A DNA stretch of 64,000 nt from Marvania coccoides (taxonomy: Eukaryota > Chlorophyta > Trebouxiophyceae > Chlorellales > Chlorellaceae): contig OY978106.1 in NCBI GenBank assembly GCA_963854735.1, positions 372,001-436,000 of the forward strand, written 5' to 3'. Of the stretch, positions 1 to 64,000 are shown piece after piece (the first letter of the stretch is position 1; each line of letters opens with the position of its first letter). The notes under the pieces were generated by a model, which did not search any database, was not told where the DNA came from, and was given only the letters and a program-made list of their open reading frames with translations. The position numbers and the translations under genes were made by a program.

Positions 1-731
1 TCTTCAAATCGAGGCAGCGTCTCGACGTCCAATTTCTTGGCCTCCAGCGCCCACAGCATGAACTCAGGGCGCTTGGAGTAGTAGTCTGTCTCGCGTATCA
101 CGCCGTACTTGCCGTATTCGTCATCTTTGGCGCGCGCTTTTCCGCCCTCCTCCTTGTCCTTCCTCCGTTCCTTTTTATCCTTCTTCCGCCGCTTGCGGTC
201 GCGCCTGGACTCCTTTTCCTTCTTGCGCTTCTTGCCACGGTCGTCCTTGGATGACCGCGACCGCTTGCTTTCCTTTTCCTTTTTTCTTTTGCGCTGACGC
301 GATCGGTCCTCGTCGTCTTCACTGCCGCTGCCGCTGCTGTCGCCATCGCTGCCACTGGAACCGATGCGCTCTTCCTCGCTGTCGCTGCTGACCTTCTCCC
401 GCCGCGGTCTGGCCTTCTCCGCAGCCTTGGCGTAGCTCCGCTTGCGCTCTTTGTGCAGGCGATGCAACTCATCAGCTGCCTCGGTTTGAAACGCCCGCAG
501 CAGGGCCAGCGCGCGGTCCTCCTCCCAGTTGCACTCCTGCAGGGCCACGGCGTGGGTGGCGGCGCTCAGGTGGGGCAGCAGCAGCCGCAGCTTCTCCATG
601 GCGTGATCCTCTTTAGCCTTTTGCATTTTTTCTGCGTGCGCCGCAACCATGCTGGGACCTCGCGTGTCGGGCATGTTGAGCCCGCCGCGGGTGAACAGCT
701 CGCCGTCTGGCGCCGATGGCGCCTCCGTCAT
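1..731 (-). CDS. Lys/Arg-rich nuclear protein, 3' part outside window
   Basis: An open frame runs without a stop from an ATG at 731 to the window edge, giving about 243 residues and no intron. Residues 35-75 form a short helical stretch (LRLLLPHL...WEEDRALALLRAF) that resembles a UBA/CUE-like fold. A Ser/Asp/Glu-rich linker and a long Lys/Arg/Glu/Asp block follow. The visible C-terminal part reads DEYGKYGVIRETDYYSKRPE and then FMLWALEAKKLDVETLPRFE, which looks like a conserved globular tail. The charged composition suggests a nuclear RNA-associated or splicing-associated protein. I do not recognise the family with certainty. The gene diverges from SURF2 across a 300-base spacer. Confidence 0.7.
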   Translation of the reverse strand, partial: MTEAPSAPDGELFTRGGLNMPDTRGPSMVAAHAEKMQKAKEDHAMEKLRLLLPHLSAATHAVALQECNWEEDRALALLRAFQTEAADELHRLHKERKRSYAKAAEKARPRREKVSSDSEEERIGSSGSDGDSSGSGSEDDEDRSRQRKRKKEKESKRSRSSKDDRGKKRKKEKESRRDRKRRKKDKKERRKDKEEGGKARAKDDEYGKYGVIRETDYYSKRPEFMLWALEAKKLDVETLPRFE

Positions 732-1031
732 CGTGGGAGAGCGTGAAAGGGACGACCACAGAGGTAAAAATCAAATCAAATCGAACAAATTCTTTATTTG
801 TCTATATTGACGGCCAATGTCGCAGCAAAGAATATATATATTATTAATTTATATTTTTTAGTTGCGATAAACAATAGAGAGGACTGCTTTGTGCGAGAGA
901 GTTTTGGCGGGCCTCGAGGCAACCTCGAGCTCTCGCCATTTCCGATGGGCAGCGCAGTCTTGCATATCGAATCCCTCCAAAGCGTCCTACAACCTCAAAA
1001 TAACCGCCGGCATCGGCGCATGCATTGAAGA
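732..1031. promoter_or_regulatory. Divergent promoter region
   Basis: This 300-base AT-rich spacer lies between two divergent start codons and presumably holds both promoters. An AT-rich core (ATATATATTATTAATTTATA) lies at about 831-850. I see no other element. Confidence 0.4.
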
Positions 1032-2467
1032 ATGGAGCCTGATGTCCAAGCTCTGATTGATGCCAACGCCCCCTATTTCAAGGTGCTGGACAATGGCAAG
1101 GTGGTGTGCACGCTGAACAGCCACACGATGCCCGCCCGTAAGGACGTGCTCGAGCCTTTCATCAAGTGAGTTTGTATTATTTTTTTGGCCGACGGCTGGC
1201 TGCTTCTTTCAGCACAAATTTTTCTTACCCTCCCTTCTCTACCCCTGCAGAGGGAAAAAGTTCCAGAAGATCAAGGCGCGCAAGGAAGCAGAGGACGAGT
1301 TCAAGAAGTATGAGCCCTTCATCAGCCAGTCCATCAACTTTCCGTGAGTAGTTCAAGATAAATGAAACTGCAGCATCTCTGCGTGGATTTTGCGGAATTT
1401 TTACTACTTTTCTCCCCTTGCGCTGACCACAGGGAGATGCTGTTCTGCGCGTTGACAAACCAGCTGATCGTGAAGACGAAGGAGCGGATCAAGCAGCACA
1501 TGATGGGCCAACGCTTTTTGAAGGCAAAGGGTGAGAAACCCATGAAACGCACTGTATACCTCGTTTCTTGACCCAATTATATGTGTTTGACTACTCCTTG
1601 GCGGATTACATGTTGCTGGATGATTGATAAGCAGTTAACCATCTTTCGGAGCTGACTGGCGCTAAGCGCCCTGTTGATAACCCTTTTATTGCGATGACAG
1701 CAACCGCCGAGGAGCCCCCCCTGCTAATGCACTTCTTTTTTCTATATACATCCATTTAGGTTTAGTTTTGATCGTGGCAGTTCCCATTACTTTAATTGAT
1801 TTAATTCATCACGACGGTGATCCTTTCTTCATTTCCTCTTTCTGCAGATCGTTATATGGCCGACGAGCAGGAGCTGTGGGAAGAGCCCAGCTTCGAGGAA
1901 CTGGTGAGCTAGCTTTCTCAGCCTACGTCCTAAATCCTAAATATGATTCCCTGCATCCAACAAACTCGATTGATTAATAATTAATAATTTCATTGTTTTA
2001 TTCATTTTCTGCAGGAGGCTGAGGGCGCAATGGACGAGGAGGAGAAAGACGATGAGGAGGCGTCAGAAGGCGCCAGCGGCAGCGACGAGGAGATGATGGA
2101 TCTCGATGGAGTGCAGCTGGTAGCAGGGCTCGGCAGCAGCAGCGAAGAGGAAGAAGACGACGAGGATGAAGAAGCAGCGGCAGCGCCTCCCCCACCCCCC
2201 CCTCAGGGAAAGAAGGATGAAGGCAAGCAGCAGCGAGCGACGGCCAAGGGCAAAAAGAGAGCTGCCGCTGCGCCGCCGCCGCCCGAAAAGAAGAAGCAGC
2301 CCAAGGAGAAGGTGGTGAGGCCAAAGGCGGCCAAGGAGGAGCTGCCAACAAAGAAGGCAGCGAAAAAGAGGGGTGGCGGGGGTGGGGTTGCTGCAGCTGT
2401 CGGCAATAAGGCTAATGCGGACGCAAAGCCCAAGATCAAGCACCCTGCCAAGAAGCCTCGCAAATGA
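1032..2467 (+). CDS. SURF2: SURF2 (Surfeit locus protein 2) homologue
   Basis: Five exons (1032-1165, 1251-1343, 1433-1530, 1848-1903, 2015-2467) join in phase to 277 residues. The N-terminal 110 residues match the SURF2 domain: a repeated pattern of small conserved modules around VLDNGKVVCTLNSHTMPAR, GKKFQKIKARKE, KYEPFISQS and LFCALTNQLIV...MGQRFLKAK. The last exon encodes a low-complexity Asp/Glu tract followed by a Lys/Ala/Pro-rich basic tail, typical of nucleolar proteins. SURF2 proteins are linked to ribosome biogenesis; that role is from the family, not shown here. The third intron (1531-1847) is unusually long and carries a C/D snoRNA candidate. Family assignment is good; the tail aligns with nothing specific. 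Confidence 0.85.
1612..1704 (+). ncRNA. Intronic box C/D snoRNA candidate
   Basis: The element lies inside SURF2 intron 3. A perfect 7-bp terminal stem (GTTGCTG with CAGCAAC) closes it. A C-like box GATGATTGA follows the 5' strand, and a D'-type CTGA sits at 1652-1655. The stretch just upstream (1638-1649) is complementary to CCGAAAGATGGT, which I recall as a universally conserved part of large-subunit rRNA. The fifth nucleotide upstream of the CTGA pairs with the G of CCG, so 2'-O-methylation of that G is predicted. The 3' D box is weak (ATGA). Confidence 0.55.
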
Positions 2468-2905
2468 AATGATTGATGAATAGAGCGCTGAATAGAATGT
2501 GTTACAAATAGACTGTGTTCCCTAAAGAAATATGACTTGAATAAATCCCTCTTCCATGAGTATTCATGGACCCTGGCCATGAAACGCATACATGTGCTCC
2601 CTTTCTAAGAGAAGTGTCGGCCTCCTTTAAACTGGGCAGAACTTCTTTGTAAACGCCAATAGCACGGAAGATTTCTGAATCTCAGCTTAGTCGTTTTTTG
2701 CTGTCGCCGATGCAACCTTTGGGCCTCCCCAAGAGTCATCCTTCTGCAACTTTACGCCGTTTCATCACCCATACCATTGGCCATCTCTGAAACCCTGCAA
2801 CCCCCCCTTTTTCCTCTCTGTGCCCTCTCTTCTGTGCTGAAACCGACCAACGACATTTTGTTTTTTTTAATTTACACCATTATTCTAAAGTTTTTTTCTG
2901 CAGCA
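2468..2905. other. Convergent 3' spacer
   Basis: The spacer lies between the converging SURF2 and eS26 genes. It has AATAAA-like sites near 2538 and otherwise nothing I can identify. Confidence 0.3.
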
Positions 2906-3622
2906 TCACTTGCGCTCCTGCTGGCGGAACGCGGGGCGGCGAGGGGGCTCGCGGTCCCTGCGGTTCTTGCGAGAGCGCACGCGCACAATCTTGGAGTGGA
3001 TGGCAGCGGACACGCAGTAGTACACTTTCCTGTAGATCTTAGGGAGGACGTAGTCTGAAGAAAGAAAGGAAGAGAGCGAAAACTGGTTAGTTGGACAGCG
3101 TTTTGGGGGGAGTGAGAGAGTCCCTTTTGCCTATATTTGAACATAAAAGCTTCCAACGCCAGCTGAACCCATGAGACTCCACAGCTGCCACCACGCCACC
3201 TAAGCACCGAACTCTACAAGTTCAATCCGCAACTATGCCGTTTTCCATTTATACTCTAGCTCTCTTCTCCAAGCTTGCCGCTGTCTCTCCTCATAAAAAA
3301 AGGCCACCGCCAACCGCTGACGCCCATGCAATCGCTATTTCAACTCACTCTCGATGGAGCAGGAGTCTTGGAGATCGCGGATGGCAGACGCATCGACCAT
3401 GTTCCTGACAATGAACCTCTTGATGGCTTTGTCCTTGGGCACCAGCACGCCAGACGACTCGCAGCGCACGCGCTTCACCTGTAGCATACATTAACGAGAT
3501 GGAGTTAGGCTCGCAAGCTCAAGGCCGGTTCGCCCGCCGCAATAAAATAAAGATTGATTTTCAAGTCTTACATGGCCGCGGCCGTGCTTGTTGCGTCCTC
3601 CGTTCCTACGCTTCTTGGTCAT
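2906..3622 (-). CDS. RPS26: 40S ribosomal protein S26 (eS26)
   Basis: Three exons (3622-3572, 3478-3349, 3054-2906) join to 109 residues, the usual size of eS26. The start [20 protein letters not shown] and the core [38 protein letters not shown] are diagnostic. The two CxxC-type zinc-binding pairs are represented by the Cys residues around RCESS and YYCVS. The C-terminal tail ([18 protein letters not shown]) is basic and shorter than in animals. At the exon 2/3 junction the joined codon reads Asn where most homologues have Asp or an acidic residue. eS26 sits at the mRNA exit channel of the small subunit. Confidence 0.95.
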
Positions 3623-4754
3623 ATTTCTGCGATTCAAATCCAGTCAAAATTCAATGTCAAGTGCCCGTCTTGATTTAGACATAAAATAAAAAAGCAAAAT
3701 GAGGGATGAAAAAGCCGCCGCTCTCGGGGGGCAGCAAAGATTGGTGGGCTGCCAGCCAGCTCACCTATCTGCTCCAAGAAATACACGTTCAAAGAGACCT
3801 TCCAGAGACGATTTTAAATGGTTTTCTCTCGTTCTCGCAGCCAATGGGGGCGCCGGCTGGGTCGTCCCGGGGATGACTGGTTCTGGCATCAAAAACGAAA
3901 TGAGCAGGCTTGTCGACGCTTAAAACTGTATGATCTCGCAAGTTGATGGGTATTTGCATCCACTGATGCCGCCATTTGGCCAATCATACCTTGTCCTCCA
4001 AATCACATTTATTTCAGGTCAACTTGTTTTGTTCTCTTCTCCAGATGGAGGGAAGTCGTTATACACGTTGCCGTCATCATCATTTCCACAACCAGCTCTT
4101 TTGCATCGCTCTTTGCTATGAAATTCCTACTGGTTTGTCACCGCCCTGCCTCGGTTGCTTGGACTAATTTGGGGGGGAAATGCATTTTGCTCCTGCTCCT
4201 GGCCAGCTGTCTCCACACCATCACGCAATGCAAACTTTATTATTACTTATTATTAATTGGTTAGTTCAGGTATAAAAACAACCCTGCTCTATATTCTTCT
4301 CTGCCTCCACTGCCTCTGCATGAGCCAATGACATGGTGTTGCCGGTTTCCTAATTATTCATATGATTGTAATTCAATAATTCAAGAGGAAGAAACTCAGA
4401 TGACGAGGTCCTGGCAACAGGCGGTGGCGCATTGCACGATGCTGGGCCGCCCATGGAAGCATGCAGAGGAAGTTATCGAAGTTATCGATCAGGGACAAAG
4501 TCGAATAGCCAGTTCTTCTATTACTTTAATAATATCAATGTAATTGCTTTGTAAAGGCACAGAATGTTTTGAGGCAGCGTCCACCGCCACCACAAAGTTA
4601 GGATTCTCTCACCACCAGAATATTGATTGTTTATAATCGATTTTGAATTTCAACCTCTTCTACGGCTGTGCTGTTGAAGCAGCTCCACGAGGCACTACGC
4701 GTAGAAAACATACTCGACCAAGTAATTGATCCTAAAATCAAACTCAACCACGCA
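3623..4754. other. Gene-free spacer
   Basis: About 1.1 kb upstream of both eS26 and the FAD monooxygenase. The short ORFs here lack recognisable domains. I see no repeat or RNA gene. It presumably holds the two divergent promoters. Confidence 0.3.
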
Positions 4755-6599
4755 ATGGCGTGTAGCCAAGCGGTGGCAGGACCATCCATCCGCACACCCA
4801 CACCCGGCTTCCACAGTTTTGCCTCAAATGCGCCGCATCTTTGCCGTCGCCTCTCAAGACGCCTTTCCGCTGCTCCCGCCGCTTTGCTCACCGATGCTGC
4901 CCTCCAGGACTCCATCGTCATCGTTGGGGCGGGCCCTGCCGGACTCGCGATTGCTGTAGCCCTCCAAAAGGTCGGACTGCCGATAAAAGTGCTGGAAAGG
5001 CAGCCTGAGCTACCAACGGCGGGTGCTGCCTTGGGCCTGTGGACTAACGCCTGGAGAGCGCTGGACGCATTGGGAGTGGGGCAGGCGGTGCGGGAACGCC
5101 ACCCACAGATCTCAGGTGTGCAGCTGTGCCGCCAAGACGGCCGCCTGCTGCGTGAATTTTCGCTGGGGGCATGCGACGGAGGGCCCCACGAATTTCGCGG
5201 CGTGCGGCGCTCCACGCTGGTGCAGGCGCTCGCGGCGCAGCTCGCGGAGGGCACTATTGATTTTGGGGCAGGCGTGGATGGGCTGCAGCTCGTGGAAAGC
5301 AGCGACAGCGGAGGAGGGGATGGGGCGGTATTGAAGCTGAGAGGCGGCCGAAAGGTGCAATGCAAAGCGGTGGTTGGAGCGGATGGCGTGCGCAGTCCGT
5401 GAGTTCTGTCAACTGCTAGACTATTTCTTCGTTTTGATATTTAAAAAATAACTGTATTTCACAAATTTTTTCTTTTTTTGTCTTGGGTCACCACTTTCTA
5501 TTTTGTTTCCAGGGTGGCGGCAGCGCTGGGCAGGTCTCCTGCGAATCCCGTGGGCCAAATTGCCATCAGAGGCGTGGCAAACTTCCTTGAGGGCGTGCCT
5601 TGCGACTGCATTCGGCAGGCAAGAGTGCTGATAACTAGAATTTCATGCGGGCGGGAGATTGCCGTACATTACTCTAAACACACAAAAATATATATATGGA
5701 CAGCGAGGCATTATAACTCTTATTTCAATGCGCATTAATTCATTTATTTCAATGTAGGTATGGGGGCCGGGGCGTCGTGCAGGCATGTATCCCATTTCCA
5801 AGACTGAATTGTACTGGTTTGTGTGCTTTGACGCTGGGCCAAAAACATCGTCAGCGCCGCCCACACCCGAGGCGCTCAAAGAAGAGGCTGCCAGGCTGGT
5901 GAAAGGGTGGGGCTGGGCGCTGCCTGAGATTGTTGAGGCGACGCCGGCAGCAGCGTTGGTGCGAGGTGTGATTGCAGACCGCTGGGACCTGCCTTTGGGT
6001 GGCAGCGGCGGTGGGAGGGTGGCGACGCTGGCGGGGGATGCGCTGCACCCCATGACTCCCAATCTGGGTCAAGGTGAGAAATAAAACTGGCATTTCGATC
6101 TGCCCTAGGGGGAGTGCCCTACGGAGATCGCGCAAAGGCAGCGGGGTGGTCGTGGGAATTCTCAAATTAAACGAAGAGCAAAACCAACTCAAATTGTGAC
6201 GATTCTTTATTTCTTCATCGTTATCTCTTTCTTTTAAGCTGGCATTTGCTATCTATTTTTTGTCATGCTCTTTAATTCATTGTTCCATCAGGTGGCTGCA
6301 CAGCGCTGGAGGACGGCGTGGTGCTGGCGCAAATGCTGGCACAAGCAGCAAAAGCGTCGCCTTCTGGCTTCCTCACCGCAGACTCGATAGGGGCAGCTTT
6401 CGCGGCGTACGAGAAGCAGCGCCTCGCCCGTTGTCTGCCACTGACGGTGCGGGCGCATCTGATGGGGGCTGCCTTGCAGCTGCCGCTGCCGCCGGTGGTG
6501 GCGGCTCGGGACTGGTTTGTGGCCAACCGCTTTGACCCCTCGCACTTCCTGGACCACGCTGAGTTTGACTGCGGCTCGCTGCCTTTGGCTTTGAAATGA
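4755..6599 (+). CDS. FAD-dependent monooxygenase (plant MO1/zeaxanthin epoxidase-like)
   Basis: Four exons (4755-5398, 5513-5618, 5758-6073, 6292-6599) give 457 residues. The first 45 are Arg/Ser/Ala-rich and look like an organelle transit peptide. An in-frame ATG at 4668 could add 29 residues. The dinucleotide-binding motif GAGPAG is at residues 58-63. The GD motif region VVGADGVRSP ends exon 1. The FAD ribityl-binding signature GDALHPMTPNLGQGG is split by intron 3. This set defines class A flavoprotein hydroxylases; the GDALHPM...GQGG form is closest to plant MO1/salicylate hydroxylase-like enzymes. The substrate cannot be read from sequence. Intron 2 begins with GC (CAG|GCAAGA); the joined protein reads IRQVWGPGRRAG, which fits the family. 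Confidence 0.88.
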
Positions 6600-7433
6600 A
6601 GTACGCAGCGATGCATTTTGGTTTTCATTTCTTTGTATACATATTTTAGGGTTTGTAGGATAAGTATTTGTTCTTCAGCATAAGTAGCGGCGGCAGCAAG
6701 TGCGACGACTGCGGGCAAAGCAACGGGCAGCGTTGGCTCTGATGACGCTGTGAGGATGCGACATTTAGTCAGCAGTTGAGGACTTCATACTTACAACTAT
6801 AAATATAACTAACTGAACTGCACCGCAGAGCAACTACTATATCAAAGAGGAGGGGCTCAAAGGGGAAGAAAGAGTGGAGGGAGGTATTCCCATAACAGAC
6901 GCACTGGTCTCCTTTTGCAACCGTGATGTGATTCGCAGGCAGGGCGGTAGCATGGATAAGTTTGCCCAGGCCTGACTTAAAATAATCCAGATTGGCATTC
7001 CATTTGGCCACCTCAAGCTCTGCTCTTTATCACTCCTTCATTCCGTGCTGGCGAGTTGCAATTTGAGCCAGACTGGCGCCAACCGAGCCAAAAATGAATC
7101 TCTGTCATGTATATTTCGTTTCACTAACCCCAATTATTTATACACTGATAGAAGAACGGAGTTTAGTCTACAAGACAAGCAATGCATCCAGTCGTGCATG
7201 GGAAGCTGACTGTTGATCCCCAGATTCTTCTCAAAAAAGGCGGCTGCTGCATCCGCCTCCCACACCGAGGATCATAACTGATTATGAACAATATACTAAA
7301 GGAGGAAGCTCTTCCCAACCGCCTAAAAGGTTCGGGTGAACACCGAACTGACCTGTCATGACGTGGCCAGCGCCAATACCACCAACACCGTTAAAACAGC
7401 TCCTCCCGGCCTCGTCAGGCGTTTATTAAAAAT
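6600..7433. other. Gene-free spacer
   Basis: Between two genes on the same strand. A minus-strand frame at 6769-7011 has no recognisable features and I do not call it. Nothing else is seen. Confidence 0.3.
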
Positions 7434-8397
7434 TTGAATACTATGTTGAGGACCACAGTGCAGAAAAACTCCTTCAAACTCGGCATTTTCCGTTTTCAGT
7501 TGTCTGCTCGATCGCTTTTCCTTGGGGCCTCTCGATCACGCCAGCCTGTCGAACTGCGTCGCCCAGCGCTGCACCGTCGTACATTATTGCCTCTGCTGGC
7601 GATTTTGCCGCTCCAAGGTAGACAACACTAGTGCTCCAATTTCATCTTTTCCTTAACCACCATTTTCCCACTCCGCAGTCGTTCTAGCCGCCGGCGCCCA
7701 CACCCAGCCGTCCACCGACATGTCTCAGGACCGCCTCGTCAACCACCTGATCGCCGAGGGCGTGGTGAAGCACGCCGACGTCGAAAAGGCGATGCGCTCC
7801 GTGGACCGCCGCGCATTCTGCTGCACAGAGGGCCTCCCCGCGCACTACGCCTATCAAGACAGCCCACTGCCCATCGGATATGGCGAGACCATCTCCGCCC
7901 CCCACATGCACGCAACCTGCCTTGAGCTGCTGCGCTCCCACCTCAAACCTGGCGCTCGCGTGCTGGACGTGGGCTCAGGCTCCGGGTACCTCACCGCCGC
8001 GATGGCGACGATGGTACAGCCCGGCGGCAAGGTGGTCGGCATCGAGAAGCACCCCGAGTTAGCCCAGGCCGGGGAGCGTAACATTGCTGCTGCAATGCCG
8101 GAGCTGCTGCGCTCTGGCGCGGTGGAGGTGCGCGCGGGCAACGTGCTGGGGGATGCGCTGCAGGGAGAGGAGGAGCCATTTGATGCCATTCACGTTGGCG
8201 CTGCCGCCGATCGCTTGCCTGACGTCCTGGTGAGGAGCCTGGCACCTGGCGGCCGCATGGTCATCCCCGTGGGGCCGCAGTGGGACTTTCAGGTGATGCA
8301 GGTGGTGGACAAGGACGCCTCTGGGCGCATCACCAAGCACAACATGATGGGAGTTCGCTATGTGCCGCTCACGCACCCTGGCGAGCAAGAGTTTTAG
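7434..8397 (+). CDS. PCMT: Protein-L-isoaspartate O-methyltransferase
   Basis: Two exons (7434-7617 and 7679-8397) give 300 residues, or 297 from the second ATG. The catalytic part begins near residue 76 (MSQDRLVNHLIAEGVV). The SAM-binding motif I is VLDVGSGSGYLTA, and the family block AYQDSPLPIGYGETISAPHM precedes it. Motif post-I (KVVGIEKHPELA) and the FDAIHVGAAA strand are present. The enzyme methylates L-isoaspartyl residues in aged proteins for repair. The 75-residue extension is Arg/Leu-rich with a hydrophobic stretch (LLPLLAILPLQVVLAAGA) and may be an organelle transit peptide or a signal anchor. A cytosolic form starting at MSQDR is possible. Confidence 0.93.
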
Positions 8398-9185
8398 CCG
8401 GGAAAAAAAGAGATGAACACGTCTTGTGGTGTTTTAAATGAATGCATGTTTCATCAGCCCCTCATACGTGGTGCGTTTTGTTGTAGCGGTTGTAATAGCG
8501 TTGTCCTTGTTTTCTTTTCCAGTTGTTTTCATTTTATTCCCTTGTTGTATGTGTTTGATTATCAGGTTTATCTATATATCTGTGCTCGTTTATTGTAGAT
8601 TTCCGACTGCTGAATAACGAAGTTTTGGTTGATGTGCCACATAACGGCAGTGCCTTTATTTGTGTTGTTATTGCTCTGCTATGATAGTGAACACTACAAA
8701 AGCAACATTGCTTTTTGTACATTTTGATCATGTAATTTTCCCTCGAAGGTTAGTTTCAAAGATAAATCTCGAGGAGGTTAACCTGCTCTCCAGTAGCGAG
8801 CATACGAGAATATAATGCTTAGGCAATGGTGGTGAAACCGCTACAGCAGCAGCGAGTGTCATTAAGCTCCATTTCTGAAAACTGCTAGCTATTACATGAG
8901 CGCCCCCCCCCCCCCCCCCTTCCCCCCAGCAAACCGTTTTTTCTCTCCCGCTGGAGCTGGAGAGCCCAAAACTGATATTATTTTTTTCTCTCTTTGACTT
9001 TAGAAAGACTCGCCCCTCGCCACCTCTCCCCTCACCCTGCCTCTCTGATTTCTGGGCCAGAAATTCAGGCTGTCACCTGTGGAATTCATATCGACAGTCA
9101 GCAAAGCTTGCACAGCAGGCACTCAAAAAAATAAATAAACGGGAGAAAAAAACCATCCACATAGTTCTTCAATTCAATTATCAAT
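8398..9185. other. Gene-free spacer with poly-C run
   Basis: The spacer precedes the RecQ gene. It contains an interrupted run of about 25 C residues near 8904-8927. I see no coding or RNA feature. Confidence 0.3.
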
Positions 9186-12100
9186 ATGTATGCAGCAATG
9201 AACGCTGTTGGCAGGCCTCCGCCTGCCCCACCAACTGGCTCTCCCAGCCAAATATTGAAAAATTTGTTTGGGTTCTCAAATTTTCGTGGTTGCCAAGAGG
9301 TGATCATTGCCGCAACTTGTGAAGAAGGACGCATTGGTATCATTCTCATTATGCACACTGCTCATTCCCTGTTGTTATTTTCCGTTTTTCAAAGTAGCGA
9401 TCAATGTGCTCGCTGCTTACTTGCTATCGTTTGCTTGTATTATCGTTCAGGGAGCGATCAATGGAGTTTTGCAAGGCCGCGATCAGCTTGTGGTCATGGC
9501 CACCGGCGGTGGCAAGTCTATGTGCTACCAGATCCCTCCGCTGGTGCTTGGCAAGCCGGCCCTGGTGGTCAGCCCACTCATCTCCCTGATGCAAGACCAG
9601 GTGAGCTGTCTATGACCAATCCTGGGCACAACACCAACGGCTCTCAGATACAAATTTGTCTTCACCATCCAAAACCTTGCGTTTTTTTTCCAGGTGATGG
9701 CGCTCAACGCCAAAAACATCTCTGCCTGCTACCTGGGCAGCGCACAGACCGACCCCCAGGTGACCGCCGACGCCCTGGCCGGCAAGTACTCGTTCGTATA
9801 CATCACCCCCGAGCTGGCAATGGGCCGGCTCAGCGCGCTCGTGGCGCTGCGCGACCGCGTGGGGCTGGCGGTGGTGGCAGTGGACGAGGCGCACTGCGTG
9901 TCGGAGTGGGGGCTGGACTTCCGGCCGGATTACCGCTTGCTGAAGGATTTGAAGCGAGCGCTGGCAGGGGTGCCCTTCATGGCTCTCACCGCCACGGCCC
10001 CCCCCAGGGTTCGCGACGACATTGTGGCCAACCTGGGGCTGGACCAGTCCAGGATGGACCGCTGGGTGCAGAGCTTCGAGCGCCACAACCTGCAGTTTGA
10101 CGCGCAGCGCAAGGGGCCCACCATGGCTGCCTCCCTGAAGGCTCTGGCGGCGGAGCTGGTGGCAGAGGCGAGCAGGATGGGTGGGGTGATTGAGCCCACC
10201 ATTGTGTACACCATCAGCAGAAGGGAAGCCCAGGAGGTGGCCGATGTGCTACAGGCAAGCATTCAATCTTTTCGTGGGTTTACCACCAATAGAATATTTT
10301 ATGTGCCTGCATTTTTTTTGCTCATACCCTCTTCTTCCTCTCTCCTTCCGCAGTCCAACCGCGCGCTGGCCAATCGGGTGGGCGTCTACCACGGCGTCAT
10401 GTCCAAAGACCAGCGCTTTGCGGTGCATGCCGCATTCATGCGCGACCAGCTGTCGGTGGTGTGCTGCACGCTGGCATTTGGCATGGGCATCGATAAGAGC
10501 AACGTCAGGCGGGTGGTGCACTACGGCATGCCAGCCTCGCTGGAGGCGTACTACCAGCAGGCTGGGCGCGCGGGGCGGGACGGCCTGCCTGCTCGCTGCA
10601 CGCTGCTTTGGGGGCAGACAGACGCCGGCACGCACGCCACCATCAAAGGCGCCGGCGGTCTGAGCGCAGAGGCCGCGCAGGTGTTCAACTCTGGGCTGAA
10701 GACCATTATGAGCTACGCCACAACGGGGGGATGCCGGCACGCAGCGATCGTGGAGTACTTTGAGCCCGGCAGCTTCGTGGCCCCAAGAGCGGCGAAGAGG
10801 TGCTCTGGAGGGTGCGACAACTGCGACGCCGCGGCGGTTGCAGCGGCAGGCGGCGGCGCCGGCGTCCACGACCTCACTCGCGAGGCCACGCTGATGGTGG
10901 GCGCCCTCGACTTGCTGGGCGGCTACTTCGGTTTAGGAAAGGCGCTGATGGTGCTGCGGGGGTCCAAGTCCAAGGACGTCAAGGACGGGTGGCGCACGCA
11001 CCGCATGCGTGCCCTGGACAACGCCGTTCTGTTTGGTGCTGGGGCGTCTCGCAGCGAGGCGTGGTGGAAGGGGCTGGTGGAGATTTTGATGGCCAAGGGA
11101 CTGGCGGTGATGGAGACCCGCACCGCGCCGGGCGCGGGGCGCAGCTACACCGTGGTGGTGCCCACGCAGGCTGGCCTGGAGCTGCTGACGCCTGGAAGTG
11201 GGCGGGGGGTGAGCGCTGCGCTCACTCGGGAGATGCAGGCGGAGCAAAAGCAGGCGGACGAGGTGATGGAGGCGGCGAAGCGGCGGGCGCAAGCTGCCGC
11301 GGCTGTGGATGGCGAGCTGCAGACGCTGTTCCGCAAGCTGGCCGAAGTGCGCCAGGGCATCGCTGCTGCTGCCGACATTGCGCCTACGATGGTGCTGTCG
11401 GACGCGGCGCTGTGGGAGATTACGCGCAGGCGGCCTGATGACGTGCGCCACCTGACGGCGGTGGAGGGGTGCGGCATTGCCTTCGTTCAGCGCCACGGCG
11501 CCCTGTTTGTGGCTGCGGTGACGGAATTTTGCGGAAAGTCGGCCACGCTGCGCGCGGGACTGGCCTGGAAGTCTGTTCGCCGGCCCTCCACCGATGCAGC
11601 TCCCGCTGGGACCCCGGCTCCCCACCTGGAGAAGCTGCTGAACGAGCCCAAGGGCGCTGCTGCCGATGCCATGACGCGCTTCTGTCAAGGTGAGACCATG
11701 GGCCAAATCGCCACCGCTGGGCGCGCCAAGCCCATCAACCCCATGACAGTGGCAGGCTACGTGGCTGACGCGGCAGGCGCGGGAGCTGACGTGGACTGGG
11801 AGCGCCTGGCAACCGAGGCGGCGCTGTCACCGGCCCTGGCGCAGTCCATCGCCGCAGCAGTGCAGGCGCGCGGCGAGGGGGGGTTCCGCCCGGTGCGGGA
11901 GGCTGCGCAGGGGGCGGAGTACGGGCAGATCAAGGTGGTGGCTGCCATGATGCACCGCCAAGCGCTGTGGTTTGAGCCAGCGGCAGCAGAGGAGCGCCCA
12001 ACCAAGCGGCCCAGGTCGGACGTGGCTGGAGCTACTGAGCAGGAACCGCAAAAGCAGTACGCAGCTCCCCCTCCCCTCCCCGAGAGTGTCACTGAAGATG

Positions 12101-12360
12101 CGACCACGCCGCCTGCTTCTGCCGCGATATCCATCGACCCCACCACGGTGCTGTCGTGGCTGGAGCAGCACGGCCCTGCATCTGGGCGGCAGCTGGTGGA
12201 GAAGTTCTGCCGCCCTGCGTCTCCAGAAGTGCGCCAAAAGCTGAGCAGCGTGCTGTCGCTCCTGGTGGAGGACCTGGCGGTGTGCCGCAAGGGGGGCAAC
12301 GCCGCCGTTAGCAGTGAAATCGACCTCAACGATGACACCATGGTGTTCATGTCGTTTTGA
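9186..12360 (+). CDS. RecQ-family DNA helicase with HRDC and C-terminal HTH domain
   Basis: Four exons (9186-9299, 9451-9600, 9694-10254, 10354-12360) give 943 residues. Motif 0 ([11 protein letters not shown]) ends exon 1. Walker A (TGGGKS), DEAH with the RecQ loop ([17 protein letters not shown]), the TATAPP motif and motif VI ([10 protein letters not shown]) follow in order. The RecQ zinc-binding region uses C and H residues around [12 protein letters not shown] and CSGGCDNCD. An RQC winged helix and an HRDC domain ([13 protein letters not shown]...) come next. The region [22 protein letters not shown] resembles the helix-turn-helix domain found at the end of WRN. There is no N-terminal exonuclease. 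Intron 3 has a GC donor (CAG|GCAAGC), is 99 bases long and has no in-frame stop. Confidence 0.93.
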
Positions 12361-13061
12361 ATAACTCGAGTATATTTTATTATTTTTCAGCAGCATTATG
12401 TCTTTATGCTCCTTGCCGGCAGTATTGGACAGCGTCCAAAACTCCACCAGGTTGGGTTCTCCCAGCGGTCCTAGCAGCTGCTTTTTTCTCAGCGCATTGG
12501 GTAGCAACGCCACTAGGGGAGTAATAAAACATCTGTCACATCACCAGGCCCGTCCATAGGCACATGAAGAGGGAGTACACAAGCGCCGCATGCAAAATGC
12601 TAAACTGAAGGATTGCGTGCTTGCTTGAGCAACTGCAATCTGTAGGAGGTCGTTCTAGTGAGGATTAGGTAGCACCGTAGGTATTCACCCGCCTCCTATC
12701 TTGAGTGGAGTACACTGTATGTTTTGTCTTGCCTTGCCGCTCAATACTTTTTTGAGAAATAAGACTGAGCTTAATTATCCTCGGTGCTTATCGGGCATAT
12801 GAAAAAATACTTATATTTACAGCAGTGTCCCCAAGAAAATGGGGAAAACAAGAAATTAAAAAGCAAAGAAGATTGTACTTTCAACAGAAATGCTGCTTCA
12901 GGTGATGGGGTGCCGCCTGCTTCAGCGAATGAAGGAATTGACAAATTTGATTGATGGGGGTTCGGTCGGTTGGATGGTGAGATTTAACCAAATATTTTCA
13001 TTTCCTATGCCCTAGAGATAATTTGAGAAGAGGGTTTCAGAAAGGAAGGGGAAGAAGGCCC
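12361..13061. other. Convergent 3' spacer
   Basis: This spacer lies between the RecQ gene and the converging VTC gene. I see no coding, repeat or RNA signal. Confidence 0.3.
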
Positions 13062-16000
13062 CTAGAAGACGTAAACTACAGCAACTACGTATGAAATCAG
13101 CATGACGCAGAGGAGAATCACCACGAGGATGACTGGGCCACGTTGGTCGTCGTAGCGCGTTATTTCCTGCCGCATTATCTGGTAGGTGCGGCGCCTGTAC
13201 TGGTAGAGAGCGTAGGCCATGAACGCGAGTGCCACTGGGGCGATGAGTGCACCCGACAGCCTCGCTGCGAAACAGCGACTGTCGCCAGCGGGGCAGCCCG
13301 AGGCGCCGGTTGAGCCGCCGGCGCTACCTGTCATCGGGGTGAGGGCGCTCCCGCTGCACGAAAAATGGGGAGGGGAGATGTGTTTTTGTTGTTGGGCGTT
13401 GCACGAAAATTAATCGGGAGTTTTGAGGGGATTCCCACCTCAGCAGGCTCATGGCGAGGAACATGACGAGAACCGAGATGTTGAGCCACTGCAGGAAGGT
13501 GCGCTCGTTGGCAAAGAAAGTTTTCTGCAAGGAAAAGAAATAAATTTATGTCAAATTTTGAAAACGCAGATTATCTTGATAAAAAGACCACAAATTACTT
13601 ACTGGTTCCACGCGGGTGCGCACCATGGTGCGAGGCCGGGAACACTGTCCCTTGATGCTTCCAGCAGCAGCAGGGGCAGACAGACCCTGCCCCGGCGAGC
13701 CGCTGCTGGAGGGCGTCAAACTTCCCAGCTTGCCGCCATCTCCGCCTCGCACAGCAGGTTTTGCTCCGGGAGAGAGCGTGGGGGCATCCAGGTGGGGAGG
13801 CGAGCCGTTGGGCTGCAGCAAGCCGACCAAGGCCACTGCCGCCTGCCCAGCCTCCACGTCTTCCAGCGCATTTGTGCCCATCGCAGCCGCGGAAACGGCG
13901 GTTGCGCCGCCCATTTGGGTGCAGGCTTGAGAGTCTCTGCTCACGGAGGAGCGGGCGTCCGCCGCGCCGTCTTCGCTGCTTTCTTCCACGCCAGCGAGGA
14001 TTACCGCGCTGACGGGGGACGGCGCCTGGTACACCCGCCATGGCGTTCTGCGGGGCTGGCCCGCCAGCAGCTCCCGCATGGTGGCTTGGTCTTCCTTGGG
14101 GGTTGCCACCGTGCTTTCTTGCGGACTGGGGCGGGGAGTGATGAAGAGCTTGGTGGCGGGGCGCAGAGACTTGGGGGGACGCGAGCGGGCCTCGACGTCT
14201 TGGCTTTCGCTGGTGAAATCCAGCGAAAAGTTGGGGTATAGCCATTCTCCGGGGTCCGAAACATCGAGCTCTGCTGCAGCCGCCATCTCGTCCCAGGTGG
14301 CCGGGGTTAGCCGCTCCGGGTCAGCTTCGTCGGCCAAAAACCAGTAGGGGGCTTCGCTCATCGCCTCAGGGTACAGCGCCGCCATGCCGTGCAGGAACTT
14401 TGAAAATTTGGGGGCAGGGATGAGCATGCCGCTGGAGACCAGGTCTTTCAGCCACTGCCCCGGCGGAGCTTGCAGCTTGACCTCTACCACACAGTATGGG
14501 AAGCGCTCGGCGTCGGCAGGCACGGCGGGGTCGCTGCGGCACCACCCGCTGGCAGGCTCTGGGCCGTCCCGAGCCATGCTGAGGGAGTTGTCCAGCGAGA
14601 TGCGCACCAGGTTGTTGGAGTCTTCCTGGAAAGCGGTGCGCTGGTAGACGGTGCGCAGCGCCGGGCCCTGCACAGTCATTTTATAGCAGTTGGAATACAA
14701 CAATTTTTTTGTGGAAAAGAACGAAAAAAATGTGGAATTTTGTGCGGGATTTACCTGCCCTGCGGCCACGATGTGGGACTGCACCTCCTCCAAAAAGGCG
14801 GCGTCAGGGTGGTCCTGCCCCTGGCGCAGCTGCTGCCCCGCGAGGAACGCTGCCACCTCGCTCTGGTCCACCGCTGCCCGCTGCTTGACGCTGAACTCTC
14901 CGGTCCACTTGGCGCGGTGCATCTTGCGCTCCACAAACATCTTCTGGCGGGGGTCAGCAGGGTCGCTCTGGCCGTACCAGCGCACCCGAACGGCAGTGGC
15001 CTTGTCTTCTCGGTGAAGGCGGGAGTGGTAGGAAGAAAGGTCGGGGAATGAGTCGAGGTAGACGGAGGACACGGCGGCGGAGTCTAGAGTTGGAGGAGGC
15101 GCCAGGAAAGGCAGCTGCTGCGGGTCAACTGCACATATTTTTGTAGGAAAAAGGGGGGAGTTGTAAGCACGGAGGTTCGCATTAGAATTCAATGTTTATT
15201 AATGGAAAAAATGTAACATTTTAAAATATTTCTCACCCTGGCCGAGCTTCAAGCGGTCTCCGTACAAAAGCACCGGCAAATGCTTGACCACCTCGGTCTT
15301 GAACAGGGCCACGTCGCTGGGACGCAGCCAGAACTTGCGGGTGACGCGCATAAAGCTCTGAGGGGCCACCCAGTGGGAGTTTCCGTCGTCTCCCCCCGCT
15401 CTGCCATCCTCCACGCGACGCAGCAGCTCGTAAGCGTCGCTGAGGCCCAAGATCAGCGAATCCAGAGACAGGGAGCCCACCACAGCTCGCGTTGCGACCT
15501 CCAGATAAGAACTCGCGCGTTCTTGGGGGCATACCGTCCCTCCATGCAGCAGATTTGCCCCCGAAGAGATAAGGCGCGGAGCAGCGTCAGCTGCCTGCGC
15601 AATTTGGGCCGCAGCGGCCGCGTTTTCTTCGGCAAATACACCCAGCTCCACGACACGCGCGCCCACCGATTCCAGAGCCTGGCGCAGGGCGGCAGGAGCA
15701 GCTTCGCTGCCTGGATGCCCGGCTGTGCGAACGAGCACTACTACGTCGAGCAGCTCGTTCCACAGCTGCTTATGGCGCGAACGGTAGAATTCACCCACTC
15801 TGTAGCACTCCTGGTGCAGCGCCGCCGCAAATCGGCCCACGGGGAGGCCGTTTTCAAGTGGCCGGTGCTGTGCTGCAGTTGAGAGTTGTTGGAGGGCTGC
15901 GCTGGAGGGGCCCAACGCGTTGGCGCTGACGTCGCTCTTGAGGATGGACAAGAGAACGTTGGAGCGCAGGTTCCCGTGCTCGTAAGCGTTCATCCTCTGC

Positions 16001-16098
16001 AGACAATAGGAGGCCAGAGTGAAGGCAAGAGATGAAAATATTGCAACCAAAGAGCTTCGCTGGCGCACCTGCTCCCTCCGGAGCTCCACGCCGCCCAT
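13062..16098 (-). CDS. VTC4: VTC-type polyphosphate polymerase with SPX-like N-terminus
   Basis: Five exons (16098-15237, 15128-14755, 14667-13603, 13524-13439, 13353-13062) join to 892 residues. The start is uncertain: ATG at 16098, or at 15993 if the upstream part is not coding. Residues about 50-280 resemble an SPX domain (FAAALHQECYRVGEFYRSRH), but the usual N-terminal helix and the lysine cluster are not visible. The catalytic tunnel domain has the diagnostic strands RVRWYGQ, MFVERKMHR, LVRISLDNSL and YCVVEVKLQ, which supply the Arg/Lys/Glu residues for nucleotide, polyphosphate and metal binding. A low-complexity linker follows, then a DUF202 module with three membrane segments (WLNISVLVMFLAMSLL and two more, ending VVYVF). 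The family makes polyphosphate from ATP and threads it across the acidocalcisome or vacuole membrane. Confidence 0.9.
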
Positions 16099-16509
16099 TG
16101 TTGGGCCGTTATAGCTTTGACAAATCAATCTTGCCAAGCGAATTGAGCGGAGGGGAGAGGGTTGAAGAAGGGTGCACTGGGGTCTGGGAGAAGGAGACGC
16201 CAGAAACTTTCCGCGGCCTAGAATTGGAGGCGGGGGGTCTTAATGAACGTGTGTGATCACAATAGAAAAGCTCTGTATTTTCAAGATGCCTCCTTGCCGA
16301 GCAGCTCCCTTCCCTCATCGGGGCTCTCGTTCATGTCGTCTCGTCGATGCTGCTCTATGCTGAGAGCTGCTGGGATGAAGAGTTTTTAAATTTTGCTTAT
16401 TTTTGTTTGCATGGACTCTTAAGCATCGCATAAAAATACGGACAATGGCGCCCCGCCAGCATTTGTTTTGCCATCGATGATCACATTTAAAAACTTTTCT
16501 CGTTGTTAG
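16099..16509. promoter_or_regulatory. Divergent promoter region
   Basis: The spacer lies between the VTC start and the pseudouridine synthase start, which diverge. A missing first VTC exon could lie here, but I could not find one with typical SPX N-terminal residues. Confidence 0.3.
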
Positions 16510-18102
16510 ATGCTCACCCACCCGAGGCAACTGGGAAAGACAACCATTGCATTTAAGCGATTTTTTGCCACCGACGCCGACTCTGCAGGCGTCCTCAATC
16601 GCTGGCTGAAAGGATTCGACGGAGTGCCACCAGTGCCTCCTCAGCTGCCAGGCGACGCGCCCCCAACAGGCAAGCTCTCAACTCGTTCGCGAGCAGTAAA
16701 ACACATAGCCCAAGCAAACCCTTAACCGTAACTTCCCTCAATAATAAATAAATTTTGCAGCCTTGTCGTGGGCCAGAAGAAGAGGCCCGGCACTCCCGAT
16801 TGCCCTTCTGCACCGCTTGTTCAGGGAGGAAACCGTCAGAGTGTGGGACCCTACGACGGGCAAAGTGAAGCGCGCCAAAAAAGACAGCCTCTTGCCGCAG
16901 GGCGCGCGCCTCCTTTTACCGAAGCTATCGCCCTCTCAAAACGACACCGATGATTCTGAAGATGAGGAGGCAGCTTACAGCCCAGGTATCCATAATATGT
17001 TTTAATCCGCTGTAAATTTTGCTGCGCTTTGTACTCATCTGTTTTATCTTTCATCCCCTTTGATGTTCTCACCACAGCGCGGCAAGAGGCGATGCAGCGA
17101 GCGGCGATGGCGCTACGAGGCGCCGTCATTCTGCAGAACCCGGAGTTCTGGGCGCTTAATAAGCCCCCTGGGTTGGCAGTACAAGGCGGTACCAGGGTAG
17201 AACGCGGCATGTCCATCGATAGACTTCTGCCGCTGGCGTTTCCTTATAAACCGAGCAATTTAGTGCATCGGCTGGACAAAGACGCGTCTGGAGTGTTGCT
17301 GGTTGCCAAGGGCCCCGACGCAGCGGCACGGCTGAGCATCGCCTTTCGCGATAAGTCCATGAAAGCTGCTGCAAACGCCGGCGCTGTCCCTGCTTCAAGC
17401 AGCAGCAGAGGCCAGGAGAGCAGCAGCAAGGGGGCAGGTGCTCTGCTGCCTGAGGTGGACAAAATGTGGGCGATAATTGTGTATTTATGTATTGCATGCA
17501 AGCAGCAATATTCAACCATTTAATTCACCTTCGATTTTTTTCGCACTCGTTTTATTTTTTTCCTCGTTATATTTAGGTACTGGGCAGTGGTGTGCACCTC
17601 TGCCTCGTCCCCACCGCTGATTCCCGGCAAAACAGGCGTCATCAACGCTCCAGCAGGCGGAGCCACGGCTGCGGAGTCTTCCTCCGCCGCTCTCACAAAA
17701 TATCGAGTGTTGGAGGCCCGCGGCCCGCTGGCTTGGCTACAGCTGGAGCCATTAACGGGGAGAAAGCACCAGCTGCGCCAGCACTGCGCGTGGGGGCTGG
17801 GGGCCGCCATTTTGGGGGACCACAAATATGGGAAAGTGAGGGCGATGCCCCAGAGCGATATTTTGAGCGAAATAACGCAGGGGGAAGGCGGGGAAAGAGG
17901 GCGGAGGGCGGCGTCGTTGCCGCTGTTTTTGCACTGCCGCAGCATGGTCGTGAAGGAGCCTGGGCGGCGGGGAGTGGCGGCAGTGGCGGAGCCTCCCCTG
18001 GCAAGCTGGGGGCGGCTGTTTGCGCGGCAAGGCTGGCGGCTGCCGAGCACCAGCGAAAGGGCAAAGTCTCGCGATCGCGCTTTCTCCTCTCCTCGAAGAT
18101 GA
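16510..18102 (+). CDS. RluA-family RNA pseudouridine synthase
   Basis: Four exons (16510-16669, 16761-16985, 17078-17465, 17577-18102) give 432 residues. An S4-like segment (LPIALLHRLFREETVRVW) lies near residues 70-90. The catalytic motif is HRLDKDASGVLLVAK near residue 190; its Asp is the nucleophile of the family. The KPPGLAVQGG strand precedes it, and the RNA-binding strand WLQLEPLTGRKHQLRQH, the equivalent of the family's GR-HQIR motif, comes late in the protein. The short N-terminus is basic (MLTHPRQLGKTTIAFKRFF) and may target an organelle. Intron 1 uses a GC donor (CAG|GCAAGC); no alternative GT keeps the frame. The RNA target is unknown. Confidence 0.9.
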
Positions 18103-18640
18103 AAAAAAATAGTTGTATCTTTGACAAGTTTAAAAGATGTTGAAAGTGTGCGAGAAGAGGAAAAAAAAGGTGCTAATTTACAACAGGAGGATATATAGAT
18201 CGAAATAAGGAGACGCGGGAGAGCAAATTCGTTCAAGCTTAAGACTGAAGGGGAGACAATTGAAGAGAAAGAGGCAATTTTTCTATTTAACAATTTTCTA
18301 TTGGCCCAATGCCGTCACGGCGTGGCATAATTTTGAAGAAAAAGAAGGAAGAAGAAAAGAGAATGTAGAGAATTAAAGTAGATATAGCCGAAAGGGGGTG
18401 GTGCGGTATCAATCACCGGTAAAAAATAAGCACAAAGACACACTAAATGACGATGAATAAATCGTTAGGAACGAAAGTATAGTTCTGTGTGAAGAAAAGA
18501 AAGGCCGTTCATGTATCAAGCTCGCATTCACTCGTTTAAATATGTATATATCCATCGTAGTACTCAGAAAGAGGGGAATTCCCCTCATAACACACACGTG
18601 GAATTATTTTATTGTTGGTCGGTAGGTAGGTTTTGTTGTT
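18103..18640. other. Convergent 3' spacer
   Basis: A purine-rich, AT-rich spacer between the converging pseudouridine synthase and BCAT genes. Nothing else is seen. Confidence 0.3.
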
Positions 18641-20154
18641 TCAATCGACAACCACGCTCCAAGGGTGGTCCGGAACGCGGCCGTACTGAATGTCCAGCAG
18701 CGCCCGCTGAAACTGCGGCGCCATGGCTTCAGGCTGGCTAGGATCTTGCACCGTCGGCCTAAAAACTTCTCCGCTCGCCCTCACCAGAGCGCTCACCGGC
18801 TGCACGATGCAAGCGGTGCCCGAGCCAAAAACTTCCCTCAGACGGCCGTCCCGCGCCGCAGCACGCACTTCGCGCACCGTCAGCCGCCGTTCCGACACCT
18901 CCAGAGCCGCTCCAGAGGAAGAAAGTCCGCGGGCTAAAGAAAGGATGGAATCGCGGGTGATGCCCGGCAGGATGGTGCCGCGGGTGAGGTCCGGGGTCAC
19001 CAGCTCTAGCCCTTTCTTTCCTCCCTCGGCAGCACTCTTTTCCAACACAAAAAAGACGTTCATGGCGCCACACTCCTCAAATTCAGCGTCATCGGGGTCA
19101 AATTTAGCTTTAGTCATGGTATTGGAATGACGGAAGGTGTACACCACTTGAGCGGCGCCGAAGTCACGCGCTGCGTCCATCTGGGGGAGAATTGTGGGAG
19201 CGTAGTTGCCTCCAACTTTGTGGGCGCCTACGCCCCCCGGCCAGGCCCTGGTGGCGCGCTCCTCGACGAAAAGCGCTACCGGGCGTATGCCTGAAGAGCA
19301 GCAACGGCAAACATTCGGTGATAAAGGTCGCGTTTAGTATAATATTTTCGACTTAAAAAACAATAAAAAAAAATAAAAGGGCTTCCTCACCAGAGGGGAA
19401 GTAGGGCCCCACGGGCGACATCAAAACAGACAGCGTGGTGTGGGTGGCCTTGGCGACGCCTAACACGGGTGAAGAGGCGAAGAGCGAGGGGCGAATGTAC
19501 AGCGAGTGGCCTTCCTTCGTCGGCAGCCAACGGGAATCCACTTTTACGAGGGCTTTGATGCACGCCAGCAGCTCGGATGGGTCAAAGGGTGCCAGTTGGA
19601 GGCGCGCCGCGGACCGCGCCAGCCGCTCCATGTTTTTTTCGGGGCGGAAGAGGCGGGGGCGGCCGTCAGCGCCGCGGTAGGCCTTCATGCCCTCGAAGCA
19701 GGTCATTCCATAGTGCAAGACCTGTGCTGCGGGGTGCAGGGACAGGGCGCCTAAAGGACGGATCAGAGGGCGCGTCCAGCCGGCCCCATATTGGTGTTCT
19801 GCGACTAACATGTGGTCGGTGAAGACGGAGCCGAATTTTGGGTTGTCCAGAGCGGGTAGGTCCTTGGTAGGACGCAGCTGCAGCTCCAGGTCGGCGATTT
19901 TGAATGTGTCACGACGAGGCTGCACGCGAGGAGGGCGAGAATGGAGAATGAATGAATGAAAATGACCATTGCCAGCGAACTGCGAACATCTTTCCCTTTT
20001 TCTTCTTCTTTTTCCCTCGACGCACCTGGAAATGCTCCGAGTCGTATGGTTGAGGCACGGGTGAGTTCCAGCGGGTGCCCAGGGCCTCCAGCGCGGGCGC
20101 CAGCTTGCCCCAAAGGCCAACAGAATTTCCTACTTTGGCCGCTCGGCGCAGCAT
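18641..20154 (-). CDS. BCAT: Branched-chain amino acid aminotransferase
   Basis: Three exons (20154-20026, 19919-19391, 19290-18641) give 435 residues. The N-terminus (MLRRAAKVGNSVGLWGKL) resembles a mitochondrial or plastid transit peptide. Family blocks are clear: HYGMTCFEGMKAYRG, RLFRPEKNMERLARSAARL, SLYIRPSLFAS, and GAHKVGGNYAPT, which holds the PLP-binding lysine. The late block EVFGSGTACIVQPVSAL binds the cofactor phosphate in homologues. The enzyme interconverts Leu, Ile and Val with their 2-oxo acids using glutamate/2-oxoglutarate, and serves in either synthesis or breakdown. Length is normal for a eukaryotic BCAT. Confidence 0.95.
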
Positions 20155-20500
20155 TGGCGGTACGTGGGGGCTAATAAACCACAAATTTAAATTTATTTAA
20201 ATTTCGGAAGCAAAAGCGTGTGAAAGAGGGCTTGCGAAGGTGGCCGACGCAGGAGGTCGAAAAATGACTCGTTCCTCAAAGTATGCCAGAAACAAACTTT
20301 GGCGCCTTATTTATATGTAAAACTAATAATGGGAAAGTGGTGTGGTGCCATGCAGCTTTCGCGAGACTGTTTTTCTGTTCAAAGTAGTCCACGACTTCGC
20401 GCGCATTTTGAGCTGCTGGCTGATTCTCGCACGAATCCAGCTCTAATTGGCATAGACCTCCATTGATCAGAAATCAAACCGCCGCACGTGCCGGGGCCCC
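20155..20500. promoter_or_regulatory. Divergent promoter region
   Basis: The spacer separates the divergent BCAT and cardiolipin synthase starts. It contains an imperfect palindrome of AAATTTAAATTT type near 20190. No coding signal is seen. Confidence 0.3.
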
Positions 20501-21833
20501 ATGCTGGGAGCATCGCTGAGGAGACATGCTTGCAAAGACTCCCTCGCGCTGCTTCGTCTCGCGTGCAACGAGGCTTTGCTGGCGCCAAAAGGCTTCTCTG
20601 CGAATGTTTCAACCATCGAATGCGGCGCAGCGGGCTTCTCGGCTGCTCCCTGGCAGCAATGGGCCGCCCCGTCAACCACTGCCTGTCTGGCGTCCTCTCT
20701 GCGGCATTTTTCCTCTGGGAGGCCCCTCTTATCGCCTCCGGACAACTCTAGACTCCCACCACCAGCGCCCCAACAAACTGTGAGAGAAAACAGGCTGCTA
20801 TTATCCATTGCTGTAAATTTCCCCCCCGTTAGAATTTCAATTCTAAACCAAGAACTTGTAATGTTTTTTTCAGGCGGGTTGGACGGTCCAAGAGGTGGTC
20901 AACCTCCCCAACAGTTTGTCCATGCTGCGGCTGCTCTCTGGCCCCGTGATTGCTGCCTGGATTATAGAAGCTCAGGTAAGAGAACTACGAACTTGTTTTC
21001 TGAGCATTTTTTTATTTTAATTGCATTCAATTCTACTTTTCTGCAATTTAAAAACTCCCAGCGTAAACCTGGACTGATGGAGCTTCTAAAACTCAAAATG
21101 TGCGCAGTGGAGCATAGCTATTCCTGCATTGGCAGTCTCCGGTGCCACCGACTGGCTAGACGGCTACTTTGCGCGGAGAAACGGCAACAGCAACGTACTG
21201 GGGAGCTACCTGGACCCGCTGGCAGACAAGGTGTTGATAGCCTCGGTGGTGGGAGCGCTAGGATACACGGTATGCCATAATTTTAAAATAAAATTGATTT
21301 CAAACTTCCCTTTGTGGACTCTCTCTCTCTTATTTTCCATAAAAGTAAACAAAAAAAATATTTTAATTAATACTGCATGTGTGAAATGCTCGCAGGGAGC
21401 ACTTCCAGCGCCATTGGTGGGCATTGTCTTGGCTAGAGACGCCCTTTTATTGTTTGGCGCCTTTGCCCTTCGAGCGCACTCCCTGGGGTGGCGCTGGCCG
21501 GGCCTGCGCGAGTTTTTTCGCATCGTGCCTCTCTCTGCCGCCGCCGGCGTCACCGAATCAGAAAACCCCGATAAAAATAACAACCAATTTGCTGCCGCTG
21601 CTTCTCACAGCAATTCGACGCATGTGGCCCCTGTGGTGCAGCCCCTGCTGATCAGCAAAGTGAACACCGCGCTGCAGCTGGGGCTGGTGGGGGCCTGCAT
21701 GACTGACGCCTGGCTGGGGTGGCCTGGGAGTGAGACTGTGTGGGGGTTAGGAGCGGTGACAGCGGGAACTACAGTGCTTTCGCTGGCTGCCTACGTGCGC
21801 GCGTTTCTCCGAAAAGAGCTGCCGATGATGTGA
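20501..21833 (+). CDS. CRLS1: Cardiolipin synthase (CDP-alcohol phosphatidyltransferase type)
   Basis: Four exons (20501-20779, 20874-20975, 21108-21269, 21396-21833), the first three ending in phase 0, give 326 residues. The first 90 residues look like a mitochondrial presequence (Arg, Ser, Ala, few acids). The start of the enzyme is VNLPNSLSMLRLLSGPVIAA. The CDP-alcohol phosphotransferase signature D-G-x2-A-R-x8-G-x3-D-x3-D is intact in DGYFARR...LGSYLDPLAD near residue 145. The block LLISKVNTALQLGLVG is typical of eukaryotic cardiolipin synthases. The reaction joins phosphatidylglycerol and CDP-diacylglycerol in the inner mitochondrial membrane. Several hydrophobic segments fit a polytopic membrane enzyme. 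Confidence 0.92.
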
Positions 21834-22356
21834 CCAGGGAGAATGAAGGGGTGGGGGGGCTTTACATGTCTTATAGCATGCCAAATTTTCCACACAAAAA
21901 AATAAAAAACGTGAGAGAAAAAATCAAAATTCTTTTCGTTGGTGACTTCTTTGGAACCGCATCTTTCATGCAAGACACAACCTAATATCAAATGAACAAA
22001 AGCACTGGTATGAAATGCATAACAGTATAAAAACGCGTCTTAATTGTACTTGTCAAATCTGTTGTCAAAGGAAAGAAGGAAGCAAAAACCGGTGATTGCC
22101 TCCTTCTCTATCTAATCCACTTTCGTTATGTACAGCCGAAAAAATACCATACAAAACATGAGAAACACACGAACACTCTCGATTTTTTGGTGTAATATTA
22201 GTACTATATATGTGGAATAATAACTCACGTGCTGCCAGCGCGTCCCACCAGAAATGGTGGGAAAAAAAAAAACGAAAAGAAATACAAAGTAAGATCACGC
22301 CTCAAGGTGAAATTAAGTGGGAATATTGTACCAATTCATTGCTACTCATTCAAGTC
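21834..22356. other. Gene-free spacer
   Basis: AT-rich sequence downstream of cardiolipin synthase and of the converging small ORF. No feature is recognised. Confidence 0.3.
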
Positions 22357-22560
22357 TTACTCTTCAGGCTGCCGAAGCTTGGACGGGGTGAAAAAGCGGC
22401 CTCCCAGCCGCGCGCCAACGATAGTTGGCACGCTTTCGAGAATTTGAAGAATGCCTTCGAGCTCTTCCATAATGACAGCGCGCCGCTGCGCAGAGACAGT
22501 AGCCATCGCCGCCGACAGCTCTGCCAAACTTTGCTCAAATTCTCGCAAACCCTCGTCCAT
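22357..22560 (-). CDS. Small predicted coiled-coil protein, 67 residues
   Basis: A single-exon frame starting MDEGLREFEQSLAELSAAMA has heptad-like spacing and high Glu/Leu/Ala content. Its GC content contrasts with the AT-rich flanks, and no in-frame stop interrupts it. The end (RLGGRFFTPSKLRQPEE) is polar. I do not recognise the family. It stands alone between cardiolipin synthase and the kinase, converging with the former and diverging from the latter. It may be a genuine small protein of a complex or a chance frame. Confidence 0.45.
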   Translation of the reverse strand: MDEGLREFEQSLAELSAAMATVSAQRRAVIMEELEGILQILESVPTIVGARLGGRFFTPSKLRQPEE

Positions 22561-22982
22561 GTTCTAGGCTGCTCAGAAACAAACACTAAAATTTTATGTC
22601 ACCCAATTGGTGTGGACATGGGAATGACGGACGTGACGCAAGCGAACAAACAAAATTTTAACGAAAGAAAAAAAAAACATGAACCGTGTACGACGAAGTG
22701 AGGCACTACAGAAACGTATACCCCTCTTTTGGATTTCGAAATAATAATTCCATGGGCGTGCAAGCGTAGAAGGAAAAAAACGACGAGCGGAAGAAAAAAT
22801 TCTTCCGAAAATAAAAACCTCGCGTCCTTCGCTGCTGATCATAATTAATTATATATTTTATGGGTTTGAAAGACGCTCTTCGCACACATATGCAGCGGAA
22901 GCAGCTGTGACCTATTATTATTTTTACGATCGAAGAGCAATAAACCGTGTTCTTTGTATCGCCGTGTTAGATACATCACAAA
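22561..22982. promoter_or_regulatory. Divergent promoter region
   Basis: AT-rich sequence upstream of the small ORF and of the kinase. Nothing specific is seen. Confidence 0.25.
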
Positions 22983-24898
22983 ATGGGGTGCGGTGCAAGC
23001 TCACCCGTCAAGGACGATAAAGCGACCACCACCGCGGCAGGTCATCGGGACATGAGGCAAAAGGATGGGTCGCAGCGAGGGCCAGGGCTCTACGTGGGCC
23101 CTGAATTCACAAAAATCAAACACCTGGGCAAGTAATAATTCAATTGCGGCATCGAAAAGGCCCTTTCCAGCCCTTTATTTACCCCCCCTTCTGTTTTTTC
23201 GTCGGCTGTAGGGCGAGGCGGCACTGGGGACACCTGGGCCTTTCTAGACTCGCGCTCGGGCAAGGAGGTGGCCATCAAGTTCATCAAACGTCCCCTCCCC
23301 AAGGTCCTGCTGCAAAACATCCAGCGGGAGTTCACGGTGAGAAACACGATGATTCTTTTTTTCCCCTCAACTTCACCGCCTGCGATTTCACCTTTCCATG
23401 CCCTCCCATTTATTAAGAAAAAAAAATCATCACGCCTCTGTTATGCACCCTTCCCTTCCTTAGTCTCCTCACAAATTCCCTATCATTGTCCTTTTTCTCA
23501 CTCCGCCGTCATTTATTTCGTCCCCGTGCCGTATTTTAGATCCAAGCTGAGCTAGGTTTCGGCCACGAGAACGTCATCAAGGCCTACGAGGCCATTCTTA
23601 CCCCCAAGTACCTCTGCTTGGTGATGGAGTACGCCTCGGGAGGGAGCCTCACCTCCTATGTTGCTGACAAATGGAAAAAGGCTCAGGCGATGGGGCTCTT
23701 CCTCTCCGAGGACGAGGCTCGCTACTTTTTCAAGCAGTTCCTGGCTGCGGTCAAGTACTGCCACTCGCACTGCGTCGCGCACCGCGATTTGAAGCTCGAC
23801 AACACGCTGCTGGACTCTTCCGATCCGCCCATTATCAAAATTTGCGATTTCGGGTTCGCAAAGACCTGGAGCGAGGAGGCCAACATGTTCACTCAGATCG
23901 GCACCCCCGTTTACATGTCCCCGGAGTTGATCAACACCAAAAACGGGCAGCGGGGGTACGACGGCCGCTCGGTGGATGTTTGGGCGTCGGGAATTTTGTT
24001 GCTGGTGATGCTGCTGGGGTCGTTCCCCTTTGACCACACCGAGCACCCGGACCCCAACACCTCGGAGGCGCACCTGGAGGTGTGGCTGCAGCAGGTGAGA
24101 GAAAAAAGTAGAGAGCGTACAAGGGAGAAGTGTTTTTTTTTTCGTTTTTGGGGGGCGCGGGGGGGGGGGGGGGGGCGCTTTTTAAAAGGCCCATGAGCTT
24201 TAAACTAAAGCCAAAACTTAGTTTTATTGGGGGAGGAAATAACGCTAATGTGGCATTCATAAATCCTTATTTGATTTTCTTTCTTCCTGAGCTGCAGGTG
24301 AGCAAGCGGTGGAGCGAGGTGCCGCACATGGCGGAAGCTGTGAAGAAGCTCACTCCCGAGTGCAAAGACCTGCTCAACCGCATCTTCGTGGTGGACGCCA
24401 CCAAGCGCATCACTATCGAGCAGATCGAGCGACACCCCTGGTGAGTTATAAATAAAACCATAGAAGTGAAGGAGAAAAAAAAAAATATATATTAGTAGGC
24501 AAAAGGTGAATTTTTTTTGGGGAAATTTAAATGGGGTTTTGCGCATTTTTTCTTCGTGTAGGTACAAGATGCCGCTGCCCGCCTCGTATGAAGAGAACTT
24601 GAAGCGCCTACAGAAGAGCCAGGCCGACCTGGACCAGCTCCACGCCAAAAGGATCGCCAACGAGGCGGCGGCGGCGGAGCGGAAAGCCAAAATCGACGCG
24701 CTAGTGGAGGAGGCGACGCACCCAGCTCCCCCGGGCGAAGATCCGCGCAAAATTAAGAAGATCGACCTGCGGGAGAGCGCTGTGGAGGAACGGGCGGTGG
24801 AATTGAGACGGCTGAGCGCCACGCCAATGGATGGAACGGCATCGGGCACAGCAACGGCGGCGGATGCTGCTGCTGACACAGCAGCAGATGCATCTTGA
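22983..24898 (+). CDS. SnRK-like serine/threonine kinase with predicted N-myristoylation
   Basis: Five exons (22983-23127, 23212-23336, 23540-24094, 24298-24440, 24562-24898) give 434 residues. The N-terminus MGCGASSPVK fits N-myristoylation at Gly2 and palmitoylation at Cys3, so membrane attachment is likely. The kinase domain spans about residues 43-320: LGRGGTGDTW loop, VAIKFIK lysine, HRDLKLDN catalytic loop, DFGFAK, and GTPVYMSPE activation segment. The overall pattern is nearest to plant SnRK2-type kinases, with an unusually long insert before HRDLK. A coiled-coil C-terminus rich in Glu/Ala/Lys follows. Intron 1 has a GC donor (CTGG|GCAAGT), which is required to restore the glycine loop. 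The substrate and pathway are unknown. Confidence 0.85.
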
Positions 24899-25523
24899 AG
24901 AGCTGGAGAGCATGGAGGGGAAGAGAGAGAGAGAGAGCGGAAAATAGAGCGAGAATGCGAATGCAATAAGAGAGGGCGCGAGGGATTTTACATTGAGTTG
25001 GTTGTTGTTTTTGTATTACACGAGCTGCATGTGTCTTCTTTTTACATTTCCATTTTGACATAGTCTACGGTGCTGATGACCTGCTCAGCAGTTGTGATTT
25101 TTTTGTTGTTTCAATGACGCTTTTGAATTAGCTTTTGTTCGTGATACTTGTACTAAAAGCCGTATTAGAAAAAGAGCGACGAATATATAATTGAGTTCGC
25201 TCACGTGCTTGCGAAGAGGAGTGGTGCAGAGGTGTCTGCCGCTTGTTATCCGGCAGGGTGACATGGGAGGTGGCGATGACTGCGCGCAGAGAAATATATG
25301 GAGCATGGCTGGTTGCATGCAGGTTTCTTGATAGTGCACATAATGGTGAACGTGCATATTTATTACACTCCCTGTCCACAATAATGAAGCAGCCTTCTAT
25401 TTTTTTTGGAAAACATTGGACTTTCCAAGATTTTCTCCGGAAGCCCATTTTCCATTCCCTAATATGAATAACAACAGTTTTTAAAATAATATTGCAAACA
25501 AACTTTGGCCAGACGGAATAAGA
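24899..25523. other. Gene-free spacer
   Basis: The spacer follows the kinase and precedes the DUF3431 array. It has a short GA repeat near 24919-24937. No coding or RNA feature is seen. Confidence 0.3.
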
Positions 25524-27260
25524 ATGCGCTGGGGCATGTTGCTCATGGCAGCGCTGGTGATGGCAGCATGTGCCACTGCGGCAGCCCTCTCAGACTCAGA
25601 GCAAAGCGACGCCAACGCTGAATGGGAGCCCCAAGATCGCCCGCAGGCAGCAGAAGAGGCCCCTGCGGACCCAGCTGCTGCCCAAGAACCAGAAAATGAT
25701 GCAACTGCTACAGAAGACCCACAGCCACCTGCCAGCAGAATCCTTGCCATTGTCGCAGCTTACAAAGGTTTTAGCTGCCGATATCGATATTATTTGCACA
25801 ATTGGTTTGGAACAAACGTAATAGCGATTTGAAATCCTTTCATTACATTCTCGCCCCCATTCATTTTTGCAGACGATGTGCAATGGCTGCTTTCTTTCGA
25901 CCACGGCGGCGACAACTGGCGCTGGCGCGTCCCCACCGAGATATACCAAGTCAGCGATATTTCTCCCGTAGACTGTAACCCCATCTTCCCTGGTTTTGAC
26001 CCCGGAGCTGTGGCTCCTCAGCCAGGCTGGCCAGGCTGGGCGCAGCATAAAATGATGGAAAAGTGCGAAACCGCGGTGCGAAAAGGAGTGATACCATGGT
26101 CCATAGAGGACAGCTTCAACATGGCAGCGCAGCAGGCGCAGGAGGCGGCAGAAGCGGGGACAGCTGGACAGCTGAAGAAGAGGCAGCGGCTGCTCAGCAG
26201 CAGCAGGGCGCTGCAGCAAGAAGGCCAGCGCTCAGGTAGGAATAAATAATAACCGTGTTTTCTCGCGAATTTGAAGTGTCTTAAAAACTCATTTCTCTCG
26301 TTGAGTTTTGCAGACACGATTTTGTTCGCCAAGCTCTCTCCTATTCCGCTGCACATCACACCCAACCGAGCCAGCGAGAGTCTTTCGTATCTGACCGCCA
26401 TCATTGACCACTATGACCACCTCCCAGACCTCATGCTGTTCATGCACGGCCACCAAAAATCTTGGTGATACTTTTACTTTTCCTCCCTTCCCATATGCCC
26501 ACTATACGCCAAGGAGAATTAAGCTCGTTCCCTCCGTGGAGAAACTCTTGTTTTTAATTTTATTTTTACGTCTTTGTGCTCAGTACCTAGCTCTCTTCTT
26601 CCCTTGGGGATTTTTCTTCTTTACGCACGTTTTCTTATCTGCAGGCACTCGTTTGCTTGGGGGCAAGATTTCCTGCTAGAACGGCTCGCATCGTTGCCGC
26701 CGAGAAACCTCAGCTTTGGGTTCATGCAGCTGGCATGCTTGGAGCTGGAAGACAAGGCAAATCGCGTTTTTCCCACCGTCATTGGCGCCAACCACTGGAG
26801 CCCTGGCTCGGTGGGGCCGCGGTGGCATGAAAGTTTTGCAGCCCACTATATGCAGGTTAAACAGCTTAATTTTTTCAAGTTAATTGCATTGTTTTTACAT
26901 AATTAAATAGCAGTTATTTATCAATACCTGTTATCATTAAAATGTGCATTCACCCGCACGCAGGCTTGGATTGAGCACTTGGGCGAGGCTTTTGGGCAGC
27001 CGCTGCCGCCAAAATACATCCAGGCCGCGTGCTGCGCAAGCTACGCGGTTACAAAAGAAGCCATCAGACGCCGCCCGAAAGCTTTCTACGTTGGCGTTAG
27101 GGACTGGATGATGCAATCGCCGATGGAGAGATATTGGCTCGGCGCAATTTTAGAATTCACTTGGCACATCATGTTTACAAATTTGGCCGTTTACGACCCT
27201 CCCCGGGAACAGTGCCTGTGCGAGCTGTACGACTTTTGCACGGGGCGCGCTGCAGCATGA
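25524..27260 (+). CDS. DUF3431-type secretory protein, array copy 1
   Basis: Five exons (25524-25767, 25873-26235, 26314-26464, 26645-26855, 26964-27260) give 421 residues. A signal peptide (MRWGMLLMAALVMAACATAA) and an acidic Pro/Ala linker precede the domain. Family blocks are ILAIVAAYKDDVQWLLSF, PTEIYQVSD, ITPNRASESLSYLTAIIDHY, then DHLPDLMLFMHGH and WIEHLGEAFG. A late block (CCASYAVTKEAIRRRPKAFY) and EFTWHIMF close the domain. These match my memory of the DUF3431 pattern, whose function is unknown. The donor of intron 1 is weak (AAAG|GTTTTA). The last exon is not interrupted after EFTW, unlike in copy 2. Probably luminal or secreted. Confidence 0.8.
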
Positions 27261-27501
27261 TTTGTTGCTTTTTAATTTCCAGTTTAGGCGACGGCAGGTT
27301 TGATTTTTGCCTTGCTGCTTTTCCTTGCGTTCATCATGCTTTGTAATGCGACGTTTTAATATACGATATGTCATCAGCAGTCTAAAATAGCCGAAATTAA
27401 ATAAAAAAATGACGAAAAGAAATGTTCTGGTGCATGAAGACCTTGGACGCCTCAAAACAAATTCATTGATAAACACGTGTTTAATTGTTTTATAACTAAA
27501 A

Positions 27502-29277
27502 ATGCCGCTGCACGGTCGGGCAAGGCGCCCACTGAGCCCCATTTTGGCAGGGACTCTGTCTTTGTCAATTGCTTTTATTGTTACTTCCTTAAGCACGCAC
27601 AAGCGCAGGAACCCACCGCAAAATCCCGATTCCGTTGAATATATTGTTATAAACGGAGAGGCCCACCCGCCTGTAGGTCAGTGCTAAACTTATTTTTATT
27701 ATTTTCTTCTTTCGCCCGGCCCTTCACTCACGTCCTCTCTCTTTTCCGCCAGTCAACATTTCGCTGCTTTCTGGGAGCCTCCCTGCCAAAGACTCACCGG
27801 CGACCTTCAGCGCCGCTCAACCTTCAGCGCCGCTCCCTGCTGCTGATTTTCACAGCCCCGCCAAATTTTACGATAGCAGCCCTCCAGCCCTGCCCCCGCC
27901 ACCAAAAAATGACGTCCTTGCGATAGTCGCAACCTTCGACGACGAACTCAGCTGGCTGCTGGAGGACGACAATAGCGGCCAGCCCGTCATGCCCACCGAA
28001 ATATATCAAATCGCAAATCTCGGGGAGCGCTGCGAGCCTGCCTTTCCTAAGCTGCCCCGAGCGGTGAGATTCATCATCCCTGGCAGCGTCTCTGCGCCTC
28101 CAAAATGGCCGGCCTGGGCAGAAGCGTTTGTGGCTGAGAAATGCGCGATGAAAGATGAAGCGGAGCCTACCACTGTTTTTGACGTTGAACGGAAAGCAAG
28201 GCTGGAAGCTGGGCTGCCGTGGACCGCACGGCGTGAAGGTGTACAAAAGCGTGCCCCTCCCAAAGACTCCAATTTTTCTGCGCTCAAGCCCACAGATTTA
28301 CTGGTGAAAAAAAGCGGGAATTCCAGTGCAGCAAAGCAGCTCGGAAAAGACAGGCCTTCGCAGTTTATTGTGCCCTCCATTTCGCCCCTCCCGTTGCGCA
28401 TTGTTCCCGGCATGGGGCGTGAGTCTATGGCGTATTTAACAGCCATCATTGACCACTACGATGATTCAGATTTGCCGGAGTTGCTTTTGTTCTTCCACGG
28501 CCACGACACCGCCTGGCACACCGTGGCGTGGGGCCAGAGGTGGATGCTGCAGCGCCTCAAGCGCCTGCTGCCGCGCAATCTGACGACGGGCTACATGCCC
28601 CTGGGCTGTATTCGGGTAAGCCGATAATTTTAAAGAATTGAGAGTTTTTCCACGCTGACGAGTGTTTTAAACAACTTTGTAATGCAGAGGGAAGAGTCCT
28701 TTTTGTACCCCCGGGTCGTTGACGCCAATCACTACTCTGAAAATGGGCCGCGCTGGAAAGGTAAACCATAATTTAAATTTTCATGCGTATGCAAACGCCC
28801 ACTTTCTAGCAAATATTCACTGCGCAAGTTTTTTGTTGACAGAGACCATGGCAGGGGTGTTCATGCAAGCGTGGGTGGAGCACCTAGGAGAGGCTTTTGG
28901 AGAGCCGCTGCCTCCGCTCTTCATCCGAGCTCCTTGCTGCGCCACTTTTGCCGTGACGCGCACCGCGCTGCGAAGGAGACCGAAGCTGTTTTATATTGGG
29001 CTGCGGAACTGGCTGTTGACCACCAATATGGACGCGTACTGGGCAGGAGTGCCGATTGAGTTCTCTTGGTGAGGCATTTCTCGAGAGCTACGAGCGGCCA
29101 TGTTCTTCCTTCAAGAATCTATCTTTTCAGCACAATAATTTGCCTGTTTCCTTTTTTCAATAGTTTCTCGTAATTTTCAGTCAATATGTAACCCCCTGCA
29201 GGCACATGGCTTTCACGGGGAAAGCGGTTTACGATCCATCGGTTGAGCAATGCAGGGAGGAGCTGTACAATATCTAG
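27502..29277 (+). CDS. DUF3431-type secretory protein, array copy 2
   Basis: Five exons (27502-27676, 27753-28615, 28688-28760, 28843-29068, 29202-29277) give 470 residues. The N-terminus has Arg residues before a hydrophobic stretch (LAGTLSLSIAFIVTSL), so it may be a type II signal anchor. Domain blocks are DVLAIVATFDDELSWLL, PTEIYQIAN, MGRESMAYLTAIIDHYDD, LLLFFHGHDTAWHTVAWGQ and CCATFAVTRTALRRRPK. The large exon 2 covers what is split among exons 2, 3 and 4 in copy 1, so introns were lost or gained. The final intron divides a Trp codon (TG|G) after EFS. It sits 241 bases after copy 1 on the same strand. Confidence 0.8.
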
Positions 29278-29587
29278 GTTGACATGAATTTGTGTTTGAA
29301 TGGCTTTTTGATTAAAATGCAGTGATATTAAGAGTTTCATATAAGCTAAAGTTTAATTTTGTTAGGTTGGTTTCGGCGGGGGGGAAATATTTAGTTGGCA
29401 CATGGCGCTCCCAACGCACGTTCAAATGCAAGAATGGCACAGAAATCGATGCTGAAGCGCGTACACACGTATTAAAGGCTGCCACAGGTTGGCTTTCTTT
29501 CAAAAATTGTCTTCTCCAATAACCTGACTTCCTTCTTGATGATAAATGCAAGCCTTTTTAACATTTCATAAACAAATAAGCAATTAA
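29278..29587. other. Spacer between array copies 2 and 3
   Basis: About 310 bases. No gene or clear repeat is seen. Copy 3 presumably has its promoter here. Confidence 0.25.
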
Positions 29588-31561
29588 ATGATCATGCCGT
29601 TTCACCATAGACACAGGGCTCCAAGGTTGTCAACCTTGGCAGTGTTGTTGCTGTTGGCTGCCGTTGCATCTTACCTGCACGCTCCACAACCACCAACTGA
29701 GCAAGAAGAAATCTTTAAAAACGAAGGCTTCAAAACGGGAGATTTGGGATGCGGCCACCCGTCAGCGCGAGGTTAGTAGTTAATGGACAATTGAATGACT
29801 GGCGCCAACTTTTCTCTCTCAATTCTAAAAATAGTTCTTTCAGGCACCACGTCCACCTTGAACACCACTGGAAGAGACCTGGCATCTCCCTTCTTGGTGA
29901 CACCAAGCTCAAGCACCGCCGCTGGAGCGCCTGGCGCTTTGCCGCAGCGGAAGAAGGCTTCGATGCTAGCGGTCTTCGCTCGATATGGGGACGAAATCCT
30001 CTGGTAAGAAACCTCATGAATTTATACCATGCATTTTTCTGTCTGTCATTTGGTAACCTAAATTCCCTTGGTTTTCTTCTTGTTCCTGCAGGCTCACTGA
30101 CCCCAACACAGGAGTTATGGACAACAGCACCGGCACCCCTCAATTCATCATGCCCATCGAGATCTACCAAGCAGCTGACATCGCCCCAGACGGCTCTCCC
30201 ATCTTCCCTGGCCTTCCACCTGCCAATGCCTCCCAAAACGCCACTGGTTGCTCTTCATCTTCCAACAAGCTTGTGGTGCTGCCAACCTGGCCGGCGTGGG
30301 CCAGGCGCTGGGCGTTTGAGAAGAATATCACCAAAGAAAAGGTGGCGCCAGGGACGTCGCAAGAGGCTGAGTTTTGGGCCAAGCGGCGGCTGGGAATTCC
30401 CGAGAAGCCGCCGACGCGTGCTAACGAATGGAGAGCCATGGAGACGCGGCTAGCGATCTGGGGCCATAAGGGGAAAGACATCGACATTGGGCGTGACGAT
30501 GTTGAGCTGATGCACGATGCAGCTGCCACCGCTGACGCTGCTGAAATTCTCGACCGGCCTTCTGCTGCCGCGGTGAAGGCGGAGAAGCTGCAGCAGGGCC
30601 TGAAAATCAAGCAGGGTCTACTCAACGCACAAAATGTTACCGCTGCAGACTTGGACAAGCTGTATTCCGGCGTCAACAGGTCTTGTGTAGTTGAAATTGA
30701 CGAAATTTCGCCGGCGCTGCCGCTGAAGATCATCCCCAACCGCGGAGCCGAGGCCATGGCGTACTTGACCGCCATCATTGACCACTACGACGACCTCCCA
30801 GACCTCATGCTGTACATGCACGGCCACAGGTAACAGGACCAATGCAGGCATTAAATGCTCTCGAGAAGAATTATACGCATGTAGTTTTAACAACTATCTT
30901 CAACCCTATTATGTGTCTCTCCAGGCTCGCGTGGCACACGCTGCTGTCGCAGGACTGGGTCCTCCGCCGCCTGGCTGCCATCAACGGCCCTCCAGACCCC
31001 ACCATGGCCGCCTCTGGCGGCTACAACGCCCTCGGATGCCTGGAGCGCTGGCGAAACGACATTTCGCAGCTGTTTCCTACCGACATCGACGCCAACTGGT
31101 GGTCGAACAACGGACCCCGGTGGCATGAAGCCCTGGCCGCCCGCTTCGTTCAAGCATGGAGGGAGCACCTAGGCGAAGCGTACGGCTCCCCTGGGCACCC
31201 AATGCCGCTGCCGGACTACGTGCGGGTGCCCACTGCTGCCACTTTCGCTGCTTCGAAGGAGGCCATTCTGCGGCGCCCTAAATCGTTCTTCGTGGACCTC
31301 AGAAACTGGATGCTGCACCAGACGGACATCGAGAACAAATGGCTGGGCATTGTGATGGAGTTTAATGTGCGCTTGGGGCTGGTTTTTGTTCTCAGCGCGG
31401 TGGGGAAGCCTCTGCGAAAATTGGCTGTTTTATCACGCCCTTGTTCTTGACTGCACCTGCAGGTGGGAATAATGATTGCGAACAGCACACACATCAGCTC
31501 GGGTCAAGAGAAGTGTTTATGTGAGCTGTACGCCATCTGCAGCCTGCCAGCAGAGATCTGA
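29588..31561 (+). CDS. DUF3431-type secretory protein, array copy 3
   Basis: Five exons (29588-29771, 29844-30003, 30092-30829, 30925-31366, 31463-31561) give 540 residues, the longest copy. It begins with a signal anchor (LSTLAVLLLLAAVASYL after MIMPFHHRHRAPR). Domain blocks are MLAVFARYGDEILWL, MPIEIYQAADIAPDG, IIPNRGAEAMAYLTAIIDHY and LPDLMLYMHGHRLAWHT. A 150-residue insert rich in Ala/Glu/Lys separates the first and second halves. The block AATFAASKEAILRRPKSFFV lacks the Cys pair seen in copies 1 and 2. The last intron falls after EFN in phase 0, two bases away from the equivalent site in copy 2. The C-terminus keeps the CLCELY motif of copy 1. Confidence 0.8.
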
Positions 31562-31998
31562 CAGAGCACCGAGAATTCCCCCGCTGCCGGGAATTCTTGT
31601 TGATTGTTTGACGGGCTTTCATTGCTTGTTTATACACCTCCTTACATGTAAACGTCATTTTTATGTTTCTAATTAATTGACAAACGCCTGTTTTTGAAGA
31701 CCTGCTTCCGAACAGCCAGACGAGGTGTTTTCGCGCCTCGAGGGCCTGGCGTACAAAAAGCTATTTTTCGAAGTCTCACGCCACAAAACACCATTAATTC
31801 TGTCCAGCAATCACATATGCTGCTGTAGAATGCGCGTGTGATGAACGCCGTCGCGTGAGTTTGATCACTTCAATTCCTACTACAAATTTCACAAATCAAA
31901 CCTATTTTTTGCTGATAAACCACTGAATTAGCCCCTCAAAACCTCCATCACACGTCTTACTATTTTTGAACCGCAGCCCACCAGCCTGCCGCTCAGCA
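31562..31998. other. Gene-free spacer
   Basis: The spacer between array copy 3 and SelO. No feature is seen. Confidence 0.3.
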
Positions 31999-34592
<2,594 letters not shown>

Positions 34593-34985
34593 AAAGTTTG
34601 ACAGAAGATGAAATTTAAAATGAACAAGTTGATAAAACATCTACGAATGTGAATTTATTTTTAAAAATTCTTGCATGCATTGGCATCATATATAATTTAG
34701 GGCTTGTTATGACCACTGATACTTTGCGTTATGGAGTTATAGCTGACCTTCCTTAACAATAATCTAGAAGGATGCGCCGCCGCTGGCAGAGACAGCCAAT
34801 CCTTGAGAGAGGCTGAAGCTGTGTGCATTGGCATGTTCATAAAAATCGTTAAAGGTTTCAGCCCCCTATAAATTAAATTGTCAGAATTTATAGCAATAAA
34901 ATAACAACGTGCCAGCGTCTTCTACAAATACACACTCAAAATTTTCAATTCTCTTTTCTTTTCTTTTCTTTTCTTTCGACCATGG
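34593..34985. other. Convergent 3' spacer
   Basis: The spacer between converging SelO and IRE1. A TTTTC pentamer repeat of about 26 bases lies near 34950-34976. Nothing else is seen. Confidence 0.3.
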
Positions 34986-37900
34986 TCATCGCGGATAATG
35001 CCCATTGTTCGCCGCGCTGCCAGGCCTGGAGCCCGCCCCTGCCTGCTGCCGCTGCTGTTGGGGCGTCGAGTGATCAAACCGACACGCCGCCCCAAATTTG
35101 CAGTCGCCGTTGCGCTCAAAGAACTGACACATAGGCTGGCCGGGACGCAGCGGCAGCCCCCGCGCATTTAGCCTCACTCCATACTCAGGAGGGTGGTCAA
35201 ACCTGCAGCCTTCTCCAAACCGGCAGTGCCCCGTTTTGACAAAAAAATCGCACGGCGGGAGCCCCGGACGCCGCGGAAACAGCGCCACAGCGGTGCCACT
35301 GGCTTCATCGCGGATGAGGGCGAGGGGCGGAGCCACCGTGGGGCTGGGCGAGTGCGCCGAGTTATTGCTATTTCCGCCGTTGCCATTTCCGACGCCAGGG
35401 CTGTTCAGCGCGTCAATTCTGGCGCGCTGCTGCTGCTCCGCGAGCCTGGTGCGCGCGGCATCGATCGCGGCAGCTTCTGCTTCCGGGTCTTTGATCTCAG
35501 GGGGTGCTGCGGTGGTCAGCAAGCCTTCAGCACCTGTCGGGAAATATTTCGAGAAGACAGGGTCATCCCGACACCATTTGAGCGCGAAATAGAAGCAGGA
35601 GACCAGCAGCTGCGGGAAACGGGTGTCAAAGTAAGCGAGGAAGCCGTCTGGCAGGGGGCCCATGCGGGCCTGAAGGTCTGACGGCAGTTCTCGGAAGTGG
35701 CTGTGCTTGTTGCGCACCACGCGCAGCAGGTCGCGCAGGGAGGAGAAGTCGTACCGCCGGTACTTGCCTGAACGAATGGGAAGGAGATGGAGCACATTGT
35801 TGTAAAAAAATGAGCAGTTGGGAGAAATCGCTGAGGGGCCAAATGATGAAATACAAAGCTGTGGAAAAATGGTTGATTTCAAGTGGGATGAATATTAATA
35901 TTAAAATGAAGCATTCGTTGATCTTCACACTCAAAGGGCAGTCTTTATGTGTGTGTGTGTGTGAATGTGTATTTATGTATGTGCAAGGTTTACTATTTTA
36001 ACAATTTACTATTACTTTCTTCCTTTATTCTTCCTTTCTTTCTTGCTATACTCACCAAGATTGTTCACCAGCCGGCTGTCCAGCGGCACCGCCCAACTGC
36101 CTTCAGGGCCCACCACCCCAGGCGACAACGCCTCCAGGCTGGCGTATAGCCGCCCATCCTCCGCGCGGTCCTCGCCCTCCACCCTATCGGACACCTGCAC
36201 ATCAAAAAATGTGGAAAAACTATTAGTTGGAAATGGAACAAGAAAAAAGCCGGGAAAAAATATATATGGAATTTTTGCACTACTGAAATTCAACATTTAT
36301 AACCCACCTGGATCAGGAAGCCCAGCCGGCGAGCGGGGGTCCACCACAGCGGGTGCGCCATCGCCGCTTCCACACTGGGCCTGTCTTCTGGCGCCGCCTC
36401 CAGCAGCGCTCGCAGCAAATCCTGCGCCTCTGGAAGCGCCTCCACCGCCGCCAACGACCGCCTGCCGCGCAGAATCGCCGCGTCCCGCTCCACCCCCTCC
36501 CCGTAGGGGTGCTTCCCGCCCGTCAGGCAGAAATGCACCAGCAGGCCGAAGGAAAAAACGTCGACGGCAGCGGTCTGCCGGGCAGCCCCCTCCCCCGCCC
36601 TCAACGCGAGCTGCTCGGGGGCTTGCCACCCGGGGCTGCCCCCCGCGCCCACCGTCTCGAAGCTCGCGTGGTCAGGCACCAGCCTCTTGCTCAGCCCCAT
36701 GTCTGAAAGCTTGGCGCGCCCCGCCTCTGATAAAAGCACGTTGTGGGGCTTGAGATCGCGGTGCACGATGCCGCGGGCGTGCAGGGCCGCCAGCCCGTTC
36801 CCCACGTCCTCTGCCACCTGCATCGCGAAGGCTGTGGGGCGGCCGTCTTTGCCGACAAACCTCGATCGTCCTTTAGCCCCTGTGGCGGCATCCGCCAGCG
36901 ACTCAGGGCACCTTTCCAGCGCCAGGTAGATGAACTCGGCGTCTTCCTCCATGGCGAAACACCGCACCACGTTGGGATGCTCGTCCGACACAATCAGCGC
37001 GCCAATTTCTTTCTTCGCGAGATCCACAAACTGGCGCAGCAGGCGTTTCACGGCCACTTGCCGCCCGTCCAGCTCCCCTTCGAACACAATCGTGCCCCCG
37101 GAGCCGTACCCCACAATGCCGGGACCTACACGCAGCCGACCCACCAGCGTAATACCGTCCACCACTGTGGAGTGCCTTCTTCTGCCGATTTCACCGCCAA
37201 TCGCTTCCACCGCTGCCTGCTCTGCCTGCTGCGATTCTGCAGCCCCTGTGACCGCGCCCGCCGGGGTATTGCTGCTGTGATTGCTGCTGCTGTGACTGCC
37301 GCCGCCTCCCGCTGCCTGTTGTCGCCGCCTGGCCTTGCTTTTCCCAGCTTTCTTCACCGGCGAAGCCGCCACCGCTGCCGCTGCCGCAATTTCATCTACA
37401 TGCCGCTGTTTCTTCTTGCTCACAACTCCCACACCCACCACTGTCGCGATAACTACCACCACGGCCACCAACGCTGCGCCTCCTTGCACTGGGGTCACAA
37501 TAACTCCCCACTGCTGCTGAGCGGCGTTACCGCCATCTGATGCTGCCGCTCCCCGAACGTTCCCCCCACCGGTGCCTTCCGGCAGGTACAGCAGCGTGGA
37601 ATCCGTGCACTGCTCCTCGATACGAAACATTCCCAACGGCACAGCGCACTTATTGCCAGCTTCGTCTTGTGAAGCACACAGCCCTCCATTCCGCCACCAA
37701 GGCAGCAGCCCGCCGTCGCTCCTCACCGCCAGCGCCTTTGTAACCACCGCCCCACTATTTTCCTTCTTTTTACCCCCTTTCAGTGCACTAGCAGAGGCGT
37801 CCCCATTGGTACTTGGCACCTCGTCGCCACCGCTCACTAAATCCGGTAAAACGCCATCAGGGGGAGCTACGCTGGGGATGAACTTCTTCCCTGTGCTGCT

Positions 37901-39443
37901 CTGTGGATTATTGAGTGCACACACCACCTCCCCGTCGTCTTCCATCATTCCAGCAGCCGCGCATTGCTGCTCTTCGCTCCCATCAAAAAATCCGCCGCCG
38001 CGAGGGACTTCCATGCCGAATAGACCCCCCCGCATCATTCCCACAGCTACCGCAGTGGTGGGACTGCTTTTAGAGTCCACCAGCTTGGATTTCCAAGGGT
38101 TAGCCCAGCGCTGAGAGGCAGCTCTGGCTGCTGTGTCGGCAGTTTCCTCAGTGCCAGGAAAAGTGCCGCCAACCAAGTCGACAGGGCCTAGAAACGTGCA
38201 GGAAGAGGCAAAACATTCAGCATTATAATTTCCCATACTTGCTACGAATATTTTGTACAGTTAAAGGGAAAATATGGAATACTATAACGACGAAAACATA
38301 AAAAAAAAAAAAACTTACCTCCAGTTTCTGGATAAGCGGCCAGGGGCGGGGCGTCGAAGCGCTTGCTCCACAGCTCCCATCCATTTTCTGGGTCGAATCG
38401 ACGCAGCAGGTGTCCGCTGCCCACCAGCAACCGCAGCTGCTCTTCTCCTGCATTAGGAAGCGGAAAAGCATTTTTATTTTATTTGCTTTATGTAAAGCGA
38501 ATAAGGTATAACATTGAAATGGAGAGTATAAAAAAATATATGTAGGAACAGCACCAACTCACTTTTTCTGCCATCCGCTGCCCCAACTCCGCTTTTTCCG
38601 CTGCGATGCACCGCCAACGAAGAAAGTCGCTGCAGGCGCGCCCAAGACACGTTCCACTGCTCCCCAAATGCAGGGTGCACGGCTCGAATCACGTAATCTT
38701 TTCTTCCGATTGCCAAAACTGCCGTATCACCTTTCCCACCCTCCCCGCCATTTAAGAAAAATTCGGGGTTTGCTAACAGGTCGGAGACTTCCTCCTCGCT
38801 GCCCCTCAGCGTGCGCAGCAGCGCCCCGCGGCGGGCATCCAGAATAAACACGCTGGTCTGCTGCGAGCCCAGCACTAAGGAGCCATCAGGAGTTGGGGCC
38901 GGCGAAATTTCTACCAGGTCAGGAACGCCAACAGGGAGCTTCTCAATGCGAGGGGGGCCCGAGGGCTGGGGTCTGTAGACGTACAGGCTGCCGTCCGTGC
39001 CCGGAAAGATGCCCTCTTTGGGCAGCGGAAGGTCGACATCTGGGGTTGATGGGCGCCCAGAGGTGACCAAAGGGGAGCCGGTGTCGAAGGTCCACAGCAC
39101 ATCGCCGGTATCCTGGTCTAGAGAAACCAGGTGGCCGTTGGCTAAGCTGACCAGGAGCTGGCGTGGCTGAGCTCTGCATTTTTGAAAAGAATAAAGATGA
39201 GATGAGAAATATTGAGAGGGTTAAGGGGGGACTTGAAGGCCCAAGGGGTGAGGAGGTCGTTGGTGGAGATTAATTAAAATTTTAGGGAGGGAACACTTGC
39301 CGTGAGGAAGCCAGAGGAGCGAGCTGAGAGCTTGGCACAGTGGGCTCTGTGGCCTTGATGCCACTCCCTCCGCCGACCTGATCAGCGGTCGCGCATGCCA
39401 GCAAAAGTGTTAGACAGCATAAAGTCACTGCTTGAGTCCTCAT
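34986..39443 (-). CDS. IRE1: IRE1 kinase/endoribonuclease with C-terminal CCCH zinc-finger pair
   Basis: Six exons (39443-39301, 39173-38563, 38447-38319, 38187-36308, 36194-36056, 35767-34986) give 1,227 residues. A signal peptide (MRTQAVTLCCLTLLLACATA) leads into a beta-propeller luminal part (QLLVSLANGHLVSLDQDTG, DVLWTFDTGSPL). A membrane span lies near residues 527-550. The kinase (about 645-905) has VAVKRLL, HRDLKPHN and KLSDMGLSKRL; the SDMG form is plant-like. The KEN ribonuclease has YRRYDFSSLRDLLRVVRNKH with the catalytic Asn and His in place. After a linker come two C-x8-C-x5-C-x3-H fingers (CDFFVKTGHCRFGEGCRFDH and CQFFERNGDCKFGAACRFDH), which are RNA-binding in other proteins. IRE1 senses ER stress and splices a transcription-factor mRNA. 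Intron 1 has a GC donor. Confidence 0.93.
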
Positions 39444-39775
39444 TGGTCCAGCATTGCGTCTGCCTTTGACGATTTAGTGCTTGAGATTGAGCATTTTGTT
39501 AATTTAATGAGTCCAGGGCACTCGTTATCGTGTATACATGTCAGAAAATGGAAATTGAAATTGAAAACAAAAATGGGGTGTGCCGAATTGCTCGCATTGC
39601 CGCAAGATGGCTTTTCCAACGCGCTTTCATTCTATCACCTGGGCTAGCCTGGCATTATAATTAGAATTCCAACACAATTCACCTCAATAATCAACATGTT
39701 GGCGCTGCTAGAGCCTCTCGATTCATAAAAATAAAATTAATTCCGTTGCATTTTGAAAATTTTCGAGTACCTGGC
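39444..39775. promoter_or_regulatory. Divergent promoter region
   Basis: The spacer separates the divergent IRE1 and RAD18 starts. I looked for an ER-stress element of CCAAT...CCACG form and saw none that I could defend. Confidence 0.3.
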
Positions 39776-41964
39776 ATGGCCGAGGAGGAATTTTCAGTCG
39801 ATATTGAAGGCGGCGATATCCTCAGGCTCCTAGACAGCGCAGCTCGATGCTCAATCTGCGGCTCGATCTTTGACGCTCCCCTGTTTTTGCGAACTTGCGG
39901 CCATTCGTGTAAGCTTCAATCCCTTAAACCCCCCAAGGTGTACCCACTTCGTCACCTTCACCCATTTCTCTTCCATCCGCAGTCTGTTCGGCGTGCATCC
40001 GCCAAAATTTAGACTTTCAAGAAAAGACGGGGGCGCCGCAATGCCCCTCCTGCCGCTCCCCCTGCGACGCGCGCGACCTGCAGCCAAACGTGACACTTCG
40101 GGAGGTCACAGAGCGCTTCTCCGCCGCCCGCCCGCACCTCCTGCAGCTTCTAGAGCTCCGCCGCAGCCCACCGCCCCCGCCACCGCCGCCAGCAGCAAAC
40201 CCTGCCCCCAGGGTGGGATCCAAACGCAAAGCGGCACTCCTCCAGGTACCTCCAGCATCAGCATCCACAGGAGCGCCTTACCGGCGGTCCATGCGGCGCT
40301 CGAGCGCAGGCAGGCAAGCTGAAGCTGCTGCCGCCGCCGCTAGTGTCGCTGAGGACCCAACAAACGAGGCTGGGCCGAGCAGCGGGCGGAGACAAAGCGC
40401 GCGGGTGCCGCAGGGCAGGGCACCCAGTGGAGGGAGGAGCAGCGGCGGGCGGGGCGGTGAAAAAGGAGGAAAGGGCAATAAATTAGCTGCTGCTGACACA
40501 GATTCGGATTTCTGCGTGATGGTGGGCGGCAGCGGCTCTGAAGGGGATGAGGCGGTAGCAGAGGAGCAGAGGCAGAGCTCTGGGGAGGAGTTTGACGCGC
40601 GGGAGGCCGAGGAAGAGGACGATGGGGGCTGGGGCGATAATTCAGAGGAGGAGGAAGAAAGGCCAACGAAAAAAGCGCGGGTACAGTCGCAACCGAAGCA
40701 GAGGGGGTCGTTAGGGGGGAGGACAAACGACGGCGCAGCAGCAGCAGCAGCAGCAGCAGCGGGAGGCTTAAAGGACGGCAAGAGCGGCGGAGGAGCAGCG
40801 TTGGCTGGGTTTGTGGAGTGTCCCATCTGCAGCAAGTCCGTGCCTTCGTTTTACATCAACTCCCACGTGGACCAGTGCCTCAACGGCGGCGGGGGTGGCG
40901 GAGCGGGAGCCAGCAACAGCAACGCTGCTGCAGGGCCCTCAGGAGCGGCAGCGGCGGGACTTCAGTTTGGTGGCAGTGGGAGGGGCACCAGCGCGAGTGA
41001 TGACGCAGGAAAGCAGCAGAGAGATGAGATGCAGTCGCCGGCGCTGTTTGCGGCTCTGGCGGCGCCCCCTCGCCTGGTGCCGACGCTGGCGACCGAAAAG
41101 TCGCTGCGGGTGTCGCTGAAAAAGTACGGGCTGTCTACCGAAGGAAAAAAATTTGAATTGCTTGACCGGTACAACCGCTTCCGGCTGGCGGTGGCCACCG
41201 CCAACGACCGGCAGGAGCGCACCACGCACGCCAAGCTGGCGCAGCGGGTCTTAGCGCAGGAGCGCCAGCGGGCGGCCGCCACGCTGCTGGGGGGCGGCGG
41301 CGGCGGCGGGGGAGGGGGCCACAGCAACCATGCAAACCACAGCAATAGCAGGGCGGTGGAAAGAGGGGCAGCAGCAGCGCAGAGAACGTCGATTGTCGAT
41401 TTGGTGGACTCTGCTCCGGCATTGCCAAATGGGGGCGGGAGCGGTGGCGGGAGGAAGAAAGCAGGTAAATCTGCAGCGGTGGGTGCTGAAGCCGGAGGCG
41501 TGGTCGTGGGATCCAGCTTCAAGGCGCTTATTGCGGCCACAAGAGCCAGAGATGCAGCGAGGCGGGCAGCCAAAGCGGCAGCAGCGCAGCAGGAAGAGAA
41601 AGGGAGGGAGGGTGCAGATGACGAGGGGGAGAGTGCTGGTACGAACCCTACGCAGCCACAGCAGCATGAGGAAGAAGAAGAAAAAGAAAAAGAGAAAAAA
41701 GTGAAGGAGCAGCAGCGGCAAGTGCAGCACGAGCTGTTGGAACAGGAGCAGGAGCAGTTCCACCCCAACAGCTCTCAAGGAGGAGGAGGAGGAGACGCCG
41801 CAGGGGCGCTGCAGCCGCCGAGGTGTGGCAGCAGTGGCGGTGCAGCGGCGTCGGCGTTGCCTGCTGCGGCAGAGAAGACGAGCGAGGAGGTGGTTGCTGC
41901 TGAGCTGCGTGCTGCTGCAGAGATGATGGCAGGCGACTCGGGGGATGATGACGACAACTGGTAG
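39776..41964 (+). CDS. RAD18: RAD18-like E3 ubiquitin ligase
   Basis: Two exons (39776-39908 and 39983-41964) give 704 residues. The RING finger at residues 25-65 reads CSICGSIF...LRTCGHSFCSACIRQ...CPSCRSPC. A UBZ4 zinc finger (CPICSKSVPSFYINSHVDQC) lies near residue 285. A SAP domain (RVSLKKYGLSTEGKKFELLDRY) follows. This order is the RAD18 architecture: with RAD6 it monoubiquitinates PCNA at stalled forks. Between and after the domains are long low-complexity stretches of Ala, Gly, Ser and Gln/Glu, so the protein is longer than animal RAD18. The first ATG in frame could be 39746, adding ten residues, but the 39776 ATG begins the conserved part. Confidence 0.92.
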
Positions 41965-42308
41965 AACGCCTGCTGCGTGTTTCCTTCTCGCTTGACAGAC
42001 CATATAACTCCTCTAATATTTTGAACTGATACTGTGACAAAAGCCTCTCTGTATTTGATTCATTACAAGGCATATGCTGCATCAGCGTAGTAAACAAAAA
42101 AATTGGAAAGAGCTGTGTAGACAGCACACAGCAAAATGAAAAGAAAAAATTGCGCTGCCAAAAACTGAATAAGAAAAAATTAGCGGAGGAAACAAAACAA
42201 GACAACGTGGGTTCATAAAACAAACCCTAGAGCTCATTAGGAAGAATAGCAGCTCAGCTGAGACGTGGTTTGCAGCTGTCCTCACAAAACTAGAAGAAAC
42301 GAAAACCA
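41965..42308. other. Convergent 3' spacer
   Basis: The spacer between converging RAD18 and the acidic membrane protein gene. Nothing is recognised. Confidence 0.3.
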
Positions 42309-45300
42309 CTAAGAGTTGCTAGGTTGAAGGCGCCCGCCAACGGTGGTAGGCCCGCCTTTGTGCCGCAACCTCCCTTCGCCGTGGGAGCCCCTGGAGGAGG
42401 GGATGGCGGCCAGCAGCCTGCGCCGCCTGGAGCCCTTTCCGGTTGTGGGCCGCCGCTTGCCCTTTACTCGCTTTAGTCCATCTCTGCTGCTGCTGCTGAC
42501 ACCGCTGCTGCGACTCTCAGGCCTCTGCTTCCCCACCTTCCCTTTGGAGGATGAAGCGGTGACTGCTTCCTCATCTACGTCACCAGCCGCCGCCTCCTCA
42601 TCTGCATCACCAGCCACCGCTGATTTTTTGCTGCTGCCGCTGATAGGCTTTTCGTCCCCCTCCTCCGCTGCCTCCGCCGCCGCGCTGTCTTTTGTGGAAG
42701 ACGCCACGGCCTTGGATGCAGCAGGCAGAGCAATGCCAGCTTTCTTAGACGACGACGAAGAAGACGAGTTTGCTAACGGCTCTTCTTCATCCTCCTCGCC
42801 GCCATCGCTGCGTTTGCCCTTTGCGCCGCCGGAGCCGCTGCGCCCCTCCTCCAACTCCGCTTTCTCCCCTGCGCCCTCTCTCCCATCGCCCTTCACGCTG
42901 CCAGATCGGCGGTGGGGCGACTCGGTTGTTTCGGCTGAAGAAGAAGAAACACCTGACTTTCCACCAGTGGTGGAGTTACTGACAGCGTCTCTCGTGGGCT
43001 TTGCCTTTGCAGAAGTAGTAGTAGCCGCAGAAGACGAGGTAGTGTTTGACGTCTGGTTGGCCGGTGCAGGCGCCGGCGCTGGCCTAGGGGCGGGCGGGGG
43101 AGGCGCTGGCGCTGGGGCAGGGACGGGGGAAGGCTTGACAGCTGCCGCAGCTAACCCGTCGTCCTCCTGTTGGGCGGCAGTGCCAGCAGCAGGCTGCTGC
43201 TGGTGGCGCTCCCTGGGGCGTATGGCTCCGCTGCGCTGGCTCACTCGCTGGGCCTGCGAAGACCCAGCAGTAGCTCCGCTGCTAGGCTGCTGCTCCTCTT
43301 CCTTCTGACCATCCTTGCCTTCGATGTTCTGCTCCTCTTCTTCAGTCGCTGCACCACCATCGTCGCCACCGTCTTCCTTGGCGCCCTGAGGCACAGCGCC
43401 CGAATCCGCCTCCTCGGCTTCGGCATCGTAGTCCTTCGAGACAGCCCCCTTGGCAGCCGCAGCAGCTGAGCTGGCAGATACCCCGCCCTGCCGCTGCAGC
43501 GAAGGCCTGGTGGCGGCACCAGCAGCTGGTTTCTCAACCGCCGCTGGCGGCTCCTCGCTTTCTTCTTCGTGCCCTTCTACATCGTAGTCCCTGGAGGAAG
43601 AGGCAGCGCCCTTGGCGGCGGTGCTCACCGTGGCTGAAGCACCACTGCCGCTGCGCTGCCGAGCCACACCAAGCTTCGTGGCGGTGCTGGTTGGAGAAGA
43701 CGGTTCCTGCTCTTCCTCATCACGATCGCCCCCTTCCGCTTCTGCTGCATCGTAATCCCTGGAAGAAGGCTTTGCTGCTGCTGCAGTTTCCGCTCCTTCT
43801 TGCGGGCGCTGAGCGCCTTGCTGCACGCCCACCTTGGCAGAAGTGTCAGGCGAAGTCAGTTCCTTCTCCTTCTCTTCATCCGCATCGTATTCCTTCGAAG
43901 TATCGCCCTTGGCGACACCGGCAGCAGCACCGCCGGCGACAACCGCCGGCTTGCTAACCTGCCGATGCACGCCTCCAGGCGCGGGAGTAGCGACGCCCTC
44001 GGTGTCTTCTTCGAAGTGGTAGTCCTCCCCGGGGTCGCCTTCTACCTGGGACCCAGGATCGAATGAATTTTCATTCACTGAATCCCACACCGGAAACTTG
44101 GCCGAAGGGAGACTGCCCTTCGGGTGAGCAGTACCCCCAGCACCGCCGCTGCGCTGCTGCTGGGTAGTGTTCGCGGAGCCGACGCCCGTGCGCGCTCTGG
44201 GGCCTTCATCGGAAGAAAGTTCATCAGAGTTTTCTTGTGCGTCGGCAGAATCGATTTCAGAGGAAGACAGGCGGTCGGTGGCGGCGCGCAAGGCGGCGTC
44301 GCCGTCGCCAGCTCGATAGCCGATGCGGCTGCCAGCGCTGCCGCCGACGGGGCGGACGAGGCCGCCTGCGGGGCGGGTGGTGGCGGCGCCTTGGGTGAGA
44401 CTGGGGGAGGGCAGGTCGCCTGCAAGGAAATAGAGAGGAGGAAAATGGGGGGAAATGCCGTCACATGAAATTGCATTCGAGCTTGAAAGGAAGGACTTGT
44501 AAAACAATAATGTAAAAAATTAGCGAACTGGAAGATAACAAAGTGGTGGGCTAGAGAACAGAATCAAATCGGCAAATTTGGAGTGCTCAACAACTAATAA
44601 TAAATATAAACGACCCTTCCGAGCTACACAGTAGAAAAAGAGAATCAATCACGGGAGTCTCATTCTCACCTTTGCTTCCCAGCCTAGAGCCTGCCGCTCC
44701 CGGCCGCAGGGACGCCCCCTTAGCAACTCCGCTTCTGATATTTCCGCCCTGGCGCCTCACGCCCAGCTCCTCCTCCTCGCCCTCCGCAGCCGCAGCCACA
44801 TCCTCCCCGTCCCAGTCCCTCCCGCCGCTCTGCCGCAGCCCCTCCAGCCCTGCATCGTCATAGTCAGTCTCCGCATCCGCCCCCGCCCCCGTTTTCTCGA
44901 CTCCGCCCTTCTCAGCGTCGTAATCGTCCACATCGGCGGTGTAGTCCTCGTCTTCCGCGCCCTCTCCAACGCGCTTGAGGGCCACGAACGAGCCATCGCC
45001 TTCAATGTCTTTCTCCGCTGCCTCGGCTTGGTTTTCGCCTTGCCAGCCTCTAGACACGCTCTTCTCGCCCTGGTAATCGTAGTCGTAATCGCCAGCGTCA
45101 CCGGGGTCACCTCCCCTACGGGTCGGCTGCTGAGGACGCGCCCTGCGACGCCGCTTGACCCCGCCGCTGCCTGTCCCGCTCTGCCGGCTCTCCGCTTTTG
45201 TCTCCTCTTCTTCAACCGTGTAATCATCCTCCGCCACTGCCACAGCAGCCTTCGCAGTGGCCGCGACACCCCCAGCCCTCACCACGCCCCTAGGGAGCTG

Positions 45301-47213
45301 CGAATAGTCGTCAGCATCGTTTTCGTCCTCGGTATCTGCAGCGTCTACTCGTCCTCTGATCGAGGAGGCCACGCCGGGCCGGAGGGTGGTGCCTGCCCGC
45401 GCGCGTCCCGCAATCCCCAAGGGCTTGGGCTCGACAGCCACGGGATTAGCGCGCGTGGACAGCGCTTCTTCACCACCATCGTCCTCGGTGGGCAGATAAT
45501 CGTCAGAGTCGCCCTCAGTCGCCGCGCCTTGGCCCACAGTCGGCCGAGAAGTGGCTCCCGCGGTCTGGGTCGCAGACTGACGCACCTTGGTCGTCACCTC
45601 ATCACCGTCATCGTCAGCTACAGGTAGGTAGTCGTCGTTGGCAGGTTGTTGACGGGTGGTTGAAGATGAAGCGGCTGCAGTGGTCCGAACGTCCTCCTCG
45701 TCGTCCAGCTCATCCCTCTCCAGCATCGCGCCGCGGGGGCGAGGGCTGCTGCTCACGGTGGACGACCGGTGGGCCGTCTGAGCGGTGGAGGCACCGCCGG
45801 TGCCAATGCGGGTTGAAGAAGAAGCTGCCGAGAAACTGTCATCGCGCTGTCTGGTGGCAGTGCTTCCCTCATGGGGGCTCCACTCGTCGTCGTCTTCAGC
45901 CGCGGTAGAGGTGCTGAAAAACGGAAAGAAACGAACCACGTGAGTAAAAAAACCACAGACATTCAAAATTATAAAGCCATTTGTTGCAATAATTAAATAA
46001 AAACGTGTATAATAACGTGTCATGATCGTATTCACACCTGGCGAAGGCGCTAGAGGGCTTATCAGCGGTCAGCGTAGAAGTCACTCCCCCGCTCTTGCCC
46101 GCTTGACCTCCTGGCAGCCCCCCCGCCTGCCGCAACTGCTGCATCATCGCCTCTCTGGAGGACATGGCGTCACCCACCGCCGTTGCCGTATGGTCGCTGC
46201 CGGTTCTGCTCTTGGAAACACCGGCAGCAGCAGAGACGCCGCTTAGAGAATTGCCATCCAGAAATTCGCCCAATTCATCTCCACTGCCTGCAACGCCCTC
46301 CACCTGCGTGGCAGCTTCCAGATCCTTCCTTTCTGTCTCAGACACGAAGTCCTCCGCTGCGGTGGACAGGCGCGAGGCGCTCGAGGCGCTGCCAGCGGGA
46401 AGATTTGAGGCTGCAGCAGCTGCTGAATTAGAAGAAAAACGAGAGGTGGCAGTCTGGGGCATGCCCACGCGCTGCTGCTGCCGAGCAGATGGCAGATCGT
46501 CAGAGGCAAAGCCGTCTCTGCTGCTGCTTTGCACGCCGGCCCCTGTGAGGTGACGCTCACGGCCGCTGCTCCTACTGCCTGACAAACCGGAGGTCATGGC
46601 AATGAAGAGGAAGATGGCCACCGAAATGACGAGGAACTGTAGGCAGTTGAAGAATTTTTGGTTAGTGGCTGTGTGAGAAAGTGAAGAGCGGGCTGTGAAA
46701 GGAAAAATAAAATAAGGAATGGTGGCTCACAGTGCGTCCTTTGCCGCCGAGGGCCGCCAATCGGCTGGCGCGTGATCTGGGGGAGAAGGGAGGGCCATAG
46801 CCAAGGGGAGGCTGCGAAAAACAGAGAGAAAGAGATTAGAAGTGATCATACATGAGGCGAAAAGCTACAGAATGTGTGGGCAGTGAGGAGTGATCACGAG
46901 CGATGGCTTACCGTGTAGTACGAAGAGCTGCTCCTAGCTCCAGACTCGCCCCAACCTGTGTCGCCCCAGTCCTGCTACGAGCGATGAAAAACAATGTTAG
47001 CTTGTGTGCCACCAATTCAGACATGCAACCACCCCGGCAACGACTCACATTCGTGCCCCAGTTATCATCGCCTGAGTGTTGGCTCAAAAGTGGCTCTCTG
47101 GCGCGAACTGGCGCCGAAGCTTCACCACTTCCATGGCGAGTTGCTCCTAGGGCCAGCGGGCCGCCTCTCCTCCCTCCGCGCCGCCCTCCTCTTTTTGAGG
47201 GTGTGTCAGCCAT
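42309..47213 (-). CDS. Large acidic type II membrane protein with Tyr-rich repeats
   Basis: Six exons (47213-47049, 46971-46912, 46811-46731, 46636-46038, 45913-44670, 44419-42309) join in phase to 1,419 residues. A basic, Gly/Arg-rich N-terminus of about 100 residues precedes one membrane segment (FLVISVAIFLFIAM), so the rest should lie in the lumen or outside. That part is low complexity: Ser/Ala/Gly plus Asp/Glu, with recurring acidic tyrosine motifs (DDYLP, DYDYDYQ, EDYTADVDDYDAE, KDYDAE). The second half has an imperfect repeat of about 45-50 residues, each with SKDYDAE or SSRDYDV-like cores. No enzyme domain is seen. It could be a wall, scale or matrix protein. Acidic tyrosines outside the cell can be sulfated; that is inference. 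Confidence 0.75.
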
Positions 47214-47544
47214 CCCCTCTGGCAAAATGCACCACCAGTTGCCTGTTCAGCGCGGCGCACAATCAAAATGTTATTCAAAAGCCTAACAGTTTAGAAACGC
47301 GCCGTTGTTTTCACTTCACTTTGCTTCTTGTTTATACAAATCAAATGAATATAGTTGTTGCGGTCTGTGGAGTGAGATTTTTTTTGAATTATAAAATTTG
47401 CAGGAAGCGCGCGAATCGTTTTTCCCCAAGTGAATGAGCTCCAATACGCAATGCCGATTGACTTTAATATTGCCATCAACACTCAACTGCACCGCATGGC
47501 CACGTCACAGAGAGATTTGTTTTGTTTGATCACATCCCAACCAA
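47214..47544. promoter_or_regulatory. Divergent promoter region
   Basis: The spacer separates two divergent membrane-protein genes. No specific motif is seen. Confidence 0.25.
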
Positions 47545-48607
47545 ATGACAGTGCCCTCAGACGCGCCCCTCGCCGACTCTGAACCAGGATCGTTGAACAA
47601 GACCCTCTTCACCCTCATCGCCCTCTCTCTTATCCCCGCCCTCGTCCGAGCGATCGCCATCCGAACCTCCTCTTTTTCGCTCCGCTCTCGCTTTGCCAGC
47701 ACTGCTGCCTCTCACAGACAGTCAAAAAACAAACGCCATACTGCCACCCATCCAGCTCCCCCGTCTACCCCACGCTATGGCCTTGCCCTGGGAGAAGCGG
47801 ACGAAATTAGCGACGAGGAGGAAGCAGTCGACGATTTAACCGCCAGAGAGCTCCGCCGTTTAGAAGGAAAGTGTGAAAAAAACTATTTATATTATTTAAA
47901 AAAATATTAAAAAAAGGGGGTCTAATGACATTACAAATTCTTATACCTCTATCATTCAGAATGGATTTTTTTTCTTTCTTTCTAGAGTTTCTCCGGAACT
48001 TTTATTTTTTGCAGCCTCCTCTGAGTTTCGAGCGTGGGCCCGCAGCAAAGCCCTCAACTCCCGTGACCTGGAGGCCACCTCCCTGCGCCTCAACCTCTAC
48101 CGCCGCCTCCGCCAACTCCACCCCTCGAGCTTCTTTCTACTGTGCAACGCCGATGCACTGCAAGGCTACGAAAGCGTTGACCCTGGAACACTCACATCCA
48201 CTATAGAGTACTGCCTTTCTAGTGGAATTAATTCCGCTGTAGTTACGCTCGCCGTCTGGATTGCTATAACAGCAGGAGCATCGTTAGCTTCCTGGCTCAG
48301 CTGGGCGGCGGTGTTTTGGACTTGTTGCCTCCGTTTTTGGCTGTCTGGGCGGCCTTCTGGGGGTGTCTATTGTGGAGCGTGGTATGAAGACTTAGAATGG
48401 GGCCACCGAGCATCGGCAGCTCGGTGCATGGCGGCTCAGGCACTGGAAACTTTCTTTTTTGTCGGGACGCTGGGAGCCGGGGCGGCTGTGTCGCTGGCGA
48501 TGCGGCTGAAGGGCGAGCAGTCCGTGGGGGAAAAACTGGCGGCGGTGAAGGTGGTGCTGGAGAAGAAAGTGCGGTTGGATAACTATTACAGAAGGAATGA
48601 AATGTGA
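47545..48607 (+). CDS. Predicted multi-pass membrane protein of unknown family
   Basis: Two exons (47545-47872 and 48015-48607) give 306 residues. The join uses the donor AAGT|GTGAAA, which is the only one that keeps the frame. A hydrophobic helix (LFTLIALSLIPALVRAIAI) lies near residue 20, followed by a basic and an acidic linker. A Leu/Arg-rich soluble stretch (LRLNLYRRLRQLHPSSFFLL) precedes two or three further hydrophobic segments (AVVTLAVWIAITAGASLASW, ALETFFFVGTLGAGAAVSLA). The C-terminus is basic and amphipathic. I do not recognise the family. Codon use and GC content match neighbouring real genes. Confidence 0.65.
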
Positions 48608-48864
48608 GTGATTGAACAACCCCGGTTGTGCAACACGTTTGAAATGCGTAGCGTACGTTTCCATTGGCACATGCTATGGGTCGTCACCATTGCGTGCTAT
48701 TCTAACGAGTTTTACATTGCTTGCCCATTGGGGGTAGGCTCTTCTCGAGTGGTTGAAAATGCTTGCTGCCTTGTCTGTTGTCGTTGCAAATAATATTTAA
48801 ATCAATGAAAAAACCGAAAAATTGAGTATCCATAGCGTATTCATCATTCATTCATTTCCCCAGA

Positions 48865-50313
48865 CTACTGCTGCTGATCTCCCAGGATCACAGTGAGCAG
48901 CTGACTGGTCTGAGTTACTTTCTTTATGATTTGTTCTCGATCGCCCTCGGCCAGCCTCCGTCCAAATTTAGCCTCAAACTTGTCGGGGTGCCACCGCATG
49001 AGCTCCCGACGCAGCACCTTCTTCCGACCTTCTTGCGACTGGGCGCCTGTTTGAAAAAGTATGGGGAAAGGGGAATGAAAAAAATGGCAGCAAAATAAAT
49101 AAATAAATAATATTCGGGGGAGTCTAAGGGAGAAAAAAAACGCACCGTGCATTAGCACTCTATGCAGCTCTTGTACGGTGGCAGTCTCCGCGGCAGGCAG
49201 CAGAATCCACGGCACGTCTGCGAACGAAATTTTGCTCTCAGCGCTTTTCGTGCAAAAGAACTCAAAACGAGCTTCGTAGGAAGCCAGCTTGGGCCCCGCC
49301 GCTCCTGCAGCCACCGCCGCGCGCCACGCAGCGTCTGCAGCCTGCTGTTCCCCGAGAATGCGGCGCGACTCTTTCTCAGCGTGCTTTCTAGCTGCGTCCG
49401 CAGTCTCGGCAGTTTTCTCCTCTCTTTTGGCAGCAGCTCTGCAGGAAAAGGGTGCAAAATAATCAGAAAGCTAGCCAAAATGTAAATATAAATATGAAAG
49501 TGTGGAGAAAACCTCGAAAAAAGATTCTTATCCCTCACCGTGCTCTGGCGGCCGCCGTCTCCTCTTCCGCTCTCTTCTTGGCCCTCATTTCTTGCCAAAT
49601 GCGGCGAGCGTACTCGTCTGCGGTCTCGTACTCGTCTGCATGCCACTCTGAGCTGTAATAAACGCCGCCCCCCTCGCCTGGGCTCATCTCTCGCCGCAGC
49701 CTCTCCTCCCAATCTTCCCCGCCGTTGTTTTCATTTTCGCTGCTTCCGTAACCGCGCGGCCGATGCTTTTCAGCCTCGCGTTCCGCCGCAAGGCTCTGCT
49801 CAGCATCCTTGCGCGCCATGGCAGCCGACGTCAGCGCCTCGACCGTCTCGCCTGAAAGCAATCAAGGTCGGCAAATTGCTCCAAAACATGAACTTGAAAA
49901 CAAAAGCAAACATTTCAGATTAGCATACCTTTATCGTTGGGTTCATCGATGCCAATCGAGCTCTTGGCTTTTAACAGCACCGCCAGCACGTCCAGGTGGC
50001 CTCTCCTTGCAGCCAGGTGGGCAGCAGAGTCACCCCTCAGGTCTTGAGCGGCAGCATTAGCGCCTCGCTTTAACAGCGATTTAACTACGCTGACGTGGCC
50101 TTCCCGGCTGGCGGCGTGAAGGGGGGTGGTCAGCTCGCCGTCGCACCAGTGAATGTCAGCCCCTCGCCGCAGCAGCGCCTTGCAGAGCTGGCGGTCGCCG
50201 AAAGCAGCGGCGATGAGGAGCTCTCGCTTGGCAGGGAGAGGGCTGCGCTCTCGCTTGTGTTTTTTGCTTTTTTGGCGATCGTATTCGCTTCGGTCACGCC
50301 TTTTCGAACCCAT
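48865..50313 (-). CDS. NFKBIL1: NF-kappa-B inhibitor-like protein 1 (NFKBIL1) homologue
   Basis: Four exons (50313-49929, 49851-49539, 49438-49146, 49046-48865) give 390 residues. A basic start (MGSKRRDRSEYDRQKSKKHK) suggests nuclear import. Two to three ankyrin repeats occupy residues 30-125 (TTPLHAASREGHVSVVKSLL, SAAHLAARRGHLDVLAVLL). A long charged helical middle follows. The end, RRELMRWHPDKFEAKFGRRL with a helical tail, is the family's J-domain-like C-terminus. NFKBIL1 proteins in animals act in immune signalling, while plant and protist members are linked to mRNA processing; the second is more likely here. Confidence 0.88.
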
Positions 50314-50719
50314 TTAGAGCTGGGACCGCGCGAAAAAATAAATCAATAAACCATTAAAATTTTGAATTATTCTGGCCGGGGAAGCCGGAATCCAGTTGTG
50401 GATCGCATTGTATGTATTTTTAATAATTTTATTACAAATGTATAGACTCAGGCAATTTTCTTGAAAGTTTTTTCTTCCGGATTTTTTTGTGAAAAAATGA
50501 GCTTTTTTCCGGGTTTGAAAATATCAGGCTCGGGTCTTAAACGGGGCACTTGTAGCTATATACAATATGTTTCGTATATAAAGGCCGCGAGCGATGCCAC
50601 TCTCCAGTGCTGATAATAAATAATACTAAGAAATATGTGATCTCGAAATCAACAATCTCTTACAAATTCAAAGATTTCAAGAATACTCCTCGCCGCTTTT
50701 GCCGCTTTTGTTCCCCCGC
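50314..50719. other. Gene-free spacer
   Basis: The spacer lies between the NFKBIL1 start and the 3' end of prolyl-tRNA synthetase. It is AT-rich and shows nothing specific. Confidence 0.3.
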
Positions 50720-53187
50720 TCAGTAGCTGCGCCCCCACAGCGCCCAGTTCTTCGCGGGCTTCCCGCTCGCAAAGCACACCGCCCCTTCGGGCATCTCCGG
50801 CTGCTCCAGCGGCAGGCACAGCGTTTTTGCGCCCATGGCGTCCTTTTTCACGCTGCGCCGCTTCACATCATCCTCGATCTCTTCTTCGTCCGCCCAGGGG
50901 GTCAGCACCATGTGCTTCCGCTCCAGCGCCTCCATGAAGCCCTCCCAGGTGGTGGCGCGCTCGATGCAGGCGTCAAAGCGCTTCCGAGCGGCGGCCAGCA
51001 TGTCGCCCTGGATTTGCTCCAGCAGGGCGGGGACTGTGGAGGCGATGTCTGCCCAGGCCGCGGACTGCTTGGCACCGGTATCCCGCCGCGCCAGCATGAC
51101 TGCGCCGTTCTCCATGTCCTTGGGGCCTAGTTCCAGGCGAAGGGGAACGCCCTGAAGGGGGGGGGAATAGCGGGGGAAAATGAATTTAATTTGATTTTGA
51201 TGGGAAATCAGAGCATGGTACAAAGAGTACAAAGTTGGTTCTTAAAAAGAAAATGCCATGCATGTAGGCGAGGAGTTTCAAGGCTTCAAGAAAACATGGT
51301 GGTGACGTTTAAAGGACTTGATAAATATAACTCGTAGCTACCACTCACTCTGAGCTCCCAGAAGTTGTATTTCCAGCCGGGGGTGTAGTTATCCCTGTCG
51401 TCCACAGTCACCCTCACCCCAGCAGCCTTCAGTGTTGTCGCCAGCTCGTTGGCCTTGCCGGTCATCGCAGCCACCTGCTCTGCCGAGAGCTTGGAATTCG
51501 GGATGGTCACGATGACTGCCTGCACCTTGGCCACCCTGGGGGGCAGCACCAGGCCCTTGTCGTCGCCGTGCGTCATGACCATAACGCCGATGGTGCGCGT
51601 GGTCATGCCCCAGGAGTTTTGCCAAGGGTTGGCACGCGTCTTCTCGGGGGTGTCGGTCTCATATCTGAAATCGCAGAAAAAGAGCGAATTTTTTTAATTT
51701 TAAAGTACAAAATTTGGTTCGGAAAACCAGCGTTTTTTTTAGGGGCCATTCTTTGGGTGCTTTGGGTAGGATAAACAGCGCAAAAGTCAGGGGGAAATGG
51801 GGGAAATGATGCTGAGGGTATAACGCACTCGATTTTGAACATCTTAGAGAAGTTTTGTCCCAGGCAGTGCGAGGTTGCGCCCTGGATGCCTTTGCCGGTC
51901 TCGGGGATGAATGCCTCCACCGTTGTGGTGTAGAGTGCACCAGCGAACTTCTCCTTGGAAGATTTGGTGCCCTTGATGACGGGCACGGCCAGCAGCTCCT
52001 CGTACACCCTGCAATAAATTAATTGAGTTTTTCGGGGTGAGAAGAAGAAGAGACGCATGCATTTGCTAACTGGATATTTTCAACCGCAACACGCATTTTT
52101 GCTTGGCAAAAAGTGAAGCTTCTGGAACTTTATCGCCTATCTCTCCTACACCGCCCCGCCTTTATTTTAATGCAATAGAAACTCTCGTTTCAAGTTCTGA
52201 AGAAAACCACCTCCCTCCCGTTCCTTCATTCAAGTCAAAATTCTGCTTTTTAATTTACCTGCGGTACAGGTCCAGGATGGTCTGCACCTCCTCGTCCGCC
52301 TCGGTCTTGGTGGCGAACGCGGTGTGACCCTCCTGCCACAGAAACTCGCGGGATCGAATGAACGGCGTGGGGTGCTTGAACTCCCACCGCACCACGTTGG
52401 TCCACTGGTTCAGGCGGAGCGGGAGGTCGCGGTGGGACTTAATCCATTGCGCGTAGTAGGGGTACATCACGGTCTCGGAGGTGGGTCGAATAGCGATGGG
52501 CCTTTCAAGGTCAGAGGTGCCGCTCTTGGTGACCCACGCGACCTCGGGCGCGAACCCCTCGACGTGCTCCTTCTCCGTCATGAGCACGTCTTCGGTGATG
52601 AACAGCGGGAAGTAGGCGTTCTCCACGCCCAGCTCCTTGATCTGTGCGTCCAGCCAGTTCTTGATCTCATCCCAAATTGCAAAGGACCAGGGGCGAAGGA
52701 TGTAGCAGCCTGGAGGAGGGTGGAGAGGGAGGTTGAGAGAAAATAAGGGCAGAAAGGTGCGAATTTTGGTGTATCTTGGTTGGGAAATCTTGAGGGGAAA
52801 TAAACGGCGGCGGGCAAATACGAAAGTTTCCAAGATTTTTACCTGAGACGTCGTAGTAGCTGATCATTTCGGACTCCACGCAGACCTGGGAGTACCACTC
52901 GCCAAAGTCATCGCCTTTCTTGACCGAAAGGCCTAGCTTGGTCACGCCCTTGCCCGTGCCTGGTTGATCATCATTAGATGTTTTTGGAATCAGAAATTTG
53001 TGGTTTCGATCGGAATGCGCGACGCAATCTGATCGACGCTCAACAGCAGCAACTTACCAGGCTTGGTGAGCTTCTCAGCAATGTCCTTTTTCACCTTTTT
53101 CTCCTTTTTCTCTTTGGGAGGCTTTTGCTGCTTTTTGCCCTCATCGCCGACAGCGAGCTGCTGCATTTCCTCGGTGGGGGCAGCCAT
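50720..53187 (-). CDS. PRORS: Cytosolic prolyl-tRNA synthetase (eukaryotic/archaeal type)
   Basis: Six exons (53187-53058, 52959-52843, 52709-52259, 52008-51829, 51664-51349, 51151-50720) give 541 residues. A Lys-rich N-terminal tail ([18 protein letters not shown]) precedes the class II catalytic core. Motif 2 is [15 protein letters not shown] and [14 protein letters not shown]...[12 protein letters not shown]. Motif 3-type residues occur in [19 protein letters not shown]. An anticodon-binding domain and the zinc-binding-like C-terminus ending ALWGRSY follow. The GRSY end is typical of the eukaryotic/archaeal form. No Glu-tRNA synthetase fusion or editing domain is present. The enzyme charges tRNA-Pro. 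Confidence 0.95.
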
Positions 53188-53419
53188 CGCTACCGTGCGA
53201 TCTCAACCGAATTTAAAAGTACTGACGGAGCCCTTGACGATAAAATTTCTTCTTCATTTTCGAGGAAGAAGGCTGCCGCTCAAAAATCAAGCCTTGCCGC
53301 TGTTCAGCATATTAATTAATTTGATACATAACTGATGTGGTGATTGGAGGCGGGCCACGCGCGATTACTTTAAAACAGGTGAGACTAAACTCAACACTCT
53401 GCATGCTTGATTGCCCCGT

Positions 53420-53506
53420 CGGCTGTGACGATAACCTAGGCTCCCTCTACTGATTAAATGAGGATAAGCCCGCCATGGAATCGAAATTATTGGCACTGCC
53501 GAGCCG
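53420..53506 (+). ncRNA. Box C/D snoRNA candidate, SSU rRNA guide (GAGGGAGCC region)
   Basis: The element lies in the first host intron (53379-53708). A 5-bp terminal stem (CGGCT with AGCCG) encloses a C box GTGACGA (53425-53431) and a D'-type CTGA (53450-53453). The guide before CTGA is complementary to AGAGGGAGCCT, a conserved small-subunit rRNA stretch. The fifth base upstream pairs with the first G of GGG, which I recall as human Gm436 (SNORD100 target). The 3' D box is degenerate (CTGC), so the assignment is tentative. Confidence 0.45.
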
Positions 53507-53863
53507 GCTCTTTTAGGTTTTCATATGTTTGCATGCATGCGAAGTTCTGTTGCCCCTCTCTGAATCAAGGCAGCCCTCCCATGGCTCGCGTTGATGCGTA
53601 AATGTGGCAATAGTGATGATGTGACGCCCTCATTGGGGTTGGCGGCCACATTGGTAGCCTCCACTTCTCAGCATGTCCTTCATCACTCGTCACCCCCACG
53701 CTTTTCAGCATGAACCAACCCATTTTTTTCTTAATCTCATGTTCAGATTGATCCAGCCAACCCCTCGCCCCAGTTTCCCCGCCCCAGAACAACATTCTTC
53801 TCGGTAAGCCTCCGCCTCATCATCACATCTTTTCTGCATTCAAAGCTTTCGCCCTTTTATAGA

Positions 53864-53992
53864 GGCGTTGCCTGTAGCAATTTTGTGTGCTCCAGGTGTC
53901 GTAGGGGGGCAATACGACTGTAAGCCAGACAATAAACCAGCGCCTGCCTTTCGCGAAGCAGGCTGGTGCTGACCTGTCTCGCTGGCACATTC
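53864..53992 (+). ncRNA. H/ACA snoRNA candidate
   Basis: Intron 53804-54059. Hairpin 1 pairs GGC with GCC and an inner GTTGCC with GGCAAT-C; the H box is AGACAA (53927-53932). Hairpin 2 pairs CCAGC with GCTGG and an inner GCCTGC with GCAGGC. ACA follows at 53987-53989 with three bases after it. This is the full H/ACA layout. I did not identify the rRNA target of the pockets. Confidence 0.6.
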
Positions 53993-54141
53993 AAACCTCA
54001 CATTTTCTTTACCTGCAACCCTGATTTTCACTCTCTACCCCTTCTGCATGAATTTGCAGGTGGTTTCCACCCTTTTCCACCCCTCCCCCCCAAATATTAA
54101 CGGTGAGTATTATTATATCCAACTTCTTTCCAGCAGCTTCC

Positions 54142-54287
54142 GCACACACAGTACCCCGGACAGCTGGGACTCTCCTTATGCCTTGCATGTCCCTGTTTCG
54201 TGTGCCATAGAAACGACACGGGGTGCAGTGTTGCGGCGTGCGCCGTCCCAAAGCGGCCGTGCCGTGTCAAAAGTCGCTCCTACAACC
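54142..54287 (+). ncRNA. H/ACA snoRNA candidate
   Basis: Intron 54103-54400. Hairpin 1 pairs GCACAC with GTGTGC, ACAG with CTGT and GGAC with GTCC. The H box ATAGAA lies at 54207-54212. Hairpin 2 pairs GACACGG with CCGTGTC. An ACA lies at 54282-54284, somewhat farther from the stem than usual unless an outer CGAC/GTCG stem forms. The target is not identified. Confidence 0.5.
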
Positions 54288-54522
54288 TCAATTCTCTTTC
54301 TTTTCGCCCTTTCTTTTTCAAAATATATTATTCATTTCTTGTTTACTCCCCTTCCCTGTAAAATCTCACTCTCGATGTGCCTACCTTGCTTTGTTTCCAG
54401 GTCAAACTCCCACCGTCGTTGAAGCTTTCTCCGCCCTTCCAAGCATTGAATCTCCTCTGTCTCTTCTTCAAGGTGGGTTTTACCTCTTTGCTTTCATTGT
54501 GCTTCATCTATTGCCTTAAAAG

Positions 54523-54682
54523 CAGCCTTCTTGCCACGGCTCTGGGAGTTTTTTTTAATTAAAACGCAATGACCCAAAGACCGTCCAGAGAGGGCTGAGA
54601 GGAAGCTGTATCTGACGCTTAGGAAGCCGGGGAGTGGCCCATTTGCGCCCTCTGTTGGTGCCGAATTCTGATGTCAACATTC
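54523..54682 (+). ncRNA. H/ACA snoRNA candidate
   Basis: Intron 54473-54780. Hairpin 1 pairs CAGCC with GGCTG and an inner TCTGG with CCAGA. The H box AGAGGA follows directly (54598-54603). Hairpin 2 is closed by TGAC with GTCA, immediately followed by ACA and three bases (54677-54682). The layout is complete; the target is unidentified. Confidence 0.6.
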
Positions 54683-54872
54683 TCACTAATTTCATCATAA
54701 ACCCTTTTCCGATGGAAAAATCCTTCCAAGTTCATAGTTCTGACGATGTTTTTCTTTCTTTTTCAATTCTACGTATCCAGGGAGTACTCTTCTGCCCCCA
54801 AGCAAGCTTCATTCTTTTTTCTAGCCAACAATAGGTAAGTCTCAGTACCCGATTGTACAGCGTTCACACTTT

Positions 54873-54892
54873 TTTTGGGGGGGGGGGGGGGG
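54873..54892 (+). repeat. Poly-G run
   Basis: About 18 consecutive G residues lie in the host intron beginning at 54835. Such runs also occur as C at 8904-8927 and as G at 24159-24175. Confidence 0.8.
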
Positions 54893-54923
54893 GTCAAAGG
54901 GTTGTTTATTCTTATGGTGATTT

Positions 54924-55010
54924 GAGCTCTATGAGGAACAACACCCTTTATAATTAATAGGAAGAGCCATCTGACCTGAGTGATTGTTAACCGGGTTCAC
55001 CTGAGAGCTC
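54924..55010 (+). ncRNA. Box C/D snoRNA candidate, LSU rRNA guide (SNORD49-like)
   Basis: Intron 54835-55416. A 6-bp terminal stem (GAGCTC with GAGCTC) directly flanks a C box TATGAGGA and a D box CTGA (55001-55004). An internal D'-type CTGA lies at 54971-54974. The guide before it (ATAGGAAGAGCC) is complementary to GGCTCTTCCTAT, a conserved part of large-subunit domain V. The fifth base upstream pairs with the C of GGC, which from memory is the methylated C guided by human U49 (SNORD49). The 3' guide target is unidentified. Confidence 0.7.
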
Positions 55011-55070
55011 TTATCGTTGTAGTTTCGCTTCTCCCCGATTCAATTTTTTACTAGTCCATTCTTTTTCTAA

Positions 55071-55160
55071 GGACGCGGATGAAACCGTTATCTGTCAATC
55101 CTCCGAATGGGGGCTTCGGCCTCCTTGTGGAATGACAAACCTCTAAGAAGTTCTGAGTCC
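55071..55160 (+). ncRNA. Box C/D snoRNA candidate, SSU rRNA guide (SNORD61-like)
   Basis: Same intron as the previous element. The terminal stem is GGAC with GTCC. A C box with a GATGA core lies at 55078-55082 and the D box CTGA at 55153-55156. The guide before the D box (CCTCTAAGAAGTT) is complementary over 13 bases to AACTTCTTAGAGG, a universally conserved small-subunit stretch. The fifth base upstream pairs with the second U of CUU, which I recall as human Um1442, guided by U61 (SNORD61). Confidence 0.72.
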
Positions 55161-55537
55161 TAATTCATAATTGTCTCGTCTCCCCTTCTTTTTCTTTTGA
55201 AAGCATGGTTGGCTAAGGATGACATTTTGCTAAAGACTGGAATTACCGTCTGAATTTCATTGAAGACGATTTTTGGCTCTGAGGCCCCATGCCCTTGCAA
55301 AGAATTTTATATAATGCTCTTTTTGGCTCTGACGTATTTCATGATTTTTTTTCCCGGGGGAAATATCCGAAAAATAACCGGCAACTAATACTCAAACTCC
55401 TCCTACCTTTGTGCAGGCATACCATTCAGCTTTTAGTCAAACAATACGCAGAATTCGATCTCTGTGGGAGGTGTTTTATGCAAGGTAATGTTTTTGTTTT
55501 TCAAAAATGGGTCAATCTCTCCTAGGAGAACTTCAAA

Positions 55538-55676
55538 GCGCCTAAGCTACCCCTGCAGTCTAAGCAATAGCTCGTGGCTGTAATTGGGTCACCATATTCG
55601 GCGTAGACACACACAGCTGTTGAGTCGCAGTCGTAGCCTCGAGCCGTAATCGCCTGCGAATTTTATGCTGACATAT
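55538..55676 (+). ncRNA. H/ACA snoRNA candidate
   Basis: Intron 55485-55703. Hairpin 1 pairs GCGCC with GGCGT and ACCC/TGCAG with CTGTA/GGGT. An H-like box (AGACAC) follows; it departs from ANANNA at the last base. Hairpin 2 pairs CAGC with GCTG and CGCAG with CTGCG; ACA and three bases follow at once (55671-55676). The target is unidentified. Confidence 0.6.
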
Positions 55677-55959
55677 TTACTCTTCACATTTCTCAATGTG
55701 CAGGCGAACCTACCTTTACAGCCGCTGCAGACTCCTCGTTCTGCACTCATCTGAGATTCTCTTCTTCAAGGTGAGCAAACTCTTCACTTCAAGCAGCAGA
55801 GCCATAAGGTTTCAAGGATTTCCCTTGTCGTTTATTTATTTCCCTTGGTCCTTTGTTTAAGTTTGTTTTCCAGAAAGTAGCTTTTCGCGTAAAGTTTTTT
55901 CCTTCCTAGCTGTCGCCTGTAGAAATTGTCCTTATGTTTCTGTTTACCTCCTACTTTGC

Positions 55960-56089
55960 CTCCCACGCTTGTCTCCAATGGAAATGAAGACACTTTCCCC
56001 AAATGATCGACTCTGATTCCGACCATAGCTGTGTTCAATTCTTTAACTCAACAATTGCCAGAAAAAGCTGATCCTTGGAGACGTGGGAG
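55960..56089 (+). other. Long intronic hairpin of unknown class
   Basis: CTCCCAC pairs with GTGGGAG (7 bp) and GTCTCCAA with TTGGAGAC (8 bp), separated by a 4-base bulge on the 5' side. Two small hairpins can form in the loop (GGAAA with TTTCC; CAATT with AATTG). It does not follow C/D or H/ACA rules. It lies in the host intron that begins at 55771. Confidence 0.5.
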
Positions 56090-56137
56090 CGTCGCATTTT
56101 CTTTGTATCTTCCCCCCCATTGTTTTGCATAATTAAT

Positions 56138-56253
56138 GGTCAGTTGATGACGCAAATTAGATGACGAGACCGATTGCAGTCTGTGCCCAGCGTTCTGCTG
56201 GGCCGGTTGACTGCGCTTTAATGAGCGACAAACGAGGCATTTGTCTGATGACC
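56138..56253 (+). ncRNA. Box C/D snoRNA candidate with two adjacent LSU rRNA complementarities
   Basis: A 5-bp terminal stem (GGTCA with TGACC) encloses a near-perfect C box TTGATGA and a D box CTGA (56245-56248). The 3' guide ACGAGGCATTTG is complementary to CAAATGCCTCGT and the 5' stretch AATTAGATGACGAG to CTCGTCATCTAATT. These two targets are contiguous in conserved large-subunit rRNA, as I recall it. Internal stems (GCCCAGC with GCTGGGC, GCAGTC with GACTGC) make it larger than most C/D RNAs. Confidence 0.68.
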
Positions 56254-56623
56254 TAAAACCGCGTTTCCCCTGTTTTTATGTTTCTATTTTCCTTTTTTTT
56301 TTCTTTTCTTCTGACGGCAGCAATGGGCGCGCGTGCAGCTGAAGCAACTCGATGGCTGATGCAAAATCTCAAGGGCAAATCTGCCTAACAGGAGCTGGCC
56401 CGCCTGAAGCGCAGCTGATGGCGTATTATCTAAGGGTCTGAGGTCTATTCATTCAATTGAATTCACCGTTTTTTTTTGGATACCCATTGCTGCCGAGTGG
56501 TTCCTTTTTGTTTCGACTTTCTTCTTTGCAACTTTCTTTCTTTTTATCTTTCTTTTCCTCAGGCGCCGATTTGCCCCTCTCTCTCGCTTGACCATGCGGG
56601 GGCGAGGCTTCCTATCAATTGAG

Positions 56624-56695
56624 CGCAGATTGATGGATCGCTGGGCATAGCAAAACCATTGACATTGCTCCAGCAGGTTACTTGCTGAATCAGCG
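56624..56695 (+). ncRNA. Box C/D snoRNA candidate
   Basis: A terminal stem of CGCAGATT with AATCAGCG (one mismatch) directly flanks a C-like box TTGATGGA and a D box CTGA (56685-56688). It lies in the last host intron, just before the acceptor at 56731. I did not find a convincing rRNA target for the guide GCAGGTTACTTG. Confidence 0.5.
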
Positions 56696-56780
56696 TTTCT
56701 AACATCCCCTCTCACTCATTTTTTAATGCAGGTTCTCGTCTGAAGAAGAAGAAAAAGAAGTATTGAAGGCGGGGCATAGA

Positions 56781-57521
56781 TTTTTTTATTCTTAAGATCG
56801 CTGCTGGTTAATTATAATATATTTGCAATCATGAATTACTTATTATCTTCCTGTCATGAGTGCAGCAATCGTGTAAGACATGGAATGCAACCTGTTGATA
56901 AAGAAGGAAATAAAGGACGCAGCCCCCTCAATACTGCACCCAGATTAGGCAGGTTGTGGTGTTGCGTACGTAGCACGTAAACCTATAAAACAACTCGTGA
57001 TGCAACAGTGCAGTCCCGTGGACATGCCAACGTGCCAGTGGCTTGAATGTCTTCTTATTGTCGAGGGGCACCTTCCAGATGGCGATATGGCGATCTTTTC
57101 ATATCTTTCTGTCTCATACTGGCTGCGTTATTGAAGTGCCATTAACTTGCATGAGTGAGTTCGAAACTGCGTTATGTATTTCGATGTTTCTTTTTGAGGA
57201 TTGTTTTCTTTTTCATTACATTAATTTAATACTCTGCTTGCACTCGGTGCCAGTCTGCTACTGGGGCCTTAGTTGCCGCCCTTTTGTGCGGACTTTAAAT
57301 CCTGTAATGTATGTATGTATGATGCAGTGTCCAATTGACGCCAGGAAAAATAAAAATACAACATTATCTCATTTCTCTTTGCAATCTTGAAAAGACAGCA
57401 GGCATTCAAAATAACTGTGAAAATTAATCTTAATGGCCATAATAAATACACGCTTGAAAAATAAAAATAAAAAACTCTCGCTGTGGGAAAATGCACGCCC
57501 GTGTCGGTGTTATTGGGTCCC
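56781..57521. other. Gene-free spacer
   Basis: The spacer between the host transcript and the converging PAN-like gene. Short frames here show no family features. Confidence 0.3.
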
Positions 57522-58581
57522 TCATTGACCATGCGTCAGCCCCTGCAGCATAATCTTCACATCGTTGATGCAGTTTGGAATGCTCGCCGCGGTGGGGGCG
57601 TAGATCCCGCAGCGCGTGCATGTATTTCCGTAGGTTCCATAGCACCAATACTTAGGAGTAGCAATGAGGCACTCGCCGTCTACCTCCTGCCGAATGTAGG
57701 TGAACGCAACCAGATGGTTCTTCAGCAGCCACGCCTTTCTCAGGGTGCTGGTGGCAGCGGCAATGCTGTTGTACGTGGGCCCCGAAGAGTAGCCTGCCTG
57801 CACCGCCGTCCTTTGCAGGATTTGCGGGATGGTCAGGCCAGGGTAGCGTGCCAAAGCGGTGGTTTCACAGTTGGCCAGCGAAGGTGGGTTGTTGGGGACT
57901 TGCTTTGCAGCAATGCCAATTTGCCAGGCATAGCCGGTCTGGCAGACGGCAAGCGGGCCAATGGCGTGGTTACCAGAAGGGTAACCACAGTTACTGTAGT
58001 CCCAAGGGTTAGATTTGGCCAAGACCTGCTCTTTCAGGGACCACCACACCCCCTTGGCAAGATAAGTGACGATCGCATTGAACCGCGAGGCACCAAGGTT
58101 TGGCAGCGTCCACGTGGCAATCCAGCGTACGTTACTCTGTTCAATGGCGGACAGAGTGTAGCCGTTCACCTTCATGGCAGGGCCTGCGACGAGTGATAAG
58201 AGAAAAAGGCAAAATCGGTCGAGATAGCTAGAGTGCGGCAGCACGACAAAAAAAACGCTTCTTACTTCTAATGAGCAAGCCCTTGCACGGGTCGGTGGTC
58301 CACTTGGCGCCCCACTGATCCAATGGCTTGATGTAGGATTTCAAGTAGCCTGTGGTGGTGAAGCCCTTGCAGTTTGCTCGCATGTTGCATTCAGCTGCGA
58401 GCTGGGCCACGGTTTTGACGGCAAGCGACGCGATGTCGTTGCCGCCACTGTCCGAGCCCTGCCAGAAGACATATCCAGCCGGGACAGAGGCCCAGGAGGG
58501 GCAGCCTGCAATGGCGCCCCTGGACGGAAACGGAAAGGCAAGGAATGCGAAAAGCAAGATGAGCGTTTCAACCTTTCCCAT
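57522..58581 (-). CDS. Secreted Cys-containing protein with PAN-like N-terminal module
   Basis: Two exons (58581-58266 and 58183-57522) give 325 residues. A signal peptide (MGKVETLILLFAFLAFPFPS) leads into a module with GYVFWQGSDSGGNDIAS, AECNMRANCKGFTTTGYLK and PCKGLLI. The Cys spacing and the CKGF-TTGYLK pattern recall PAN/Apple-type modules that algae use in extracellular proteins. The remaining 220 residues have several Cys (NCGYP, CQTGYAW, NCETTALA, WCYGTYGNTCTRCG) and match nothing I know. It diverges from the NlpC/P60-like gene across an 824-base spacer. Secretion is well supported; function is not. Confidence 0.7.
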
Positions 58582-59405
58582 TGCAACTGCATGAAAGGGC
58601 GTGGTATGTTTAGCACTATTGGATACAGTCAATATGGCTTAGCCTGGAATGCGTGGAACATTTTTGCCACCAGCGTCGGTGCTGCAAACAAACTCGAGTT
58701 CTATGAAGCACCAAGGCTGCTCGTGCGGAGTTGGGGCAATAAAAACATTTCTAACTTACACGAGAGCTCTGAAGTAGACTCTGACAAGGAGGTCTTTGAC
58801 TCTGCAATTTTCGTACGCAAGGGCAACTATAGGCTGGAAATCGTGGTTGAACTCGAAATGACACTCTTTGTTGTTGGTTGAAAATTAATGAAATGCATGC
58901 ATTTTCTTCCAGAAATATATGTCTGCTTGCACGCTGCGCATTTTGCGCGATTCACGTCTCCCATCGCATCGCCGCCACGTGTCTGATTTTTCGGCGATTT
59001 TGCGACGTCTCCCTTAAAATACACACGCAAATTGTCGAAAAATAGCAAATTATCATTCTAAAATAAAGTGTTATTTGCTTTTTTGCCATCCTGTCTTCAA
59101 GTCAACGTCAACTACAAGCGAAACACCTCCCAGCGTAAATCATATCAAGGTGAGATCAGTCGCCAATTTACCCTCGCAATCGCAATGCTACGCCCCGTAC
59201 ACCCGTAGATCAGCTAGGGCGATCGTTGCACATGCATTGCCGGCTTGATGTTTGCGAGGGTTGAGGGTTCAAAAATCGCCGTGTTGCTGCTGACTCTGCC
59301 AATACATGGGAATGCCAATAAACAACAAAGAGAAGCCAAACTGAATACGGTTTGTTAAATTGACTCTTATCATGCTGATCTCAGGTTCCTTACGGCGCCA
59401 CCTTG
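58582..59405. promoter_or_regulatory. Divergent spacer between two secreted-protein genes
   Basis: The spacer may hold a shared control region for the PAN-like and NlpC/P60-like genes. I see no recognisable element. Confidence 0.3.
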
Positions 59406-60954
59406 ATGAAGCCATCAATTTTCATCGGCCTTGTTGTCATACTTTTGTCAGCATCAAATGTTATTGGTGCAGGTAAGGCACCTGTTTTAACGAATATTTC
59501 AACCCTTAATTTCTCAATCAGCCATCACGCCTCATCAATTCCCTGCATTCCCCTTTTCTGGCAGTCACGTACGTGCCAGTTTTGAATTCTGATTGTACCG
59601 CAACTTGTACTTCAAAGGCCAGAGAGATTGCTTTGGTCAACGGCGGGCAGAGCGGACTGGGTCTCTGCCGTGGAAATTCTCTTGTGAACGGCGTATATCC
59701 TATTGGTAAGGATCGGGTGTCGGAGCGTCAGATAATTGGCGGCTTTTTTAATGCAGATTACAGAATCGTTTTTAGCACACTGCCATTTATTGCGTGATTG
59801 CCCACTTTTATTTATTTTCTCGCCACTTCAGGTACAAAGATCGCTGGGACCGGCTGTCAGTATTCAGCAAATGGCGTCACGTACACAACCACAGGCTACA
59901 AATGCGGTTGCCTGGCCTCTTATACCAATGCCTACATATGGAATGCTGCACTGGCGTGCCCCTCCGGCTACGCCTCTCCTTCTTCGCCCACCGTCTGCCG
60001 CATCAAACGCCCCAGTGAGGATCACCCTCCCTTTTCCTTGATATTAAAATATGCGATTGTCAATGCGCTAATTTTCTATGACGTGTTGGTTTTTATGAAT
60101 GCAGATTACAATGAATTTGTGATGGGCTACCTTTCTGGCTCCACGTGCACTTTCCCGTCCCGTCCGTGGGGCACAAACAACGCTGCCTTGCGGACCGTCG
60201 TCAGCGCTGGCGGCACCTATCAGATGCAAATATTGTGCGAGAAAAGTGAGAAAGGACTGGCATTAGTTTATGTTTGACAAAGCATTGTTTATCACACAAC
60301 AAAGTATTTAAAAATGTCATCCATGCACCTGCAGTTGTGTCCACCCCCTGCATCGAGGTGAAAAACACCCGTGCGAGCATTGCCCAAGCGATCATCACCG
60401 CAAACTCTGTTGCGCGCTACCAGTCAGGGACTTTCTACGAGGGTGCGTGCTGCAGCGCCACGACAGGATGCAATGTCCCAAAGTGGATCCCCGGCATCAC
60501 CTACTCCCAGTCAGCAGTTGCGACAACCAACCGCTGGTCTGGCATCAAAAATTATTTTTGCCCGGTGCCCACGAGACTGCCGCCATATGCCGACTGCTCG
60601 AGTTTTGTGTCCTGGATCTACTGGACCGCCTTTGGAACGCAGCCCGACAACCTCAACGGCCAGGGCTGGGCCGCTGGTTACACGGGCAGCATGGTTACGC
60701 GAGGCACAACGGTCATTTCTTCTCTGCCTGCGACTGTGGCCGCTGCCGCTGCCCTGATCAATCAGGTGGGCTATCCAGGTGACCTTATCTTTTACGGGGC
60801 TTCCCCAACATACAGCCACGTCGCAATGTATCTTGGAAATGACAGGCTGGGTGAAGTTGTTTGCGGTGGCCTCCGCGTCGGAACTGTAGCCCAGTCATCC
60901 AGAAAGGACTGGAAAGTTGTTGTGCGCTACGCCAACTTCCCTTTCGTTTATTAA
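59406..60954 (+). CDS. Secreted NlpC/P60-like cysteine hydrolase
   Basis: Five exons (59406-59472, 59565-59705, 59832-60014, 60105-60245, 60335-60954) give 383 residues. A signal peptide (MKPSIFIGLVVILLSASNVI) is followed by about 150 residues of Cys-rich sequence (CTATCTSK, CQYSANG, CGCLAS, CPSGY). The C-terminal half holds the catalytic signature YADCSSFVSWIYW (Cys nucleophile), GYPGDLIFYG and YSHVAMYLGND (His). This is the NlpC/P60 fold, which in bacteria cuts peptidoglycan peptides. In a eukaryote it may act on bacterial walls as a defence or feeding enzyme. Four introns show it is settled in this genome, but bacterial ancestry of the domain is plausible. Confidence 0.8.
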
Positions 60955-61925
60955 AAATTCCCTTCCTTTTATTACCTTCCTTTTCTTGCCTCTACGCTCT
61001 CTGCATTTTTTCATGCTGCGGTCCGCGCGGGAGGCGGTTTCCTTTTCTTTGAGAAGTCCCTTTCTTTACATCTCTCTGCCAGCAGTGTTAGGGATGTTAA
61101 ACGTCAGTGTTTTTTTTCCTTTCAAGATCTAAGAGCGAGCGTCTACAGAGAAAGGCCACGATAATTCCCAGGCCATTTTTTATTTTATTTTTATTTTTAA
61201 GTATTTGCTGTTTCATTTGGCGGTTGATTTTCTTTTATTTATCATTTGTACAACAAAAATAGTTTTAATAATTAATATTTCTGGTAGACAACTAGAAGGC
61301 TTATTTACGAGCAAAAAGGGCGTCCCCCTTTAACCACTCCCCCTTTAATCTGGGCCGAAAAGGCCGGCCTCAGCTGCGCCGGGCGTGGCCAAACACCCAG
61401 TTCAAAATTTCGGGCGATTGGAGAAAAAATGTCGGAGAAAGAGTTTCCAAGAGCGTCACCCTCTTTCTTTTTTCTCAATTTGCAATTCCCCGCTGGTAAC
61501 TCGTCATGCATACATCGTTTACCCTTAGTTAACCATACCGAACCTTTGGTTCATCATTTTGACTTGCTTAACTGTGCCCAGTATGCTTCACATTGTAAAT
61601 ACCAAGCATCAAAATCTCTTTTACCCAACGCCTTTTTCCCCGACCCCAACTAACTCAATTTGAATAAGGCAGCGCATCCTGGTGTTTCACTGAGAATCGC
61701 ATATCCTCCTGGACCGCAGCCCTCCATTCCCTTCCCTCCCCAGCTGCTGTACCCCCACTGAGAGCAAAGCTCCGCAGAGGTACAGTGTACCTCAACGAAG
61801 TCTGAAAAACTAAGCTACCGGCAGGCCCACGCAATTATTAAGTTTTATTACACGTTCACAGCATTGACGCGTGCACAGTGAAGTGCTATTCTGGATAAGA
61901 TATAAACACAAAATAATTAATTAAA
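60955..61925. other. Gene-free spacer
   Basis: About 970 bases, AT-rich, between two genes on the same strand. The frames at 61305-61653 on both strands look like chance. No repeat or RNA gene is seen. Confidence 0.3.
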
Positions 61926-62551
61926 ATGAGGAGTAGTTTGCGAGAAGTCTCGCGGGGTTTCGCCCGCTGCACATCCAGCTGGCGTTCATTCTCAAAGATG
62001 ACGGATATTCAGGCCACGGGAGGCGCAGCGGATCTCCCTAGACCCAAGGTCACCATTTACGCCCCATCCAAAACCCCGATGCAGTCAGGCACCGCACAGA
62101 CAGTAGAAGGTGCGCCATTTATCACACATCCAACTCTTCCAACCCCGCCCCAGCCAAAATCCCCGCTCTAGAACATTCATTTTTTCCTGACAATATTTTC
62201 ACCGCTTGCCCTCTCCTTCGTCCCCTTGCTCTGTCACCAGGCGGGGCCCCTGCCTGGAGCATGCACGTCAATGTGGGGCCCAAGTGGGTCAACCCCCTGA
62301 TGGGATGGACCTCGACCTCGAACCACGATGAGACCGTCACTCGCCTGCTCTATTTTGCAACAAAGGAGGCCGCAGCGGCGTTCGCGGAGAAGAACGGCAT
62401 GGAGTACGAGATCGTGGAGCCCGCCGTGGTGCCCAAGTACCGGCCCAAGAGGTTTCCGGGGTACGGCAGCAATTTTGATGTGGCGAGGCTGAAGGGGGGA
62501 ACTCCCATTGGAGGCCTGCGCAGCGAACAGGGCACCGGCGGAAAGAAATAG
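61926..62551 (+). CDS. NDUFS4: NADH dehydrogenase (complex I) subunit NDUFS4
   Basis: Two exons (61926-62109 and 62241-62551) give 164 residues. The N-terminus (MRSSLREVSRGFARCTSSWR) is a clear mitochondrial presequence. The core has VTIYAPSKTPMQSG, WVNPLMGWTSTSNHDETVTR, LLYFATKEAAAAFAEKNGME and YEIVEPA, all typical of the family. The subunit sits on the matrix arm near the N module. An internal Met at MTDIQATGG is probably not used as a start. Length is normal. Confidence 0.94.
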
Positions 62552-62976
62552 ACAGAGGGTTAGACTCCTTCTGCTGTAGGAGTGCTGATTATATCGTAAA
62601 TATTTGTTTTTATTGCTTGAATTCTATTTGGTTTTCTGCTCTTTGTTGGGTTTCTTATTTTTTACGTGTAAAGGCACGCATGGTACGCATCTTTCCTGTA
62701 AAACTTGGTTGTTACTTAGTAGTTGGAAATATTAAAGAAAGTTCGACACCGGGGGGTGCGCGTCACAAGATGAACGACGAAGAAGGAAAATGAAAGGAAA
62801 GGGCGCCCAAAATTAGGACAGAAAAAGACTGTCGGCGTTCGCTAGAAAGAACAACACACCGAGCGATAAGCAACAGCAAAGAGAAAAGACCACCCCCCCA
62901 AAAAAAGAAATTACGTTATTTTTCCAGTTTTTACAAGCTTGTTTCTTCTCTGCTTGGGTTTTTTTCTGCTGTCAAT
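62552..62976. other. Convergent 3' spacer
   Basis: The spacer lies between the converging NDUFS4 and ATP sulfurylase genes. Nothing specific is seen. Confidence 0.3.
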
Positions 62977-63746
62977 TTACTCGGAGTCGGACTGCGGGGT
63001 TTCCCTCCGCAGCACGTCCACGACGCTCTTGAAGGCAAACCACTCTGGGATGTCCTCTCCAGACCGAAGCATCTTCCTGAACTTGGTGCCGCTCAGGTTC
63101 AGCCTGTGCAGGCCCTCGGCTTCGGCGACGTCAAAGGTCACGTAGCCCTGCAGAAAGCAATAAAATTTAAAACAGTAAATGAGCGAAAAACGAAGAAATC
63201 TTACTCTCCCCTATCATCCAGCAATAATGAATGCCTTGTTTGGATTGAGTCTCAATTCATTTCACCATTCCGCCACATATTCATTCAAAGCCATTTTCCC
63301 CAAAAGGAGAACCACCACAACTCCACTCCAATTTTAGCCCGCCATTTTTTCCCCTTTCTTTCTCCCTCCCTCACCTTTTCCTCAGTGTACGTGATGTTGA
63401 GCGAGGGCACGGTCTGCATGCCCAGCTCCGGCGCGTTCTCCGCCGCAAAATCCTGCGCGTCGTACGCGCCGTAAAAGTCCTCGCCGCTGAGGCTGGACTT
63501 GCAGCCCGCCATGTCCCGGCCAATAATGAAGTGGGAGCAGCCGTAGTTCTTGCGGATGATCATGTGCTGGATGGCCTCCCGGGGGCCCGCCATATGCATG
63601 GAGTAGGGAAGGTAGGCCCAGCGAAGGCGGGGGTTGGCTGTCTCGTCCTTGAGGACCTCGTAGGTGCGGAAACGAACGATGCCGGGGATGTCGTCGTCCT
63701 GGGTCGGCCCGCAGGTGGGGTGCACCAGGCATACGGCACCGGAGCC
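62977..63746 (-). CDS. ATPS: ATP sulfurylase, C-terminal part (5' part outside window)
   Basis: Two terminal exons (63746-63375 and 63147-62977) encode 180 residues. The blocks are VCLVHPTCGPTQDDDIPG, LPYSMHMAGPREAIQHMIIR, NYGCSHFIIGRDMAGCKSS, EDFYGAYDAQDF and LNLSGTKFRKMLRSGEDIPE. These belong to the catalytic domain that makes adenosine 5'-phosphosulfate from ATP and sulfate. The GRDMAG form occurs where animals have GRDPAG and many bacteria GRDHAG; I associate it with algae and cyanobacteria. No APS kinase domain follows: the frame ends shortly after WFAFKSVVDVLRR. Upstream sequence from 63747 to the window end looks like intron; the N-terminal HxxH region is not in the window. Confidence 0.93.
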
Positions 63747-64000
63747 CTGCATGGGTGGAAGGGAGAAAGAGTGAGTACATGAGACAAAATTTCATTAAAA
63801 ATGGGCTGGCAGAAGAGGAAAAAAAGACTCATTTCATAGAAGGCTGTCCATAAGTCAAAATTCAATCGATTATTCAGCATTTTATTTTAATTAATTAATT
63901 TATTTAGTTTCCCCTTTGATATGCTTAATGGAATTTATAATAGTAGTACTCTTATTAAGGAAATGATAGGAAACCGTTATTTTTAATTATATTTTCTTCT

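Follow-up and report, generated by a model that had tools for sequence, protein, structure and literature searches.

A predicted spliced and apparently non-coding host gene for box C/D and box H/ACA snoRNAs in the green alga Marvania coccoides

Box C/D and box H/ACA guide RNAs direct the chemical marking of ribosomal RNA, and most of what is known about non-coding genes that host them concerns animals and fungi. The locus described here is very probably a host of the UHG/GAS5/SNHG type with mixed snoRNA classes and two multi-snoRNA introns; genes of this kind have been described before. Like the animal hosts, it is non-coding, apparently, and carries snoRNAs in successive introns of a transcript that is spliced, as predicted for the alga; unlike them, it belongs to a green alga and has two introns with at least two snoRNAs each. 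Both classes also share one host in human SNHG12, a mixed-class non-coding gene that carries SNORA66, SNORA61, SNORA16A and SNORD99 (PMC6759952). Fungal clusters, in Neurospora and others, are described in two papers as non-coding spliced hosts with short ORFs and as the most UHG-like (PMC2780460, PMC3596301), and the algal locus is likewise spliced, by prediction, with short ORFs; the N. crassa clusters are said there to encode box C/D snoRNAs only (PMC2780460), whereas the algal locus has both classes. With three snoRNAs in intron 5 and at least two in intron 7, the locus breaks the one-snoRNA-per-intron rule usual in vertebrates, and it thus also resembles the intronic clusters of rice, Chlamydomonas and Ostreococcus, which likewise hold several snoRNAs per intron. 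For Ostreococcus, 72 intronic snoRNAs are reported in protein-coding genes and 49 in clusters (PMC7671301), in contrast to the apparently non-coding host in Marvania.

The window analysed is a 64,000-nucleotide stretch of the M. coccoides genome, which has a single copy of the locus. An earlier, sequence-only reading had placed a non-coding snoRNA host at 53339..56780, and these limits proved correct. A splice-motif model gives seven GT..AG introns between short exons within 53379-56731 on the plus strand (Table 1), and the region is very probably one gene of about eight exons and seven introns, apparently non-coding, with about ten C/D and H/ACA guides in its introns. The proposal of a spliced non-coding host with both classes in successive introns is supported by splice motifs, sub-threshold Rfam matches, rRNA antisense elements and pseudouridine pockets.

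Table 1 Predicted features of the snoRNA host locus (positions in the window).
Feature	Position	Strand	Evidence
Exon 1, host gene	53340..53378	+	donor CAG/GTGAGA (exon/intron); 5' end of exon not fixed
C/D snoRNA, SNORD100-like, intron 1	53418..53508	+	Rfam 39.1 bits, E 7.8e-6; CTGA 53450, 11 bp
Structured element, intron 1	53545..53665	+	hairpin 53551-53613 by eye; poor fit to both classes
Exon 2, host gene	53747..53803	+	splice motifs
H/ACA snoRNA, intron 2	53848..53992	+	structure; 5' pocket to 18S U1181
Exon 3, host gene	54060..54102	+	splice motifs
H/ACA snoRNA, intron 3	54138..54287	+	structure; 3' pocket to 18S U1191
Exon 4, host gene	54401..54472	+	splice motifs
H/ACA candidate, intron 4	54523..54682	+	structure; weak full-length snoR2/U65 match, E 4.1
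Exon 5, host gene	54781..54834	+	splice motifs
C/D snoRNA, intron 5	54922..55012	+	6-bp terminal stem; CTGA 54971, 12 bp
C/D snoRNA, U61-like, intron 5	55071..55160	+	Rfam 32.1 bits, E 2.9e-4; CTGA 55153, 12 bp; CCGA 55103, 13 bp
C/D snoRNA, snoR77Y-like, intron 5	55209..55290	+	Rfam 41.9 bits, E 1.2e-5; CTGA 55250, 12 bp
Exon 6, host gene	55417..55484	+	splice motifs
H/ACA snoRNA, intron 6	55536..55676	+	3' pocket to 18S U1187; imperfect H box
Exon 7, host gene	55704..55770	+	splice motifs
C/D snoRNA, snoZ103-like, intron 7	55978..56076	+	Rfam 42.4 bits, E 5.6e-6
C/D snoRNA, SNORD15/SNOR75-like, intron 7	56139..56253	+	Rfam E 0.56-0.9; CTGA 56245, 12 bp; CCGA 56170
Weak C/D candidate, intron 7	56340..56450	+	CTGA 56438 with 8 bp
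Weak H/ACA candidate, intron 7	56573..56707	+	structure only
Last exon, host gene	56732..56800	+	acceptor ATGCAG; 3' end of exon not fixed

Six C/D elements are well supported and one further element is a candidate, in agreement with the at least five expected from the sequence-only reading. A search of the whole window with Rfam covariance models returned five matches at E <= 1, namely four C/D snoRNAs of the region, all on the plus strand (E 6e-5 to 3e-3), and a C/D snoRNA in a SURF2 gene elsewhere; in a 6-kb search, the snoZ103, snoR77Y, SNORD100 and U61 models matched at E 6e-6 to 3e-4. This check, proposed with the original annotation, yielded four snoRNA matches in the region, but all are sub-threshold and none reaches the gathering score, as is also the case for both U14 copies of the genome (61 bits vs. 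64). Box and stem scans found both boxes, C and D, together with a short stem at the ends in the elements starting at 54922, 55209, 55978 and 56139, while the boxes and stem of those at 53418 and 55071 come from the Rfam alignments and the sequence itself; the SNORD100-like element has CCGA as its D box. Fold energies of ten stretches were mostly unremarkable (z from -2.37 to 1.67) and did not separate the elements, and were dropped as a sole criterion.

Further evidence on the C/D guides comes from antisense matches, scored as a CTGA preceded, at an offset of 0-2, by 11 or more bases in perfect complementarity to eukaryotic rRNA. Such boxes make up 5 of 27 inside the region, compared with 3 of 208 outside it on the plus strand and 0 of 212 on the minus strand (Fisher p = 2.7e-5), and as a positive control the guide of U14 was picked up by this test in each of the two U14 copies of the genome. 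The five boxes (53450, 54971, 55153, 55250 and 56245) exceed by one the four guides of 11-14 bases previously claimed; no match is shared by more than four of the reference rRNAs, some occur in a single one, and that at 54971 is found in the divergent 28S reference L004 only. The three outside boxes have 12-bp matches: the one at 1652 belongs to the snoRNA in the SURF2 intron, and those at 2787 and 33041 were rejected as guides, since they match L004 only and look like chance; L004 also yields two further chance matches in each U14 locus. CCGA variant boxes at 55103 and 56170 adjoin a 13-base guide and a 14-base guide that includes one G-U pair, respectively, in a scan that ran without a control and gave weaker rRNA matches at many other boxes too. 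Overall, five of the six C/D elements have at least 10 nt of rRNA antisense adjoining D or D', the exception being the snoZ103-like element, for which neither the CTGA nor the variant-box scan gave a target among the rRNAs used; a search of one literature collection found no paper naming snoZ103. By complementarity, the D' guide of the SNORD100-like element faces 18S AGAGGGAGCCT, that of the element at 54922 faces 28S GGCTCTTCCTAT, the D and D' guides of the U61-like element face 18S ACTTCTTAGAGG and AGGATTGACAGAT, and the D' guide of the snoR77Y-like element faces 18S CGGTAATTCCAG (U578). The SNORD15/SNOR75-like element has two adjacent 28S guides. We take the SNORD100- and U61-type 18S sites to be the human targets of both, and 28S/LSU sites are presumed assignments by local sequence. 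An 18S U is the U61 target in a chicken table (PMC2653536).

No rDNA was found in the M. coccoides assembly, so guide targets rest on proxy rRNA of other eukaryotes, with incomplete LSU coverage, and a missing target counts as weak evidence only. Positions in 18S follow the 1800-nt reference L007, used as yeast numbering without alignment to yeast because its length and the sites 578, 1181, 1187 and 1191 fit.

Where at least four H/ACA elements had been proposed, we find five candidates, three of them supported by targets. Two hairpins with an H box (ANANNA) and a 3' ACA are present in introns 2, 3, 4 and 7, and the scan also listed a second stretch of intron 7 that overlaps a C/D element. It made no call in the structured element 53545..53665 of intron 1; a C/D reading of this element was discarded, as no CTGA follows its GTGATGA near 53612. 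For three of the ten hairpins tested (introns 2, 3 and 6), the best 18S target is a known yeast pseudouridine, against a pocket background of 54/3125 at such sites (binomial p = 6e-4); one source gives 14 yeast 18S pseudouridines, including 1181, 1187 and 1191 (PMC8307265). Shuffled 18S scored as high as the three supported pockets in 17, 7 and 7 of 60 cases, and the support is in the landing site, not in pairing strength. Boxes at 55609-55613 (three entries) also lie at known pseudouridines and were not counted, scoring only 6.5, nor were those at 56228-56230 (two entries), which fall inside the SNORD15-like C/D element. The pocket search of 18S and LSU gave no convincing target for the intron 4 candidate, whose 5' hairpin has one weak site common to both LSU references; the other nine H/ACA hairpins gave nothing in LSU. 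The weak intron 7 candidates fared similarly: that at 56573..56707 has no target in the pocket search and no Rfam snoRNA match, and that at 56340..56450 has no Rfam snoRNA match.

One question is whether these RNAs are released from introns at all. In a plant-type polycistronic cluster, an unspliced transcript would be cut by RNase III-like enzymes and the exon-like segments would be spacers; this fits the several snoRNAs in each of introns 5 and 7, and such clusters are described for Chlamydomonas and Ostreococcus (PMC7671301). We consider it improbable, given seven donor-acceptor pairs in order and a single H/ACA element in each of introns 2, 3, 4 and 6. Moreover, the plus strand of 53339-56780 has five copies of the donor motif GGTRAG, all at modelled donors, and the minus strand has none; shuffles average 0.79 and reach five in 2 of 1000, which also upholds the alternation of exon-like segments with intronic RNAs noted earlier. 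Less likely still is a protein-coding host with mis-modelled exons and intronic snoRNAs. In its favour, 84 codons can be read without a stop through modelled exons 1 to 5, and one frame of the last exon contains a lysine-rich run. However, the 84-codon frame lacks an ATG, and ORFs that start with ATG reach at most 45 aa in the spliced model. Seven translations from the region were compared with Pfam and none passed a cut-off, the sole match listed being APOBEC_C at E 0.058. The short exons are apparently without coding capacity and the spliced product encodes no recognisable protein, as anticipated when no conserved protein gene was seen here.

A different question is how much of the locus is functional. 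The intron 4 and intron 7 H/ACA elements, one C/D candidate and the second intron 1 element are unproven, and these four could be relics or chance structures in a snapshot of decay. None has a convincing target or a significant Rfam match, but proxy rRNA and incomplete LSU coverage make absent targets weak evidence, and we regard decay as a real if lesser possibility. That the whole pattern is chance, with boxes and complementarities found by looking, is extremely improbable: box motifs are short and many boxes have some weak match to rRNA, but the antisense, donor-shuffle and pocket controls and the whole-window Rfam search all disfavour it.

The sequence itself shows the motifs, homology and complementarity, and no long or known ORF; for the intronic host gene, we infer transcription, splicing, processing and rRNA modification. 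Introns would be spliced out, debranched and trimmed to snoRNP-protected cores, with introns 5 and 7 requiring either one more cleavage or trimming in steps. The C/D guides would then direct 2'-O-methylation at 18S U578, at the SNORD100- and U61-type 18S sites and of 28S at AAATGCCTCGTC and GGCTCTTCC, and the H/ACA guides pseudouridylation of three neighbouring helix 31 positions of 18S (yeast 1181, 1187 and 1191), the last of which we take to be the hypermodified P-site base. The less ordinary point is that one algal transcript is predicted to carry a guide for each of the three pseudouridines of helix 31. That they are combined there with methylation guides for other functional-centre sites, so that modification of the decoding region would be set jointly by the splicing of one non-coding gene, is a tentative proposal to which we give somewhat less than even credence. 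If true, a mixed-class host with multi-snoRNA introns would combine animal and plant layouts, possibly as an old green-lineage arrangement. Whether one gene groups the pseudouridine guides for helix 31 can be tested directly.

A mixed-class host of UHG/SNHG style in a trebouxiophyte is relevant to the question of a single ancestral or a repeated origin of such hosts. In the homology search of one study, land-plant snoRNAs were reportedly not identified in green algae, except U14 and snoR96 (PMC5122169). The matches to the snoZ103, snoR77Y, SNORD100 and U61 models make this locus a set of anchors for tracing those families.

A putative spliced non-coding host gene on the + strand is modelled with eight exons, exons 1-7 measuring 39-72 nt as modelled and the outer limits of the terminal exons not being fixed, and with seven introns, which fall within 53379-56731 and measure, in order, 368, 256, 298, 308, 582, 219 and 961 nt. 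Donors among the modelled junctions include CAG/GTGAGA, TCG/GTAAGC, ACG/GTGAGT, TAG/GTAAGT and AAG/GTGAGC (slash, exon/intron boundary), the modelled acceptors end in CAG, and five of the eight exons exceed 60% pyrimidine. Between 53339 and 56780, all five GGTRAG motifs on the + strand coincide with modelled donors and the minus strand has none; dinucleotide shuffles averaged 0.79 and reached five in 2 of 1000. Since acceptor-like motifs are common (38 under a loose rule), acceptors by themselves are weak proof. No ATG-initiated ORF in the spliced model exceeds 45 aa, and Pfam searches with seven translations of the region gave nothing at cut-off, the sole listed match being APOBEC_C (E 0.058).

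The sequence-only reading had proposed a mixed cluster of C/D and H/ACA snoRNAs. In searches with Rfam covariance models, nothing in the whole window reached the gathering score; four of the five matches at E ≤ 1 (snoZ103, SNORD100, snoR77Y and snoU61, all C/D) lie in the host region on the + strand. A 6-kb search added SNOR75 (E 0.9) and SNORD15 (E 0.56), which are not convincing by themselves. Both U14 copies of this genome (61 bits) miss their gathering score of 64, which suggests that scores below threshold can be genuine in this genome.

The alga's assembly yielded no rRNA, whether probed with universal patterns of 18S and LSU or with an 18S query, and we therefore used rDNA of other eukaryotes, present as contamination in bacterial genome records. 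Eight contigs filed as bacterial (L002-L009) carry conserved eukaryotic 18S, apparently as contamination; the rDNA of L004 contains group I introns. Two IMG/VR contigs (L010, L011), possibly chimeric assemblies, have a conserved eukaryotic LSU rRNA stretch at their extreme start. Requiring perfect complementarity to rRNA upstream of a CTGA box (offset 0-2), 5 of the 27 boxes in the region, introns and exons together, have 11-12 matching bases, compared with 3/208 on the + strand and 0/212 on the minus strand outside it (Fisher p 2.7e-5). One of those three is the SNORD96-like snoRNA, which has a 12-nt guide to 28S CCGAAAGATGGT and sits in an intron of a SURF2 gene (PF05477, E 1e-25). As a positive control, the test finds the expected, conserved guide to 18S ACATCCAAGGAAG (13 and 14 nt) in both U14 copies, on C2 and C4; each U14 locus also gives two matches to L004 only. 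A scan of variant boxes, run without a control, yielded guides at two CCGA boxes: one pairs with 18S AGGATTGACAGAT, the other with 28S CTCGTCATTTAATT, which adjoins the CAAATGCCTCGT site.

Predicted C/D snoRNAs and rRNA targets of CTGA guides
Feature	Position	Strand	Evidence
SNORD96-like C/D snoRNA	1612-1704	+	fifth whole-window Rfam match (1613-1703), E ≤ 1
SNORD100-like	53418-53508	+	
C/D element (54922)	54922-55012		
U61-like	55071-55160	+	
snoR77Y-like	55209-55290	+	
snoZ103-like	55978-56076	+	
SNORD15/SNOR75-like	56139-56253		
18S AGAGGGAGCCT			matched in L007, L002
18S ACTTCTTAGAGG			matched in L007
18S CGGTAATTCCAG			matched in four 18S
28S GGCTCTTCCTAT			matched in L004
28S CAAATGCCTCGT			matched in L009

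Judged by local sequence, the predicted 28S sites of the SNORD15-like element are presumably those of snR13 and snR75, and we take that of the 54922 element to be the snR69 site (tabulated as 2948). By the fifth-base rule, 18S U578 is the predicted target of the snoR77Y-like guide. The yeast table places the snR13 and snR75 sites at 2281 and 2288 and assigns methylation of U578 to snR77 (PMC8307265). The snoZ103-like guide has no partner among the proxy rRNAs; its D' guide is conserved with the Rfam family, and this RNA may have a target of another kind.

H/ACA elements were proposed in introns 2, 3, 4 and 7 by a structural scan that preceded any rRNA data, and one in intron 6 was spotted by eye. 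Best 18S targets are U1181 for the 5' hairpin of intron 2, U1191 for the 3' hairpin of intron 3 and U1187 for the 3' hairpin of intron 6. These are pseudouridines guided in yeast by snR85, snR35 and snR36, respectively (PMC8307265), whose vertebrate counterparts are listed as ACA5, ACA13 and ACA36 (PMC2653536). For the remaining seven of ten tested hairpins, the best 18S target is at no known site. The pairing strength of the three pockets is not exceptional by itself: shuffled 18S scored as high in 17/60, 7/60 and 7/60 cases, respectively. Other pocket-bearing boxes fell on any of 14 known positions in 54/3125 cases (28/1231, 4/193 and, for the whole minus strand, 22/1701). At scores ≥ 9.5 the background is 18/648 and the region's + strand gives 5/18; with no score limit that strand gives 8/56, five of the eight being left uncounted (three at 55609-55613 score only 6.5 and two, at 56228-56230, lie inside the SNORD15-like element). 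The intron 4 candidate aligns weakly over its full length to snoR2/U65 (E 4.1) and has no convincing target, the intron 7 candidates at 56340-56450 and 56573-56707 have neither an Rfam snoRNA match nor a convincing target, and the second intron 1 element conforms to neither snoRNA class.

Spliced non-coding snoRNA hosts have been described in animals and fungi (PMC2780460, PMC3596301), and human SNHG12 is a known mixed-class host (PMC6759952). The intronic snoRNAs described for Ostreococcus lie in protein-coding genes (PMC7671301). The features of the present locus are unusual in combination. No algal non-coding snoRNA host appeared among the literature titles listed, in several cases the best rows of longer lists, a scope outside which the main Chlamydomonas study lies, and we therefore do not claim priority.

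The window corresponds to C10:372001-436000 of a 22.46-Mb genome in 15 contigs. A prolyl-tRNA synthetase gene adjoins the host gene head-to-head, with its start codon near 53188; its protein, for which minus-strand exons were joined by hand before comparison, is up to 85% identical to its nearest listed matches and, among named organisms, 71-78% identical to sequences of Micractinium, Chlorella and Auxenochlorella (best 120 of 7995 listed), which places the alga among the trebouxiophytes, near Chlorellales. A long G run in intron 5 (54873-54892), just 5' of the first C/D element there, is a possible weak spot of the assembly. An NlpC/P60-domain protein (PF00877, E 2e-7), of a family best known from bacteria, is encoded at 60274-60954 (+) in this algal nuclear contig.
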